Numbered from the stretch's first letter, positions 1-51,618 are shown. The stretch is 51,618 nucleotides of DNA from Thermococcus sp. M39 (GCF_012027325.1 NZ_SNUG01000010.1:1-51618), one strand, 5' to 3'. Notes: generated from the sequence alone by a model not told the origin. Numbers and translations: made by a program.

Positions 1-124
1 AGATGCTTTTCTGTTAAGACCCAGCTGGACTGTTAGTTTGAAGGGCTTGGCTGTCAGGATTTTAGGGGCGATTCTGGCCGTGAATCTGGATAGATTATAC
101 AACTTCACAGGTGGTGGGAACTAG
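1..124 (+). mobile_element. C-terminal tail of a transposase, IS982-like (cut by window edge)
   Basis: One open frame runs from the window edge to TAG at 122-124 and encodes about 40 residues ending in LDRLYNFTGGGN. The tail LLRPSWTVSLKGLAVRIL matches what I remember of the C-terminus of Pyrococcus/Thermococcus IS982-family transposases (from memory, not by search). The catalytic part lies upstream of the window. The element's right end must fall in the roughly 50 bp before the next gene, so an IS abuts the promoter of the radical SAM operon. Confidence 0.6.
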
Positions 125-146
125 GGTTTACTTTTTATTTTTTCTT

Positions 147-180
147 TTTAAAATTATTAAAGTATTACTACAAAGGTGAT
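147..180 (+). promoter_or_regulatory. Putative promoter and RBS of the radical SAM operon
   Basis: An A/T-rich TATA-like stretch (TTTAAAATTATT, 147-158) follows the transposase tail. The GGTGAT at 175-180 is a typical thermococcal ribosome binding site, four bases before ATG 185. No clear BRE is visible. The promoter may partly derive from the IS end. Confidence 0.4.
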
Positions 181-184
181 GAAA

Positions 185-1369
185 ATGATAAAACAGAGAA
201 GGTTGAGAATTGATTGGCACTTAACATACAACTGTAATCTAAACTGTCTTCACTGTGGTGTGGTAGAGTATAGGGATAGAGATTTCATTGAAGATCTCTA
301 CCTTAACAATAATAAAAGTAGAATAATAGACACCCTTAGGCAACAAGACTTAGATTTGTTTATAAATCTCCTTGAGAATGATAGTAAATACTTGTTTTCA
401 ATACATTTTTCACCGAATATTGGGGAATCAACTACCCATCCAGATTTTGTAAATATCTGGAATAATGTCTCTTCGGTTGACAGAGTATATATGCTTGCGA
501 TTACAACTAATGGAATGACACTTTATAAATACCTACCTAGGATGAATGTAGAAAAACTTAGAACCTCAATATTTAGTTTAGATGGTGATGAGAATACACA
601 TGACAAAATAAGGGGTAATGGTACTTTTAAAAAGACATATAGATCAATTCAAAAGATCGATGAGCTAAAGCAAGAAGACAGTTCTTTCTATCTCCAGATT
701 AACTTTGTAATTAATAAAATAAATGCTGTTTCACTTAAAGAATTGCCATTGTTACTAAATGAACTGAACAGCAAAAATATTGTAATAAATGTCATACCTA
801 TAGACACAACTTTTGGGAATGCTAGAATAAATCGGAAACTACTTGAGATTCAGATTAGTGAAATAGCAAATAGCATAAATGATGCATATAAACAACTTAA
901 AACAATTAATGCTGAAAGAATAAAAAATGGAAAATCCATCATAAAGATTCGTTTGATGGCATTTACAAGTAAACAAGCACTCCAAATTGTTAGCAAAATT
1001 CAAAATTTAAGTTTCTCTGATTTTATAATTCCTCATAAAGGATGGAAGGAATCATGTTCGGCATATAATCAGAAGGGAATATACTTGGATCCTTACGGAA
1101 ATTTGTTTCCATGTGAATCATTCACTATACCTCATGTACTTGCTAGGTTCTATTCAACGAATGGTTATATGCCTATTCCGAATATTTATGATGGGTTTAG
1201 CTCTATAGAGGAGATAGTACATTCACAGTTTTTTTTAGCTGCAAAAAAGTGGATAAATGAACTTTATGACTTTAGTATTTGCAATTCGTGCCCAATGAAA
1301 AAATCTTGTACAGTATGTCCTATATATAGCTCCATATGGGGGGTCCCACATGACTGTTCAGCATATTAA
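185..1369 (+). CDS. Radical SAM enzyme with SPASM-type C-terminus (peptide maturase candidate)
   Basis: About 394 residues from ATG 185, chosen because GGTGAT ends at 180; an in-frame GTG at 176 overlaps that RBS. The radical SAM cluster motif C-x3-C-x2-C is at residues 17, 21 and 24 (CNLNCLHC), followed by a GGE-like GESTTHPDF segment. The C-terminus has a SPASM-like cysteine set: SCSAYNQKGIYLDPYGNLFPC, then CNSC, CTVC and a last HDC. SPASM proteins usually hold one or two auxiliary Fe-S clusters and often act on ribosomally made peptides. The stop overlaps the next gene, a PqqD-like peptide binder, by 20 bp, which supports peptide modification. The codons are strongly A/T-ending compared with the genes after 3.5 kb, suggesting transfer. 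The substrate is unknown. Confidence 0.85.
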   Translation: MIKQRRLRIDWHLTYNCNLNCLHCGVVEYRDRDFIEDLYLNNNKSRIIDTLRQQDLDLFINLLENDSKYLFSIHFSPNIGESTTHPDFVNIWNNVSSVDRVYMLAITTNGMTLYKYLPRMNVEKLRTSIFSLDGDENTHDKIRGNGTFKKTYRSIQKIDELKQEDSSFYLQINFVINKINAVSLKELPLLLNELNSKNIVINVIPIDTTFGNARINRKLLEIQISEIANSINDAYKQLKTINAERIKNGKSIIKIRLMAFTSKQALQIVSKIQNLSFSDFIIPHKGWKESCSAYNQKGIYLDPYGNLFPCESFTIPHVLARFYSTNGYMPIPNIYDGFSSIEEIVHSQFFLAAKKWINELYDFSICNSCPMKKSCTVCPIYSSIWGVPHDCSAY

Positions 1370-1619
1370 ACTAAATGATGGGTGGATAATTACCGAAGAT
1401 GGATTCATAGTACATTTAGTGAAAGGAGAGGTATATAAGCTTAATCATGTTGGCAAGAAGATATTACAACTGATAATGGAAGGCAAAAGCGAAAATGAGA
1501 TATGCGACATAATTTCAAAAGAATACTCTGTTGATTCTAAACGAGTAAAGAGCGAATTTAGAAAATTCATAACCTCTCTAGAAGATATCGGGATAGTAAA
1601 GGTGGAGAAAGATGAATAA
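1350..1619 (+). CDS. PqqD-like RiPP recognition element protein
   Basis: 89 residues, the usual length of PqqD. The pattern GWIITEDGFIVHLVKGEVYKL, an N-terminal beta-hairpin followed by helices LNHVGKKILQLIMEG and a C-terminal winged-helix-like half, is typical of PqqD/RRE proteins. These bind the leader of a precursor peptide and present it to a radical SAM partner. ATG 1350 overlaps the radical SAM gene by 20 bp and the end overlaps the next start by 8 bp, so the three are probably co-translated. No precursor peptide gene was recognised beside it. Confidence 0.8.
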   Translation: MTVQHIKLNDGWIITEDGFIVHLVKGEVYKLNHVGKKILQLIMEGKSENEICDIISKEYSVDSKRVKSEFRKFITSLEDIGIVKVEKDE

Positions 1620-2718
1620 TAAAAAGTTTATTGGGTTAGATATAGGCGCGTCACATATAAAAGCTACATCCATAGATGAAGACTTGAATGTGAATGTAGA
1701 GATTTATCCAATTTGGAAAAGTTCACTAAAAGGGAACATAAATAGGATTAATCTAATGAATGCAGTAGTAAAGCATATTATAAAGGAGAAAATTAAGAAA
1801 TATGGGAAAGTTGATGTTAATATAGTGACTTCAATTGAGATGGCGTATCCATCGTTCAATTATTTAGATTTCTTTAATAGGCTCTCACAAAACTTGTCAC
1901 AAGTTAATATTTATACGATAAATGAAAAGTTTGTTGTGACTCCTCTCCATGAATTGGAATCTTGGGCGAATTTATCCGTTTCTCACGCTCTTGGATATAT
2001 CGGAGGTAAATTAATAGATACAGGAATACTTATTCATATGAATTCCTCTTCGACTATATTTGTTCCAGTGCTAGTTGGAAATGCTGTATCCCAAGAAGTT
2101 CATTACTCTTCTGGTTTAGGAATGTGGATAGGGGCATTATATACGGATATTCATATGATTAGTAATGAATCTTTCATCTTTGGGAAAAAATCACTTATAT
2201 CCCCTTCTTCAGTTACAATCCTCGATATCCTACTTGAATTAGACGAACTATCATTAAAAAACATTATGTCAGATTATAAATCACCTGTTTCGATCACAGA
2301 AGAGTACAAAAAAGACTCCTTTTATAGATTATTAAAACTCCTTGGATGTTTTCCTACGAGAAAATACAAAAACTCACGCAGTGATAAGGAATACGACCTT
2401 AAAAATCAAGTAAAAATTTCCTCTTTATATATTTACTATAAGTTGTTAAATATTGTTTTTGAAAACGTTATTAAGATACTGTCTGATTTGGATATCCCAT
2501 TAAATAATTTGAAACTTCTTCTTAGCGGTATAGGAAAAGATTTTATTCTCCCCGATGCTTTGTATTTATTCAATGATAAACTCATTGATGTTGAGAGTTA
2601 TATTCCAAAGCCATATTGCATCTTTCTAGAATCTTTTAGTGCCGCTCTTTCCCTCTACGAATACATTACCAACTCAAAAATAAGTTTACATGAAATTAAA
2701 TGGGGGAGCGATAAATGA
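1612..2718 (+). CDS. Divergent ASKHA-fold protein related to MfnF / hydantoinase-like family
   Basis: 368 residues. The start FIGLDIGASHIKA is an ASKHA phosphate-1 motif. The arrangement after it (IYPIWKSS, a central SHALGYIGGKLIDTGILI segment, then LLLSGIGKDF near residue 305) resembles the 'H4MPT-linked C1 transfer pathway' proteins, of which MfnF couples a furan and a tyramine unit in methanofuran synthesis. The second phosphate motif, usually D-x-G-S-T-T-T-D, appears here as IHMNSSSTIF with the Asp missing, so the chemistry may differ. RBS AAAGGTGGAG precedes ATG 1612. Thermococcales do not make methanofuran, so a role in building or priming the product of this cluster is an inference. 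Confidence 0.55.
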   Translation: MNNKKFIGLDIGASHIKATSIDEDLNVNVEIYPIWKSSLKGNINRINLMNAVVKHIIKEKIKKYGKVDVNIVTSIEMAYPSFNYLDFFNRLSQNLSQVNIYTINEKFVVTPLHELESWANLSVSHALGYIGGKLIDTGILIHMNSSSTIFVPVLVGNAVSQEVHYSSGLGMWIGALYTDIHMISNESFIFGKKSLISPSSVTILDILLELDELSLKNIMSDYKSPVSITEEYKKDSFYRLLKLLGCFPTRKYKNSRSDKEYDLKNQVKISSLYIYYKLLNIVFENVIKILSDLDIPLNNLKLLLSGIGKDFILPDALYLFNDKLIDVESYIPKPYCIFLESFSAALSLYEYITNSKISLHEIKWGSDK

Positions 2719-3482
2719 GGCAGATAAAACAGGCATGGATTATAACTAAAACAACGTTTAAGAATTGGATACGCTATCCCGAGAACATCTTTGGAATGTT
2801 TTTATATTTGGGTATCGTGGCTGTGGTTGGTTATGCTTTTTCATTATCTAAAGGAATATTAAGTATCAATGCCGTTCCTTATTATACGGTGGGGCTTTTG
2901 ATATATTCCATACTCAGCCAGCAAAATGGTGTTTATATCCAGTTTGGAATCTGGAAAGAGGATATTTTATCAAAACCAATAAAACCGGATATATTTTTAT
3001 TTGGCACTTTCTTTGGAGGATTGCTGACAACATCCTTGCCATCAATTATGCTCTTTATGTTTGTGTTCATCATTTATAAGAATGCGTTTGTAATAATAAA
3101 CCCTGTAATATTAGGGTTAGCACTAATTTTAGGGATTCTGAGTGCTGTTGGGGTAAGCTATATCTTTGCGTCCCTTGGTTTGAGATTTCGTCCAGAAGGG
3201 ATGGTGGTGACAATAGTGACATTTCTAATTTCAATCCTCTCTGGCATAATGATCCCCATTTATGCTCTTCCCGAAAAAGTGAGAGTACTCTCCTATCTGA
3301 TTCCCTATACCTGGGCGATAGATTTGTTTAGATACTCTCTCTTAGGCACAGAAACAATTCTACCCACTAATGACGAACTCAAGTACTTACTCTTGAGTGT
3401 GCTGGTAACTATAGTTCTCGGAAAGCTCTATCTTCATTACACAATAAATGCAATAAGGAAGAAGAAGGTGATAATAAGATGA
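2715..3482 (+). CDS. ABC-2 type permease
   Basis: 255 residues with about six hydrophobic segments (for example FLYLGIVAVVGYAFSL, TFFGGLLTTSLPSIMLFMFV, ILGILSAVGVSYIFASL and VVTIVTFLISILSGIMI). The conserved C-terminal ALPEKVRVLSYLIPYTWAID region is typical of ABC-2/DrrB-like exporters. ATG 2715 overlaps the preceding stop (ATGA), with a purine-rich RBS just upstream. The next gene is its ATPase, also joined by ATGA overlap. In this operon it most likely exports the matured product or gives self-protection; the substrate is not visible from sequence. Confidence 0.85.
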   Translation: MRQIKQAWIITKTTFKNWIRYPENIFGMFLYLGIVAVVGYAFSLSKGILSINAVPYYTVGLLIYSILSQQNGVYIQFGIWKEDILSKPIKPDIFLFGTFFGGLLTTSLPSIMLFMFVFIIYKNAFVIINPVILGLALILGILSAVGVSYIFASLGLRFRPEGMVVTIVTFLISILSGIMIPIYALPEKVRVLSYLIPYTWAIDLFRYSLLGTETILPTNDELKYLLLSVLVTIVLGKLYLHYTINAIRKKKVIIR

Positions 3483-4336
3483 TAGCCTTTGAGGATGTTC
3501 ACATTTCCTATGGGAAAAATGAGGTCATCAAGGGCATAAGCTTTGAGATTAATGAAGGGGAAATCTTCGGCATCATAGGACATAACGGCGCTGGTAAAAC
3601 GACACTCTTAAGGGCAATGGTTGGGATAATAGCTCCAGATAAAGGAAAAGTACTTGTTAACGACGTTAATCCACTTAAAGAAAAGCCAAAAGTGGCAATG
3701 CTCTTTGAAACTACAAAAGGGCAGAGCTTTCTTCGCTTAACTCCAGTTGAGGACTTGGAGTTTTACTCTGCACTCTATGGCGTTGAGGTTGACAAAGAGA
3801 GAATTCACGAGATACTAAAAATCGTCGGATTATACAGTGCTAAAGATAAGAAGCTTTACACTTTCAGCAGAGGAATGTGGCAGCGACAATTTCTTGCGAG
3901 AGTTTTGCTTCCAGACTTTCCAATAATAGTCTTGGATGAGCCTTGGCTTGGCTTAGATGTTTCGGCACAAAGAGAAACGGTGGAACTTCTCAAAAAGCTC
4001 AAGAAGATGGGAAAAACGATAGTCTTGACGGCTCACGAGATGCCACTCATTGAGAGAGTCTGCGACAGAATAATGCTCATCAACAAAGGAAAGAAAGTCA
4101 TTGAAGGAAGTGTTAAAGAGCTTTTAGATAGACTGGAATGGAAGTATGAAGTTTCCATAGTTGGGGACGTTGAGAGTTTAAATCCAATCAAAAGGGATGG
4201 AAAGCTTATATTCTATGTTAAAGATTTAAAAGAGTTCCTTCAAAAGTTAAATTTTTCAAGAATTGATGAGATTGATGTTAAACCAATTTCACTAGAAGAA
4301 GCTTATTTAAAGCTCTTAGGTGATAAAAATGATTGA
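3479..4336 (+). CDS. ABC transporter ATP-binding protein (partner of ABC-2 permease)
   Basis: 285 residues. Walker A GHNGAGKTT is at residues 34-42, the signature reads FSRGMWQRQ instead of LSGGQ, and Walker B is IIVLDEPWLGLD, followed by the His-loop TAHEM. About 70 further residues after the ATPase core form a C-terminal extension common in DrrA/CcmA-type exporter ATPases. Four-base overlap with the permease gene upstream. Base composition here moves back towards the chromosomal average. Confidence 0.9.
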   Translation: MIAFEDVHISYGKNEVIKGISFEINEGEIFGIIGHNGAGKTTLLRAMVGIIAPDKGKVLVNDVNPLKEKPKVAMLFETTKGQSFLRLTPVEDLEFYSALYGVEVDKERIHEILKIVGLYSAKDKKLYTFSRGMWQRQFLARVLLPDFPIIVLDEPWLGLDVSAQRETVELLKKLKKMGKTIVLTAHEMPLIERVCDRIMLINKGKKVIEGSVKELLDRLEWKYEVSIVGDVESLNPIKRDGKLIFYVKDLKEFLQKLNFSRIDEIDVKPISLEEAYLKLLGDKND

Positions 4337-5009
4337 GGCTCAAAACGTTGAGAAGTTTTATGAGTTTGGTAAGGTCAAAGCTCTTAAGGGTATCAACTTA
4401 ACCTTTGAGGATAGCAAGTTTTACATAGTCGCTGGAGCTTCTGGGAGTGGAAAAACGACTTTGCTTAATATTTTGACGGGCATTGACAAGCCTACAAAGG
4501 GCAGAATTCTTGTGGATGGAAGGGACATCACGGAGATGAAAGAAAAAGATCTCAGACGCTACCGTCTTGAGAACTTCGGCATAATCTTCCAGTTCTTTTA
4601 CTTAGTGCCATATTTAACGGGCTTGGAGAATGTTTTACTGCCGATGAAGTACTCCAAGAAGATCAAAAATCCAGAAGAGAGAGCGTTAAGATTGCTGAAG
4701 CTTGTAAACGCCGAGCATTTGAGGGACAAGACACCGTCTCAAATGAGCGGTGGCGAAATGCAGAGGATTGCGATAGCAAGGGCTTTAGCAAATAAGCCTA
4801 AATACCTCTTTGCAGATGAGCCAACGGCAAACTTGGACTGGGAGAACAAAGTGAGAATCTGGCATTTATTGAGGAAAATAAACGAGGAAGAGGGTGTTAC
4901 AGTTATAGCTTCAACCCACGAGAGGGAGTTTTTTGAGTTTGCGGACGTTCTGATAATCCTTAAGGATGGTGAAGTGCATGAAATTAAGAGCAACTCTAAG
5001 AAAGCTTAA
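4329..5009 (+). CDS. MacB/LolD-type ABC ATPase
   Basis: About 226 residues from ATG 4329, with RBS GGTGAT at 4319-4324; an in-frame GTG at 4320 overlaps the RBS and is not preferred. Walker A is GASGSGKTT, the signature MSGGEMQR, Walker B FADEPTANLD, and the Q-loop region contains FQFFYLVPYLTGLENV, all typical of the LolD/MacB/FtsE class. It works with the FtsX-type permease encoded next, whose start lies 32 bp inside this gene. Such pairs extrude peptides, lipids or lipoproteins by mechanotransmission. Confidence 0.9.
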   Translation: MIEAQNVEKFYEFGKVKALKGINLTFEDSKFYIVAGASGSGKTTLLNILTGIDKPTKGRILVDGRDITEMKEKDLRRYRLENFGIIFQFFYLVPYLTGLENVLLPMKYSKKIKNPEERALRLLKLVNAEHLRDKTPSQMSGGEMQRIAIARALANKPKYLFADEPTANLDWENKVRIWHLLRKINEEEGVTVIASTHEREFFEFADVLIILKDGEVHEIKSNSKKA

Positions 5010-6924
5010 GCATGAAAATAAAAAAGCAGTGATTGTATTTCTGGCATTTCTCTTTGTAAGCCTCGGCTTTAACTTTGCCCTTTCGGGAATTGGTAGCATA
5101 AGCAGGGCTGTTGAGGATTTTGCCAAGCTGGGGAATGTGGAGCTCGAAGTTGAAGGGGTCAGCGTTGAGGACTTAAGTAAATTTGGTGAGGTTATAAACT
5201 ATGTCTACTTCAATGATACAAAAATTGAGTTTAACGGGAAGAAATACAGAGCGGTAGTAGGTTACGGTGAGTTTAAGTCCCTCCACGTAAAAACGCCCGA
5301 AGATGGTGTCGTTGTCTTGGCGTTTCCAGAGGTGAAGAAAGGTGACAAAATTAAAATCAACGGTAAAGAATATGGGGTTAAAGGTTCGTACTACTACTTT
5401 TCGGGCATTCCGTTCGTGCTGGTAAATGAAAAAGGCCAATATCTTTATGTTCTCATGCGTTGCAATGACACGGAAGCTTTGGCAAGTTTCTTAATGAAGA
5501 ATGCGAGGGTTAGGTACTTCTTCATCTATAATGAGGGTGAGATGCCATATATGGACGCTTTAAAGAACATTAAAAAATTTGTCATGAGCTTTTTCTACCT
5601 CCTCCTCGGCGCTTCTCTGGCTGTGATTGTGTTGGTCACGATAACCCATGTCAAAGGGAGCGTTAGAGAAGTCGGAGTTCTAAAAGCGCTCGGCATTCCA
5701 GATTCGTTCATATCTACCCTTTTCGTTGGTGATTTTCTCCTCATTGCTTTGGTTGCTTATTTGATTGGAATTCCACTCGGAATAAATCTCGGCTGTTTCT
5801 ACATAGCCTCAAGGTTCCCAATCCCAACGAGTCCGGACTACATTTATCCGCTGAAGTTCGACATCTTCATTCTGCTCGGCATAACTCTAATTCTCTCACT
5901 TCCCTATCTCTACGTTTCAAGGTTAAAAATCATCGAAGCCCTTCGCTTTACGCCAAGGAAGAGCCATCCGCTTAGGTTCTTTGCGACCTTCTTCATTATC
6001 TTCCTCGCCACTTCCTCTGCATACTTTGGCATTAAGGGTGTTGAGAACCTAATCAGTTTCAACTATTCCTACAACCTCATGGTCTGGGGTGATCCCGCAA
6101 AAATCACCCAACTTCCTGGCGAAAAAGCTGGCTATTTGAGTGGGCAAAAAGTCGATAGAATGACCACAGAAGTTTACTTCTTCGACTACAAAAGCATCTT
6201 CGAGAAAACGCTCATCGCCGGCAGATGGTTTGAGAAGCCAGATGAGGCTGTTATCGAAAAGGGCTTAGCCAAAAAGCTGGACCTAAAGGTCGGTGATACA
6301 ATTAAAGTTCAGATCCTTGGAGAGTGGAGGGAATATAAGATTGTTGGCATAAGCAACATGAACTTCTACGACTTCAAGGCAGTGTTCCTGCCGAAAGTTC
6401 CCTTCGTTCCCGATAAAGTTGCCTTCTTAAACGTGGAGAACCCAGAAGGGCTGAAGGAGAAATATGAGAAGCTCGGCCTGAGTGCTGTCACAATGGAAGA
6501 TTTAAAGAGGCGGATGGAGAGCAATCTAATGATTTTCAAGACCGCAGTCTATGGAGTAATTGGAATAATTTTATTTATAAGCGTCTTTGCTCTCTTTGCT
6601 TTAATTTACCTTGAAATCGAGAGCAACGAGAAGGTTTACGCAACGCTCAAAGCTGTTGGGATTCCAAACTCTCACGTTTGGAAGGAGTTCCTCAAGAATG
6701 CTCTGCCTTCCCTAATTGCCAGTTCACTCCTAGCTCTGCCAATAAGCCTCAAGATTGGAGGATATATTGGTAACTTAGTTTTGCCAGTAGAATTCAGCAT
6801 AAATGATTTAGCCAAAGTGGTACCGCTGTTGTTGGTGCTCTACTTACTCTATGGGATTTTCATAGTTTTGCTGACAAACAGAGCATTGAACAAGCTCGAC
6901 GTTGTTAAAGCATTGAGGAGTTAA
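4978..6924 (+). CDS. FtsX/MacB-like ABC permease with duplicated FtsX domains
   Basis: About 648 residues from ATG 4978; GGTGA at 4968-4972 gives normal spacing, and an in-frame ATG at 4966 is too close to that RBS. Membrane segments: one near the N-terminus (VIVFLAFLFVSLGFNFAL), three around residues 200-320, one starting the second half (FFATFFIIFLATSSAYFGI), and three at the C-terminus. Two external domains lie between them. This is the two-FtsX-domain layout of archaeal lipoprotein/peptide exporters. It is the last gene of the operon and converges on carB. Confidence 0.85.
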   Translation: MKLRATLRKLKHENKKAVIVFLAFLFVSLGFNFALSGIGSISRAVEDFAKLGNVELEVEGVSVEDLSKFGEVINYVYFNDTKIEFNGKKYRAVVGYGEFKSLHVKTPEDGVVVLAFPEVKKGDKIKINGKEYGVKGSYYYFSGIPFVLVNEKGQYLYVLMRCNDTEALASFLMKNARVRYFFIYNEGEMPYMDALKNIKKFVMSFFYLLLGASLAVIVLVTITHVKGSVREVGVLKALGIPDSFISTLFVGDFLLIALVAYLIGIPLGINLGCFYIASRFPIPTSPDYIYPLKFDIFILLGITLILSLPYLYVSRLKIIEALRFTPRKSHPLRFFATFFIIFLATSSAYFGIKGVENLISFNYSYNLMVWGDPAKITQLPGEKAGYLSGQKVDRMTTEVYFFDYKSIFEKTLIAGRWFEKPDEAVIEKGLAKKLDLKVGDTIKVQILGEWREYKIVGISNMNFYDFKAVFLPKVPFVPDKVAFLNVENPEGLKEKYEKLGLSAVTMEDLKRRMESNLMIFKTAVYGVIGIILFISVFALFALIYLEIESNEKVYATLKAVGIPNSHVWKEFLKNALPSLIASSLLALPISLKIGGYIGNLVLPVEFSINDLAKVVPLLLVLYLLYGIFIVLLTNRALNKLDVVKALRS

Positions 6925-6950
6925 GTTTTTGATCTTATGGTTTTTTTCTC
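6925..6950 (+). terminator. Probable T-rich terminator of the export operon
   Basis: GTTTTT directly after the FtsX stop and seven T at 6941-6947 form the T-rich signal usual for archaeal termination. The adjoining 40 bp lead to the convergent carB stop. Confidence 0.45.
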
Positions 6951-6987
6951 TACACTATCAAAAATCAAAAAAAGATAAGTGAAGGTA

Positions 6988-9900
6988 TTAGAGGTTGGGA
7001 CTTTTGATAGGCTCCTTTAAGAAAGAAGTATTTACTAGGACTTTTATCCCATAATACTCGCTTAGCTCTTTAATTTCAAACTCGTTCTCTTTGGCCCAAG
7101 CAAGAGCTTTTGAAAGCTCATAAGCCAAGTTTGCATCTAAAACAATTGGGACGTTTAAATCAACAGCAGTTCTCCTTACCTTGTAATCTCTGTCTTTTGC
7201 ATAGTCAGAGGTCATCACCAAGTCAATCTTACTGTTTTTCATTAACGCTACTGCCTTTTCTTTGCTTATGGGGTTTCCGATGCTTAGAGCATCTTCAAGC
7301 GTAAATACTTCGTAGCCGAGAGATTCAAGAATCTTAGCTGTTTCGCTTAGCTTATCTTTTTCTCTTCCGTAACCATAAATCAATACACTCTTTTCGGGCA
7401 TTCTGTTCGGCTTCACTGAGAGCCAGCTCTTAAGCAGTGCATCCTCGAATTCGCTACCGAGAGCGGCAACTTCTCCCGTGGAGCGCATTTCCGGGCCTAA
7501 GAATGGATAAGCGTTTTGAAGCTGAGACCACGAGAACTGTGGACTTTTCACAGCGAAAGCCTTTGGAGGTATCTCATAGTATTTGTATTCCTCACCAATT
7601 GAGAGCTTTCCATCAAATACTGCCTGAGCCGCTAGCTCCATTAAATTTACGCCTCTTGCCTTGCTTGAGAATGGCATTGATCTGCTCGTTCTTAAGTTTA
7701 GCTCAAGGACATAGACGTCATCGTTTACCAAGAACTGTATGTTGAACGGCCCTCTAATTCCTAAAGCCAAAGCAAGCTCTAAAGCGATTTCCTGCATCTT
7801 TTTAACTTGCTTGGATTTTAGATAGCGGTAAGGTGTCACCATCGTAGCGTCTCCACTGTGAACACCAGCTTTTTCTACGTGCTCCAGAGTAACGCCGACA
7901 ACCCTCCTTCCATCTGACACAGCATCTATCTCAGCTTCCATAGCATCTAAGAATTTTGAAACCACTACTGGGTGCTCCGGAGATACCTTTGCCGCTAAGG
8001 AGAGGTATTCTCTCAGCTCTTTCTCATTGTAGGCGACTTTCATTGCAGTTCCGCTCAAAACGTAGCTTGGCCTTATCATAACCGGATACCCAACTTCCTC
8101 AGCGAACTTTAAAACCTCTCTAAGGCTTTTCGCAGCTGTCCAGGGAGGCTGCTTTATTCCCAAATCTTCAAGGAGTTTGGAGAACTTCACCCTGTTTTCA
8201 GCTACATCAACACTCGTTCCTCTCGTTCCCAAAAGCCTAACTCCATTCTGCTCAAGCTTTTTAGCCAAGGAATTAGCCAACTGTCCGCCAGCAAAGGCAA
8301 TGACACCTTCAGGCTTCTCAAACTTGTAGATGTCCAAAACTCTCTCAAGGGTTATCTCCTCGAAATAGAGCTTATCATTAATGTCCCAGTCTGTTGAAAC
8401 TGTTTCGGGGTTATAATTAAGCACGATAACCTCATAGCCCCTCTTCTTTGCTGAATTTGCGAAATTCACAACTGCCCAATCAAACTCAACGCTAACACCT
8501 ATCCTAAAGACTCCGGCACCCAAAACCAAAACTTTCGGATTTTCCGTGTGAGGGATGTCGTTTTCTTGAGCATCATAGGTCATGTACAGATAATTTGTCT
8601 TTGCAGGGAATTCTCCAGCCAGAGTGTCAATCTGCTTCACGAATATTTTTGGTTTCTTCTTGGATTCCTTTAACCTCTTACCCACTAACCTCTCTATTTG
8701 CTTATCGCTGAAGCCGAGCTTCTTCGCTTCACTTATAAGCTCTTCAGTTGGGTTCTTCTTCAGTTCTTCCGCCACTCTAACAAGGTCTTCGATTATATAG
8801 AGATAAAAGCGGTCTATTCCAGTGATTTCATAAATCTCATCAACACTTGCCCCAAGCTTTAATGCTTTAGCTATGTGCATTGGCATATAAGGTTCATAGT
8901 TCCTTATTCTCTTCATGACCTCTTCCAAGGGCTCATCCCTTTCGTAATATTCACCAATCAGTTCATCCCCGATATCAACCATTCTAATTGCCTTTTGGAA
9001 TGCCTCATGCAAGTTTCGTCCTATTGCCATAACTTCTCCAATGCTCTTCATCTCTGAATTTATCCTCTTGTTTGCGTTCTCAAACTTCTCTAAGTCCCAT
9101 CTCGGGACTTTAACGACAACATAGTCTAGGCTTGGCTCAAAAGCCGCTGTGGTAACTCCAGTTACACCATTCAAGAGCTCATCTAAGGTATAGCCCAAAG
9201 CAAGCTTTGCCGCTATGTAGGCTAAAGGATAACCCGTTACCTTGCTCGCTAACGCAGATGAGCGGCTCATCCTTGGATTTGTCTCAATAACATAGAATTC
9301 CTCTGATTTTGGATTTAAGGCTAGCTGAACATTACACTCGCCAACTAAACCTATTGCTTCAGCGACCTTTATTGCCGCGCTCCTTAGGATTTGATACTCC
9401 CTATTGGTGAGAGTTTGAGAAGGAGCAACAACTATGGAATCTCCAGTATGAACTCCCATCGGGTCAAAGTTCTCTAAGCATGCAACGGCAACAGCATTTC
9501 CGTTTTTATCCCTCACAACTTCAAACTCTATCTCCTTCCAATGATAGAGATATTTCTCGACCAAAACCTCGCCGATCTCACTCTGAGCGAAAGCCCTAAT
9601 TATATAGTTTTCAAACTCTTCCTTATTCCACGCAACGAAAGAACCTCTACCGCCGAGGTTGAAGCTCACCCTAACGATGACGGGGAAGCCAATCTTCTCC
9701 GCTATTTCAATTGCTTCTTCAACGCTTTTAGCCGCTCCGCTTGGTGGTATTGGGAGACCGGCTTTTATCATTGTCTCTCTAAACTTTTCTCTATCCAGGG
9801 CTTTCTTTATGCCCTCTATGGGTGTGCCAAGGACTTTAACACCGTATTTATCCAAAATTCCGCTTTCATGTAATGCCACACCCAAAGATAAGGCACTTTG

Positions 9901-10161
9901 CCCACCAAAACCTAACAAAATTCCATCTGGCCTCTCTTTCTTTATAACTTCCTCAACAAATTTGACATCTAGAGGAAGGAGGTAAACTTTGTCAGCCATC
10001 TCATGGCTAGTCTGGATTGTAGCAACGTTTGGGTTTACTAAGATAGTTTCAATGCCTTCTTCCTTTAGGGCTTTTAGTGCTTGACTTCCGCTGTAGTCGA
10101 ATTCAGCAGCCTCTCCAATCTTTATTGCACCAGAACCCAAAATTAAGACTTTAGAAACCAT
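6988..10161 (-). CDS. carB: Carbamoyl-phosphate synthase large subunit
   Basis: About 1057 residues, full length for the family. Two homologous ATP-grasp halves are seen: MVSKVLILGSGAIKIGEAAE starts the first, and KVLVLGAGVFRIGVSVEFDW near residue 545 starts the second. A C-terminal allosteric MGS-like domain follows (SVLIYGYGREKDK). It makes carbamoyl phosphate from bicarbonate, ATP and ammonia channelled from CarA, for pyrimidines and arginine. The start is set at ATG 10161 because GGTGAT lies four bases upstream; ATGs at 10167 and 10170 overlap that RBS. It overlaps the end of carA by 11 bp. The argGH genes nearby consume its product. Confidence 0.96.
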   Translation of the reverse strand: MVSKVLILGSGAIKIGEAAEFDYSGSQALKALKEEGIETILVNPNVATIQTSHEMADKVYLLPLDVKFVEEVIKKERPDGILLGFGGQSALSLGVALHESGILDKYGVKVLGTPIEGIKKALDREKFRETMIKAGLPIPPSGAAKSVEEAIEIAEKIGFPVIVRVSFNLGGRGSFVAWNKEEFENYIIRAFAQSEIGEVLVEKYLYHWKEIEFEVVRDKNGNAVAVACLENFDPMGVHTGDSIVVAPSQTLTNREYQILRSAAIKVAEAIGLVGECNVQLALNPKSEEFYVIETNPRMSRSSALASKVTGYPLAYIAAKLALGYTLDELLNGVTGVTTAAFEPSLDYVVVKVPRWDLEKFENANKRINSEMKSIGEVMAIGRNLHEAFQKAIRMVDIGDELIGEYYERDEPLEEVMKRIRNYEPYMPMHIAKALKLGASVDEIYEITGIDRFYLYIIEDLVRVAEELKKNPTEELISEAKKLGFSDKQIERLVGKRLKESKKKPKIFVKQIDTLAGEFPAKTNYLYMTYDAQENDIPHTENPKVLVLGAGVFRIGVSVEFDWAVVNFANSAKKRGYEVIVLNYNPETVSTDWDINDKLYFEEITLERVLDIYKFEKPEGVIAFAGGQLANSLAKKLEQNGVRLLGTRGTSVDVAENRVKFSKLLEDLGIKQPPWTAAKSLREVLKFAEEVGYPVMIRPSYVLSGTAMKVAYNEKELREYLSLAAKVSPEHPVVVSKFLDAMEAEIDAVSDGRRVVGVTLEHVEKAGVHSGDATMVTPYRYLKSKQVKKMQEIALELALALGIRGPFNIQFLVNDDVYVLELNLRTSRSMPFSSKARGVNLMELAAQAVFDGKLSIGEEYKYYEIPPKAFAVKSPQFSWSQLQNAYPFLGPEMRSTGEVAALGSEFEDALLKSWLSVKPNRMPEKSVLIYGYGREKDKLSETAKILESLGYEVFTLEDALSIGNPISKEKAVALMKNSKIDLVMTSDYAKDRDYKVRRTAVDLNVPIVLDANLAYELSKALAWAKENEFEIKELSEYYGIKVLVNTSFLKEPIKSPNL

Positions 10162-11272
10162 GAGCATCACCTTTGATTAGTTTTGCAAAAAGATCAAAGA
10201 CCCAAGTTGAATCTAAAGGTCCGGGAGAAGCCTCGGGATGGAATTGGGTCGCTATAATCGGTTTATTTGGATGATAAATCCCCTCAACGCTCTTATCGTC
10301 GAGATTAATCATCCAGACTCTAAATTCGTTCAAGCTTTCGGGCTTTACCGCGTAGCCATGGTTTTGTGTCGTTACAAAGGCTTTTCCTGTCTTTAAGTCT
10401 TTTACGGGCTTGTTAATTCCTCTGTGGCCGTATTTAAGCTTGTAAATCTCTGCACCGTCAGCTAAAGCTAGTATTTGACTGCCTAAGCATATTCCCATTG
10501 TCGGGACATTGTACTCAATTATGGCTTTGGTATTCTCTATCAGTGTTTTCAGCAAAGCCGGGTTCCCTGGACCGTTGCTTAGGAATATCCCATCGGCGTT
10601 AAATTCCTCAAAGGCCTTTATTGGGTCGTAGGTGTAAGGTATCCTTATGACATTAAAGCCTCTCTTTAAGAATTCTCGCAGAATGCCATACTTAACCCCA
10701 CAATCAACCACAACAACGGTCTTATCTGCTTTTTTAGGTTCATGAATTATTATTTCTTTTGGAGTCACCTTATCGACAAAATTTGCTTCATCATAACTCA
10801 ACTTTCTGACCTTCTCAATGATCTTTTCAAGCTCTTCCTTCTCATAATCACCAACGGCTAAAGCTCCCATCATAACTCCTTTTTCCCTTATCTTCTTAAC
10901 TAATGTCCTTGTATCAACGCCTTCTATCCCTGGAATTCCTTCTTTTTTGAGCCACTCGTCTAAGCTCATTTCGCTTGCCCAGTGGCTTGGTCGCATGAGT
11001 TTTGAAATCACGTAACCTTCAACTTGAATTTTATCCGACTCATAGTGGAGAGGGATTCCATTTTCCCTAATTTCTTTACTTGGCACGCCGTAGTTTCCAA
11101 TTAGTGGATAAGTCATGACTAGAATTTGTCCCTTGTATGATGGATCCGTTAATGACTCTGGATAACCGACCATTGCTGTTGTAAAGACCACCTCTCCGAA
11201 CTTGACTCCCTCGGCCCCGAACCCTTTTCCCTCCACAATGGTTCCATCTTCTAATAAGAGATAAGCTTTCAC
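10151..11272 (-). CDS. carA: Carbamoyl-phosphate synthase small (glutaminase) subunit
   Basis: 373 residues. An N-terminal CPSase domain (LEDGTIVEGKGFGAEG) is followed by a class I glutamine amidotransferase domain with the nucleophile in GICLGSQ, the oxyanion region LSNGPGNPALL, QNHGYAV, and the His/Glu dyad in QFHPEASPGP. It hydrolyses glutamine and passes ammonia to CarB. The start is GTG 11272 with a GGGTGGT RBS upstream. Confidence 0.96.
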   Translation of the reverse strand: MKAYLLLEDGTIVEGKGFGAEGVKFGEVVFTTAMVGYPESLTDPSYKGQILVMTYPLIGNYGVPSKEIRENGIPLHYESDKIQVEGYVISKLMRPSHWASEMSLDEWLKKEGIPGIEGVDTRTLVKKIREKGVMMGALAVGDYEKEELEKIIEKVRKLSYDEANFVDKVTPKEIIIHEPKKADKTVVVVDCGVKYGILREFLKRGFNVIRIPYTYDPIKAFEEFNADGIFLSNGPGNPALLKTLIENTKAIIEYNVPTMGICLGSQILALADGAEIYKLKYGHRGINKPVKDLKTGKAFVTTQNHGYAVKPESLNEFRVWMINLDDKSVEGIYHPNKPIIATQFHPEASPGPLDSTWVFDLFAKLIKGDAHGF

Positions 11273-11300
11273 TTAGACCACCCACTAATTTTTGCTCTCA

Positions 11301-11325
11301 TATTTTATAGACGTAAATCCGTCTA
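11301..11325 (-). promoter_or_regulatory. carAB promoter with inverted repeat at the TATA box
   Basis: Read on the minus strand, TATAAAATA (11301-11309) lies about 30 bp before the GTG start. A perfect 6-bp inverted repeat, TAGACG at 11308-11313 and CGTCTA at 11320-11325, overlaps the BRE side of the TATA box, where a bound repressor would block TBP/TFB. The regulator is unknown; control by arginine or pyrimidine is a guess. Confidence 0.5.
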
Positions 11326-11350
11326 ATTATTCATTTTTGCAATACTTGGA

Positions 11351-12706
11351 TTAACATTTTAATGTCAAAAACTTGAGCTTGCTGAAGTCTTCTTCAAGAG
11401 CTTTTTCTGCCGTTTCAATGTATTCTTTGACTTTTTCTGGATTTGGAGAGCCTATAATGGGCTTTTTAATTCTCTCCTCTAGACTAACTTTAATTCCATA
11501 TTTCTCCCTAACCTTGGCGTAGAATTCTTCAACACTTTCAGATTCTTTTACGAGCTTGGCTATCTCGCCGTAAACTTCTCTGTATGGTCTTCCACTTATC
11601 AAAGCGACTTTCTCAGCAATGTCCGTTGCTAAAATGGGGAAAATTTTTGCATCTCTCAGCAAGTTCTCTTCATTGACCTCAATTTTGGCAAAGAGGTCAG
11701 CAAAAATCTTAAGCGTTTCAAGTGTCCCCTTCAATATTTTGAAAGCGTGCTTGTTGGCTTCTTGCATATCCAAGTTGTAGCCCGTTGGAAGGCCCTTCAA
11801 AATTGTCAGCAATGCAACGAGATGCCCTATGCTCTCAGCACCCCAAGCTCTAGCTATTTCCATTGTTGCTGGATTCCTCTTTTGGGGCATCATGCTACTC
11901 GTTGCTAAATGCTCATTTGGAAGCTTAAGGTAGTTGAACTGTGGTGTTGAAAAAACCACTATATCTTCGGCTATCCTTGAGAGGAAGATGGATAGGTTTA
12001 CATCGATTGAACAGGCTATTCCTAGGAAGTCCCTATTGCTCGTTGCATTTATAGAGTTAAAGATTATCCCGCCGAAGAGCTCTCCAGCGAGCTTTTTCCT
12101 ATTCAATGGGACACTAGTTCCTCCTACGGCTCCAGCACCTAGGGGGGAGTTATCAACTATCTCAAGAGCAAAGAATAAGGCTTTCGTGTATGTAGCTAAT
12201 GTTTCCTCTATGTAGCATAAATAGTGGGCGAAGGTTGAAGGTTGTGCCGGCTGTAAATGAGTAAATGCCGGCATTATTGTATTGAGGTGATTTCTAGCCT
12301 TCTCTAGGAGAATTCCCCTAAAAGTCAACACTTCCTTTATCTGCTCGATTAAAAGTTTCTTTGCTTTTAGCCTTAAAGCAGAGGCAACATGGTCGTTTCT
12401 GCTTTTTCCCAAAGCTAAGTATCCCTCATCTTTGCCAAGCTTGTCTTTTAGGTAAATCTCAATCGCCTCGTGAACATCTTCAGCCTCAATTTTAAATAGC
12501 GGAGAAGGGTCTTTGAGGAGGTTTTTTAACTCCCCTAGTATTTTCTCTCCCTTCTCCTTAGGGATAAGATTTTGAGATGTTAGGACTTTTACATGAGCTA
12601 TTAAGCTCTCAATAACCTCCTCAACAAGCTCTTTATCTTCTTCCATTGAAGAAATATAGGAGAGGATTTCAGAGTTTATATCACCGAGCAGATTCTTCCT
12701 GTACAT
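11351..12706 (-). CDS. argH: Argininosuccinate lyase
   Basis: 451 residues, family length. The fumarase/aspartase signature SSMMPQKRNPATMEIARA, the SRNDHVASALR motif and the HLQPAQPSTFAHY motif are all present. It cleaves argininosuccinate to arginine and fumarate. ATG 12706 has GGTGGT upstream and lies 8 bp after the argG stop, so the two genes form one operon. Confidence 0.95.
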   Translation of the reverse strand: MYRKNLLGDINSEILSYISSMEEDKELVEEVIESLIAHVKVLTSQNLIPKEKGEKILGELKNLLKDPSPLFKIEAEDVHEAIEIYLKDKLGKDEGYLALGKSRNDHVASALRLKAKKLLIEQIKEVLTFRGILLEKARNHLNTIMPAFTHLQPAQPSTFAHYLCYIEETLATYTKALFFALEIVDNSPLGAGAVGGTSVPLNRKKLAGELFGGIIFNSINATSNRDFLGIACSIDVNLSIFLSRIAEDIVVFSTPQFNYLKLPNEHLATSSMMPQKRNPATMEIARAWGAESIGHLVALLTILKGLPTGYNLDMQEANKHAFKILKGTLETLKIFADLFAKIEVNEENLLRDAKIFPILATDIAEKVALISGRPYREVYGEIAKLVKESESVEEFYAKVREKYGIKVSLEERIKKPIIGSPNPEKVKEYIETAEKALEEDFSKLKFLTLKC

Positions 12707-12714
12707 AACACCAC

Positions 12715-13947
12715 CTAACTGATAACCTTCTCTGCCTCCAGCTCTTTGCTTCCAAACGCTTCCATTGGTTTGGACTTATTAGCTATGCTATAAGCCAAAA
12801 CACTCTGCATTCCAAAGAGCTCGATGAAACCTATGGCAAGTTTTTGGTCGTAGTCAGATTTTTCGAATGTCGCTAAGTTTATGTCATAGAGCGCATTTTC
12901 GGACTTCCTTCCAACAACAATGGCGTTTCCTTTGTAGAGCTTTACTTTGACAGTCCCGCTGACCTTTTCTTCAACTTTATCTATGAATGCATCTAATGCT
13001 TCCCTAAGTGGCTCGAACCAGAGGCCATTATAAACGAGCCATGACCACTTAGAATCAACTATTTCCTTAAACTCAAGAGCCCATTTTGTGAGAACAAACT
13101 TTTCAAGGTCTTTGTGGGCTTTGATTAGAGTTATTGCTGCTGGCGCTTCATAGACTTCCCTGCTCTTTATTCCAACGGTCCTATCTTCAATGTGGTCTAT
13201 CCTTCCAACTCCGTGCTTTCCAGCTATAAAGTTCAGCGTCTCTATAAGCTCAACTAAGTCCATTTCCTTTCCATTCAAGGCAACTGGAACTCCTTCCTCA
13301 AATTCAATTGTTACGTACTCAGGCTTTTCTGGTGTTTTCTCTGGTGAAAGTGTCCACTCAAAAACTTCCTCTGGTGGTTCTTCAAAGGGGTCTTCTAAAA
13401 TTCCCCCTTCTATGCTCCTCCCCCAAAGGTTCTCGTCAATGCTGTAGATTTTTTCCTTAACGGGAATGCCGTTTTTCTTTGCGTATTCCATCTCCCAATC
13501 CCTTGTTAGACCCCACTCCCTTACTGGAGCGATTATCTTAATTTCTGGATAGAGTGCTTTAACTGCTAAATCGAACCTCACTTGGTCATTCCCTTTTCCA
13601 GTACATCCATGAGCTATTGCATCGGCGTTTTCTTTTTTAGCAATCTCCACTATCTTCTTTGCTATCAAAGGCCTTGCCAAGGCAGTGGCTAAGGGGTAAG
13701 CTCCTTCATAAAGGGCATTGGCTTTAATAGCTTTAGCTAAGTATTCCTTCGCAAACTCTTCCTTTGCGTCAATCGTATAATGCTTTACTGCCCCAAACTT
13801 CAAAGCCTTCTCTTCAATTTTCTTGAAGTCATCTTTTTGCCCAACATCCACTGTGACTGTTATCACTTCCGCGTTCAGCTTCTCTTGCATCATCTTCAAT
13901 ATAACTGAAGTATCCAATCCTCCCGAATACGCTAAAACTACCTTCAC
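12715..13947 (-). CDS. argG: Argininosuccinate synthase
   Basis: 410 residues. The PP-loop [11 protein letters not shown] is at residues 5-15, and [14 protein letters not shown] and [14 protein letters not shown] are hallmark motifs. It ligates citrulline and aspartate. The start is GTG 13947, with GGTGG upstream. With argH and carAB it covers the citrulline-to-arginine step and carbamoyl phosphate supply; no argF is in the window. Confidence 0.96.
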
Positions 13948-13978
13948 CTAAACCACCTAGGCCAAAATAAAAGGAACA

Positions 13979-13989
13979 CTTTTTATATC
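13979..13989 (-). promoter_or_regulatory. argGH promoter
   Basis: On the minus strand the sequence reads ACAAAAGATATAAAAAG, a good BRE/TATA pair. The TATA box is centred about 37 bp before the GTG start, predicting a very short leader. Confidence 0.6.
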
Positions 13990-14218
13990 TTTTGTAACTA
14001 ATGTGTCAAAATTGAAAAATTTTGTTATAAATGCAACAATAATGAGAATTGATATTAGATTTATAGTTTTCAAAAATATCCCAACTTTTTGAACAGTTGT
14101 CTAAATAATTACTAGATTTTCTGAACAAATTTGACAAAATCTCAATAATTTTTGCAAAAATGTCTTATACTTGAAGTGCTGCAAGGATGGGAACGTTAAT
14201 TCAAGGGGGTGCTAAAAA
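13990..14218 (+). promoter_or_regulatory. argG-amt divergent intergenic region
   Basis: AT-rich 230 bp between divergent operons. It holds a perfect inverted repeat, CAAAATT (14007-14013) and AATTTTG (14018-14024) with a GAAA loop, just upstream of the argG TATA box. TTGACAAAAT and TTTGCAAAAA-like runs lie near 14130-14160. A weak TATA (TCTTATAC, 14163-14170) probably drives amt. The GGGGGTG RBS at 14205-14211 precedes the GTG start. It may bind a nitrogen-responsive regulator; none is known from this sequence alone. Confidence 0.45.
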
Positions 14219-15637
14219 GTGAGGAGCGCAAGTATTTTGTTTGCCATATTTGTGGCAATGTTAATTAGCGGAAGCTTTGTCTTAGCAGAAGATCCAACGG
14301 GAGCAGAAACACTAAAAGAAAGTCCAGAGGCACCAGTGGACTTCGTTTGGGTCTTAATCTGTGGATTCCTAGTGATGTTCATGCAGGCAGGATTCGCTTT
14401 GCTTGAGGCAGGATTCACAAGGGCTAAAAACGTTGCAAACGTAATGATGAAAAACCTGATGGACTTTGCAGTTGGAAGCATAGCCTTCTTTGCGGTTGGT
14501 TTTGCTCTAATGATGGGCAACGACTGGCACGGTTTAATAGGAAAGAGCGGATGGTTTTTGCTTGGCGATGCCTACGATGTTTCAACAATCGAGATTTGGT
14601 TCTTCATGCTAGTATTCTGTGCTACTGCAGCGACAATAGTCAGTGGAGCAATAGCGGAGAGGCCAAAGTTCTCAACATACCTCATCTACAGTGCGGTTGT
14701 AAGTGCAATCATTTACCCAATCTATGGCCACTGGCTCTGGGGCGGTGGTTGGCTGAGCTCAAGCGATTTCATGACAAAGCTTGGTGGAGGCTATGGGGCT
14801 TTGGATTTCGCTGGAAGCGGAGTTGTTCATGCCTTAGGTGGTTATGTGGCTTTAGCAGCATGTATGCTTTTAGGGCCGAGGATTGGAAAATATGATAGGC
14901 ATGGAAACCCAAGACCAATTCCTGGACACAACATAGCTTATGCAGTAATCGGAACCTTAATCCTATGGTTTGGATGGTTTGGCTTTAACCCAGGTTCAAC
15001 ACTCTCAGCTCACGAGCTTAGGATTTCAATCATCGCTGCTAATACTAACTTAGCCGCAGCTGCAGGTGCCATAACAGCAATGCTGATAACATGGAAGAAG
15101 CTTGGAAAGCCGGATGTTGGAATGACTTGCAACGGTGCCATTGGAGGATTGGTTGCCATAACAGCCCCATGTGCGTGGGTTACCCCTTGGGCTGCAATAA
15201 TCATTGGAATAGTCGCTGGATTCATAGCAGTTTATGGCTACTGGTTCCTTGAGAAGAGAGGAATCGACGACGTCGTTGGTGCTGTTCCCGTTCACGGGTT
15301 CAACGGAACTTGGGGGCTAATAGCCTTAGGTCTGTTCGCTGATGGAACTTATGGTGTTTACACAACCGAACCGCCCTATGTAGCAGGTTTACTTTACGGA
15401 AACGCCGGATTTTTCATTGCTCAGCTAATTTCAGCGGTGGTTAACTTCATCTGGGCCTTTGGAACAGGTTACATATTGTTCTACATTCTCAAGAAGACAG
15501 TCGGAATAAGGGTAAGTCCAGAGGAAGAGAGGGTTGGACTGGACATAGTGGAGCATGCAACGATAGCATATCCAAACTTTGTGTCAACTGAAGCTATATT
15601 GCTCCCAACAGTTAAGAACGGAGGTGAGGAAGAATGA
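14219..15637 (+). CDS. amt: Ammonium transporter
   Basis: 472 residues from GTG 14219. An N-terminal signal peptide (ILFAIFVAMLISGSFVLA) is followed by about 11 membrane segments. Family motifs include MQAGFALLEAGFTRAKNV, the twin-His pore regions DFAGSGVVHALGG and VPVHGFNGTWG, and GWFGFNPGS. It conducts ammonium/ammonia across the membrane. The stop overlaps the glnK start by 4 bp, the classical amt-glnK pair. Confidence 0.96.
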   Translation: MRSASILFAIFVAMLISGSFVLAEDPTGAETLKESPEAPVDFVWVLICGFLVMFMQAGFALLEAGFTRAKNVANVMMKNLMDFAVGSIAFFAVGFALMMGNDWHGLIGKSGWFLLGDAYDVSTIEIWFFMLVFCATAATIVSGAIAERPKFSTYLIYSAVVSAIIYPIYGHWLWGGGWLSSSDFMTKLGGGYGALDFAGSGVVHALGGYVALAACMLLGPRIGKYDRHGNPRPIPGHNIAYAVIGTLILWFGWFGFNPGSTLSAHELRISIIAANTNLAAAAGAITAMLITWKKLGKPDVGMTCNGAIGGLVAITAPCAWVTPWAAIIIGIVAGFIAVYGYWFLEKRGIDDVVGAVPVHGFNGTWGLIALGLFADGTYGVYTTEPPYVAGLLYGNAGFFIAQLISAVVNFIWAFGTGYILFYILKKTVGIRVSPEEERVGLDIVEHATIAYPNFVSTEAILLPTVKNGGEEE

Positions 15638-15972
15638 AGAAAGTTGAGGCGATAATAAGGGAGGACAAGCTTAAGGACGTCATAAAAGCACTAGAAGATG
15701 AGGGATTTTTTGGAATGACAGTAACTGCAGTGATGGGAAGAGGACGAGAGGGAGGAACGACGATACAATTCAGAGGTAGGCTGATGAAAGTTGAGCTCCT
15801 AACGAAAGTAAAAATTGAGGTAGTTGTTGACGACAAAGATGTGGACAGGGTTGTCAAGGCAATAATAGGTGCCGCAAAGACTGGCGAAGTTGGAGACGGA
15901 AAGATATTCATAATACCCATCGAGGAAGCTATAAGGATTAGAACTGAAGAAAAGGGAACAAAGGCTTTGTAG
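15634..15972 (+). CDS. glnK: PII nitrogen regulatory protein
   Basis: 112 residues. The start MKKVEAIIREDKLKDVIKAL, the B-loop and C-terminus KTGEVGDGKIFIIPIEEAIR and RTEEKG define a PII protein. GlnK trimers plug the Amt pore in response to ATP/ADP and 2-oxoglutarate. The T-loop reads GRGREGGTTIQFRGR: the position usually held by Tyr51, the uridylylation site, is not Tyr, so control is probably by effector binding only. Confidence 0.95.
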   Translation: MKKVEAIIREDKLKDVIKALEDEGFFGMTVTAVMGRGREGGTTIQFRGRLMKVELLTKVKIEVVVDDKDVDRVVKAIIGAAKTGEVGDGKIFIIPIEEAIRIRTEEKGTKAL

Positions 15973-16097
15973 TTTTTGCTTTTCTCTGCTTTTAATTTTT
16001 GAGTCAAAAAGAGAAGAGTTTATTAAGAAATTTTCGGCACCCCTTCATCCCACACAACACAAAGATGACAGTGGTAGAACTTCACGAGATAGGAAAC

Positions 16098-17276
16098 TTA
16101 AAAACCAGCAATAAGCTCCGCTAATTTCTTTACTCCTTCCCTTATCCGTTCAACACTTTCGAATGTGAAGTTCAGTCTCATTTGATTTTCTCCGCCTTTT
16201 AAAGCGTAAAACACTTTTCCGGGCACATAAGCAACTCCTCTCTTAACAGCCTCCTCAAGTATCTCTTTTGTATCAACGTTGCCATCAATGGTTAGCCAGA
16301 TGAACATTCCCCCTTCTGGTCTTGTCCAGTTGACGTTTTCAGGCATGAACTCATCTAAGGCTTCAAGCATTGCATCTCTCTTTGGCTTGTAGAACTCTAT
16401 CAATCTTTGGATGTGCTTCTTTAATAGTCCTTTCCTCATGAATGTCCAAGTAACGTACTGTCCAACGGTGTTTGAACAAACATCAGTGGTCAGCTTTCCA
16501 ACTTCAAGCTTTTCCATGAGTTCCTCGCTCGCTATTAGCCATGCCAACCTAAAGCCTGGAACGAAAATCTTTGAGAACGTTCCCAAGTTTATTACTCTCC
16601 CGCTCTTATCAAAGTGCTTTATTGCTTTTACAGGGCTTCCTGAATAGCGAAGCTCTCCATATGGGTTGTCCTCAACTATTATGAAGTCAAAATCCTCCGC
16701 AAGCTCCACTAAGTGTTTCCTTCTCTCTTCGCTCATAGTGACTCCAGAAGGATTTTGGAACGTTGGAATTGTATAGAGGAGTTTTATCTTTTTGCCATCT
16801 GCTCTCAATTTCCTTAAGAGAGTCTCAAGCTCTTCAGTCTTCAGACCCTCTTCGTCAAGTCCAACTTGAAGAAATCTCGATCCATATATTTGGAAAGTGT
16901 TTAAAGCAACGAAATATGTTGGTGCCTCAACTACAATCATATCTCTTGGATCAACAAAGGCTCTGCCAACGATGTCAATCCCCTGCTGAGAGCCATGTGT
17001 TATCATTATCTCTTCAAGCTTTGCGTGGATTCCTTGGCTTTCCTTTAGGTGTTTTAATAATTCCTCCCTGAGACCTTCAAATCCCAGAGTTGAACCATAT
17101 TGAAAAGCATCGGGTATTTCTGCAACTTCTAAGAAGGCATCTTTTAACTCTTTAAGAGGAAAAACCTCCTTACTGGGCACTCCACCAGCAAATGAAATTA
17201 CATCTCCTCCCTTTATTAGAGCAAGCACCCTTTTGACTTCACTCATATCGACGTCAAGTATCCTATGAGAGAACAT
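16098..17276 (-). CDS. PLP-dependent aminotransferase, 2-aminoadipate/aromatic type (class I/II)
   Basis: 392 residues from ATG 17276, where GGTGAT sits just upstream; a longer open frame to 17399 has no RBS and a non-conserved, hydrophobic extension. Motifs: DVISFAGGVPSKEVFP, HGSQQGIDIVGRAF, YTIPTFQNPSGVTM, EDNPYGELRYSG and the PLP lysine in LGTFSKIFVPGFRLAW. This layout matches the Pyrococcus kynurenine/2-aminoadipate aminotransferase group, which transfers amino groups from aromatic or long-chain amino acids to 2-oxoglutarate. The exact substrate is not set by sequence. It is followed upstream by an ACT-domain gene. Confidence 0.85.
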   Translation of the reverse strand: MFSHRILDVDMSEVKRVLALIKGGDVISFAGGVPSKEVFPLKELKDAFLEVAEIPDAFQYGSTLGFEGLREELLKHLKESQGIHAKLEEIMITHGSQQGIDIVGRAFVDPRDMIVVEAPTYFVALNTFQIYGSRFLQVGLDEEGLKTEELETLLRKLRADGKKIKLLYTIPTFQNPSGVTMSEERRKHLVELAEDFDFIIVEDNPYGELRYSGSPVKAIKHFDKSGRVINLGTFSKIFVPGFRLAWLIASEELMEKLEVGKLTTDVCSNTVGQYVTWTFMRKGLLKKHIQRLIEFYKPKRDAMLEALDEFMPENVNWTRPEGGMFIWLTIDGNVDTKEILEEAVKRGVAYVPGKVFYALKGGENQMRLNFTFESVERIREGVKKLAELIAGF

Positions 17277-17310
17277 TCCATCACCTGAGCCCACACTTAT
17301 GTTCATCAAT

Positions 17311-17325
17311 GAATATAAATTTTTT
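17311..17325 (-). promoter_or_regulatory. Promoter of the aminotransferase gene
   Basis: Minus-strand GGGAAAAAATTTATATTC gives an A-rich BRE and TTTATAT TATA box about 40 bp before ATG 17276. Confidence 0.55.
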
Positions 17326-17407
17326 CCCGTATGCTTTAGCTTTATGACAATAATAACACTACCAAAGAAGATGCAAATACTGAAAATATGATGAGGCAAT
17401 AAGAGAT

Positions 17408-18088
17408 TTAGCCTCTTTTTCTCATCTTCAAAATCAAATCTTCAAGAATTTGGTAGGCTTTTGGAGCGACCCTTCTGTCAAGGACAAATATTGTGTCTTT
17501 ATGACACGAGATTACTTGGGTTATGTTTATTCCACTGAAGGAAAGGGCTGATGTAATGAAGGCAACAATTCCAGGTGTTTCAATTATATCTCCAGGGCTT
17601 ATTAAAACTATTGCTGTCTGCTCTTCAATGAGGTCAACTATATTCTCCTTCCCCAAAATCTTGACTATTTCGTCCTTTTCTTCACTTGAAACGACAATTG
17701 TGAACGTCTCAACACCTTGAGTGAGCTGGAAAAACCTTGCCTTTTCCATTACCTTTGAAAGCCTTTCAATTCTACTTAAAACAGCTCTTTTTTCGGCTGT
17801 TACAACGGTCAAATCAGATTGAAGCTCAATAACAGTTTTTGCAACTACATTTTTAATTTTCTCCTCAAAAGATGCTCTCTCTTTCTTCAGCTCCTCCCCA
17901 ATTCTTATCAGAGCCATCTTTACTGCTCCGGCTGAAGTTTTAATGCCCTTTCTTTCCAACTCCTCCAATAGGACTCTTGCCAAAGCACTGTAATTTATAA
18001 TATCCAAAACCAAGCATTCTCTAATTGCTGGTCTGGACAGAACGAGTTCTTTAACAGCCTTTGCAATGCTCACTTTTCCTTCAGGCAT
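17408..18088 (-). CDS. ACT-domain regulatory protein of unknown function
   Basis: 226 residues from ATG 18088, picked for GGTGAG just upstream. The N-terminus (IAKAVKELVLSRPAIRECLV, LARVLLEELERKGIKTSAG) looks like an all-helical DNA- or protein-binding part. The C-terminal 90 residues (TFTIVVSSEEKDEIVKIL, PGIVAFITSALSFSGINI, TIFVLDRRVAPKAYQIL) resemble paired ACT modules of the aspartokinase type, which bind amino acids. Its own promoter lies at 18113-18131. It probably senses an amino acid; adjacency to the aminotransferase and the amino acid importer supports this but does not prove it. Confidence 0.6.
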   Translation of the reverse strand: MPEGKVSIAKAVKELVLSRPAIRECLVLDIINYSALARVLLEELERKGIKTSAGAVKMALIRIGEELKKERASFEEKIKNVVAKTVIELQSDLTVVTAEKRAVLSRIERLSKVMEKARFFQLTQGVETFTIVVSSEEKDEIVKILGKENIVDLIEEQTAIVLISPGDIIETPGIVAFITSALSFSGINITQVISCHKDTIFVLDRRVAPKAYQILEDLILKMRKRG

Positions 18089-18112
18089 AATCTCACCAAA
18101 AGGAATACTCAC

Positions 18113-18131
18113 TCTAAATATATAACTTTTT
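18113..18131 (-). promoter_or_regulatory. Promoter of the ACT-domain gene
   Basis: Minus-strand CAAAAAGTTATATATTTAG is a strong BRE/TATA pair about 30 bp before ATG 18088. Confidence 0.6.
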
Positions 18132-18145
18132 GTGATGTATGGCAC

Positions 18146-18543
18146 TTAGTTTAAATGAATGCAAAAGTTAAATCATTTCCATTTTCGACTTTGAGATTTT
18201 TTGAATGTTTTGAAAAGGTGTTGTAAAAATGAAAAGAAAAGATTTAATACTAGCAGCTTTTACTATAATTACGTAAAAGGCCGTGCTTAAGCGTTCCTAA
18301 TGACATCTCCTAACTGTATAAATCCGATTTTTGATTTTCTCCGAATTCAAACCTTTTTTATCAATCTAAAAAGCTCTAGATTTCTCTAACAAACAAAATA
18401 AGAAATAAGCATCGAGATTTTTATATTACTACTTCGAGTTCTATAACCAATAGGAATATTTAATACTAAGAAACATGTCGAAAAATATATAAAGCCTTCT
18501 CAGTGTACATGAGACGTCAAAATACAGACATGGGGGGAGGGTC
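18146..18543 (+). promoter_or_regulatory. 398-bp intergenic region with promoter of the amino acid importer
   Basis: No gene was recognised. The clear signal is TCGAAAAATATATAAAG at 18478-18493 (BRE plus TATA), 50 bp before the GTG start, followed by a GGGGGGAGGG ribosome binding site. The rest is AT-rich; a second TATA-like CTGTATAAAT lies near 18315. Confidence 0.55.
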
Positions 18544-19839
18544 GTGAAGAAAGTATTGGCACTTTTGATAGTCAGTTTAATAGCCTTCTCCCTTGGATGC
18601 ATAGGGGGAGGAGAAAAGACAGCAACACCCAGCAGTACAGAGAGCACAAAAAGTGCAGAGGTTCAAGTTATAAGGATAGGTCTCCTAACTGACCTCTCAG
18701 GGCCTGCCGCATCAAAAGGACAGATTGTCAAAAACACAGTTGAGTTAGCTGAGGAAGACATAAACACATACTTTAAGGAGAAAGGACTGCCATACAAGGT
18801 GGAGATACTCGTTGAGGACACAAGAGCAGACCCAAAAGTTGCACTCGAAAAGCTTCAAATACTCAAGGCACAGGACGTTAACGTTGCAGTTGGTCTATAC
18901 TCAAACGAAGTCAGGAATGTTCAGAAATATGCGACTTCAAATAAGATTATAGTGATATCACCATCATCAACTGCACCTCCAAAGCTTATAGGATTCACAA
19001 AGCCAGAGGACAAGAAGTTCATCTTCAGGTTTGTTCCAACAGACCTCTTCCAGAGCAAGGTAATTGCCGCAGAGATTGAGGAATTAGGACTCAAGGGAAT
19101 AGCAATCGTTTACAGGGGAGATGCTTGGGGTAGGGGACTTCATGATGCACTTGTAGAAGAAATTGAGGGCAAAGTAGAAATAGGGGCCGATGTTGAGTAT
19201 CCAAGCAGCCCAACACCAGCAGACTGGTCACCCTACATAGCCAAGCTCGAAGACGGAGTTAAGGATCTCATCAGTAAATATGGAAAAGACAAGGTTGGAG
19301 TCTGGGCAGTTGGATTTGACGAAGTTGCAACGCTATTAACCCAAATTCCAGATGATTCAGTCCTCCTCCAAGTTAAGTGGATTGGCACAGATGCAATGGT
19401 TGGGAACCAAAAGATAATTGAAGAGGCTAAGGACAAAGCAGTAAAAGTTGGATTGTTCTCAACCCAGTTCTATTCAGAAAGTGATGAAACTGCAAAGTTG
19501 AAGGAGAAGTTTAAGGCAAAGTTCGGTGGAGAACCGGACCAATACGGATTGAATGCTTATGATGCTACATGGGTGGTTGCATTAGCCTATGTTGAGGTAC
19601 TTAAGGAGAAAGGAAGCTATGACCCAGACTTGATGGTTCAAAAGATTAAGGAAGTCCTTGAGAAGTACAACAGCGGTGCCTATGGCGTTAAGCCAGTAAC
19701 TGGAACTATAGAGCTTGACGAGTGGAATGACAGATCAAGCGGTGACTATGCAATCTACAAGGTTACAGAAAGCGGATGGGAAATGATTGGAATATGGAAG
19801 TCAGACACTGGTAAAATCGAGTGGTCTGAGAAGCCCTGA
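18544..19839 (+). CDS. livK: Branched-chain/hydrophobic amino acid ABC transporter binding lipoprotein, copy 1
   Basis: 431 residues. The lipoprotein signal peptide ends at the lipobox LGC (Cys19), followed by a Thr/Ser-rich tether. A type I periplasmic binding fold follows (IRIGLLTDLSGPAASKGQ, EILVEDTRADPKVALEKLQ). It captures an amino acid outside the cell for LivHMGF. It is a close paralog of the protein at 20354-21649 but differs in the ligand loop: VGLYSNEV here, VGPLSSGEV in copy 2, the canonical form. Start GTG 18544. Confidence 0.9.
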   Translation: MKKVLALLIVSLIAFSLGCIGGGEKTATPSSTESTKSAEVQVIRIGLLTDLSGPAASKGQIVKNTVELAEEDINTYFKEKGLPYKVEILVEDTRADPKVALEKLQILKAQDVNVAVGLYSNEVRNVQKYATSNKIIVISPSSTAPPKLIGFTKPEDKKFIFRFVPTDLFQSKVIAAEIEELGLKGIAIVYRGDAWGRGLHDALVEEIEGKVEIGADVEYPSSPTPADWSPYIAKLEDGVKDLISKYGKDKVGVWAVGFDEVATLLTQIPDDSVLLQVKWIGTDAMVGNQKIIEEAKDKAVKVGLFSTQFYSESDETAKLKEKFKAKFGGEPDQYGLNAYDATWVVALAYVEVLKEKGSYDPDLMVQKIKEVLEKYNSGAYGVKPVTGTIELDEWNDRSSGDYAIYKVTESGWEMIGIWKSDTGKIEWSEKP

Positions 19840-19883
19840 TTTTTCTTCCTTCCTTTTAAAATATTTTGTTGGGGGTGTTTCCT

Positions 19884-20039
19884 ATGGCGTTGCTGCAAGA
19901 AGAATCCAATTATCCTCCAAAGCATGGTGATTTGTTGCGTGGAAGGAATCCTTTCGGGACTTTAAGGACATATGAAAAGTCCGGTACGGTGGGGATTTCT
20001 TACATAGCAGAGCCAAAATACTTCAAGGAGGGGCTTTGA
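19884..20039 (+). pseudogene. livG start fused to a trpC (indole-3-glycerol phosphate synthase) fragment
   Basis: The DNA after the copy-1 binding protein repeats the stretch before livG (ATTTTGTTGGGGGTGTTT and ATGGCGTTGCT), so the first four codons copy livG. The 51-residue frame then reads GDLLRGRNPFGTLRTYEKSG and GISYIAEPKYFKEGL. This resembles the N-terminal barrel part of TrpC (the region containing YEKSGA-x-x-ISVLTE-x-KYF), then stops at TGA. It looks like a recombination scar joining a duplicated transporter segment to a deleted trp operon. Confidence 0.6.
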
Positions 20040-20048
20040 GCTTTTTAG

Positions 20049-20186
20049 AAAGATCTGCTCGGAAACAGAGTTGCAGTTGGCTTTGGAATCTCAAAGGGAG
20101 AGCACGTTAAAGCCCTTGTAAATGCTGGGGCAGATAAGTATAGAGAAAGTGCTGAAAAAGTGCTTGAAGAAAACTCAGGGAACTAA
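20049..20186 (+). pseudogene. trpA (tryptophan synthase alpha) C-terminal fragment
   Basis: After an in-frame stop at 20046-20048 the frame reads DLLGNRVAVGFGISKGEHVK and ALVNAGAD and ends at TAA 20184-20186. VAVGFG-x-S-x-x-EHV-x-x-L-x-x-GAD is the conserved C-terminal phosphate-binding region of TrpA; the usual GVVVGSA after GAD is missing, so the fragment is itself internally deleted. With the trpC fragment just upstream, it marks the two ends of a trpC...trpA operon whose middle is gone. Confidence 0.6.
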
Positions 20187-20223
20187 TGGATAGATTAGAG
20201 CATTGCTGAATTCGAATGATGAC

Positions 20224-20272
20224 AAATGTATTTTAAAGATAGTTATCAAAATGTATTTCAAAGATAGTTATC
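20224..20272 (+). repeat. Two tandem 24-bp repeats upstream of the copy-2 binding protein promoter
   Basis: 20224-20247 and 20249-20272 differ at one base (T or C at position 11) and have a 25-bp period. Each ends in GATAGTTATC, itself a short inverted repeat (GATA/TATC). They lie about 20 bp before the BRE, a typical site for an activator or a dimeric Lrp-like regulator. Confidence 0.6.
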
Positions 20273-20290
20273 ACATTGTCAGAAATTTTT

Positions 20291-20349
20291 CCGAAAAATA
20301 TTTAATGAAAAAGCTAGTTGAAATGGAGGAAATTCTAATAAGGGGTGAT
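20291..20349 (+). promoter_or_regulatory. Promoter and RBS of the copy-2 binding protein
   Basis: CCGAAAA (BRE) and AATATTTA (TATA, 20296-20303) are followed by the RBS GGGGTGAT at 20342-20349, four bases before TTG 20354. Confidence 0.6.
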
Positions 20350-20353
20350 AAAA

Positions 20354-21649
20354 TTGAAAAAAGTTTTAGCATTTTTGGTGGTGTGTCTAGTTGTCCTCTC
20401 CCTTGGATGCATAGGGGGAGGAGAAAAAACAGCAACACCAAGTAGCACAGAGAGCACAAAAAGTGCAGAGGTTCAAGTTATAAAAATCGGTCTCCTAACA
20501 GACCTTTCAGGGCCTCTCTCTTCAGATGGACAAAACGTCAAGAACTGTGTTGAGTTAGCTAAAGAGGAAATAAACGAATACTTCAAGGAAAAAGGCCTGC
20601 CATACGAAGTGGAGATACTCGTTGAGGACACAAGGACAGATCCAAAAGTAGCTCTTGAAAAGCTACAAACACTTAAGGCACAGGACGTTAACGTTGTTGT
20701 TGGTCCGCTCTCAAGTGGTGAAGTCAGGAACCTCAGGAGCTACGCCACATCAAATAAGATTGTAATAATATCACCATCAACTGCACCACCACAAAAGATT
20801 GGAGCTATGAAGCCAGAGGACAAGAAGTTCATTTTCAGGTTTGTTCCAACAGACCTCTTCCAGAGCAAGGCAATTGCCGCAGAAATTGAGGACTTGGGAT
20901 TCAAGGGAGTAGTCATAATATACAGAGGAGACGCATGGGGTAAGGGACTTCACGATGCACTTGTTGAGAAGATCAAGGACAAGGTAGAGATTGGAGCCGA
21001 CGTTGAGTACCCAAGCAACCCAGCACCAACAGACTGGTCACCGTATATAGCCAAGCTCGAAGATGGTGTCAAGCAACTCATTGACAAGTACGGAAAGGAC
21101 AAGGTTGCAGTTTGGGTAGCTGGATTTGACGAAGTTGCAACACTATTGACACAAATACCAGACGATTCACCTCTCCTTCAAGTTAAGTGGATTGGCTCAG
21201 ATGGAACGGTTGGAAGCCAGAAGATAGTTGAAGAAGCCAAAGGCAAGGCGGTAAAAGTTGGACTGCTCTCAACACAGTTCTACTCAGAGAGCGATGAGGC
21301 TAAGAAGTTGAAGGAGAAGTTCAAGGCAAAGTTCGGTGGGGAGCCGGAGCAGTACGGATTGATTGCCTACGATGCAACATGGGTAGCTGCATTGGCATAT
21401 GCTGAGGTTCTCAAGGAGAAGGGAAGCTATGACCCAGACTTAATGGTTCAGAAGATTAAGGAAGTCCTTGAGAAGTACAACAGCGGTGCCCTTGGAGTTA
21501 AGCCAGTAACGGGAACAATAACCCTCAACGAGTGGAACGACAGGGCAAGTGGTGACTATGCAATCTACAAGGTTACAGAAAGCGGATGGAAAATGATTGG
21601 AATATGGCACTCAGACACCAATAAAGTCGAGTGGCTTGAGAAGCCTTGA
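20354..21649 (+). CDS. livK: Branched-chain/hydrophobic amino acid ABC transporter binding lipoprotein, copy 2
   Basis: About 431 residues. TTG 20354 is chosen because GGGGTGAT ends four bases upstream and because it aligns with the copy-1 start (KKVLA); an in-frame GTG at 20345 lies inside the RBS. Lipobox LGC is followed by a Ser/Thr tether and a type I binding fold with the canonical VGPLSSGEV ligand loop. It lies directly before livG and has its own promoter. It is probably the original binding protein of the system, copy 1 being the diverged duplicate, or the reverse. Confidence 0.9.
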   Translation: MKKVLAFLVVCLVVLSLGCIGGGEKTATPSSTESTKSAEVQVIKIGLLTDLSGPLSSDGQNVKNCVELAKEEINEYFKEKGLPYEVEILVEDTRTDPKVALEKLQTLKAQDVNVVVGPLSSGEVRNLRSYATSNKIVIISPSTAPPQKIGAMKPEDKKFIFRFVPTDLFQSKAIAAEIEDLGFKGVVIIYRGDAWGKGLHDALVEKIKDKVEIGADVEYPSNPAPTDWSPYIAKLEDGVKQLIDKYGKDKVAVWVAGFDEVATLLTQIPDDSPLLQVKWIGSDGTVGSQKIVEEAKGKAVKVGLLSTQFYSESDEAKKLKEKFKAKFGGEPEQYGLIAYDATWVAALAYAEVLKEKGSYDPDLMVQKIKEVLEKYNSGALGVKPVTGTITLNEWNDRASGDYAIYKVTESGWKMIGIWHSDTNKVEWLEKP

Positions 21650-21690
21650 TTCTCTTTCTCCCTTTAAATATTTTGTTGGGGGTGTTTTCT

Positions 21691-22452
21691 ATGGCGTTGC
21701 TCAGGACTGAGAGCATTTCAAAATCATTTGGTGGGGTAAAGGCTTTGGATAATGTTAGTATAACGGTCGATGAACACACCCTCACGCTCATCATAGGTCC
21801 AAATGGTAGTGGAAAGTCGACTTTAATCAATGTTATCTCGGGTTTTCTAAAGGCTGACAGTGGAAAGGTGATATTCGAAGAGAAGGACATAACGAACAAG
21901 CCCCCAAACGAAATTTACAGCTATGGTATCGTTAGGACTTTCCAGACGCCACAGCCGCTCAAAGAGATGACTGTTTTAGAGAACTTATTGATAGCAGAGA
22001 GGCACATAGGAGAGAACATCAGAACAGCCCTAAACTACAAGAAGTGGCTGAAGCAGGATGAAGAGCTCGTTGAAAGGGCATATGAGCTGTTGAAGTTCCT
22101 TAAGCTTGACCATCTTTGGGATCACAAAGCTGGCTCTCTAAGTGGTGGACAGATGAAGCTCCTTGAGATAGGGAGAGCATTGATGACAAACCCAAAGCTA
22201 ATAGTTATGGACGAGCCAATTGCGGGTGTTGCTCCTGGTTTAGCCCACGAAATATTCAACAAGCTCGTAGAGCTGAAGAAGCAGGGAATCACGCTCTTAA
22301 TAATTGAACACAGGCTGGATATAGTTCTCAAGTACATTGACCACCTCTACGTCATGTTCAATGGTCGCGTTATAGCGGAAGGTAGGGGCGAGAAAGAGAT
22401 AGAAAAAGTTTTGAACGATCCAAAGGTCGTGGAGGTGTACATAGGTGATTGA
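21691..22452 (+). CDS. livG: Branched-chain amino acid ABC transporter ATPase LivG
   Basis: About 253 residues from ATG 21691 (RBS GGGGGTG). Walker A is GPNGSGKST, the signature [15 protein letters not shown], and Walker [14 protein letters not shown]. The [11 protein letters not shown] stretch and the EHRLD His-loop are characteristic of LivG. An upstream in-frame start at 21646 would run through the RBS and is not conserved. Confidence 0.92.
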
Positions 22453-23164
22453 AACAAAAAACCTCAGTGCTGGTTATGGAAAGCTACAAATTTTGTTTGA
22501 GGTTAATGTGAAAGCAAAAAAGGGAGAGATTACAACAATCGTGGGACCTAACGGAAGTGGAAAATCAACATTCTTAAAGACCCTCTTTGGTTTAACGACA
22601 ATCTATTCAGGCAAAATATACTACAAGGGTGAAGACATTACCAACGTTCCACCATATCAGAAGACTCGTCTTGGAATAGCATATCTCCCTCAGACAAACA
22701 ACGTTTTTGCAAACTTAACTGTAGAGGAGAACCTCAAGATGGCCGGATACACAGTTCCAGATGAAGAGCTCAAGGACAGGATAGATTTGGCATTAAGTGT
22801 CTTCCCAGAAATAAAAGAATTGCTCAAGAGAAAAGCGGGGACTTTGAGTGGTGGACAGAGGCAATTCTTAGCCATGGCTACAGCTTTAGTTAGGAAGAGC
22901 GAGCTTTTGATGCTTGATGAGCCAACTGCACAGTTATCTCCTAAGCTAGCTGAGACAATATTCAGCAAGATAGTCGAGCTTAGGGATGATTATGGACTAA
23001 CGATTCTCTTAGTCGAGCAGAATGCAAAGAGGGCTTTGGAGATAAGCGACAAGGGATACATGCTCATAAGCGGAAGGGTCGCATTTGAGGGCAAAGCGAG
23101 AGACCTACTTGAGCATGAGAAGTTCCAAAGCTACTTCTTAGGATTAGTGGAGGAGGTGGAGTAG
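22445..23164 (+). CDS. livF: Branched-chain amino acid ABC transporter ATPase LivF
   Basis: 239 residues from GTG 22445, overlapping livG by 8 bp; RBS GGAGGTG at 22431-22437. Walker A is [26 protein letters not shown] is the LivF-type Q-loop region, the signature is [15 protein letters not shown], and Walker B is [13 protein letters not shown]. It forms the heterodimeric motor with LivG. Confidence 0.92.
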
Positions 23165-24070
23165 ATGGGAGTGCTTGAAGGTGCCATAACATATGCAAAC
23201 CTCTTGGTACTCTTAAGCTTGGGTTTAACACTCACCTACATAACTACTGGAGTGCCAAACTTCGCTCATGGCTCATTCGCGGCCATTGGTGCATATTTTG
23301 CATTTACCGTGTTTAAATTGCTCGGCATTAACCCTTACTTTGCAGTTCCCCTATCTTTCATCTTGGGAGGAATAATTGGAGTTATAACCTACACATTCAT
23401 ACTTAAGCCACTCATAAAAAGAAACGCCTCACTTGAAATGCTGATGATAGCAACACTTGCTTGGGACATAATACTCTTTGGAGTCATAGGAGCCTTTGCT
23501 GAAAGCATAAGCACTGTGGTCAAGAGCCCTGCGACACAATTCGTCTTCACGTACCTTGATTTCACTATTGGAGGAATTCCCGGAAGGCTAATAGTGTCAT
23601 CTCTGCTAATCCTACTGACGCTCTTTGGATTGTACATACTACTCTACAAAACGAAGTTCGGAATAGCGTTGAGGGCTTCAATGGAAAATCCAGCACTTGC
23701 AGAGGCGATGGGTATCAACGTTGAGAGCACAAGGTTGTTCTCATGGTTCTTGGCGGGAGCATTGGCAAGCATGGCCGGTTCAGTTTTACCCTTCCTCCAA
23801 GAGATAGTTCCAGCAACGGGAGGTCTCATAATAGTGTCAATCTTTGCCGCGAGTATAGTAGGTGGTCTACACCACATCGCAGGTGCACTAGTTGGGGGTT
23901 ACGTCATTGGGCTCTCTGAATCATTAATAACCTATGGACTTTCCTCAATCTTTGGTACTGGAGTGTTAGTTTACGGGAAGGTTGTTTCACTCCTCATAAT
24001 GATAGCCACCTTGCTGATGACGCCTGAGGGAATAACAGGAACAAAGCTTTGGGGGAGGTTGGTAAAGTGA
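23165..24070 (+). CDS. livH: Branched-chain amino acid ABC transporter permease LivH
   Basis: 301 residues, about eight membrane segments. GLTLTYITTGVPNFAHGSFA is the conserved N-terminal LivH element, and ALRASMENPALAEAMGINVE with SWFLAGALASMAG is the cytoplasmic coupling loop. It starts directly after the livF stop. Confidence 0.92.
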   Translation: MGVLEGAITYANLLVLLSLGLTLTYITTGVPNFAHGSFAAIGAYFAFTVFKLLGINPYFAVPLSFILGGIIGVITYTFILKPLIKRNASLEMLMIATLAWDIILFGVIGAFAESISTVVKSPATQFVFTYLDFTIGGIPGRLIVSSLLILLTLFGLYILLYKTKFGIALRASMENPALAEAMGINVESTRLFSWFLAGALASMAGSVLPFLQEIVPATGGLIIVSIFAASIVGGLHHIAGALVGGYVIGLSESLITYGLSSIFGTGVLVYGKVVSLLIMIATLLMTPEGITGTKLWGRLVK

Positions 24071-25098
24071 TAGGCGAGTTGATTCAGCTGATACTCGTGT
24101 GGTTCGGCATATACTTAATTGTCAACTTAAGCCTTAACATGGAGTTCGGTAATGGAGGAATACCAAACTTTGGAAGGCACTTCGCTGTCATCATTGGTGC
24201 AATAACTTTGGGAGGAATAGTGAACAGGTTATTAATGCTCGTCTTTGGAGTTCATGGAAATATAATAGACGCAAGCACCGAAGTGAGTGCAAAGGCAAAT
24301 GAAGTCATAGCACAGCATCCAATTTATGGTCTTGGATTGCTAATCTTTACATTAGCTTTAGCATTCATAGTTGGATTCCTTACTGGGTTAGTGTTTATAT
24401 TGCCAAGTGCAAAGCTCAAGGAGGACTACTTAGGTGTTACGCTGTTGGCAATTGGTGAAGTCATGTTCTTTGTGACATACTACACACCTTCACTGATAGG
24501 AGGCTACTACGGTGCTTCAGTACCAGACATCTTAGCATTCATCCCAGGAGAACAGAGAAACTTAGTCTTTGTAGCCATAATCTTAGCTATAGCACTTCTG
24601 GTGTATTTCTTCGTTGAGAGGCTCATCAACACCCCCTATGGAAGGCTGATAAGAGCCATGAGGGAAAACGAAAACGTTGTGATAGCATTTGGAAGAGACA
24701 TCATGAAAGTCAGAATGAAAACTGTGGCATTAGGGTCAGGAATAGCAGCAATGGCAGGTGCTTTGTTTGGATTTTATTCAGCAAACATAATATCAAGTGC
24801 ATTTACAAGGGTCGAGTGGACATTCTACCCGTTCCTCATGATACTCTTAGGTGGAAAAGGAAACAACAGGGGAGTTGTCCTTGGGACATTTGCCTTCATT
24901 CTCATGAAAGTGCTCATAGAAGCCTACAAGTTCCAAATAAAAGCATTCCTCCACTTACCGTTTGAGGCAGTGTGGCTTGAATACATTCTCTTCGGAATAT
25001 TGGCATTAATAGTTATCTACTACAAACCAGAAGGAATCCTCAGAGAAGAACCCATAGTGACAGAACCCATAAAGAAGCTGAAGAAAGCAAAGGCTTGA
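24067..25098 (+). CDS. livM: Branched-chain amino acid ABC transporter permease LivM
   Basis: About 343 residues from GTG 24067, overlapping the livH stop by 4 bp with RBS GGGGGAGG at 24051-24058. Nine or so membrane segments; NTPYGRLIRAMRENENVVIAF is the coupling loop and GGKGNNRGVVLGTFAF a family motif. The C-terminus is Lys-rich. Last gene of the importer. Confidence 0.9.
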   Translation: MIGELIQLILVWFGIYLIVNLSLNMEFGNGGIPNFGRHFAVIIGAITLGGIVNRLLMLVFGVHGNIIDASTEVSAKANEVIAQHPIYGLGLLIFTLALAFIVGFLTGLVFILPSAKLKEDYLGVTLLAIGEVMFFVTYYTPSLIGGYYGASVPDILAFIPGEQRNLVFVAIILAIALLVYFFVERLINTPYGRLIRAMRENENVVIAFGRDIMKVRMKTVALGSGIAAMAGALFGFYSANIISSAFTRVEWTFYPFLMILLGGKGNNRGVVLGTFAFILMKVLIEAYKFQIKAFLHLPFEAVWLEYILFGILALIVIYYKPEGILREEPIVTEPIKKLKKAKA

Positions 25099-25201
25099 CT
25101 TATCTTCTTTCTTTTTTTGGTGGCGTAAATGCTAATTTATCACAAAACACTGGGCTTTAAGCGAGTTTGTTATAGCCAGTGCTGGAAACCTCACTATGGT
25201 C

Positions 25202-25870
25202 TCAAGGTGTCTCCAGAGTCCCTTCTTGAGGAAGAGTATATCCCTTTCTGATTTCCTCATCATTTTCAAGCACTTCACTGACTATTCTTATAACATCATC
25301 AAGGTTTTTAGCATTGAAGTTGGCACTTTCAATGGCCTTTTTGTTGTTTCCAACTGCTATGCTCACGTTAGCCCTTTCGAACATTGGAACGTCGTTGCTT
25401 CCGTCTCCAATAGCTAAAACAAAGCTTCTTTCTGCTAAAAATCTATCCAAGATTTCGCCTTTGCTTTTAAAGGACAGATAAACCCCACAAACTTTTCCAT
25501 CTTTGAAGAGCAACTTATTTGCAATAAGCATATTTGCGTTGGTGTAGGTTAGGGCTTTTTTGATAACTTCCTTAAAACTTCCGCTTACTAAAACCACGTA
25601 AAAGCCTTCACTCTTCAAGAGCTCGACCAATCTCCTCGCTTGGGGCTGAAGCTTAAGCTTTTGAGAGGCTTTTAAAATTATTCTTTTATCAACTCCTTTT
25701 ATGAGCTCTACCCTTTTCATAAAGCCTTCAAACCAGTCAATTTCTCCCCTAAGCCCTTTGTAAAGTAGCTCCCGTATTTCATATCCTCTTTCGACATAGT
25801 TCGCTATCTCATCCCAAAACTCAAAATCTGTTAACGTTCCTTCAACGTCTATGAATGCTATTCTTTCCAT
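25202..25870 (-). CDS. HAD-superfamily phosphatase, phosphoserine phosphatase-like
   Basis: About 222 residues from ATG 25870 (GGGAGTG upstream; in-frame GTG 25879 overlaps it). HAD motif I is FIDVEGTLT, motif II VSGSF, motif III the Lys in SKGEIL, and motif IV IGDGSNDVPMF. The cap resembles SerB-type enzymes. In motif I the second catalytic acid, normally Asp (D-x-D), is Glu. The substrate is unknown. It lies just after the aromatic operon on the same strand and has its own promoter. Confidence 0.75.
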   Translation of the reverse strand: MERIAFIDVEGTLTDFEFWDEIANYVERGYEIRELLYKGLRGEIDWFEGFMKRVELIKGVDKRIILKASQKLKLQPQARRLVELLKSEGFYVVLVSGSFKEVIKKALTYTNANMLIANKLLFKDGKVCGVYLSFKSKGEILDRFLAERSFVLAIGDGSNDVPMFERANVSIAVGNNKKAIESANFNAKNLDDVIRIVSEVLENDEEIRKGYTLPQEGTLETP

Positions 25871-25901
25871 TTTTGACACTCCCTTTTTTGAAATCCTTTG
25901 G

Positions 25902-25949
25902 TGATAAAAAGGTTTTCAAAGAGAAAATGTCATTTAGACGAAATTCGTC
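25902..25949 (-). promoter_or_regulatory. Promoter of the HAD gene with a 13-bp palindrome
   Basis: On the minus strand GAAAACCTTTTTATCACC gives a BRE/TATA pair (TATA about 25902-25911) some 30 bp before ATG 25870. About 25 bp further upstream, GACGAAATTCGTC at 25937-25949 is a perfect palindrome around a central A, between this promoter and the tyrA stop. Confidence 0.45.
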
Positions 25950-25957
25950 AATTCCAA

Positions 25958-26743
25958 TCATTCCTTGTTTAACACCATGTAAAATCTTTTGTAGTTATCC
26001 CCAATTTCATGTTCAAACTTCTCTCTAAGCTCCTCAACGTTAAATTCTCCTTTTTCAATGAATCTGAGGAATTCCTTGATTTTGTCCTTTGAGAACTCCA
26101 AGACCTCTTTAATGAACTCTGGTGAGTCATTTAACACAGCTTTTGCGTAAGTAGTCAAATACTCAAAAGATGTGCCTCCGAAGTTTTCAACTCCTTCAAA
26201 TTTCGAGACAAAGCTTAGGAATGAGATGCCAATGAAGTATGGAATTCCAATGACAACTTTCATCATTTCATCGTGAATTTTTGCATCTGCAACGAAAACC
26301 TCAGCTTTAAATTCCTTGAAAAGATTTATCACTGGATTTGCATCTTCCTCTCTTCCCTCAACTGGAATTACTATGAACCTTCTCCCTTCGAAGCTCTTAG
26401 CTCCAGCACCAAACATCGGATGAACGCTGCAGACCTTAACGCTCTCCGGAAATCTTTTGTAAACCTCTATCACGTCTTTCTTGAATGTTGAGATGTCAAA
26501 AATAACCTTTCCTTCGCTTTTTTCACTCAATTTTGCAAGCGTTTCTAAAACTTGAGGCGTCTCTTCAAGAGACTTAGCAACAATAATCACATCTGCCCAT
26601 TTAAAAAGCTCCTCTATTGAGCTAAACAGCTTAAACTCAATCTCCTTTGCATGCCTTGAATAAATCCCAACTTCATGGTTTGTGCTGAACTCTTTAGCAA
26701 ACAGCCTCCCCATTTTTCCATAGCCGATTATTCCGATGCGCAT
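25958..26743 (-). CDS. tyrA: Prephenate dehydrogenase
   Basis: 261 residues. An N-terminal Rossmann fold (MRIGIIGYGKMGRLFAKEF) is followed by DVIIVAKSLEETPQVL and the conserved CSVHPMFGAGAKSFEGR with the catalytic His. It oxidatively decarboxylates prephenate to 4-hydroxyphenylpyruvate, the tyrosine branch. It overlaps the aminotransferase gene by 16 bp and is the last gene of the aromatic operon. No fused chorismate mutase or ACT domain. Confidence 0.92.
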   Translation of the reverse strand: MRIGIIGYGKMGRLFAKEFSTNHEVGIYSRHAKEIEFKLFSSIEELFKWADVIIVAKSLEETPQVLETLAKLSEKSEGKVIFDISTFKKDVIEVYKRFPESVKVCSVHPMFGAGAKSFEGRRFIVIPVEGREEDANPVINLFKEFKAEVFVADAKIHDEMMKVVIGIPYFIGISFLSFVSKFEGVENFGGTSFEYLTTYAKAVLNDSPEFIKEVLEFSKDKIKEFLRFIEKGEFNVEELREKFEHEIGDNYKRFYMVLNKE

Positions 26744-27765
26744 AGCTTAACCTCCTTAATTATTTTGAGTCCTTCTTCAAGCCTCGAACTTACCAATGAA
26801 ATTCTGATAAAATCTCTATAACCCCCAAAAGCTATTCCTGGAAAAACGGAAACACCCTTTTCTAAAAGCTTCTCGGCAAAGCTAAGCCCATCAATCCCTG
26901 TTTTAACGAAGAGGTAAAACGCTCCATCGGGCTCGTAAAATTCAAATGTCCCCTTCAGTATTCTTGAAGCAAGTTTTACCCTCTCTTCGTAGATTTTAAC
27001 AACCTCCTTTTTGACCTCTTCTCTAATTTCCAATGCTTCAACTCCAGCCCTTTGAATAAAGATTGGAACACAAGTTGTTGTTACCTCTAAAAACTTCTGC
27101 ATAGCTTTAATATCTTCTCTTTGCGCTATTGCATAGCCTAATCTAAATCCTGTCATGGAGAAGAGCTTTGAGAAGCCCTTAATAGTCACAACGTTGTCGT
27201 AAATCTCTCTCGCTGGTGTGAAGGGTTTAAAAGCTATGTCAGCGTAAATTTCATCGGCTAAAACTTTTACATTTTCATCCTCAGCAATCTCAAGGATTTC
27301 TTTGAGCTTTTCTCTTGGCAGAATTTTTCCCGTTGGATTGTTTGGATAGTTTAAGATGAGTAAGTCAACATTTAATCTTTCTATTTTTGGCTCCCATTCC
27401 TCTTCAAGGGAAGTTTTAAAAATTTTGACCTCTTTTCCGAACGCCCTAGCTATGCTCTCATAAGCCTGCCAGTGAGGAGAAATTATGCCAATCCGCTTAG
27501 CTCTTAAAATCTGCGAAGCAATTAAAATCTTTGAACCGTTGCCGACTATTACGTTCTCTTTTTCAACACCCTCAACCTCTGCTATCTTCTCCCTAAGCTC
27601 ATCTAAGCCGGGAGTTTTAGTATATCCTGTTTCGCCTCTTTTTAAAGAGCTCACGGCCTCTTCTATTATCCTTTCATCCACCTTTATATCTGGCTGTCCA
27701 GCATCTAATCTTATCTTGGGGTTGAGTGAAGAGATTTTGTTAAAAAATTCATAAACGTTGAACAT
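26728..27765 (-). CDS. Class I/II aminotransferase of the aromatic operon
   Basis: 345 residues, shorter than AspC and near HisC length. Motifs: RLDAGQPDIKVDERI, VGNGSKILIASQI, LILNYPNNPTGKILP, LADEIYADI and the PLP lysine in IKGFSKLFSMTGFRLGYA. Lying between chorismate mutase and tyrA, it most likely transaminates phenylpyruvate and hydroxyphenylpyruvate. The substrate choice is inferred from context. Confidence 0.85.
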   Translation of the reverse strand: MFNVYEFFNKISSLNPKIRLDAGQPDIKVDERIIEEAVSSLKRGETGYTKTPGLDELREKIAEVEGVEKENVIVGNGSKILIASQILRAKRIGIISPHWQAYESIARAFGKEVKIFKTSLEEEWEPKIERLNVDLLILNYPNNPTGKILPREKLKEILEIAEDENVKVLADEIYADIAFKPFTPAREIYDNVVTIKGFSKLFSMTGFRLGYAIAQREDIKAMQKFLEVTTTCVPIFIQRAGVEALEIREEVKKEVVKIYEERVKLASRILKGTFEFYEPDGAFYLFVKTGIDGLSFAEKLLEKGVSVFPGIAFGGYRDFIRISLVSSRLEEGLKIIKEVKLCASE

Positions 27766-27988
27766 CCCTACAAACCTCCACTATCTTCTCGAAGACTTCC
27801 CTAAACTTGCCAGCTCTCCTGAGGACCTCTTCCTCCCTCTTCTCATCCCTTATGGGCAAGTTTAACTCTCTCTTTATCGCTCCTATTTCCTTAGCAATCC
27901 TGGCCCTCTCCTCCAAGAGCTCAATTATTTGTTTATCAATCTCATCTATCTTTTTCCTAAGCTCATGAAGCTTTTCCAACTCAACCAC
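27749..27988 (-). CDS. aroQ: Chorismate mutase (AroQ type)
   Basis: 79 residues, a stand-alone all-helical AroQ-class mutase: LRKKIDEIDKQIIELLEERA, then RIAKEIGAIKRELNLPIRD and REEEVLRRA. Arg, Lys and Glu positions of the active site are kept. It turns chorismate to prephenate. GTG 27988 is used; TTG 27979, five bases after GAGGTGG, is an equally good start. It overlaps aroC by 43 bp. Confidence 0.88.
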   Translation of the reverse strand: MVELEKLHELRKKIDEIDKQIIELLEERARIAKEIGAIKRELNLPIRDEKREEEVLRRAGKFREVFEKIVEVCRDVQRL

Positions 27989-29028
27989 CTCAGCAAATGG
28001 TCTGCCAAAACCAACGCCATCATTGCTTCAACAACTGGCAGAGCTTTTGGCACTATGCAAGAATCAAAGCGACCTCTGAGCTTTATCTCAGTCTCTTCCA
28101 TCTTTTCCAAGTCAACCGTTCTTTGTGGCTTGTAAATTGAGGGTGCTGGTTTAAATGCAATTCTCGCAACTATTGGCATTCCGTTGCTTATTCCTCCTAA
28201 AACTCCCCCACAGTTGTTAGTCTTCGTCATAACTTTCCCATCTTTGACAACAAAGGGATCGTTTGCTTCACTTCCCCTAAGCTCAGCTATCTTAAAGCCT
28301 AAGCCAAATTCAACCCCTTTGACAGCTGGAATTGCAAAGAAGGCTTTAGCTAAATCCCCTTCCAAATCTTCGTCATAAGGCCCACCAAGGCCAGGAGGAA
28401 CGTTTATAGCAACAACTTCCACAACGCCACCGACACTGTCTCCCTCTTCCCTTGCTCTCTCCATTTCTTCGAGCATTTTTTGAAACGCTTCCTCATCCGG
28501 GCAAAAGCTGTTTTTTGAGCTAAAGATTTCTTCAACGCTCAAATCCTTCGCTTTTACCTTTCCAATGGATTTTATGTAGGCTTTCACTTCTATTCCAGCT
28601 TTTGCCAAAATCTCCTTTGCAAAGTAGCCAGCTATTACTATCCCAGCTGTCAATCTGCCGGAGAAAAATCCACCACCTCTGTAATCGTTAAATTCAAAAT
28701 ACTTGATTTTAGCAGTGTAATCACTGTGTCCGGGCCTTGGAGTGTTTTTTATTTCCTCATAATACGATGAATCAACATCTTTGTTCTCAATGATTACAGC
28801 TATAGGGGAACCAGTCGTAAAGCCGTTGAAGACCCCTGAGAGGATTACTGGCTCGTCCTCCTCTCTTCTTTTAGAAGAAAACCTCTTAATACCCTTTCTC
28901 CTCTCAAGCTCAGCTTTCATCTTTTCTAGATTAACTTTAATTCCTGGTGGAACCCCCTCAATTAGAACTCCAACAACTCTTCCATGGCTCTCGCCGAAGA
29001 GCGAAAATCTAAGCATTTTTCCCATCAT
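27946..29028 (-). CDS. aroC: Chorismate synthase
   Basis: 360 residues. FSLFGESHGRVVGVLIEGVP, RPGHSDYTAKIKY, DYRGGGFFSGRLTAGIVIAG and NNCGGVLGGISNGMPI are the family signatures. It eliminates phosphate from EPSP using reduced FMN. The C-terminus runs about 12 residues past the usual ALVLADHLL into the aroQ gene. ATG 29028 overlaps the aroA stop (ATGA). Confidence 0.94.
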   Translation of the reverse strand: MMGKMLRFSLFGESHGRVVGVLIEGVPPGIKVNLEKMKAELERRKGIKRFSSKRREEDEPVILSGVFNGFTTGSPIAVIIENKDVDSSYYEEIKNTPRPGHSDYTAKIKYFEFNDYRGGGFFSGRLTAGIVIAGYFAKEILAKAGIEVKAYIKSIGKVKAKDLSVEEIFSSKNSFCPDEEAFQKMLEEMERAREEGDSVGGVVEVVAINVPPGLGGPYDEDLEGDLAKAFFAIPAVKGVEFGLGFKIAELRGSEANDPFVVKDGKVMTKTNNCGGVLGGISNGMPIVARIAFKPAPSIYKPQRTVDLEKMEETEIKLRGRFDSCIVPKALPVVEAMMALVLADHLLRWLSWKSFMSLGKR

Positions 29029-30236
29029 TGATTAATCAACCTCCTCAAATCTTCAAAGAAGTTTGGATAAGACTTTTCGACGCATCTCTCGTTTAAGATG
29101 ACACTTTTCCCTCTTGCGCCTAAAGCGGCAATTGTTAATGCCATTGCAATCCTGTGGTCATTTTGCGGATTCAATACAGTGCCTCTAAGCTCGCTCTTGC
29201 TTATTATTAGACCGTCATCGAGCTCTTTTACTTTTGCACCCATCTTTGCCAAGTTCAAAGCCATAGCCTTTATCCTGTCGCTTTCTTTGTAGCGCAAATG
29301 CTTTGCTCTTAAAACAGTTCTTCCCTCTGAGTAAGCTCCTAAAACAGCTAAAATTGGGAAGAGATCAGGAAAATCCCTACAGTCAACTTCTTGACCCACT
29401 AATTCGTCCCTCTCAACTTCAACGTAGTCCTTGCTAACCTTTACGTTAGCCCCAAACTCCCTCAAAAGGTCAAGAATCGCTTTATCAGCTTGAACATCAT
29501 CTTTATCCAATCCTTCAACTCTAACTTTACCGAATATCGCTCCAGCCACTAAAAAGAATGAAGCTGAGGAGTAATCACCGGGGATTGAGAAATGCTCAGC
29601 CTTTATACCTTGGTGAACGTGGAAAATGTCATCATATCTTTCAACCCTAACATTGGCCCACTTTAGCGTTCTAAGCGTTATCTCAAGGTAGGGCTTTGAA
29701 ACTGGGTTCAGCACTTCCACGCTTAATCCAACTTTAGCTCCCAAGAGAAGCAGGGCAGTGATGAACTGCGATGAAATGCTTCCATCGACTCTTACGTAAT
29801 TCTTCTTTATCTCCCCACCAAAAACTCGCACTGGCAAAAATCCATTTGATTGAGTTTTTACACCTAAATCACTTAAAGCTTTGAGCAGGGGCTCCATAGG
29901 ACGTTTCCTTAAAGATTCTTTTCCGTCTATCACGCTTTCTCCATTTGCTAAGGCACTAATCCCTATGGCTAATCTCGCGGTTGTTCCTGATTCAAAAGCG
30001 TTAATTTTGGCTGGCTTAACTTCTCCAGAACTTTCGACAAAGTTCCAATCTGCTTTGGCTCCAAATGCTCTCACAGCGTTTAGCGTTGCAAGTGTATCGG
30101 TGCAGATTAGCGGATTCTCTATTTTTGTTTTCCCTTCCGAAAGTAATCCCAAAAATAGTGCTCTATGCGTGTAGCTCTTTGAGGGAGGAGCCCTAATTTT
30201 TCCATCTAAAGTTTTTATCGGCGTGATTTCTATCAT
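29025..30236 (-). CDS. aroA: 3-phosphoshikimate 1-carboxyvinyltransferase (EPSP synthase)
   Basis: 403 residues. APPSKSYTHRALFLGLLSEG, ESGTTARLAIGISAL (short for LNLGNAGTAMR), LRKRPMEPLL, DGSISSQFITALLL and LRYKESDRI are EPSP synthase motifs. It condenses shikimate 3-phosphate with PEP. Starts 4 bp after the aroK stop. Confidence 0.94.
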   Translation of the reverse strand: MIEITPIKTLDGKIRAPPSKSYTHRALFLGLLSEGKTKIENPLICTDTLATLNAVRAFGAKADWNFVESSGEVKPAKINAFESGTTARLAIGISALANGESVIDGKESLRKRPMEPLLKALSDLGVKTQSNGFLPVRVFGGEIKKNYVRVDGSISSQFITALLLLGAKVGLSVEVLNPVSKPYLEITLRTLKWANVRVERYDDIFHVHQGIKAEHFSIPGDYSSASFFLVAGAIFGKVRVEGLDKDDVQADKAILDLLREFGANVKVSKDYVEVERDELVGQEVDCRDFPDLFPILAVLGAYSEGRTVLRAKHLRYKESDRIKAMALNLAKMGAKVKELDDGLIISKSELRGTVLNPQNDHRIAMALTIAALGARGKSVILNERCVEKSYPNFFEDLRRLINQ

Positions 30237-30240
30237 CAGC

Positions 30241-31056
30241 TCACCTCAGTGTTGTTGTCAAAACTTCCCCATAGTCTCTCCAAGTCTCTACAATTTTTTC
30301 AGGCTCTTCAGTTATTGCAAACATCGCAGGACCTTTTCCAGAAAGTCCGGCAACTGCTTCAACCCTCAAAGCTTTAACAATTGGCTCGAGGTTGTACCCC
30401 AAGAAAGACCCATATATCAGCCCGTTCAAAACCAAAGCTTTTTTCCACTCTCCTCTTAATGCTAACTTAAAAGCTTCTTCAACGTATGGAGCGAGAACTT
30501 TGAAGTTCCTCCCCCTCAGACTTGACGTCAGGACAGTTTCTTGTGGGATTAGCAAAACCACTGGAATTTTTTCCACTTCCTCCCTCTTCAAGAGCTCAAG
30601 CTTCAAGTTGTCTGTTAAACACAAACCGCCAAAGTACGAGGCACAGGCATCATCAAATGCTCCCGTTAAAGTTACACCAGCTCTTTTCGAAGCCTCAACG
30701 CCGAGCTTAACAACTTCAATATCGGGCAACTCAATTTTAAGCTCTTTTAAGATTGCCTTTGTCAAAGCGTTAGCTACAGCTGAACTGCTCTTTAACCCCT
30801 TCCCAACTGGAATCTCTGAGTCTATCTCAACTTTAACTCCAAAATCTAAGCCGAATCTGTCTTTAATTGTCTCCACAACTGCTTCAACTAACGAAAAATC
30901 TTCAAATTTCTCTCCTCTGACAGAGATTCCACCGCTAACTCCTTCATCAGTCAGCTTAACCCTAACGCTAACCTTCAAATCTATTCCAATTGCTCCTCCT
31001 TTTCCAGTGGCAAAGGCATTGATTACCGTTATCGCGCTAAGTGCTTTGTCTCTCAC
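30241..31056 (-). CDS. aroK: Shikimate kinase, archaeal GHMP type
   Basis: About 271 residues from GTG 31056, which has GGAGGCG seven bases upstream; a longer frame to 31095 runs inside aroE without an RBS. The start [18 protein letters not shown] and the GHMP ATP loop [16 protein letters not shown] identify archaeal shikimate kinase, unrelated to bacterial Aro[11 protein letters not shown] is the third GHMP motif. Overlaps aroE by 20 bp. Confidence 0.92.
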
Positions 31057-31864
31057 TTTTAAGCGCCTCCAAGGCAACTTTACGCATGAACTCAACGTCT
31101 GGCTTGACTCCAGTCCACAGCTTAAAGCTCTCGGCTCCTTGGTAGATTAGCATCCACAAGCCGTCAATAGTCAAACAGCCAACTTCTCTGGCTTCCCTTA
31201 AGAGCTTGGTTTCCAAGGGAGAGTAAACGATATCAAAAACAACCAAATTTTCTCTCAAAAGCTCCTTTGGAATTGGACTCTTATCTTCGTTCATGCCAAG
31301 GGATGTGGCATTTATCACGATGTCAGCCCAGCTTAAGTAATACTCTAAACTCTCTTTGCTCAGCTTCTCCCCTTTGACGCCAAATTTTTCAAGCTCTTTT
31401 GCTTTTCTCTCAGTTCTGTTAAGCACGACAACTTTGGCTAACCTGGAGAGGGTGTAGGCTATTGCCTTCCCGGCACCTCCAGCCCCTAAAACTAAGATGT
31501 TTTTGTTCTCAACTTCCGTAAAGCGCTTTAGAGCTTTTAACACGCCAATGCCATCAGTGTTGTGCCCAATGAGTTTCCCTTCTTTGTTTACTATTGTATT
31601 CACGCTTCCAATCGCTCTGGCTTCTTTGGAAAGCTCATCTAAAAACTCCAAAATTCGCTCCTTGTGTGGCATCGTAACATTCAATCCAGAAATCCCGAAA
31701 ACTCTAACCCCTTTAACCGCTGAATCTAAATCATCAACTTCAAAGGCTAAATAAACTGCGTTGATGTTGTATTTTTTGAATAGGGCATTGTGAATAACTG
31801 GACTTAGCGAATGTTCAACGGGCTTCCCGATTAACCCATAGAGTCTCGTTTTGGCGTTAATCAT
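31037..31864 (-). CDS. aroE: Shikimate dehydrogenase
   Basis: 275 residues from ATG 31864 (GGTGGT four bases upstream). [28 protein letters not shown] with the catalytic Lys, GHNTDGIGV and the NADP-binding [15 protein letters not shown] with NRTERK are all present. It reduces 3-dehydroshikimate. Confidence 0.94.
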
Positions 31865-32507
31865 TTCTACCACCAACGAGAGCCAAGAGCAACTTCATAT
31901 CTTCAACGTTCAGCTGTCCAGGTGCAACTGCTTCGCCCAGAGAAGAGTAAGTAAATGGGCTTAAAATCAAGCTAAAAGCCCTTGAAATCTTCCCTTTTTC
32001 GCCCATGCAAAAAGCAATGAGATTTTTTTCGTATTCATAGAGCCTTACAATCCTCACGTTGTCGAGGTAGTGCTTAGCGAAGGTGGCTATTTTTATGACA
32101 TCAGCTTTGAGCTTTTTCATTTCCTCCAAGAGTGCTTTGAGTTCTTCAAAGCTCGGCGTTTTCTCAAAATCGTGATATGAAACGATAATCCTAACTCCCC
32201 TCCCTCTTGCCAATCTTATTACATCTTCAGCAATCTTTGATTTGAACTCAACATCAACAAACGCTGGCTTAACCCTCATGAACTCTTCGAAGAGTTTTAG
32301 TCTCTCTTCATCGCTAATCTCTCTAAATCCTCCCTCTTCCTTAGAACGCACAGTGATTATCAGCTTATTCCGAAAGCTCTTCAATTTCTCAATTCCCTCA
32401 AAGCTTTCCATAGCATCAACTCTGAGCTCATAGAGATCAGCTTTACCCTTTTCAATTATTTTTATAGCCTCATCAACGGTTTTAGCTTTAATTGTCCCTG
32501 CTATCAT
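31857..32507 (-). CDS. aroD: 3-dehydroquinate dehydratase, type I
   Basis: 216 residues. ELRVDAMES, IITVRSKEEGG, the His in IVSYHDFEKTP and the Schiff-base Lys in VIKIATFA define type I DHQ dehydratase; FCMGEKGKISRAFS is the substrate-binding end. Overlaps aroE by 8 bp and aroB by 20 bp. Confidence 0.94.
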   Translation of the reverse strand: MIAGTIKAKTVDEAIKIIEKGKADLYELRVDAMESFEGIEKLKSFRNKLIITVRSKEEGGFREISDEERLKLFEEFMRVKPAFVDVEFKSKIAEDVIRLARGRGVRIIVSYHDFEKTPSFEELKALLEEMKKLKADVIKIATFAKHYLDNVRIVRLYEYEKNLIAFCMGEKGKISRAFSLILSPFTYSSLGEAVAPGQLNVEDMKLLLALVGGRND

Positions 32508-33486
32508 CTCTCATCGCCTCGAGAATAGCTAAAACTATTTTTTCGTCAACTTCCCTTATGACAACTTTCCCAATCTCCTCTGGAAGTATGAAAACCAATC
32601 TCCCGTACCAAGCTTTTTTATCTATTTTCATGGCTTTCAAAAGCTCCTTTGGTTCAAAGTTGTGCCTCTTTGGGAGGCCGAACCTATCTAATAACTCCTC
32701 GACTTTTCCAGAATCGAAACCGTTGATCTTTTCCGCTATTAGTGCGCTTGCCATCAAGCCGATAGCAACGGCAAAGCCATGCTTTACTCTGTAATTTGAA
32801 ACTTTCTCTATTGCATGCCCAACAGTGTGACCTAAATTTAAAATCCTCCTCTTTCCGCTTTCCCTTAAGTCCTCTTCAACAATTCTGAGCTTTACGTTTA
32901 CGCATTCTCTAATTAGCTCTTCATTGATTTCCTTGAAAGACTTGAGCTTCTCATAAACTCTCGAATCAAGAATCCCATACTTAACGACCTCACCAAAGCC
33001 ATTCAATATTTCAACCTTAGGGAGCGTTTTTAGGGTTTCTGGATCGATTAGAACAAAGTTGGGCAAGTAAAAAGTTCCAATAATGTTTTTACCTTCAAGA
33101 TTTACCCCTGTCTTCCCCCCTATAGCGGCATCAACTTGAGCTAAAAGGGTCGTTGGAATTAAGCCCAAATAGGTTCCCCTCATAAAAGTAGAGGCGACAA
33201 AAGCTGAGAGATCAGTTATAACCCCACCGCCAAGCCCAATTATCAAGGATTTCCTTGTGAAACTAATCTCAATTAGCTCTTTCCATATCTGCTGAGCCGT
33301 CTCGAGGCTTTTGAACTCCTCCCCATCGGGGATAATTATTGGAATAGCACTTATTTGATCTAAAATCTTATCTAACCAAAGTTTTTCGAGAGTTGTGTTG
33401 GTTATTACGACAGTTTTGTAGGGAGAAAGCTCATCAACAATGCTTTTTAGCTTTTTAATGCTGCCTTTCTCGATTATAATCCCCAT
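32488..33486 (-). CDS. aroB: 3-dehydroquinate synthase
   Basis: 332 residues. The NAD-binding GLGGGVITDLSAFVAST, PTTLLAQVDAAIGGKTGVN and zinc-site residues in GFGEVVKYGIL and LNLGHTVGHAIE are present. It cyclises DAHP to 3-dehydroquinate, confirming that this organism uses the classical DAHP route, not the methanogen ADH route. Confidence 0.94.
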   Translation of the reverse strand: MGIIIEKGSIKKLKSIVDELSPYKTVVITNTTLEKLWLDKILDQISAIPIIIPDGEEFKSLETAQQIWKELIEISFTRKSLIIGLGGGVITDLSAFVASTFMRGTYLGLIPTTLLAQVDAAIGGKTGVNLEGKNIIGTFYLPNFVLIDPETLKTLPKVEILNGFGEVVKYGILDSRVYEKLKSFKEINEELIRECVNVKLRIVEEDLRESGKRRILNLGHTVGHAIEKVSNYRVKHGFAVAIGLMASALIAEKINGFDSGKVEELLDRFGLPKRHNFEPKELLKAMKIDKKAWYGRLVFILPEEIGKVVIREVDEKIVLAILEAMRDDSRDN

Positions 33487-34259
33487 TTTCTCAAGTCCTC
33501 CAAGAGTTCTTTGAACTCATCGAAGTTCAGTTGCTGCTTTGAATCTGATAGTGCCTTCTCTGGCTCTGGATGAACCTCAACCATAATTCCGTCCGCTCCG
33601 ACGGCAAATGCCGCTTTGGCTAGGGGTTTAACTAAGCTCTTCTTTCCAGCCGCGTGGGAAGGGTCAACTATTATTGGAAGATGAGACAGCTCTTTAGCCA
33701 CTGGAACCGCTGAGATGTCGAGGGTAAAGCGCGTTGATGTTTCAAATGTTCTAATGCCCCTCTCGCAGAGAATAACATTTTCATTTCCCTCAGCTAAGAT
33801 GTATTCTGCCGAATAGAGCCACTCTTGAATCGTATTGGCAAAGCCTCTCTTTAAAATGACTGGCTTATCTGTTTTGCCGACCTCTTTCAGAAGGTCAAAG
33901 TTTTGGGCATTTCTTGTCCCGATTTGCAGAATATCAACGTATTTAGACACGAGTTTAACTTCCCTTGTGTCCATAACTTCGCTGACCGTAACTAAGCCAA
34001 ACTCTTCTCCCGCTTTTTTGAGCCATCTCAAGGCTTTTTCTCCATGCCCTTGGAAGGAGTAGGGGGAAGTTCTGGGCTTAAACGCCCCTCCTCTTAGGAC
34101 TTTAACTCCAAGCTCGCTCAAAAATTCTGCAGTTTTCATTATCTGCTCCTCTGTTTCAACGGAACACGGTCCAGCGATTATGGTAAATCCTTCTCCAAAT
34201 TTAGCTTCCTTAACTTTGACAACAGTCTTAGCTTTGTATTCTTTGCTGAATTTAAACAT
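33474..34259 (-). CDS. aroF: DAHP synthase, type I-beta
   Basis: About 261 residues from ATG 34259 (GGAGGTGAT upstream). [68 protein letters not shown] and [14 protein letters not shown] are type I-beta DAHP/KDO8P synthase motifs. It joins PEP and erythrose 4-phosphate. No N-terminal ferredoxin-like or chorismate mutase regulatory domain, so probably not feedback-regulated by such a domain. Confidence 0.93.
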
Positions 34260-34278
34260 CAAATCACCTCCCAGCATT

Positions 34279-35211
34279 TTACAAGCTCTCAACTGCCTCA
34301 GCTATTCTCTTTGCAACTTTTTCTGCACTTAAGCCGTAGAAATCCAATAACGCTAAGTAGTCCCTCGAGCTTTTGCCAAACTCTGTTGTTCCAATCCTAA
34401 TGACCCTCTTTGGCATCTTTTCGCTCAAAACTTCTGCCACAGCTCCTCCAAGTCCTCCAAAAATGCTGTGCTCTTCTAGGGTGACTATTAAGTTGGCTTT
34501 TTTAGCTATTTTGAGCAAGGTGTCCTCATCAAGGGGCTTTATTGTGTGAAAATCTGCTACTCCAACGCTCAGGTCTTTAAGCTTTTCAGCAACTTCTAAA
34601 GCCACTGGAACCATGAATCCACAGGTAATCAAAAAAACATCCTCCCCTTCCCTTAAGATTTCTGCTTTCCCAATTTCGAGCTCTTCTCCATCGTAAACCT
34701 TTATCGTGTAATCCCTTCCCAAACGCATGTAAAAGGGCCCTTCGCTTTCAACCATCCGTTTAAGGAGAACTTTGGTTGCATAAGCATCTGCTGGCACAAG
34801 GACTTTCATATTTGGCAAAACCCTCATCAAAGCTATGTCCTCTAAACATTGATGTGATGAACCATCCATGAAATCGGAAAAACCTGAATGAGTCGTAACA
34901 ATTTTGACGTTTAAGTTATCCCTCGCCACTGTATTTCGTATCTGCTCCCAAGCCCTCATCATAAAAGCTGCAAAAGCAGAAGCTATTGGAATTTTGCCGG
35001 CTATCGCGAAGCCTGCGGCCGTTGAAATTAAATCCTGCTCGCTTATGCCGATTTGGAAGAATCTATCGGGGAAAACTTTTTCAAAGTAAATCGTTTTCGT
35101 TGAACCCTTTACATCTGCATCGAGGACTACAACGTTTTCGTTCTCCTTTCCTATCTCAACTAAAGCTCTTCCAAAGGCTTCCCTAAAGCTTTCGATGATT
35201 TTATCTGGCAT
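34279..35211 (-). CDS. Transketolase C-terminal subunit
   Basis: 310 residues: pyrimidine-binding domain plus C-terminal domain. VVVLDADVKGST, the TPP glutamate in IGISEQDLISTAAG and THSGFSDFMDGSSHQ are seen. It forms a split transketolase with the product of 36516-37181 and supplies erythrose 4-phosphate for DAHP synthase. RBS GGGAGGTG lies before ATG 35211. In this genome the gene is separated from its partner by an IS element, so it may depend on read-through or on a promoter in the IS. Confidence 0.9.
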   Translation of the reverse strand: MPDKIIESFREAFGRALVEIGKENENVVVLDADVKGSTKTIYFEKVFPDRFFQIGISEQDLISTAAGFAIAGKIPIASAFAAFMMRAWEQIRNTVARDNLNVKIVTTHSGFSDFMDGSSHQCLEDIALMRVLPNMKVLVPADAYATKVLLKRMVESEGPFYMRLGRDYTIKVYDGEELEIGKAEILREGEDVFLITCGFMVPVALEVAEKLKDLSVGVADFHTIKPLDEDTLLKIAKKANLIVTLEEHSIFGGLGGAVAEVLSEKMPKRVIRIGTTEFGKSSRDYLALLDFYGLSAEKVAKRIAEAVESL

Positions 35212-35243
35212 CGCTTTTCACCTCCCTTTGCGGACTGGAAGCC

Positions 35244-36350
35244 TCAAGGCGGGGAGGAAAGCCCGCTTTTTAATGCATTCAAAACTTTTCTTGCAATATT
35301 TATTGAGGCATTATAATCTCTATCAATTTCAAAACCGCATTTGGGACACTTAAACACTCTTTCATCCTTGAAGTTTCTAACGTAATAACCGCAGTTTGAG
35401 CACGTTTTCGAAGTCCCCCTTGGGCTTACAAAAATTACTGGCACCCCATATAATTTTGCCTTATAGGTTATTTTCGCTATAAGGTCAGCATAGCTCCAAC
35501 GATGCAAGATTTTCCTTAATGGTTTTGGTCTTTTCTGCCTCTTTATTCCTTTTAGCTTTTCCAGAACAATCACCCTATTCAGTTGCCTTGCCTTTAGGAC
35601 AAGTTCTTTAGCAATTTTGTGGTTTAAATCATTAACAAACTTCTTATCTTTGTGGTTTGTCTTAGCATGAATACCAAACTTTTTCATGAGCCTTTGTTGC
35701 CTTCTTGCAGTTAGTTTTTCCAAGTGCTCTTTGTGCTTTATCAATACGTCCCCTCGAACTCTCATGACTTCTCTTCCTTTCTCATCACTCGCCACCAGTA
35801 AGTTGTAATACCCTAAATCCACGCCAATCGTCCCAACTGGTTTTATTGGTTCTTTCTCTGGAACCTCAATTGAGACAAATGCATACCAGTCTCTACCAAT
35901 GCGTTTTATGATAACTCTACCGTGTTTGTGTTGGAGGCATTTTTTGTATCTTTTAGGCACATAGAGTGGTAAATAAACCCTCTTACCCATCAGCGGAACG
36001 ACTAATCCATTGTTCTCTACCTTGACATCAACACCTTTAAAGTAAATAACATTGGAGCGGAACTCTGGAAATTCTCCCCCGTTTTTAAGCCAAGAGCGGT
36101 AGATTTCGATTGCTAGGTTCATAGCATCCTGAACGATATTGCTATGTAGTTGAGGATATTTGCCCCTAATTTCCCTGTAGGCGAACCTATGTAAGTTGCC
36201 CCTATTGGGCTTTATCCCAAGTTGAACAATGGCACTAAGCCAATCATTAACGCAAGATTTAAATGCCTCTATAGATTGTTCTAGCATCCATTCTTTGCTC
36301 CTTGTTAATGGTCTCATTTTCATCTTTAGCGTGAACTTCATCTCACGCAC
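35244..36350 (-). CDS. tnpB: TnpB RNA-guided nuclease (IS605 OrfB)
   Basis: 368 residues. Split RuvC active site intact: Asp in TIGVDLGYYN, Glu in IVLEKLKG, and Asp in IDRDYNASINIA. The four-Cys zinc finger is CSNCGY...CPKCG. The C-terminus GLSSPP-stop is encoded by the element's right-end sequence, where the omega RNA scaffold is expected to overlap the gene. TnpB cuts DNA next to a target motif and keeps the element at its site. Confidence 0.92.
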   Translation of the reverse strand: MREMKFTLKMKMRPLTRSKEWMLEQSIEAFKSCVNDWLSAIVQLGIKPNRGNLHRFAYREIRGKYPQLHSNIVQDAMNLAIEIYRSWLKNGGEFPEFRSNVIYFKGVDVKVENNGLVVPLMGKRVYLPLYVPKRYKKCLQHKHGRVIIKRIGRDWYAFVSIEVPEKEPIKPVGTIGVDLGYYNLLVASDEKGREVMRVRGDVLIKHKEHLEKLTARRQQRLMKKFGIHAKTNHKDKKFVNDLNHKIAKELVLKARQLNRVIVLEKLKGIKRQKRPKPLRKILHRWSYADLIAKITYKAKLYGVPVIFVSPRGTSKTCSNCGYYVRNFKDERVFKCPKCGFEIDRDYNASINIARKVLNALKSGLSSPP

Positions 36351-36361
36351 CTATCATATTT

Positions 36362-36515
36362 TTGCGTAAAGTTTTTAAATACTTTTTTGCTTATCTTATG
36401 GTGAGGGTGCTTCTGACCGTGCCCGATGACACCAACCGACCCCGTGAAGCCGTCGCGAGGCGGTGGAGTGGGGGGTTCCCTGTGGGAACCCTCGCCGTTC
36501 ACGGCGGGGAGGAGG
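36362..36515 (-). repeat. GC-rich, hairpin-forming end of the IS605-type element
   Basis: This 150-bp stretch is far richer in G/C than its surroundings. Perfect arms GGGTTCCC (36473-36480) and GGGAACCC (36484-36491) pair around TGT. A second stem, CGCCGT (36493-36498) with ACGGCG (36501-36506), extends outwards over the first stem's 3' arm, so the two exclude each other in part. The last bases GGGGAGGAGGTCAG recur at 44397-44410 and, inverted, at 46404 and 47197. It is the end of the element or a second, solitary right end. Confidence 0.55.
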
Positions 36516-37181
36516 TCAGTCCCACTTTGCTATTATCACTTTCGGCTTTCCCCTTACTTTGTCGAGCTCAAAGAGCAACTCGAGGATTTTCTCGGCTTTG
36601 TTTTCAACCTCAAACACTTCCCAGCCAAAGGAATTCCATTTCTTTGCTAAGGGTTCTTTTGACATGATCTCCTCTGTTTTTCCTGTTAATTGCTTGAAGT
36701 TCCTATCAACAATAGCTATGACATTATCAAGCTTGTAATGCGAAGAAGTCATTGCTGCTTCCCAAATTTGGCCCTCATCCAATTCCCCATCGCCTAAAAT
36801 TACGTAAACGTTCTTTTCTTCGCCTTCAAGCCTTGAGGCTAGTGCTATTCCGTTGGCAACTGATAATCCCTGTCCCAACGAACCGCTTGAGACTTCAATG
36901 AAAGGCAAACCTCTGATAACGTGGCTTGGCAGTCCATCTAAATTGGCAAAGCTTTTCAGTTCTTCTTCACTTAAAAGCCCAAGCTCTGAGAGGATTACAT
37001 AAAATGCCGGCGCTGAGTGTCCTTTGCTTAAGATTATTACGTCGTTTTCTCTTTTCTTTGCTATCACTGCCTTTAAAATCTCAAGGCACGTTATAGAGGA
37101 GTTGAGATGGAAGTTGTTCACTTCCGAGAGCATTTCTTTGAGCTTGTAATTTAGATCTGAGTGAACCAAGTTCCCGCTCAT
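36516..37181 (-). CDS. Transketolase N-terminal subunit, 3' end altered by IS insertion
   Basis: 221 residues. VIILSKGHSAPAFYVILSEL, SSGSLGQGLSVANGIAL and the TPP motif GDGELDEGQIWEA...NVIAIVDRN are present. The last residues read KVIIAKWD-stop, where WD-stop is written by the IS end (TGGGACTGA); the KGKGVSF-like ending of other transketolases is missing. Start ATG 37181 follows GGGTGAT and overlaps the stop of the upstream HTH gene (ATGA). Function is probably retained because the TPP core is complete, but the C-terminal tail is changed. Confidence 0.85.
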   Translation of the reverse strand: MSGNLVHSDLNYKLKEMLSEVNNFHLNSSITCLEILKAVIAKKRENDVIILSKGHSAPAFYVILSELGLLSEEELKSFANLDGLPSHVIRGLPFIEVSSGSLGQGLSVANGIALASRLEGEEKNVYVILGDGELDEGQIWEAAMTSSHYKLDNVIAIVDRNFKQLTGKTEEIMSKEPLAKKWNSFGWEVFEVENKAEKILELLFELDKVRGKPKVIIAKWD

Positions 37182-37497
37182 TCTATCACCCCAAGAATTT
37201 TTAGAACAAACTTACCATGTTTTGTCAATTCAACAGGCTTTGGATTGTTCTTTTCGCCGTAGTCAATTAAGCCGAGCTCCTTCAGGATCTTGGCATTGAG
37301 TTTTAATGTTGAGATAGGCTTCTTGGTTTCCCTGCTTATTTCCTCTAAAAGGGCATTTAGGGATCGGTGCTTTCCGTTTATGCTCCTTAGAATCAGAAGT
37401 TGGTTTTCGTTCAGAGCCCTTAAAAAGAGCTTTCTAAATACGACTAACTCGTCTCTTTTAATTTCCGGGTTTTGGGTTATAGATATTGGCGGGGCAT
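37178..37497 (-). pseudogene. Small winged-helix regulator at the head of the aro operon, start lost
   Basis: The frame ending at TGA 37178-37180 encodes about 100 residues: KRDELVVFRKLFLRALNENQ, LLILRSINGKHRSLNALLEE and LKLNAKILKELGLIDYGEK, a typical archaeal winged helix. Its stop overlaps the transketolase start. No in-frame ATG, GTG or TTG exists before the next upstream stop. An ATG at 37497 with RBS GGTGGTGAT is one base out of frame, separated by a CCCC run; one more C would join them. Either a frameshift in the C run or loss of the 5' end in the adjacent rearrangement. Confidence 0.6.
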
Positions 37498-37506
37498 CAC
37501 CATCAC

Positions 37507-37696
37507 CACCCTAAGGAGGGATTTACCTTATTTAAACTCTTGGGCAGGACGAGCTGTCCAAATATTAGGCGATATAACAAATGGTGACTATATGGTGCTC
37601 GGCTACAAGGATTATGGAGTAAGGTGGGTGTACTTTGTAGGTCTAAGCTTGCCTTACCATGCTATTTACAACAATAATTCCTATGAAGCAGGGTTC
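37507..37696 (+). other. Fragment of an unidentified gene inside a rearrangement scar
   Basis: On the plus strand one frame reads LPYLNSWAGRAVQILGDITN, GDYMVLGYKDYGVRWVYFVG and LSLPYHAIYNNNSYEAGF, which looks like a true protein segment (perhaps from a surface or glycoside-related protein) without a start, end or RBS. It lies between the truncated asd and the start-less HTH gene, replacing the expected aro promoter and the rest of asd. I do not recognise the parent family. Confidence 0.45.
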
Positions 37697-37764
37697 AAAA
37701 GCTTGACAAAAGTTCTCCCAACCAAACCCGTCGCACCAAGAACCGCAACCCTAAGCTTACCCAT
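37681..37764 (-). pseudogene. asd: Aspartate-semialdehyde dehydrogenase, first 27 codons only
   Basis: ATG 37764, with GGGGGTG upstream, opens a frame MGKLRVAVLGATGLVGRTFV ending at TAG 37681 after 27 codons. GATG-x-VG is the NADP-binding start of Asd. The remaining ~320 codons are absent, cut at about 37695 by the scar. It follows thrB by 4 bp, so a lysC-thrB-asd operon once existed. Confidence 0.7.
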
Positions 37765-37768
37765 TATT

Positions 37769-38657
37769 TCACCCCCGCCGAGCTCCTTCTCCAACCTTCG
37801 TTACAAAATACTCAGCCCCGATTCCAAACCCAGCTAAAACCTCTGCAACGGCTTTTCCCACGTCATTCAGGTTTTCCCCAATGGCAAACATTGCTGGGCC
37901 TGATCCTGAAACGCTCACTCCATATGCTCCCGCATTTAGAGCAACCTCCCTAACCTTGTCAAACCACGGCATGAGCTTTTTGCGGTATGGAATTGCGAGG
38001 TAATCGTCAAGCAACCTTCCAGCCTTTTCCAAGTCTCCTTCCTTTAAGGCGAGCACGAGGGAACTGGCTAATGCAACATTCTTTACGGCATCCCTGAGCG
38101 GAACCCTTTTCGGCAGAACCTCCCTCGCAAGCCTCGTTGGAATATCAACATCAGGCATTATTACGAGCACTGGAAACTCAACGTCAAGCCTCTCAACCTC
38201 AATTGGATTGAGCGACCTTATTTAGGGTAAACCCTCCAAAGTATGCTGGAATAACATTGTCCCCATGAGCACAACCTGACGCTGCTCTTTTGCCTTCAAG
38301 GGATGCTTTGAGTATAATCTCATCCTCCTCCACTCCAAGTATCCTTGCGGCAGCTAAGGCCCCAGCAAGCGATGAAGCTCCAGACGAACCCAGACCTCCT
38401 TTTGGCTTTATTCCCTTTCTAAGCTTTATCCTGACACCTCCCTCAGCATTAACAAGCCTGAACAGTTGCTTAGCCGCTACAAGTGCAACGTTACTTCCAT
38501 CGGATGGAACCTCGTAACCAGACACCTCAATCGAAAATTCATCACTTGGTTTTGCTTTAACTTCATCATAAGGCTCAGCTATGCAGAGCCCAAAAACGTC
38601 AAACCCCGGTTCGAAGTTTGCTATTGTAGCGGTAACCCTAACTTTAAGTGTTCTCAC
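37769..38657 (-). pseudogene. thrB: Homoserine kinase, frameshifted
   Basis: A GHMP kinase in two frames. The first part from GTG 38657 (its GTGA overlaps the lysC stop) has ATIANFEPGFDVFGLCI, KGGLGSSGASSLAGAL and AHGDNVIPAYFGGFTL, then stops at about 38199. The second frame continues SLNPIEVERLDVEFPVLVIM to SVSGSGPAMFAIG and stops at 37769. Removing one base in the TTT at 38221-38223 restores GGFTLIRSLNPIEVERL, the expected family sequence. All catalytic motifs are otherwise kept, so this is a recent mutation or a base-calling error. Confidence 0.8.
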
Positions 38658-39688
38658 CCCCAAACCGCTATTGAAAGAGGGTCAGCCCGGTATTTGCTAA
38701 GCACAATCCTGTGAGCTGTTCTAACGGCTGATGAAGCTTTATTGGTAGGAACCTTGTAGAGTATCCACATCTCACCCTCTTCAACAACCTCATACGGTAA
38801 AGCTAGCTTTTCATTTATTATCAACAGCTTTCCCCCGCTGTGAGTTATTATGGGCATCCCTGAGCTGCTCTCCCCAATAAGAGTTCCCATGCGCCAGTTT
38901 TCTGTGCTTCCAAAGAGAATCAGAAGCTTCTCTTCTCTGGCGAGCTTCACTGCTTTGTGGTGGATAGCCTTCAGTCCGTAAAGCGAAGCTAGGAGCGCTT
39001 CTTCGTAGGAAACGAAAGGTATAAGCTTTGCATCAAGCACAATCCTTGGATCGGCTGTAAAGATGCCTTCAACGTCGCTCATTATCAGGACAAAGTGAGC
39101 TCTCAATGCCGCACCTGCTATGACAGCTGTGTAATCGCTCCCTCCCCTTCCGAGTGTCGTGATGAACCCGTTGAAACCTCCGATAAAGCCAGGAATAACT
39201 GGAATTTCGCCTTCTTCAATGAGCTCCCTAACAGGTTTGAAGAGAGCTTTTGTTTTGCCCATGTCAGCGTTTGCATCTCCGAATTTGCCGTCAGTCGCTA
39301 TCACCTCCCATGGGTTTACAACAACTCCTCCAACCGCTTCAGCGAAGAGCACTGCTGACATGAGCTCCCCAAACGAGAGTATGTAGTCTCTCCTTGCCTC
39401 TTCGCTCGGAAAAGATTTGGAAAAAGCGGAGAACAGATTATCTGCAAGGTTCCTTATGCTTTCTGGACTCAATCCATACTTCTCTGCAAATATAATGTAA
39501 TCCCCAACGACACCGCGGGCAATCTCAGAATTTCCGCTTCTTGCATACGAATCAAGAATATCCGTGACTCCCTTCAGCGCTGAAACTACAACAGCAACTT
39601 CCTTTTCATCGGCTAACCGTTTGGTAAAGTTCACAGCTTCCCAAAACATCTTCCTGACTGAGCTCCCACCGAACTTGACTACAAGCAT
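38654..39688 (-). CDS. lysC: Aspartokinase
   Basis: 344 residues. VVKFGGSSV start, FGELMSAVLFAEAV, GFIGGFNGFITTLGRGGSDYT and the regulatory DVEGIFTADPRIV are present. The C-terminus is shorter than in two-ACT-domain enzymes. ATG 39688 follows GGTGATG. It phosphorylates aspartate for threonine, methionine and lysine; with asd and thrB damaged here, its product has no visible outlet in this window. Confidence 0.9.
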   Translation of the reverse strand: MLVVKFGGSSVRKMFWEAVNFTKRLADEKEVAVVVSALKGVTDILDSYARSGNSEIARGVVGDYIIFAEKYGLSPESIRNLADNLFSAFSKSFPSEEARRDYILSFGELMSAVLFAEAVGGVVVNPWEVIATDGKFGDANADMGKTKALFKPVRELIEEGEIPVIPGFIGGFNGFITTLGRGGSDYTAVIAGAALRAHFVLIMSDVEGIFTADPRIVLDAKLIPFVSYEEALLASLYGLKAIHHKAVKLAREEKLLILFGSTENWRMGTLIGESSSGMPIITHSGGKLLIINEKLALPYEVVEEGEMWILYKVPTNKASSAVRTAHRIVLSKYRADPLSIAVWG

Positions 39689-39692
39689 GACA

Positions 39693-40718
39693 TCACCTCA
39701 AATCCTTGAGCGTTCTGAAGGGAATCTCCGTCTTTCCTTCCCTCTCCAGCTCTCTCCTGACAATTCCAACTCCTTTAACCATGTTCACGAGCTTTTGGTA
39801 GGCTATTTTTCTGTCAAGCAGCTTTAACCCACAATCGGGGTTTATGTAGAGCCACTCAGGCTCGACGTAGCTGAAAACTTTCTTTATAGCCTTTGCAACC
39901 TCCTCAGGAGTTTCTATCCTTGGATTGTGAACGTCAACGACTCCAAACCCCAACTCTTTCCCTGAGAGCTTCTTGAGGAAATCCATATCCCTGAACTGCC
40001 TGTTTGCAAACTCAAGAGCAAACTGGGTAACATTTAAATCGTCAAAGTAGTCCGCGAGCAGGTGGTAGTTGGAGTAGCAGACGTGAAGACCAACCTTAAT
40101 CTTAATCCCCTTGACGGAGCGGTTTATTGCATCAACGGCTAACTCGACCTCATCAGGGTGATTGAGCATTGCGGGTTCGTCAATCTGGATGAACTTCGCA
40201 CCGGCTTCCTCGAGGAACTTGAACTCCTTGTTGAGTATCTTAGCCAAATCCATGGCAAAGCTCTCTTTGTCTGGATAATACTCGTTGAAGCTCCACTCTG
40301 CTATGGTGTATGGTCCCGTAATCGGAACCTTGACGATTTTCCTCGTTGTAACTTGACTGATGAACTTGAACTCATCCAAGACGAGATGTTGGGAATATTC
40401 AAGCTTCGATACAGCTGCTACTTTGTTGAAGTAGGCGTTTCCCCAGACTCTAACGGGTCCGTAGAAGCGGAATCCCTTGATTTTTGCCGTGAAGTGCTCT
40501 GTCATCTCAGTCCTCCACATCTCCCCGTCCCAGGGGATGTCAACGCCAGCCCTCTCGTGCTCCCTCAGCGTTGCGACGCTTGCATCTTTAACCGCCTCGA
40601 GGAAGTCCTCCTCGGGAATCCTTCCGAGCTCCCTCAGCCTGTAAACCCTCAGGAGCCACCTTGGCTTGGGATAGCTTCCTATAACGCTTGTCGGGAGTAT
40701 TGGGAGTGTAACCTCCAT
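39693..40718 (-). CDS. Core-MetE methionine synthase (zinc-ligand-bearing copy)
   Basis: About 341 residues from ATG 40718 (GGGGTGGT upstream); a longer frame to 40739 has no better RBS. It contains only the C-terminal barrel of MetE: TSVIGSYPKPRWL, DGEMWRTEM, VPITGPYTIAEWSF and IQIDEPAM. Zinc ligands are visible in GLHVCYSNYH and INPDCGL. Such core enzymes transfer a methyl group to homocysteine, from a donor other than the usual polyglutamyl folate. Clustered with a second paralog, a MetF-like reductase and a trans-sulfuration enzyme. Confidence 0.85.
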   Translation of the reverse strand: MEVTLPILPTSVIGSYPKPRWLLRVYRLRELGRIPEEDFLEAVKDASVATLREHERAGVDIPWDGEMWRTEMTEHFTAKIKGFRFYGPVRVWGNAYFNKVAAVSKLEYSQHLVLDEFKFISQVTTRKIVKVPITGPYTIAEWSFNEYYPDKESFAMDLAKILNKEFKFLEEAGAKFIQIDEPAMLNHPDEVELAVDAINRSVKGIKIKVGLHVCYSNYHLLADYFDDLNVTQFALEFANRQFRDMDFLKKLSGKELGFGVVDVHNPRIETPEEVAKAIKKVFSYVEPEWLYINPDCGLKLLDRKIAYQKLVNMVKGVGIVRRELEREGKTEIPFRTLKDLR

Positions 40719-40735
40719 GAGCGACCACCCCCGGT

Positions 40736-41668
40736 TCACTCAGCAAGCCTCTCAAGCAGCTTGAGCTTCCTCCAAGCCACGCTTTCAGGGAGGAAGTCAA
40801 GCAGAGTGTTTGGGGTTACGTAAATCGTGTCAAATCCCCTCGCAACCCTGACAAGCTTATCCTTGAGCTCATTCCTGCGCTCCATTTTCGTCTCCCTTGC
40901 ATTCACAATTCCAATCCCAATTTCACCCCTAACACCGTCGGGAATTGATCCCTCAACGAGGTCAACGTTCAGAATGGCACCTTCAGGAACAACCTGAGGT
41001 GTTCCAAAGTACGTAACAACCCAGAGTCTCTTCTCCTTAGCTAAATCCTCAATTATCCTCTTAGCAACCTCCCTGCTTACCTCATCAGCTTTCTCCTTCG
41101 TAGCCCTGCTGAGCTCAGCGGCCAATGCTGGCTCTTGTAGCTCGACAATCTCAACGTCAAGCTCTCTTATAAGAGGCTTTAGAACGCTCTCGGCGTAAGC
41201 CTCAGCAAGCTCGTTTAAGCTCTTGTAGTGCTCGTTTATTGAGTGATAAGCTAAGGTAACGGGTCCCGGAAGGACGGCTTTGAGAGTGGCTTCCGGATAA
41301 ACTTCCTCTTGGATTCCCTTCGCTATATTAATCCATTCCGGAATTGGATTTTCTCTGAGTGAGAGCTCACCTTTAACGATGGGGGAGCGATAGAAGAAGT
41401 TGTTCTCGTAGAACTTGAAGAGCCCGTTCACCTCAATGCCGTCAATGAACTTTATCAGCGGATTGAATATGTCATCCCAGCGGTAAAGTCCGTCGGTGAT
41501 GATTTTTATACCTGCATCCGCAAGCTTTTTAAAAGCCCTCCTTGTGTGCTCCCTGTAAGCTTTTTCAATCTCTTCCTCGCTGAGTCTTCCTATATAATAC
41601 TGCTCGAGCTTCTTGGCTAAGCTTACGGGTCTTGGAAGGCTCCCTATTAGAGCGGGAACAACCTTCAT
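40736..41668 (-). CDS. MetE/UroD-fold paralog lacking zinc ligands
   Basis: 310 residues. LIGSLPRPVSLAKKL, ITDGLYRWDDIF, LPGPVTLAYHS and ELQEPALAAE place it in the MetE family. The zinc ligands are missing: LWVVTYFGTPQ stands where H-x-C is expected, and YVTPNTLLDFLP where NPDCGL is expected. Because the next gene encodes the zinc-bearing copy, this one probably acts as a methyl-donor-binding or structural partner. Overlaps the MetF-like gene by 4 bp. Confidence 0.75.
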   Translation of the reverse strand: MKVVPALIGSLPRPVSLAKKLEQYYIGRLSEEEIEKAYREHTRRAFKKLADAGIKIITDGLYRWDDIFNPLIKFIDGIEVNGLFKFYENNFFYRSPIVKGELSLRENPIPEWINIAKGIQEEVYPEATLKAVLPGPVTLAYHSINEHYKSLNELAEAYAESVLKPLIRELDVEIVELQEPALAAELSRATKEKADEVSREVAKRIIEDLAKEKRLWVVTYFGTPQVVPEGAILNVDLVEGSIPDGVRGEIGIGIVNARETKMERRNELKDKLVRVARGFDTIYVTPNTLLDFLPESVAWRKLKLLERLAE

Positions 41669-42654
41669 CTCAGCACCTCCTCAACTTTTTTATAGGCCTC
41701 TTTCCAAAGGGTGAGCCATTCATCCAAGCTATGGGAGAGAACGATTAGATTGACACCTCCAAAATCGAGCGATTTAACTTCCTCAAGGACATCCTCAAAG
41801 GAATCCCCTGTCTCAATTCCCATCCTCTCCAAGACTGGAATCAAATCCTCCTTCAGCGGATAGAGCAGGGAAACATCAACATCAGCTTCAAGCTTTGTAT
41901 ATTTCTTTGCTTCGCTCAATATCTCTTCTATTCTCCTCACGGCTTTCCTCGTAGCAACAACCTGCGTGAAGAAAAGTTCGGCTCCAGCTATGAGCTTTCT
42001 TGCAGCTCTCTTGCTCTCAAGCTTAACTGGGTAATTGGGGTTGAGCGTAGCTGTTATTACTGGTCTCTCGCTGAGATTAGCGTCGAGGACTTCCTTTGTA
42101 GGAAGAACTCCCGAAAAGATTAGCTTTGCCAATCGAATTAGATTTGATGAATCAAGGTCAAACACAGCTTTGCTCGGCAACATTAAGCTCGGCCAGTCTC
42201 CCGTGGTTAAGAGAACCGCTTCAAATCTGAAGAGCAGAGCTGTCTTGAGCTCTGCCGTCAGCGCTGATAAATTTCTGTCCTTAGTAGTTATGTGAGGCAT
42301 CACCTCCGCGCCAAGGGCTTTGAGATGAGTTGCCAATGCTGTTGACGAAAAGTGCGGATAGCCAAGGGGATTGTCCGGAATCGTGTAGAGCGTCGCTGGA
42401 ACTTCCGAGAGAATCTTGATAATATCTTCCTCTTTCATTATTGCAGCCACAGGTGTTTCAACTGCTACAGCGCTTCCCTTCTCAAGGCGTCTCAGGAAGT
42501 TTGAGTGCTTAGCCTTGGACTCTTCCTTTGGAAGCTTTTCAAGCTCAAGGAGCAAAGGATGCTCATCAAAAAGCTGACCGTCCAAAACGCTTACTCTCTC
42601 CAGTACAGGCAGCCACGGACAAGCCCTTTCGTCGACCTCACACTTTCCTCTCAT
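41665..42654 (-). CDS. MetF-like methylene-tetrahydropterin reductase
   Basis: 329 residues. The barrel with VAVETPVAAIMKEEDI, HITTKDRNLSALTAELKTAL and LLTTGDWPSL follows the MTHFR pattern (substrate-binding T-x-x-D and TGD). The N-terminus carries two Cys (C5, C12, the latter in CPW), not usual in MetF. It would supply methyl-pterin for the core-MetE proteins. ATG 42654 has no clear RBS; an inverted repeat ends 10 bp upstream. Confidence 0.7.
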   Translation of the reverse strand: MRGKCEVDERACPWLPVLERVSVLDGQLFDEHPLLLELEKLPKEESKAKHSNFLRRLEKGSAVAVETPVAAIMKEEDIIKILSEVPATLYTIPDNPLGYPHFSSTALATHLKALGAEVMPHITTKDRNLSALTAELKTALLFRFEAVLLTTGDWPSLMLPSKAVFDLDSSNLIRLAKLIFSGVLPTKEVLDANLSERPVITATLNPNYPVKLESKRAARKLIAGAELFFTQVVATRKAVRRIEEILSEAKKYTKLEADVDVSLLYPLKEDLIPVLERMGIETGDSFEDVLEEVKSLDFGGVNLIVLSHSLDEWLTLWKEAYKKVEEVLR

Positions 42655-42663
42655 AGCCGTTCT

Positions 42664-42830
42664 GGTTAGCCGTAACTTTTGTAAATGGTGTGAACCTCGT
42701 TACGGCTAACCTTCCACCCTCCCATCTTCATTGGGTGGCTTTCGGGGGGAACGGGAACTCCCCACATCTTCGAGCTATTGACAGTCTCCATTCGGGCTTA
42801 AAACCCCACATACCGGAGACTGCCGCACCA
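42664..42830 (-). repeat. GC-rich structured region upstream of the MetF-like gene
   Basis: The 313 bp between 42655 and 42967 contains no convincing gene. Perfect inverted repeats are GGTTAGCCGTAAC (42664-42676) with GTTACGGCTAACC (42699-42711), CCACCC (42714-42719) with GGGTGG (42733-42738), and CAGTCTCC (42782-42789) with GGAGACTG (42815-42822). It may be the structured end of a lost tnpB element (a minus-strand frame ends CGEFPFPPKATQ-stop) or a leader RNA for the methionine genes. 42831-42967 is AT-rich with nothing recognised. Confidence 0.45.
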
Positions 42831-42967
42831 GTAATAATTAGCACGCCACAAGTACTTAAAACTTTCCAAAAACAAAAACACTCAAACTTTACGATAGTTA
42901 CTAACTACAAAACAGCTCTCCACACGAACCGTTCATTAGCTTCTTTGGGCATCCAGGAATTATGAGC

Positions 42968-44083
42968 TTAACCACCCCCTAAAGCCATGTCCAAATCTTC
43001 AATGAGCTCATCCTCATCTTCCAGTCCGACCGATAGACGTATCAAGCCAGGAGTTATTCCCAAAATATTCTTTTGCTCCTCTGTCATGCTCAATGCGGCA
43101 CTCTTCACCGGATAAGTTGCAAGGCTCTCAACACCTCCAAGTGATGGCGAAGGGAATATCACCCTTAAGGAAGCAAGGAATTTCTTTGCCTCATGCTCGT
43201 CCCCTACGTCAAATGCTAAGACGCCGCCAAATAACCTTCTCTCAAAAAGCCTTACGGCAAGCTCGTGGTAGGGATCTGTGCTCAAACCGGGATAGTGAAC
43301 CTCCCTAACCCTTGGATGTTCACTTAAGAATTCGGCTATCGCTAAAGCTGTCCTGCTCTGTCTCTCAAACCTCAGCTCAAGGGTTTTCATCCCCCTCCTA
43401 ATGAGCCAAGCTTCGATGGGTTGGATGATTCCACCTAATTTTCTCCTCCAGTGCCAGAGGGTTTCTGAAAGTTCATCGCCGTTCCATATCAAAGCACCTC
43501 CAAGAACATCGTTGTGCCCTGCTATGTATTTCGTGAGGCTCTCAATAACTATGTCCGCATGTCTGATAGCCTTGAATAGAAGGGGCGTTGTGAATGTGTT
43601 GTCTATCGCAACGAGAGCTCCAGCTTCATGGGCAGCTTTAGCAACCTCCACTGCATCTATCACTTTGAGTGTTGGATTTGTCATCACCTCGAAGAGGACA
43701 AGCCTCGTATTGGGTGTAATAGCCTCTATCAGGGATTCAGCGCTTGGATATGCAAGCTTAGCCTTAACGCCGAACTTGCCGAGCTCCTGAGCAAGTTGCA
43801 GCGTCGTTCCATATCCTTCAAGGGGGAAGACAACTTCATCGCCGCTCCTGAGCAAACCGAGATACAGAGCAGAGATCGCAGCCATCCCGCTGTTGAAAGC
43901 CAAAGCATCTCTTCCACCTTCAAGCTTCGCAATGGCTTTTTCAAGCTCCCTAACTGTCGGATTCTCCTCCCTGCTGTATTTGAGATCAAACCCTCTGTCA
44001 CTAAGCTCTGCATCGCCCACCTGTCTGAAGACAACGGTTTGATATATGGGAGTGTGGAGAGGCTTCAGTTCAATCACCTCCAT
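42968..44083 (-). CDS. Trans-sulfuration PLP enzyme (cystathionine gamma-synthase/lyase family)
   Basis: 371 residues. TPIYQTVVF, YSREENPTVRELEKAIAKLE, FNSGMAAISALYL, VAIDNTFTTPLLF and the PLP lysine in ESLTKYIAGHNDVLGG define the Cys/Met metabolism family. The C-terminal SLGGVESLATYP and GLIRLSVGLEDEDELIEDL are conserved. Synthase, lyase and O-acyl-homoserine sulfhydrylase cannot be told apart by eye; next to methionine synthase it probably makes homocysteine or links it to cysteine. ATG 44083 lies within an SD-like GGAGGTGAT, and the transcript may be almost leaderless. Confidence 0.85.
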   Translation of the reverse strand: MEVIELKPLHTPIYQTVVFRQVGDAELSDRGFDLKYSREENPTVRELEKAIAKLEGGRDALAFNSGMAAISALYLGLLRSGDEVVFPLEGYGTTLQLAQELGKFGVKAKLAYPSAESLIEAITPNTRLVLFEVMTNPTLKVIDAVEVAKAAHEAGALVAIDNTFTTPLLFKAIRHADIVIESLTKYIAGHNDVLGGALIWNGDELSETLWHWRRKLGGIIQPIEAWLIRRGMKTLELRFERQSRTALAIAEFLSEHPRVREVHYPGLSTDPYHELAVRLFERRLFGGVLAFDVGDEHEAKKFLASLRVIFPSPSLGGVESLATYPVKSAALSMTEEQKNILGITPGLIRLSVGLEDEDELIEDLDMALGGG

Positions 44084-44098
44084 TAGTTTTTGAGTATA

Positions 44099-44125
44099 GT
44101 TCGCAGGAACTGTTTATATATTTTT
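44099..44125 (-). promoter_or_regulatory. Promoter of the trans-sulfuration gene with palindromic operator
   Basis: Minus-strand TCGAAAAATATATAAACA is a strong BRE/TATA. Directly downstream, GTTCGCAGGAAC (44099-44110) is an inverted repeat (GTTC/GAAC, N4) between TATA and the predicted start of transcription, a repressor position. Confidence 0.55.
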
Positions 44126-44305
44126 CGACATATTTTTTGATAATAATTATTCCTTATAGTTATAAAACTTTAAGTAGTAATTCAAAAAGAGGCGTTTAAG
44201 AGGAGAGTTGGGATGATAAGACGAAAATAATGGGTGAATGATAAAAAGCCAGCTGGTGAGAAGTGAGCAACATTTAATGAGCGGGTGAGATAATCTGCTT
44301 TCAAG

Positions 44306-44372
44306 GTGTAATTGTTCTAAGGATGAATCAATTTGAAAAGCTCTTTTGGGTGAATTTTGGGAACAATTACAC
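44306..44372. repeat. 12-bp inverted repeat pair
   Basis: GTGTAATTGTTC at 44306-44317 and GAACAATTACAC at 44361-44372 are exact inverse copies 43 bp apart, directly next to the solitary IS605 right end. No gene was recognised in 44126-44471. Confidence 0.5.
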
Positions 44373-44375
44373 TCT

Positions 44376-44410
44376 GAAAGCCTCGCCCTTCAGGGCGGGG
44401 AGGAGGTCAG
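44376..44410 (-). mobile_element. Solitary right end of an IS605/tnpB element
   Basis: GAAAG, then a 9-bp stem CCTCGCCCT (44381-44389) with AGGGCGGGG (44392-44400), then AGGAGGTCAG. On the minus strand this reads as the end of a tnpB gene (TSSPP-stop) plus its hairpin. The rest of the element is gone. Confidence 0.55.
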
Positions 44411-44471
44411 ATGCTTGGTTTATCCTAGGTAGCTTTAAAAAGCTGGAAGTGTCAGTTTGTAAGGGGTTGCT

Positions 44472-44906
44472 ATGGGGCTTGAAGAGGTTATAGAGTCTTT
44501 GGGGGGAGAGATGATTAATGTGGGGAAGCCTGTGAAGACTGTGGCTCAGGCGGTAAAGGCTACAGGGGTCTCTCCAAGGCAGATAATAAAATCCCTCGTG
44601 CTGATATCTGAAAAAGGGCCAATACTAGCAATAGTGGATGGTGAATCAAAAGTTAGCCTTGAAAAAATTAAGCAGCACTTTGGAGAAGTTAGGTTAGCCA
44701 CTCCGGAAGAAGTTAAGGAGATAACCGGTTTTGAAGTAGGCGGTGTTCCCCCCGTGGGGATTAACATTAAGACAATTGTAGACCCTAAGGTTCTCGAAAA
44801 TGAGTTTGTAATTGGCGGGGGCGGGAGAATAGACAAACTCTGCAAACTCAGTCCAAAAAAGATAGTCGAGTATCAGAAAGCCGAAATAATCGAGATCAGA
44901 GAATAA
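44472..44906 (+). CDS. YbaK/ProX-type aminoacyl-tRNA deacylase
   Basis: 144 residues. VKTVAQAVKATGVSPRQIIK and SLVLISEKGPILAIVDGESK, with the catalytic Lys in IIKSLVL, and the C-terminal VIGGGGRIDKLCKLSP are typical of the YbaK/EbsC fold. These proteins remove wrongly attached amino acids from tRNA(Pro) or relatives in trans. AAGGGG upstream of ATG 44472. It precedes a second trans-editing protein, AlaX. Confidence 0.85.
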   Translation: MGLEEVIESLGGEMINVGKPVKTVAQAVKATGVSPRQIIKSLVLISEKGPILAIVDGESKVSLEKIKQHFGEVRLATPEEVKEITGFEVGGVPPVGINIKTIVDPKVLENEFVIGGGGRIDKLCKLSPKKIVEYQKAEIIEIRE

Positions 44907-44944
44907 TCACGACAACATGCCAGAAACCTAAACCTAACCCTCTG

Positions 44945-44961
44945 CTTATCCTGACAGTATC
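44945..44961 (+). repeat. Half copy of the IS/MITE terminal hairpin
   Basis: CTTATCCTGACAGTATC matches the distal half of the repeats at 46338-46392 and 49048-49103; CCAGAAACC just upstream also matches. It is a remnant of the same small element family. Confidence 0.45.
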
Positions 44962-45022
44962 GGCGAGAAAGTAGATAGATTTTTAATGTTCTCTTTTTAA
45001 TGTCTTTTTTAGGTGATAAATT

Positions 45023-45664
45023 GTGACAAGAAAGCTCTATTATGAAGATCCCTACCTAAAGGAAGCAAGAGCAAAAGTGCTTCAGATAAAGGACAGTGCC
45101 CTTCTTTTGGATCAAACGATATTTTATCCCACCGGAGGGGGCCAACCCCACGACACCGGAACCATAAATGGAGTTAGCGTTGTTGATGTCTACAAAGATG
45201 AGGAAGGAAACGTCTGGCATGTAGTCGAGAATCCAGAGGCTTTTAACGTTAGGGATGAAGTGGAGCTCAAACTGGACTGGGAGAGGAGATATAAACTGAT
45301 GAGAGTCCATACAGCGTTACATCTCCTCGATCACGTTCTAGGCGAAGTTCTTGGAAAAGGAACCTGGCAACCGTACGGAAGCGGCATGAGTCCGGAAAAG
45401 GGACGTTATGACATAAGATACCCCGAGAACATTAACCAGTATAAAGAAAAGATAATTGAGCTGTTCAACAAATACGTAGATGAAGGCGGAGAAGTAAAAA
45501 TCTGGTGGGAAGGAGAAACGAGACTTACCCAGATTAGAGACTTTGAAGTCCTTCCTTGCGGAGGAACCCATGTAAAAGACATTAAAGAGATCGGACACTT
45601 GAAAAAGCTCAAACGCTCGAGCATAGGGAAAGGAGCACAGAGAATAGAGATATGGCTGGAATGA
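45023..45664 (+). CDS. alaX: AlaX alanyl-tRNA editing protein
   Basis: 213 residues from GTG 45023 (AGGTGAT at 45011-45017). FYPTGGGQPHDTGTI, the zinc motif HTALHLLDHVL (H-x3-H) and the second motif in LPCGGTHVKDIKEIG are the hallmarks of the AlaRS editing domain. It deacylates Ser- or Gly-tRNA(Ala). The length fits AlaX-M/S forms without the C-terminal coiled coil. Confidence 0.92.
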   Translation: MTRKLYYEDPYLKEARAKVLQIKDSALLLDQTIFYPTGGGQPHDTGTINGVSVVDVYKDEEGNVWHVVENPEAFNVRDEVELKLDWERRYKLMRVHTALHLLDHVLGEVLGKGTWQPYGSGMSPEKGRYDIRYPENINQYKEKIIELFNKYVDEGGEVKIWWEGETRLTQIRDFEVLPCGGTHVKDIKEIGHLKKLKRSSIGKGAQRIEIWLE

Positions 45665-45701
45665 ACCCTTTTCTTTTTTGTCCGAATTTTGTCATGAATA
45701 C

Positions 45702-46392
45702 ATACTGTTAGAATAACTGTGGTATCATCTCCTGAAGCCATTCAATAATATCCCGGGCGGCCTGTCAAACCGAGAATGAACCCTGACAAAATTATGCCAG
45801 AAGGCAAACAGGAAAACAAACTTGTGAACCCTGTGCCAGTCCTTACTCCTGAAATTATTCCAGAAACGCTTCGTCCGCTCCTTAGCAGTCCTGAACCAGC
45901 GCTCAATACTGTTTCTCGGCCCGAAGGTTACATGAACAAAATCCACTCTTAGAGACTTAAAAGCAGACTTATACCACACGGCTTTATCAACCAGAAAAAC
46001 AGGCTGATTCTCGCAGGATTTTAAAACAACCAGAATAAAGTCTCGGGCAACCCACCAGTTTCTAACAGTTGTGATCCAAACAGCCAAAACTTCTCTGCTC
46101 TCAACGTCAATTGCCACCCAGAGGAATCTTTTTCTCCCGTTGATTTTTATTACAGTCTCGTCAACTGCGATAAAATTCCTCTGTTTTTTGACTGCGAGGA
46201 GTTTTGGCTTGTAAATTGTTTCTGCGAGTTTTTGGACTGTTTCCCAGACTGTTACGTGGCTGATTCCAAGGATTCTGGCGACTTGTCTGTAGCTGAAGCC
46301 TTTCAGGTATAATTCTGCTGCTCTGATTTTCTTTTCTGATACTGTTAAGATAAACTGATAAATAATACCAAGGACTTTATCCTGACGGTATC
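45702..46392 (-). mobile_element. IS6-like insertion sequence, about 690 bp
   Basis: Imperfect terminal repeats: ATACTGTTAGAATAACTGTG at the left (45702 on) and, on the opposite strand, ATACCGTCAGGATAAAGTCC from 46391. The right terminal 55 bp (46338-46392) is itself a hairpin, GATACTGTTAAGATAA against TTATCCTGACGGTATC. No 8-bp target duplication is visible, so flanks have changed. Confidence 0.6.
45725..46366 (-). CDS. DDE transposase, IS6/IS240-like, start codon unclear
   Basis: About 213 residues if begun near the right end. An HTH (YLKGFSYRQVARILGISHVT) is followed by the DDE residues: Asp in FIAVDETVIKI, Asp in VFLVDKAVWYKS and Glu in FGPRNSIERWFRTAKERTKR. The frame has no ATG, GTG or TTG before GTG 46117; TTG near 46371 is one base out of frame. 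ATT at 46363/46366 or a frameshift are the options, so the copy may be inactive. Confidence 0.65.
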   Translation of the reverse strand: MIYQFILTVSEKKIRAAELYLKGFSYRQVARILGISHVTVWETVQKLAETIYKPKLLAVKKQRNFIAVDETVIKINGRKRFLWVAIDVESREVLAVWITTVRNWWVARDFILVVLKSCENQPVFLVDKAVWYKSAFKSLRVDFVHVTFGPRNSIERWFRTAKERTKRFWNNFRSKDWHRVHKFVFLFAFWHNFVRVHSRFDRPPGILLNGFRR

Positions 46393-46403
46393 CTTTTTGT
46401 GAA

Positions 46404-46443
46404 GACTGACCTCCCCCACTTTGAAGGGCGAGACTTTCGAAAG
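46404..46443 (+). mobile_element. Degenerate IS605/tnpB right end
   Basis: GACTGACCTCCCCCACTTTG and GAAGGGCGAGACTTTCG match, with changes, the inverse of the end at 44376-44410. The two face each other around the ybaK-alaX-IS6 block. Confidence 0.5.
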
Positions 46444-46522
46444 ACGCTTAAATCTCCTCTATATTTCCTCAACATCTAAGTTTTGAAAATGTCTGCCAAA
46501 CGTATATATCCGTATACAAAAT

Positions 46523-46559
46523 GCTTATATATTTGTATTACAAATATGTCCTTGGGTGA
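46523..46559 (+). promoter_or_regulatory. vapBC promoter with palindromic operator
   Basis: CTTATATA (46524-46531) is the TATA box. ATATTTGT (46529-46536) and ACAAATAT (46540-46547) form a perfect 8-bp inverted repeat around ATT and overlap it, as expected for autoregulation by the antitoxin. GGGTGA at 46554-46559 is the RBS for GTG 46565. Confidence 0.65.
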
Positions 46560-46564
46560 ATTAC

Positions 46565-46795
46565 GTGGGGAATGTTATTAGTATTCGCGTTCCGCCAGAG
46601 ATTAAGCACGAAATGGACAAGTTAAAGGGTGAAGTTAACTGGAGCGAGGAAATTAGGGAGTTCATAAAAAAGAAAATCAAAGAGTACAAAAAGAAAAAAG
46701 CCCTCCAAGAAGTTGTAGCCTACATACAAACCTTACCTACGGCACCAAAAGGAACAGCACAAAAGTTAGTGAGGGAGGATCGTGATAGTCATTGA
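46565..46795 (+). CDS. vapB: VapB-type antitoxin (ribbon-helix-helix)
   Basis: About 76 residues from GTG 46565. The N-terminal NVISIRVPPEIKHEMDKL is a ribbon-helix-helix DNA-binding strand and helix; the rest (WSEEIREFIKKKIKEYKKKK) is charged and helical, ready to wrap the toxin. An in-frame GTG at 46556 overlaps the RBS. Overlaps vapC by 14 bp. Confidence 0.8.
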   Translation: MGNVISIRVPPEIKHEMDKLKGEVNWSEEIREFIKKKIKEYKKKKALQEVVAYIQTLPTAPKGTAQKLVREDRDSH

Positions 46796-47195
46796 CTCTT
46801 CAGCTTTTTCAAAGTTTTTAATGAAGGAAGAAGGTTGGGAAAAAGTAGTCCCCTACCTGGACCCACGCTTAGAGCCACATGCAGTTGATATGCTGACTAT
46901 TGAGACAACGAATGTGATATGGAAGTACATGAGAAAGTACAGGCTAATAACGAGGGAGCAGGCCTTAGGACTTTACGAGCAGATGACAAAGCTCGTGAGG
47001 GAGGAAGTGATAATATTAGAGCCAAGTGAGAAATATTTGCAGGAAGCTTTGAAAATTGCCATGGATTATGACCTTTCCATTTATGACAGCTTGTTTTTAG
47101 CACAAGCAAGGAGCTTGAGAACTAAATTAATCACGAGCGATAAAGGACAAGAAGAAGTAGCAAAAGAGATGGGACTAGAAGCAACATATATATAG
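46782..47195 (+). CDS. vapC: VapC-type PIN-domain toxin
   Basis: 137 residues from GTG 46782. PIN acidic residues: Asp in IVIDSSAF, Glu in TIETTNVIW, Asp in LSIYDSLFLA and Asp in ITSDKGQEEVA. It is a likely RNase neutralised by the upstream antitoxin. The stop codon TAG runs into AGACTGACCTCC, an IS605 end motif, so the very C-terminus may be set by that end. Confidence 0.88.
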   Translation: MIVIDSSAFSKFLMKEEGWEKVVPYLDPRLEPHAVDMLTIETTNVIWKYMRKYRLITREQALGLYEQMTKLVREEVIILEPSEKYLQEALKIAMDYDLSIYDSLFLAQARSLRTKLITSDKGQEEVAKEMGLEATYI

Positions 47196-47212
47196 ACTGA
47201 CCTCCTCCCCTC
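47194..47212 (+). mobile_element. Short IS605/tnpB end remnant after vapC
   Basis: AGACTGACCTCCTCCCCTC matches the first 17 or so bases of the tnpB element end at 36505-36523 (inverse). The hairpin beyond is replaced by TCAAATGTGAG. Confidence 0.45.
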
Positions 47213-47284
47213 AAATGTGAGAAAAGGTTTAAAATGCTTATTCTCTGTTAAGTTTGTTTGTGTTAACTTAGGATTGGTGGAATC

Positions 47285-48162
47285 ATGAGAGAGGAGAGGA
47301 AGGCAGAATTAATGCTAATCCTACTCACCTTCATCTGGGGATGGACATTCCCACTAATGAAAATCAGCTTAAATTACATTCCCCCAATCACATTCCTAGC
47401 CTACCGCTTCGGCCTAGCAGTACTCCTAATGCTCCTCACATTCAAAACCTCACTATTCAAGGAAACCAAAACCATACCATACCCCCCGGGCTTGTTTTAG
47501 GATTAACCCTCTTCCTCGGCCAAGGCCTCCAAACAATCGGCTTAAAATACACGACCTCATCAAACTCAGCCTTCATAACATCCCTCTATGTTGTTTTCAC
47601 ACCATTCATAGGATACCTACTAATAAAAGAGAAAGTTGAAATCAGGTCACTAGTTTCCCTAAGCCTAGCTTTAATTGGCCTCTACCTAATTTCTGAAATA
47701 GATTTAAACAGCATGCGGGTTAATTTTGGCGACTTCTTAACCCTCCTCTGCGCCATAGCCTTCGCCTTTCAAATAGTTTTGGTCCAAAAGTATTCGAGGG
47801 AGTTTGACCACACAGCCTTGGCTTTTTATCAAATACTTTGGGCCTTCATTTTCTACCTAGCATGCTCCCTCCTATTTGGAGAGATTAAACTCCCGAAGAA
47901 TTATGTACCATGGGTTGGAATACTGTACACTAGTGTTTTCGCCACGGTAGTAGGGTTCTTGATCCAGGTGAAGTACCAGAAGAGGACAAAGGTGCAGAGG
48001 GCCGCTATTATTTATTCCGCAGAGCCCATATTTGGTCACTTGACTTCACTTGTCTTGTTAGGTGAGGTTTTGAGTGTTAGAGGTTATTTGGGGGCTTTCG
48101 TAATACTCCTCGCCATCCTCTGGCAGGAGCTGCAGGGAAAAAGTAATAGAGGAGAGAAGTAG
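47285..48162 (+). pseudogene. DMT/EamA-family transporter, frameshifted in a C run
   Basis: The first frame from ATG 47285 (MREERKAELMLILLTFIWGW, the EamA start) ends 72 codons later. The rest (LGLTLFLGQGLQTIGLKYTT to the end at 48162) is in the next frame and shows about seven more membrane segments and the second EamA repeat. The break is at six C, 47482-47487; a seventh C restores YPPGLVLGLTLFLGQG. Complete otherwise, so a recent mutation, phase-variable tract or sequencing error. Promoter-like GGTTTAAAATGC near 47229. Confidence 0.8.
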
Positions 48163-48178
48163 AGAAGAGGTTAGAATA

Positions 48179-48239
48179 ATAAAATGATGCAAGCATAAAA
48201 TAATAAAAGCATACAATGATAAAATGATTTACGAGAGCG
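48179..48239 (+). promoter_or_regulatory. AT-rich region with short direct repeats before the orphan antitoxin
   Basis: ATAAAATGAT occurs at 48179-48188 and 48219-48228, and AAGCATA at 48191-48197 and 48207-48213. Such doubled sites are common operators of antitoxin genes. Confidence 0.35.
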
Positions 48240-48407
48240 ATGTGGGAGTACGCGAAGAGGCTTGAGCTTTTGGACAAGCTCTTGGAGAATTCGGAACTTA
48301 CGGATGAGGATGTTAAAGAATTGGCCGAAAAAATAAAGAGAGGAATTGCAGAGAGGCATATGAAAGTTGTCGTCGATGCCAAAATCATGAGAAAAGGAAA
48401 GTCCTGA
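48240..48407 (+). CDS. Small orphan antitoxin-like protein (55 aa)
   Basis: ATG 48240 opens 55 codons: MWEYAKRLELLDKLLENSEL, TDEDVKELAEKIKRGIAERH and a basic end IMRKGKS. The helical 'LLDKLL-SELTEEDVLELAEKI' pattern is that of Thermococcales VapB-like antitoxins. No PIN gene follows on the same strand; the next genes converge on it. Either an antitoxin left behind or a regulator of a toxin elsewhere. Confidence 0.55.
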   Translation: MWEYAKRLELLDKLLENSELTDEDVKELAEKIKRGIAERHMKVVVDAKIMRKGKS

Positions 48408-48450
48408 AAAGTTTCCGCAAAAATCCTATTTTTGACAATCTTGCTGTGGT

Positions 48451-48783
48451 TCACTCTTCAACGATCTTAACTTTTAGGTTTGAGGCTTCTGCAATGTCTG
48501 AGAAGTCTTTATCTTTCGTTATGAGTTCTTCGCTGTTGTTAATGCAAATTGACGCGATCAACAAGTCAGCAAAAGTTTTTGGTTTTCCCATTTTTAAAAG
48601 CTCTTCCTGAATCTTATAGGCCAGGAGAAAATCGTCAACGGTCGGGAATAAAACGTTTCCATAAAACTTCTTATACCTCACTATCGCTGGATATTCAACA
48701 AAAGTCACTCCCGTTATATTCTCTCTAATCTCCTCTCTTCTTTTGACTCGATCTATAATGACACTTGTGTCTAGTACAACCAT
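48451..48783 (-). CDS. vapC: PIN-domain toxin, second VapC
   Basis: 110 residues, short for the family. VVLDTSVIIDRVKRR (first Asp), FVEYPAIVR (Glu), TFADLLIASICINN (Asp) and LITKDKDFSDIAE (Asp) give a complete PIN site. ATG 48783 overlaps the antitoxin gene by 13 bp. Confidence 0.87.
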   Translation of the reverse strand: MVVLDTSVIIDRVKRREEIRENITGVTFVEYPAIVRYKKFYGNVLFPTVDDFLLAYKIQEELLKMGKPKTFADLLIASICINNSEELITKDKDFSDIAEASNLKVKIVEE

Positions 48784-48983
48784 TTAACTCTCTCCTTCTC
48801 CTTTTCCCTAACGTAAACGTCGTCTGAAATTTCTTCCTCAAGCTCTTCCACACCTAAAATTTCTCTCAATTTATCAATAGACATAATTCTTGGCGAAATT
48901 TCGGCTAATGCCCTATTTATAATCTCTCTAAGCTTTTTCTCATCAACCCACTCTGGAACCCTTATAGTGACAACTTTACTCAA
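48771..48983 (-). CDS. vapB: Antitoxin partner of the second VapC
   Basis: About 70 residues from TTG 48983, chosen for GGAGGTG six bases upstream. The N-terminal SKVVTIRVPEWVDEKKLREI looks like a DNA-binding beta strand and helix; the C-terminus (EEEISDDVYVREKEKERVKW) is acidic/charged as in toxin-wrapping tails. Confidence 0.72.
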   Translation of the reverse strand: MSKVVTIRVPEWVDEKKLREIINRALAEISPRIMSIDKLREILGVEELEEEISDDVYVREKEKERVKWLY

Positions 48984-49047
48984 ACAATCCACCTCCAAAA
49001 ATTTGTTAATGCTAAACCTTTTAAAATTTTAACTTTAAACCCCTGAG

Positions 49048-49103
49048 GATACTGTTAGGATAAGCCGATTGGGTAATACCAGAAACCTTATCCTAACAAT
49101 ATC
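49048..49103. repeat. MITE-like 56-bp hairpin, copy of the IS6-like element end
   Basis: GATACTGTTAGGATAA (49048-49063) and TTATCCTAACAATATC (49088-49103) are near-perfect inverse copies, and the whole 56 bp aligns with the right end of the IS at 46338-46392. It lies at the edge of the IS607 element. Confidence 0.6.
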
Positions 49104-49116
49104 GTTAATGCCGTTT

Positions 49117-49210
49117 CTCCCTACCGCTTCATTTTGTGTAGGGACGTATCACTTTGTATCAGCGGTAGGGAGTTCCACCTCAGCCATCTGGACTTTTCAA
49201 TCCAGATGGC
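49117..49210 (-). ncRNA. Putative omega RNA scaffold at the 3' end of the IS607 tnpB
   Basis: Two strong stems overlap the end of tnpB: CTCCCTACCGC (49117-49127) with GCGGTAGGGAG (49162-49172), 11 perfect pairs, and GCCATCTGGA (49183-49192) with TCCAGATGGC (49201-49210), 10 perfect pairs. TnpB guide RNAs start within the gene's 3' end and run through the right end into the flank. If so, the guide would come from bases just left of about 49117. Confidence 0.5.
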
Positions 49211-50413
49211 TTCACTGGTGGCAGTCGAGGCCAACGGCACGGGCCTCCCATTCACAAAAACGCCTCCAGAGCTCGGAGCATCGCTCCCATCACTCTGGAG
49301 GACTCTCAAATACAAATTCCAAACCGCAAGAACGTCCCGATGCCAGACCTCACCACCAGCACTACAAACTCCAAAACGAGAACCATTCTCGTACCTCACA
49401 ACAGCATTGTGAATAGGACAAATCCTTGAAGTATTCTTTGGACTCACTTTTATCACGGGGACACCATATTCTCTAGCCTTCTCCTCAATCACCCTCTGAA
49501 CACCCAAGAATGCTGACTGGTAAATCCTATGACGAAGCTGCTTGTCCCCAATCTTCTCCAACATTTTTCTCGGAACATTCTTCGGAAGCCTCTCCAAGAC
49601 TATCCCAGCATTTCTCTTTCTTGCCTCCACAACAATTATCCTCGCAAGCTTTTCCCTAATGTCCCTCTTTTTACTCCCCTCACGAAGCTTTCTCAAAATC
49701 CTCCTCTTCTTCTTGTTTCTTGACCCAAGCTTTTTATCCCACTTCTCCTGAATCCTCTTCCTCCTGTAATAATAACCAAGAGTAATCTCCTTTTGCCCCG
49801 TCTCAAAAATAACCGGTGTAAAATCTATGAGTGCAGTAACGTTATCCTCATTCACATCAATTGGAATCCACGATTTTGGCTTATACTCCTCAACATTCTT
49901 GTAAAATGTCAAGTAAACAATTAACCTCCTCTCCTTCTTGTCAAGCTTTATTCTTGCTTGAGAAGCCAGCCTCCAGCCCGAATTTGCTGTTTTCCAATAA
50001 TGCTTGTGCAACTCCAAGTCAACTTCAACCCAACCCTTATGCGTGGCGATTTTGATGAAAGTCAATCCAGCACGCCACAGGTGGTCATCAAGCCATATTG
50101 AAACATTCCTAACTTCAGGATACTCCTTCTCGGCGAGGCCTTTCTTTTTCCTCTTCAGAAAGCTCTTCGCCCTCAAGGCTGAATCTTGGCAGACAGTGTA
50201 TGCATAATGACTCGGGAGCTGTGGATAAAGCTTCCTCAAGAAAGAGTATTTTTCAGCCTTCAGCTTTACGAAGGAAGTAACTTCATTCCGAACTGCAAAC
50301 AGAACAGTCTGGAGGATCATTTCTCGATACATTCCCTCGAGCTCGGTAAATATCCTGAAAACTTTTTTCGGGAGTCTTTCGGATTTCAGCACTACTGTTT
50401 TTCTGACTTTCAT
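49121..50413 (-). CDS. tnpB: TnpB nuclease of the IS607 element
   Basis: 430 residues. RuvC residues: Asp in WIPIDVNEDNVTALID, Glu in GIVLERLPKN, Asp in VWHRDVLAVWNL. The zinc finger is the archaeal IS607 form (ICPIHN...VCSAGG). The last 60 residues, after LRVLQSDGSDA, are low in conservation and coincide with the predicted guide-RNA scaffold. The start overlaps the recombinase stop (ATGA). Confidence 0.9.
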   Translation of the reverse strand: MKVRKTVVLKSERLPKKVFRIFTELEGMYREMILQTVLFAVRNEVTSFVKLKAEKYSFLRKLYPQLPSHYAYTVCQDSALRAKSFLKRKKKGLAEKEYPEVRNVSIWLDDHLWRAGLTFIKIATHKGWVEVDLELHKHYWKTANSGWRLASQARIKLDKKERRLIVYLTFYKNVEEYKPKSWIPIDVNEDNVTALIDFTPVIFETGQKEITLGYYYRRKRIQEKWDKKLGSRNKKKRRILRKLREGSKKRDIREKLARIIVVEARKRNAGIVLERLPKNVPRKMLEKIGDKQLRHRIYQSAFLGVQRVIEEKAREYGVPVIKVSPKNTSRICPIHNAVVRYENGSRFGVCSAGGEVWHRDVLAVWNLYLRVLQSDGSDAPSSGGVFVNGRPVPLASTATSEAIWIEKSRWLRWNSLPLIQSDTSLHKMKR

Positions 50414-51039
50414 TCATCCTCAACCTCTTTCAATAGCTGCTTGAAGCCTTGGACAAGCTTTTTCTTTTTGTGAGAACGCATTCCGTAAAGTTTTCCGGCA
50501 AATGAAGTTACGATTGCAATTAGATCTTCAACGAATTCTTGCTGGGCGTCTTTCTCTTCATCCCCGTGTACTGCTTCAATCGTCACGCCGAATTGAGAGA
50601 AGAAGTATTCGAGGTATTCGTAACCGAACCTCGTGAGCCTGTCCTTGTATGTTACGAGGACTACATCAACTTCTCTCTCAGAAACAAGCTTGAAGAGTTT
50701 TTGTAATCCTTTGCGTCTTGTATTCAAGCCTGAGGCGATGTCGGTAATAACTTGGACGAGCTTGTAGCCCTTGGCGGAACAGTATGTGGTGAGGTATTCA
50801 ACCTGCCTCTCGAGGTCTTTCCTCTGATCCGAGCTTGAGACTCTTGCATAGATGACTGCTCTCGTTTCTTTTGATGATTTTTCACCAAGTATTTTCTTTA
50901 CTTCACTCTCAGGAATCCTCCACTTGCCCGTTGGAAGCTTTACTGCCTTTATTTTACCAGAATAAATCCACCTCTTGACTGTAATGAAGCTCACGCCAAG
51001 AATTTCAGCAACCTGCCTCGGCGTGAGTAGCCTCTCCAT
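50410..51039 (-). CDS. tnpA: IS607 serine recombinase TnpA
   Basis: About 209 residues from ATG 51039 (AGGTGTG upstream). A MerR-like HTH (LTPRQVAEILGVSFITVKRW) is followed by the serine recombinase core with the nucleophile in VIYARVSSSDQRKDLERQ, VVLVTYKDRLTRFGYEYL and a short C-terminus, the IS607 layout. TATA-like TTTATAAAT at 51071-51079 lies upstream. Confidence 0.93.
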   Translation of the reverse strand: MERLLTPRQVAEILGVSFITVKRWIYSGKIKAVKLPTGKWRIPESEVKKILGEKSSKETRAVIYARVSSSDQRKDLERQVEYLTTYCSAKGYKLVQVITDIASGLNTRRKGLQKLFKLVSEREVDVVLVTYKDRLTRFGYEYLEYFFSQFGVTIEAVHGDEEKDAQQEFVEDLIAIVTSFAGKLYGMRSHKKKKLVQGFKQLLKEVEDE

Positions 51040-51087
51040 GACACACACCTACACACAATGATACACAATGAAATTTATAAAGTTTTC

Positions 51088-51445
51088 TGCCCCTCTCTGC
51101 AATCTTTGACGCAACTTTTGCAAGCATTCCAACGGCTCTTGGCTCTGCCTCAATTTCAATTACACCATAGCCAAGATGCCTACCGGCATACTTCAGGTGA
51201 GGTGTCGGCTCAAGCCTCGTGAATATTTCTCTAAGCTCGGGTATTTTTAAGATCATTGTGGCCGTTTCCTTGACGACCCTTCTGTCAATGCCCAAGGCTT
51301 TCGATATTTTGGTATAGGACACTTCAATGTCCCCACACTTTATCCTCGCATCTTCTGTTACTTTAAGCCCATACCTGAGGAAAAGCCTCACCACCCGCTT
51401 CCTAGCTGGATACTCATCAAGGTGCTCCTCTATCCTCGCCCACAT
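51088..51445 (-). pseudogene. COG2150-type ACT-domain regulator, interrupted by IS607
   Basis: ATG 51445 opens a frame: an N-terminal HTH half (MWARIEEHLDEYPARKRVVR, YTKISKALGIDRRVVKET) and an ACT half (IEIEAEPRAVGMLAKVASKI). After AERG the frame enters IS607 (from RKLYKFHCVSL) and ends at 51005. About 119 native residues remain; the C-terminal third is not found on the other side of the element, so the insertion came with a deletion or later loss. The family is a predicted regulator of amino acid metabolism. It starts 2 bp after the TBP stop. Confidence 0.75.
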
Positions 51446-51446
51446 A

Positions 51447-51618
51447 TTACTCCCCTATTAACTCGTACTTTTCAAGCTCGTGAAGGAGTTCCTTAACAGC
51501 CTCCCATGCGCTATGCTCACTCTTCGCACCACTGCAAACAATCCTCCCAGAACTGAAGAGGAGTATGACTGCCTTGGGCTCTTTAACACGATAAATCACT
51601 CCCGGGAATATTTCAGGC
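51447..51618 (-). CDS. tbp: TATA-binding protein, C-terminal part (cut by window edge)
   Basis: The frame entering at the window edge reads [40 protein letters not shown] and [16 protein letters not shown]-stop at 51447. This is the second TBP repeat with its FPG-x-IYR and LLFSSG-x-IVCSGAKS motifs. The N-terminal two thirds lie outside. The acidic tail is shorter than in some relatives. Confidence 0.93.

Follow-up and report, generated by a model that had tools for sequence, protein, structure and literature searches.

A gene cassette shared by heat-loving archaea, predicted to encode a small, modified and exported peptide

Introduction

RiPP gene clusters with SPASM-type radical SAM (rSAM) maturases, such as those of sactipeptides (SkfB and CteB products) and ranthipeptides, combine a maturase of characteristic cysteine plan with a PqqD-type RiPP recognition element (RRE), a small precursor gene directly upstream and an ABC exporter. 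Lasso peptide and LPP clusters with a stand-alone RRE (B1 type) pair a PqqD-like RRE with the leader YxxPx[L/V/I], and the published RRE-binding leader motif for stand-alone RREs is [Y/W]xxPx[L/V/I/F/A] (PMC13381572). The ASKHA-fold family MfnF/TIGR03123 belongs to methanofuran and methylofuran synthesis, where MfnF is presumed to couple a furan diphosphate with a Glu-Tyr/tyramine dipeptide (PMC8141765). MacB/LolCDE-type exporters join an ATPase to an FtsX permease with a MacB core domain.

Here, we report a cassette, first noticed in Thermococcus sp. M39, that has features of each of these systems. It shares the cysteine plan, RRE, upstream precursor and ABC exporter of the SPASM clusters, but it is archaeal, falls below every NCBIfam subclass cut-off, has precursors unmatched in NCBIfam, and carries an additional ASKHA protein and two exporters, with no leader peptidase encoded in the cluster. 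The leader type and stand-alone RRE are those of lasso and LPP clusters, but the maturase is an rSAM enzyme, and neither an asparagine-synthetase-like cyclase nor a B2 protease is present among the seven genes of the original locus. The ASKHA protein has the fold of MfnF/TIGR03123 and full-length remote homology to it, but its phosphate-2 motif is changed, it has no methanofuran context, and it adjoins a peptide maturase. The MacB-like pair has no adaptor or outer-membrane partner, and its permease contains two FtsX stretches. We conclude that this eight-gene cassette, present in heat-loving archaea of two distant lineages, almost certainly yields a small, chemically modified, exported peptide.

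Results and Discussion

The window, that is, the whole stretch of DNA analysed (51,618 nucleotides), is contig C10 of an assembly (G000) of 2.28 Mb that is 99% complete. Seven genes, all on the + strand, occupy positions 185-6924 in the order rSAM-PqqD-ASKHA-ABC-2 permease-ABC-2 ATPase-MacB ATPase-FtsX. Every neighbouring pair overlaps, by 20, 8, 4, 4, 8-17 and 32 bp in order (ranges vary with the choice of start codon), in agreement with the overlaps of 4-32 bp given in an earlier, sequence-only reading, which had also described the first three genes as AT-rich (31-33% G+C, versus 42-43% for MacB/FtsX). The features are as follows.

1..128, + strand: right end of an IS element (C-terminus of a transposase-like ORF plus terminal inverted repeat)
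185..1369, + strand: candidate radical SAM/SPASM peptide maturase (Pfam PF04055, invariant cysteines, fold search)
1350..1619, + strand: stand-alone PqqD-type RRE (PF05402)
1612..2718, + strand: ASKHA-fold protein, remote MfnF relative (NCBIfam, PDB profile, alignment, AlphaFold model)
2715..3482, + strand: ABC-2 permease, variable between cassettes (PF01061)
3479..4336, + strand: ABC-2 exporter ATPase (PF00005)
4320..5009, + strand: MacB/LolD-type ATPase (PF00005)
4966..6924, + strand: FtsX/MacB-type permease (PF02687 in two stretches, PF12704)

The proposed SPASM-type rSAM enzyme was borne out by a Radical_SAM Pfam score of 35.7 bits (cut-off, 29.5) and by its cysteine plan (C17-x3-C21-x2-C24; C291-x13-G305-x4-C310; C366-x2-C369-x5-C375-x2-C378). 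The CxxxCxxC and SPASM cysteines are invariant across four homologues, except that the last SPASM Cys is absent in locus L006, and the window-type spacing, CX2CX5CX2C, departs from the usual SPASM pattern, CX2CX5CX3C. Fold searches matched BlsE, SkfB, CteB-type and anSME structures, from which only the general class is safe at the model's pLDDT of 73. No named subclass could be assigned, as every NCBIfam match fell far below its equivalog cut-off (best, 59.5 versus 380); weak matches included the tungsten-oxidoreductase maturase and mycofactocin models. The predicted PqqD-like leader binder scored 47.3 bits against PF05402 (cut-off, 23.4), and its best NCBIfam neighbour, below cut-off, is the lasso PqqD family chaperone (closest models, NF033530 and NF033536). 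The profile searches suggested in the earlier reading gave a divided outcome, with PqqD above its Pfam cut-off and the MfnF/TIGR03123 and SPASM subclass cut-offs missed. PADLOC pVip matches (E, 1e-10 to 3e-17) reflect the shared radical SAM core, and viperin-type defence, contradicted by the SPASM extension and by PqqD, was rejected.

Both exporters named in that reading scored above their Pfam cut-offs: ABC2_membrane at 46.8 (cut-off, 26.9) for the ABC-2 permease, ABC_tran at 93.7 and 115.1 (cut-off, 25) for the ABC-2 and MacB-type ATPases, and FtsX at 67.3 (cut-off, 25.5) and MacB_PCD at 29.8 (cut-off, 27) for the last permease. The second system thus comprises an FtsX permease with a MacB core domain and a LolD-like ATPase, LolD being the closest NCBIfam model of that ATPase, under its cut-off. 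Pairs related to MacB/FtsX but unaccompanied by the cassette are present in about ten other genomes of the family, mostly at another conserved site, so the pair is not exclusive to the peptide pathway. At L133-L142 (ten family genomes), this mostly conserved site lies before a YlqF-like GTPase gene, with no peptide cassette.

The ASKHA gene was found in 5 of 115 genomes of the phylum (the window genome and four from one other genus) and in 2 of 400 Thermoplasmata genomes (contig L018 and genome G273); L018 was recovered when the genome collection was scanned with an alignment, the single-sequence scan having given no match. An rSAM profile search of the phylum genomes (E ≤ 1e-20) placed this enzyme type only in G000, G039 and G085, with two distant paralogues in G021. 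The window gene order is identical in L006 (genome G085), L018 and L087 (G273), and in L008 (G039) the cassette order is kept with the ABC-2 pair absent from its position. Both Thermoplasmata loci have MazG-like, KaiC-like and acetyltransferase-like genes as common upstream neighbours (identified by eye), and a translation initiation factor gene lies near the G273 cluster; these loci are therefore chromosomal, not Thermococcus contamination. The earlier reading had staked its case on the rSAM, PqqD and ASKHA genes occurring together elsewhere; they do so in another class of archaea, where the exporters are the same, conservation here resting on seven loci, several of them from draft metagenome bins. 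The cassette-free MacB/FtsX pairs could be taken to favour a chance gathering of unrelated housekeeping genes, but the same order in two archaeal classes, the overlapping frames and a conserved upstream precursor all oppose it; the Thermoplasmata loci refute it, and we give it practically no credence. Two frame disruptions, each either real decay or error, were seen: the FtsX gene of G085 is internally deleted and its frame is broken (L006, 10782-12360), and the rSAM gene of G273 has a frame shift beside a short T run (L087, 7010-7044).

The sequence-only reading had advised looking for a conserved small ORF in relatives, and one or two ORFs of 28-36 codons were indeed found directly before the rSAM gene in each of the four relatives whose upstream region is intact, every ORF preceded by an SD-like sequence.

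L008 (G039), 7316-7426 and 7519-7629: candidate precursors MEKPEYELPKVRVLSEEGVQPEGCFGGSISDPCCND and MEKSKYEPPKVISLSEDDCEPTGCPGGCINAQCCFD
L006 (G085), 5849-5935: candidate precursor MEYEAPKIEAVENGVEPYGMDIHIHCPS
L018, 3224-3319: candidate precursor MVYEAPSIKKVAGGPAPTSPAGAVICCFCTK
L087 (G273), 5893-5991: candidate precursor MAYEAPSLKKASGGPAPASPTGVAVCCICNAE

Their common leader, M..YExPx[IVL], is of the expected RRE-binding type, and their cores are variable and mostly Cys-rich, with 1 to 5 Cys (a single one in G085); in the G039 peptides, Tyr occurs only in the leader. When 271 kb was scanned on both strands for ORFs of 24-50 codons, only these five among 2244 small ORFs carried the leader motif. 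In shuffled DNA, 1 of 11449 ORFs did so, a rate to be read as a guide because the shuffles keep base composition only. None of the precursors has any NCBIfam match. A small precursor with a conserved leader and variable core is thus present at L006, L008, L018 and L087 and absent from the window locus.

These precursors bear on what the pathway makes, which the earlier reading had left as a modified peptide or a peptide-derived cofactor. Synteny and the precursors support the peptide; the cofactor part found no support. A redox cofactor resembling PQQ or mycofactocin would also be made by PqqD and a SPASM enzyme, and the rSAM protein has the weak tungsten-oxidoreductase maturase and mycofactocin matches given above. 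However, the gene string contains two exporters and no dehydrogenase partner, the distribution is patchy (5/115 and 2/400), and the cores differ between alleles, whereas a cofactor would be conserved; we consider a cofactor product very unlikely.

At the window locus, the precursor is missing, its place taken by an IS element and by a neighbour gene that is truncated. Window positions 1-128 form a contig edge inside the IS element, with the C-terminal 40 codons of a transposase-like ORF at 2-124 and a terminal inverted repeat, TGGGAACTAGGGT, at about 115-128; the matching inverted repeat, ACCCTAGTTCCCA, lies at positions 115-128 of contig C5 of the same genome. A FAD-oxidoreductase-like gene, the left cluster neighbour in L006 and L008, stands at the start of C5, cut by the IS end (C5, 1-128). 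The four bases TTAC border the IS on both outer flanks (window contig and C5), and neither of the linked contigs contains the IS interior, which explains the contig break. The most economical explanation is that a single IS inserted into a locus that had already lost the oxidoreductase start and the precursor. A search for a second IS copy or a bridging contig with a precursor found no other inverted-repeat copy resembling an IS end, and neither the window nor the end of the linked contig contained a precursor. Scans of the rest of the genome, by contig ends and by pattern (conserved upstream DNA, YExP codons and SD-ATG-YExP), gave only matches at chance level, within larger genes or lacking a gene-like context. 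The window enzymes are intact, which may mean that the precursor disappeared recently or that there is one lacking the motif; with no precursor at its locus, the window copy may be inactive.

Comparison of alleles showed a sharp boundary. In the left flank, in the stretch ahead of the precursor and in its ribosome-binding site, L006 and L008 share 94-100% identity; from the precursor start codon onward they share 34-44%, a fall from about 98% to about 40%. Between divergent Thermococcaceae alleles, the rSAM and ASKHA proteins have about 44-47% identity, little above the 36-41% seen with Thermoplasmata, versus 83-91% within the family for the MacB ATPase. The ABC-2 permease of the window has 45% identity to that of L006, its ATPase 93%, and an identity step at about 3.43-3.48 kb puts the right boundary of the divergent cassette just before the ABC-2 ATPase, at about 3425-3475. 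Between L007 (genome G064) and L008, the FtsX permease is 55% and its ATPase 91% identical. The permeases therefore vary along with the cargo enzymes while the ATPases stay constant, the pattern expected of an exchangeable, product-specific module, although its selective cause is our inference. The drop falls exactly at the precursor ATG, so the peptide, together with the enzymes and a single permease, behaves like an exchangeable cassette, and an exchange so sharply placed suggests selection for diversity. The FtsX gene of L007 (11194-13146) is itself a mosaic, mostly about 55% identical to that of G039 and about 80% over the last 300-400 bases.

The ASKHA protein has no Pfam match. The window member matches TIGR03123 at E 6.5e-5 (22.3 bits; cut-off, 244.1), and 6 of 7 family members match TIGR03123 (best, 2e-10) and NF040623 MfnF (best, 1e-9). 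A PDB profile search reached E 2e-8 with 3c0b/3cet, which is a conserved protein of archaea, and 3cet was also the top fold match of the AlphaFold model (pLDDT, 78; E, 3e-13; TM, 0.63/0.70). The phosphate-2 stretch ILVDMGSTTTDII of 3c0b aligns to ilihmnsastlfv, DMGSTTTD having become HMNSxSTxF/I; the DxGST motif of MfnF is absent, and H142-M-N-S-x-S-T is invariant in all members. The phosphate-1 DIGxxHxK and adenosine SGxG motifs are retained, and the polar motifs HMNSxST, HYSSG, NQ and SGxG are invariant family-wide. The description of an MfnF-like protein with a changed phosphate motif is thus upheld. In line with the earlier reading, no paper in the literature searched describes a RiPP cluster with an MfnF-like or ASKHA protein. 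ASKHA relatives were absent from plasmid, phage and viral collections. A reductive activator of the HgdC/BcrA type was also considered and rejected, the ASKHA alignment having no invariant Cys for a shared [4Fe-4S] cluster.

The remote homology and the 3cet fold match might suggest that the ASKHA protein condenses as MfnF does, forming an ether bond between a peptide side chain and a small molecule activated as a diphosphate. Against this, the protein lies far below the TIGR03123 cut-off, the cluster has no furan-diphosphate genes, and a TIGR03123 search of 13 genomes of relatives found no member (control methanogens were positive). We consider such a condensation very unlikely. With no Tyr beyond the leader in the G039 peptides and a different active-site motif, ether chemistry of this type on Tyr is improbable.

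A role other than tailoring, in which the peptide pathway is real and the ASKHA protein acts in immunity, export coupling or regulation as a pseudo-kinase binding nucleotide and/or peptide, deserves more weight, though we consider it less likely than not. Phosphate-2 Asp and Gly are replaced in every member. Moreover, G064 (L007) has the first leader codons fused to a PqqD remnant, the precursor core, the rSAM gene and most of PqqD being deleted, and keeps ASKHA and MacB/FtsX intact; its ASKHA gene is 94% identical to that of G039 (one allele), with omega 0.22. However, the ASKHA gene, which overlaps PqqD, is part of the divergent rSAM/PqqD block and not of the conserved MacB block, its invariant motifs resemble an active site, and the G064 loss may be recent, in which case retention says little. 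That retention fits an ASKHA role in immunity or export as well as it fits simple decay, and G064 is possibly an immune non-producer. The deletion scar joining leader to PqqD remnant lies at L007 9230-9371.

We regard the locus as very probably a RiPP pathway of thermophilic and hyperthermophilic archaea in which precursor, three enzymes and permease are exchanged together. A precursor of about 30 residues would be translated from the gene directly upstream (seen in relatives, lost in the window), and PqqD, judging by the motif, would bind its YExPx[IVL] leader and present the core to the rSAM/SPASM enzyme. This enzyme most likely makes at least one cross-link, probably a Cys thioether; a uniform thioether model is weakened because the cores vary strongly and the G085 core has a single Cys. 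The ASKHA protein, with most of its nucleotide site kept, may act on the peptide in a second, nucleotide-dependent step or serve as a dedicated partner, the least certain step of the scheme. The ABC-2 and MacB/FtsX systems would export the product and/or protect the cell. The identity steps show that precursor, three enzymes and ABC-2 permease are swapped as divergent alleles between conserved flanks, a pattern that would suit a peptide serving competition or the recognition of strains.

The cassette represents a real and conserved RiPP family of archaea, unusual for its ASKHA partner and apparently unreported in the literature searched. We suggest only tentatively that it is a new RiPP class, with a re-made ASKHA phosphate site, an unseen nucleotide-dependent modification and an allele-swapping locus for competition or recognition. 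Archaeal peptide natural products are poorly known, and a complete candidate pathway with precursors is now defined. Cross-linked peptides of heat-loving archaea would need unusual stability, and the ASKHA partner points toward untried peptide chemistry. As the exchange suggests selection for diversity, the locus could open competition between archaeal strains to testing. Another, distinct candidate RiPP cluster, with two tandem radical SAM genes, was seen at L143 (G021, contig C3; 7712-10998); a small Cys-rich ORF, MINVPMVFEGPALLANTMVPLGRGTNVCCYNDTDGDYYCCIKTEVL, lies upstream of them, preceded by ABC transporter genes.
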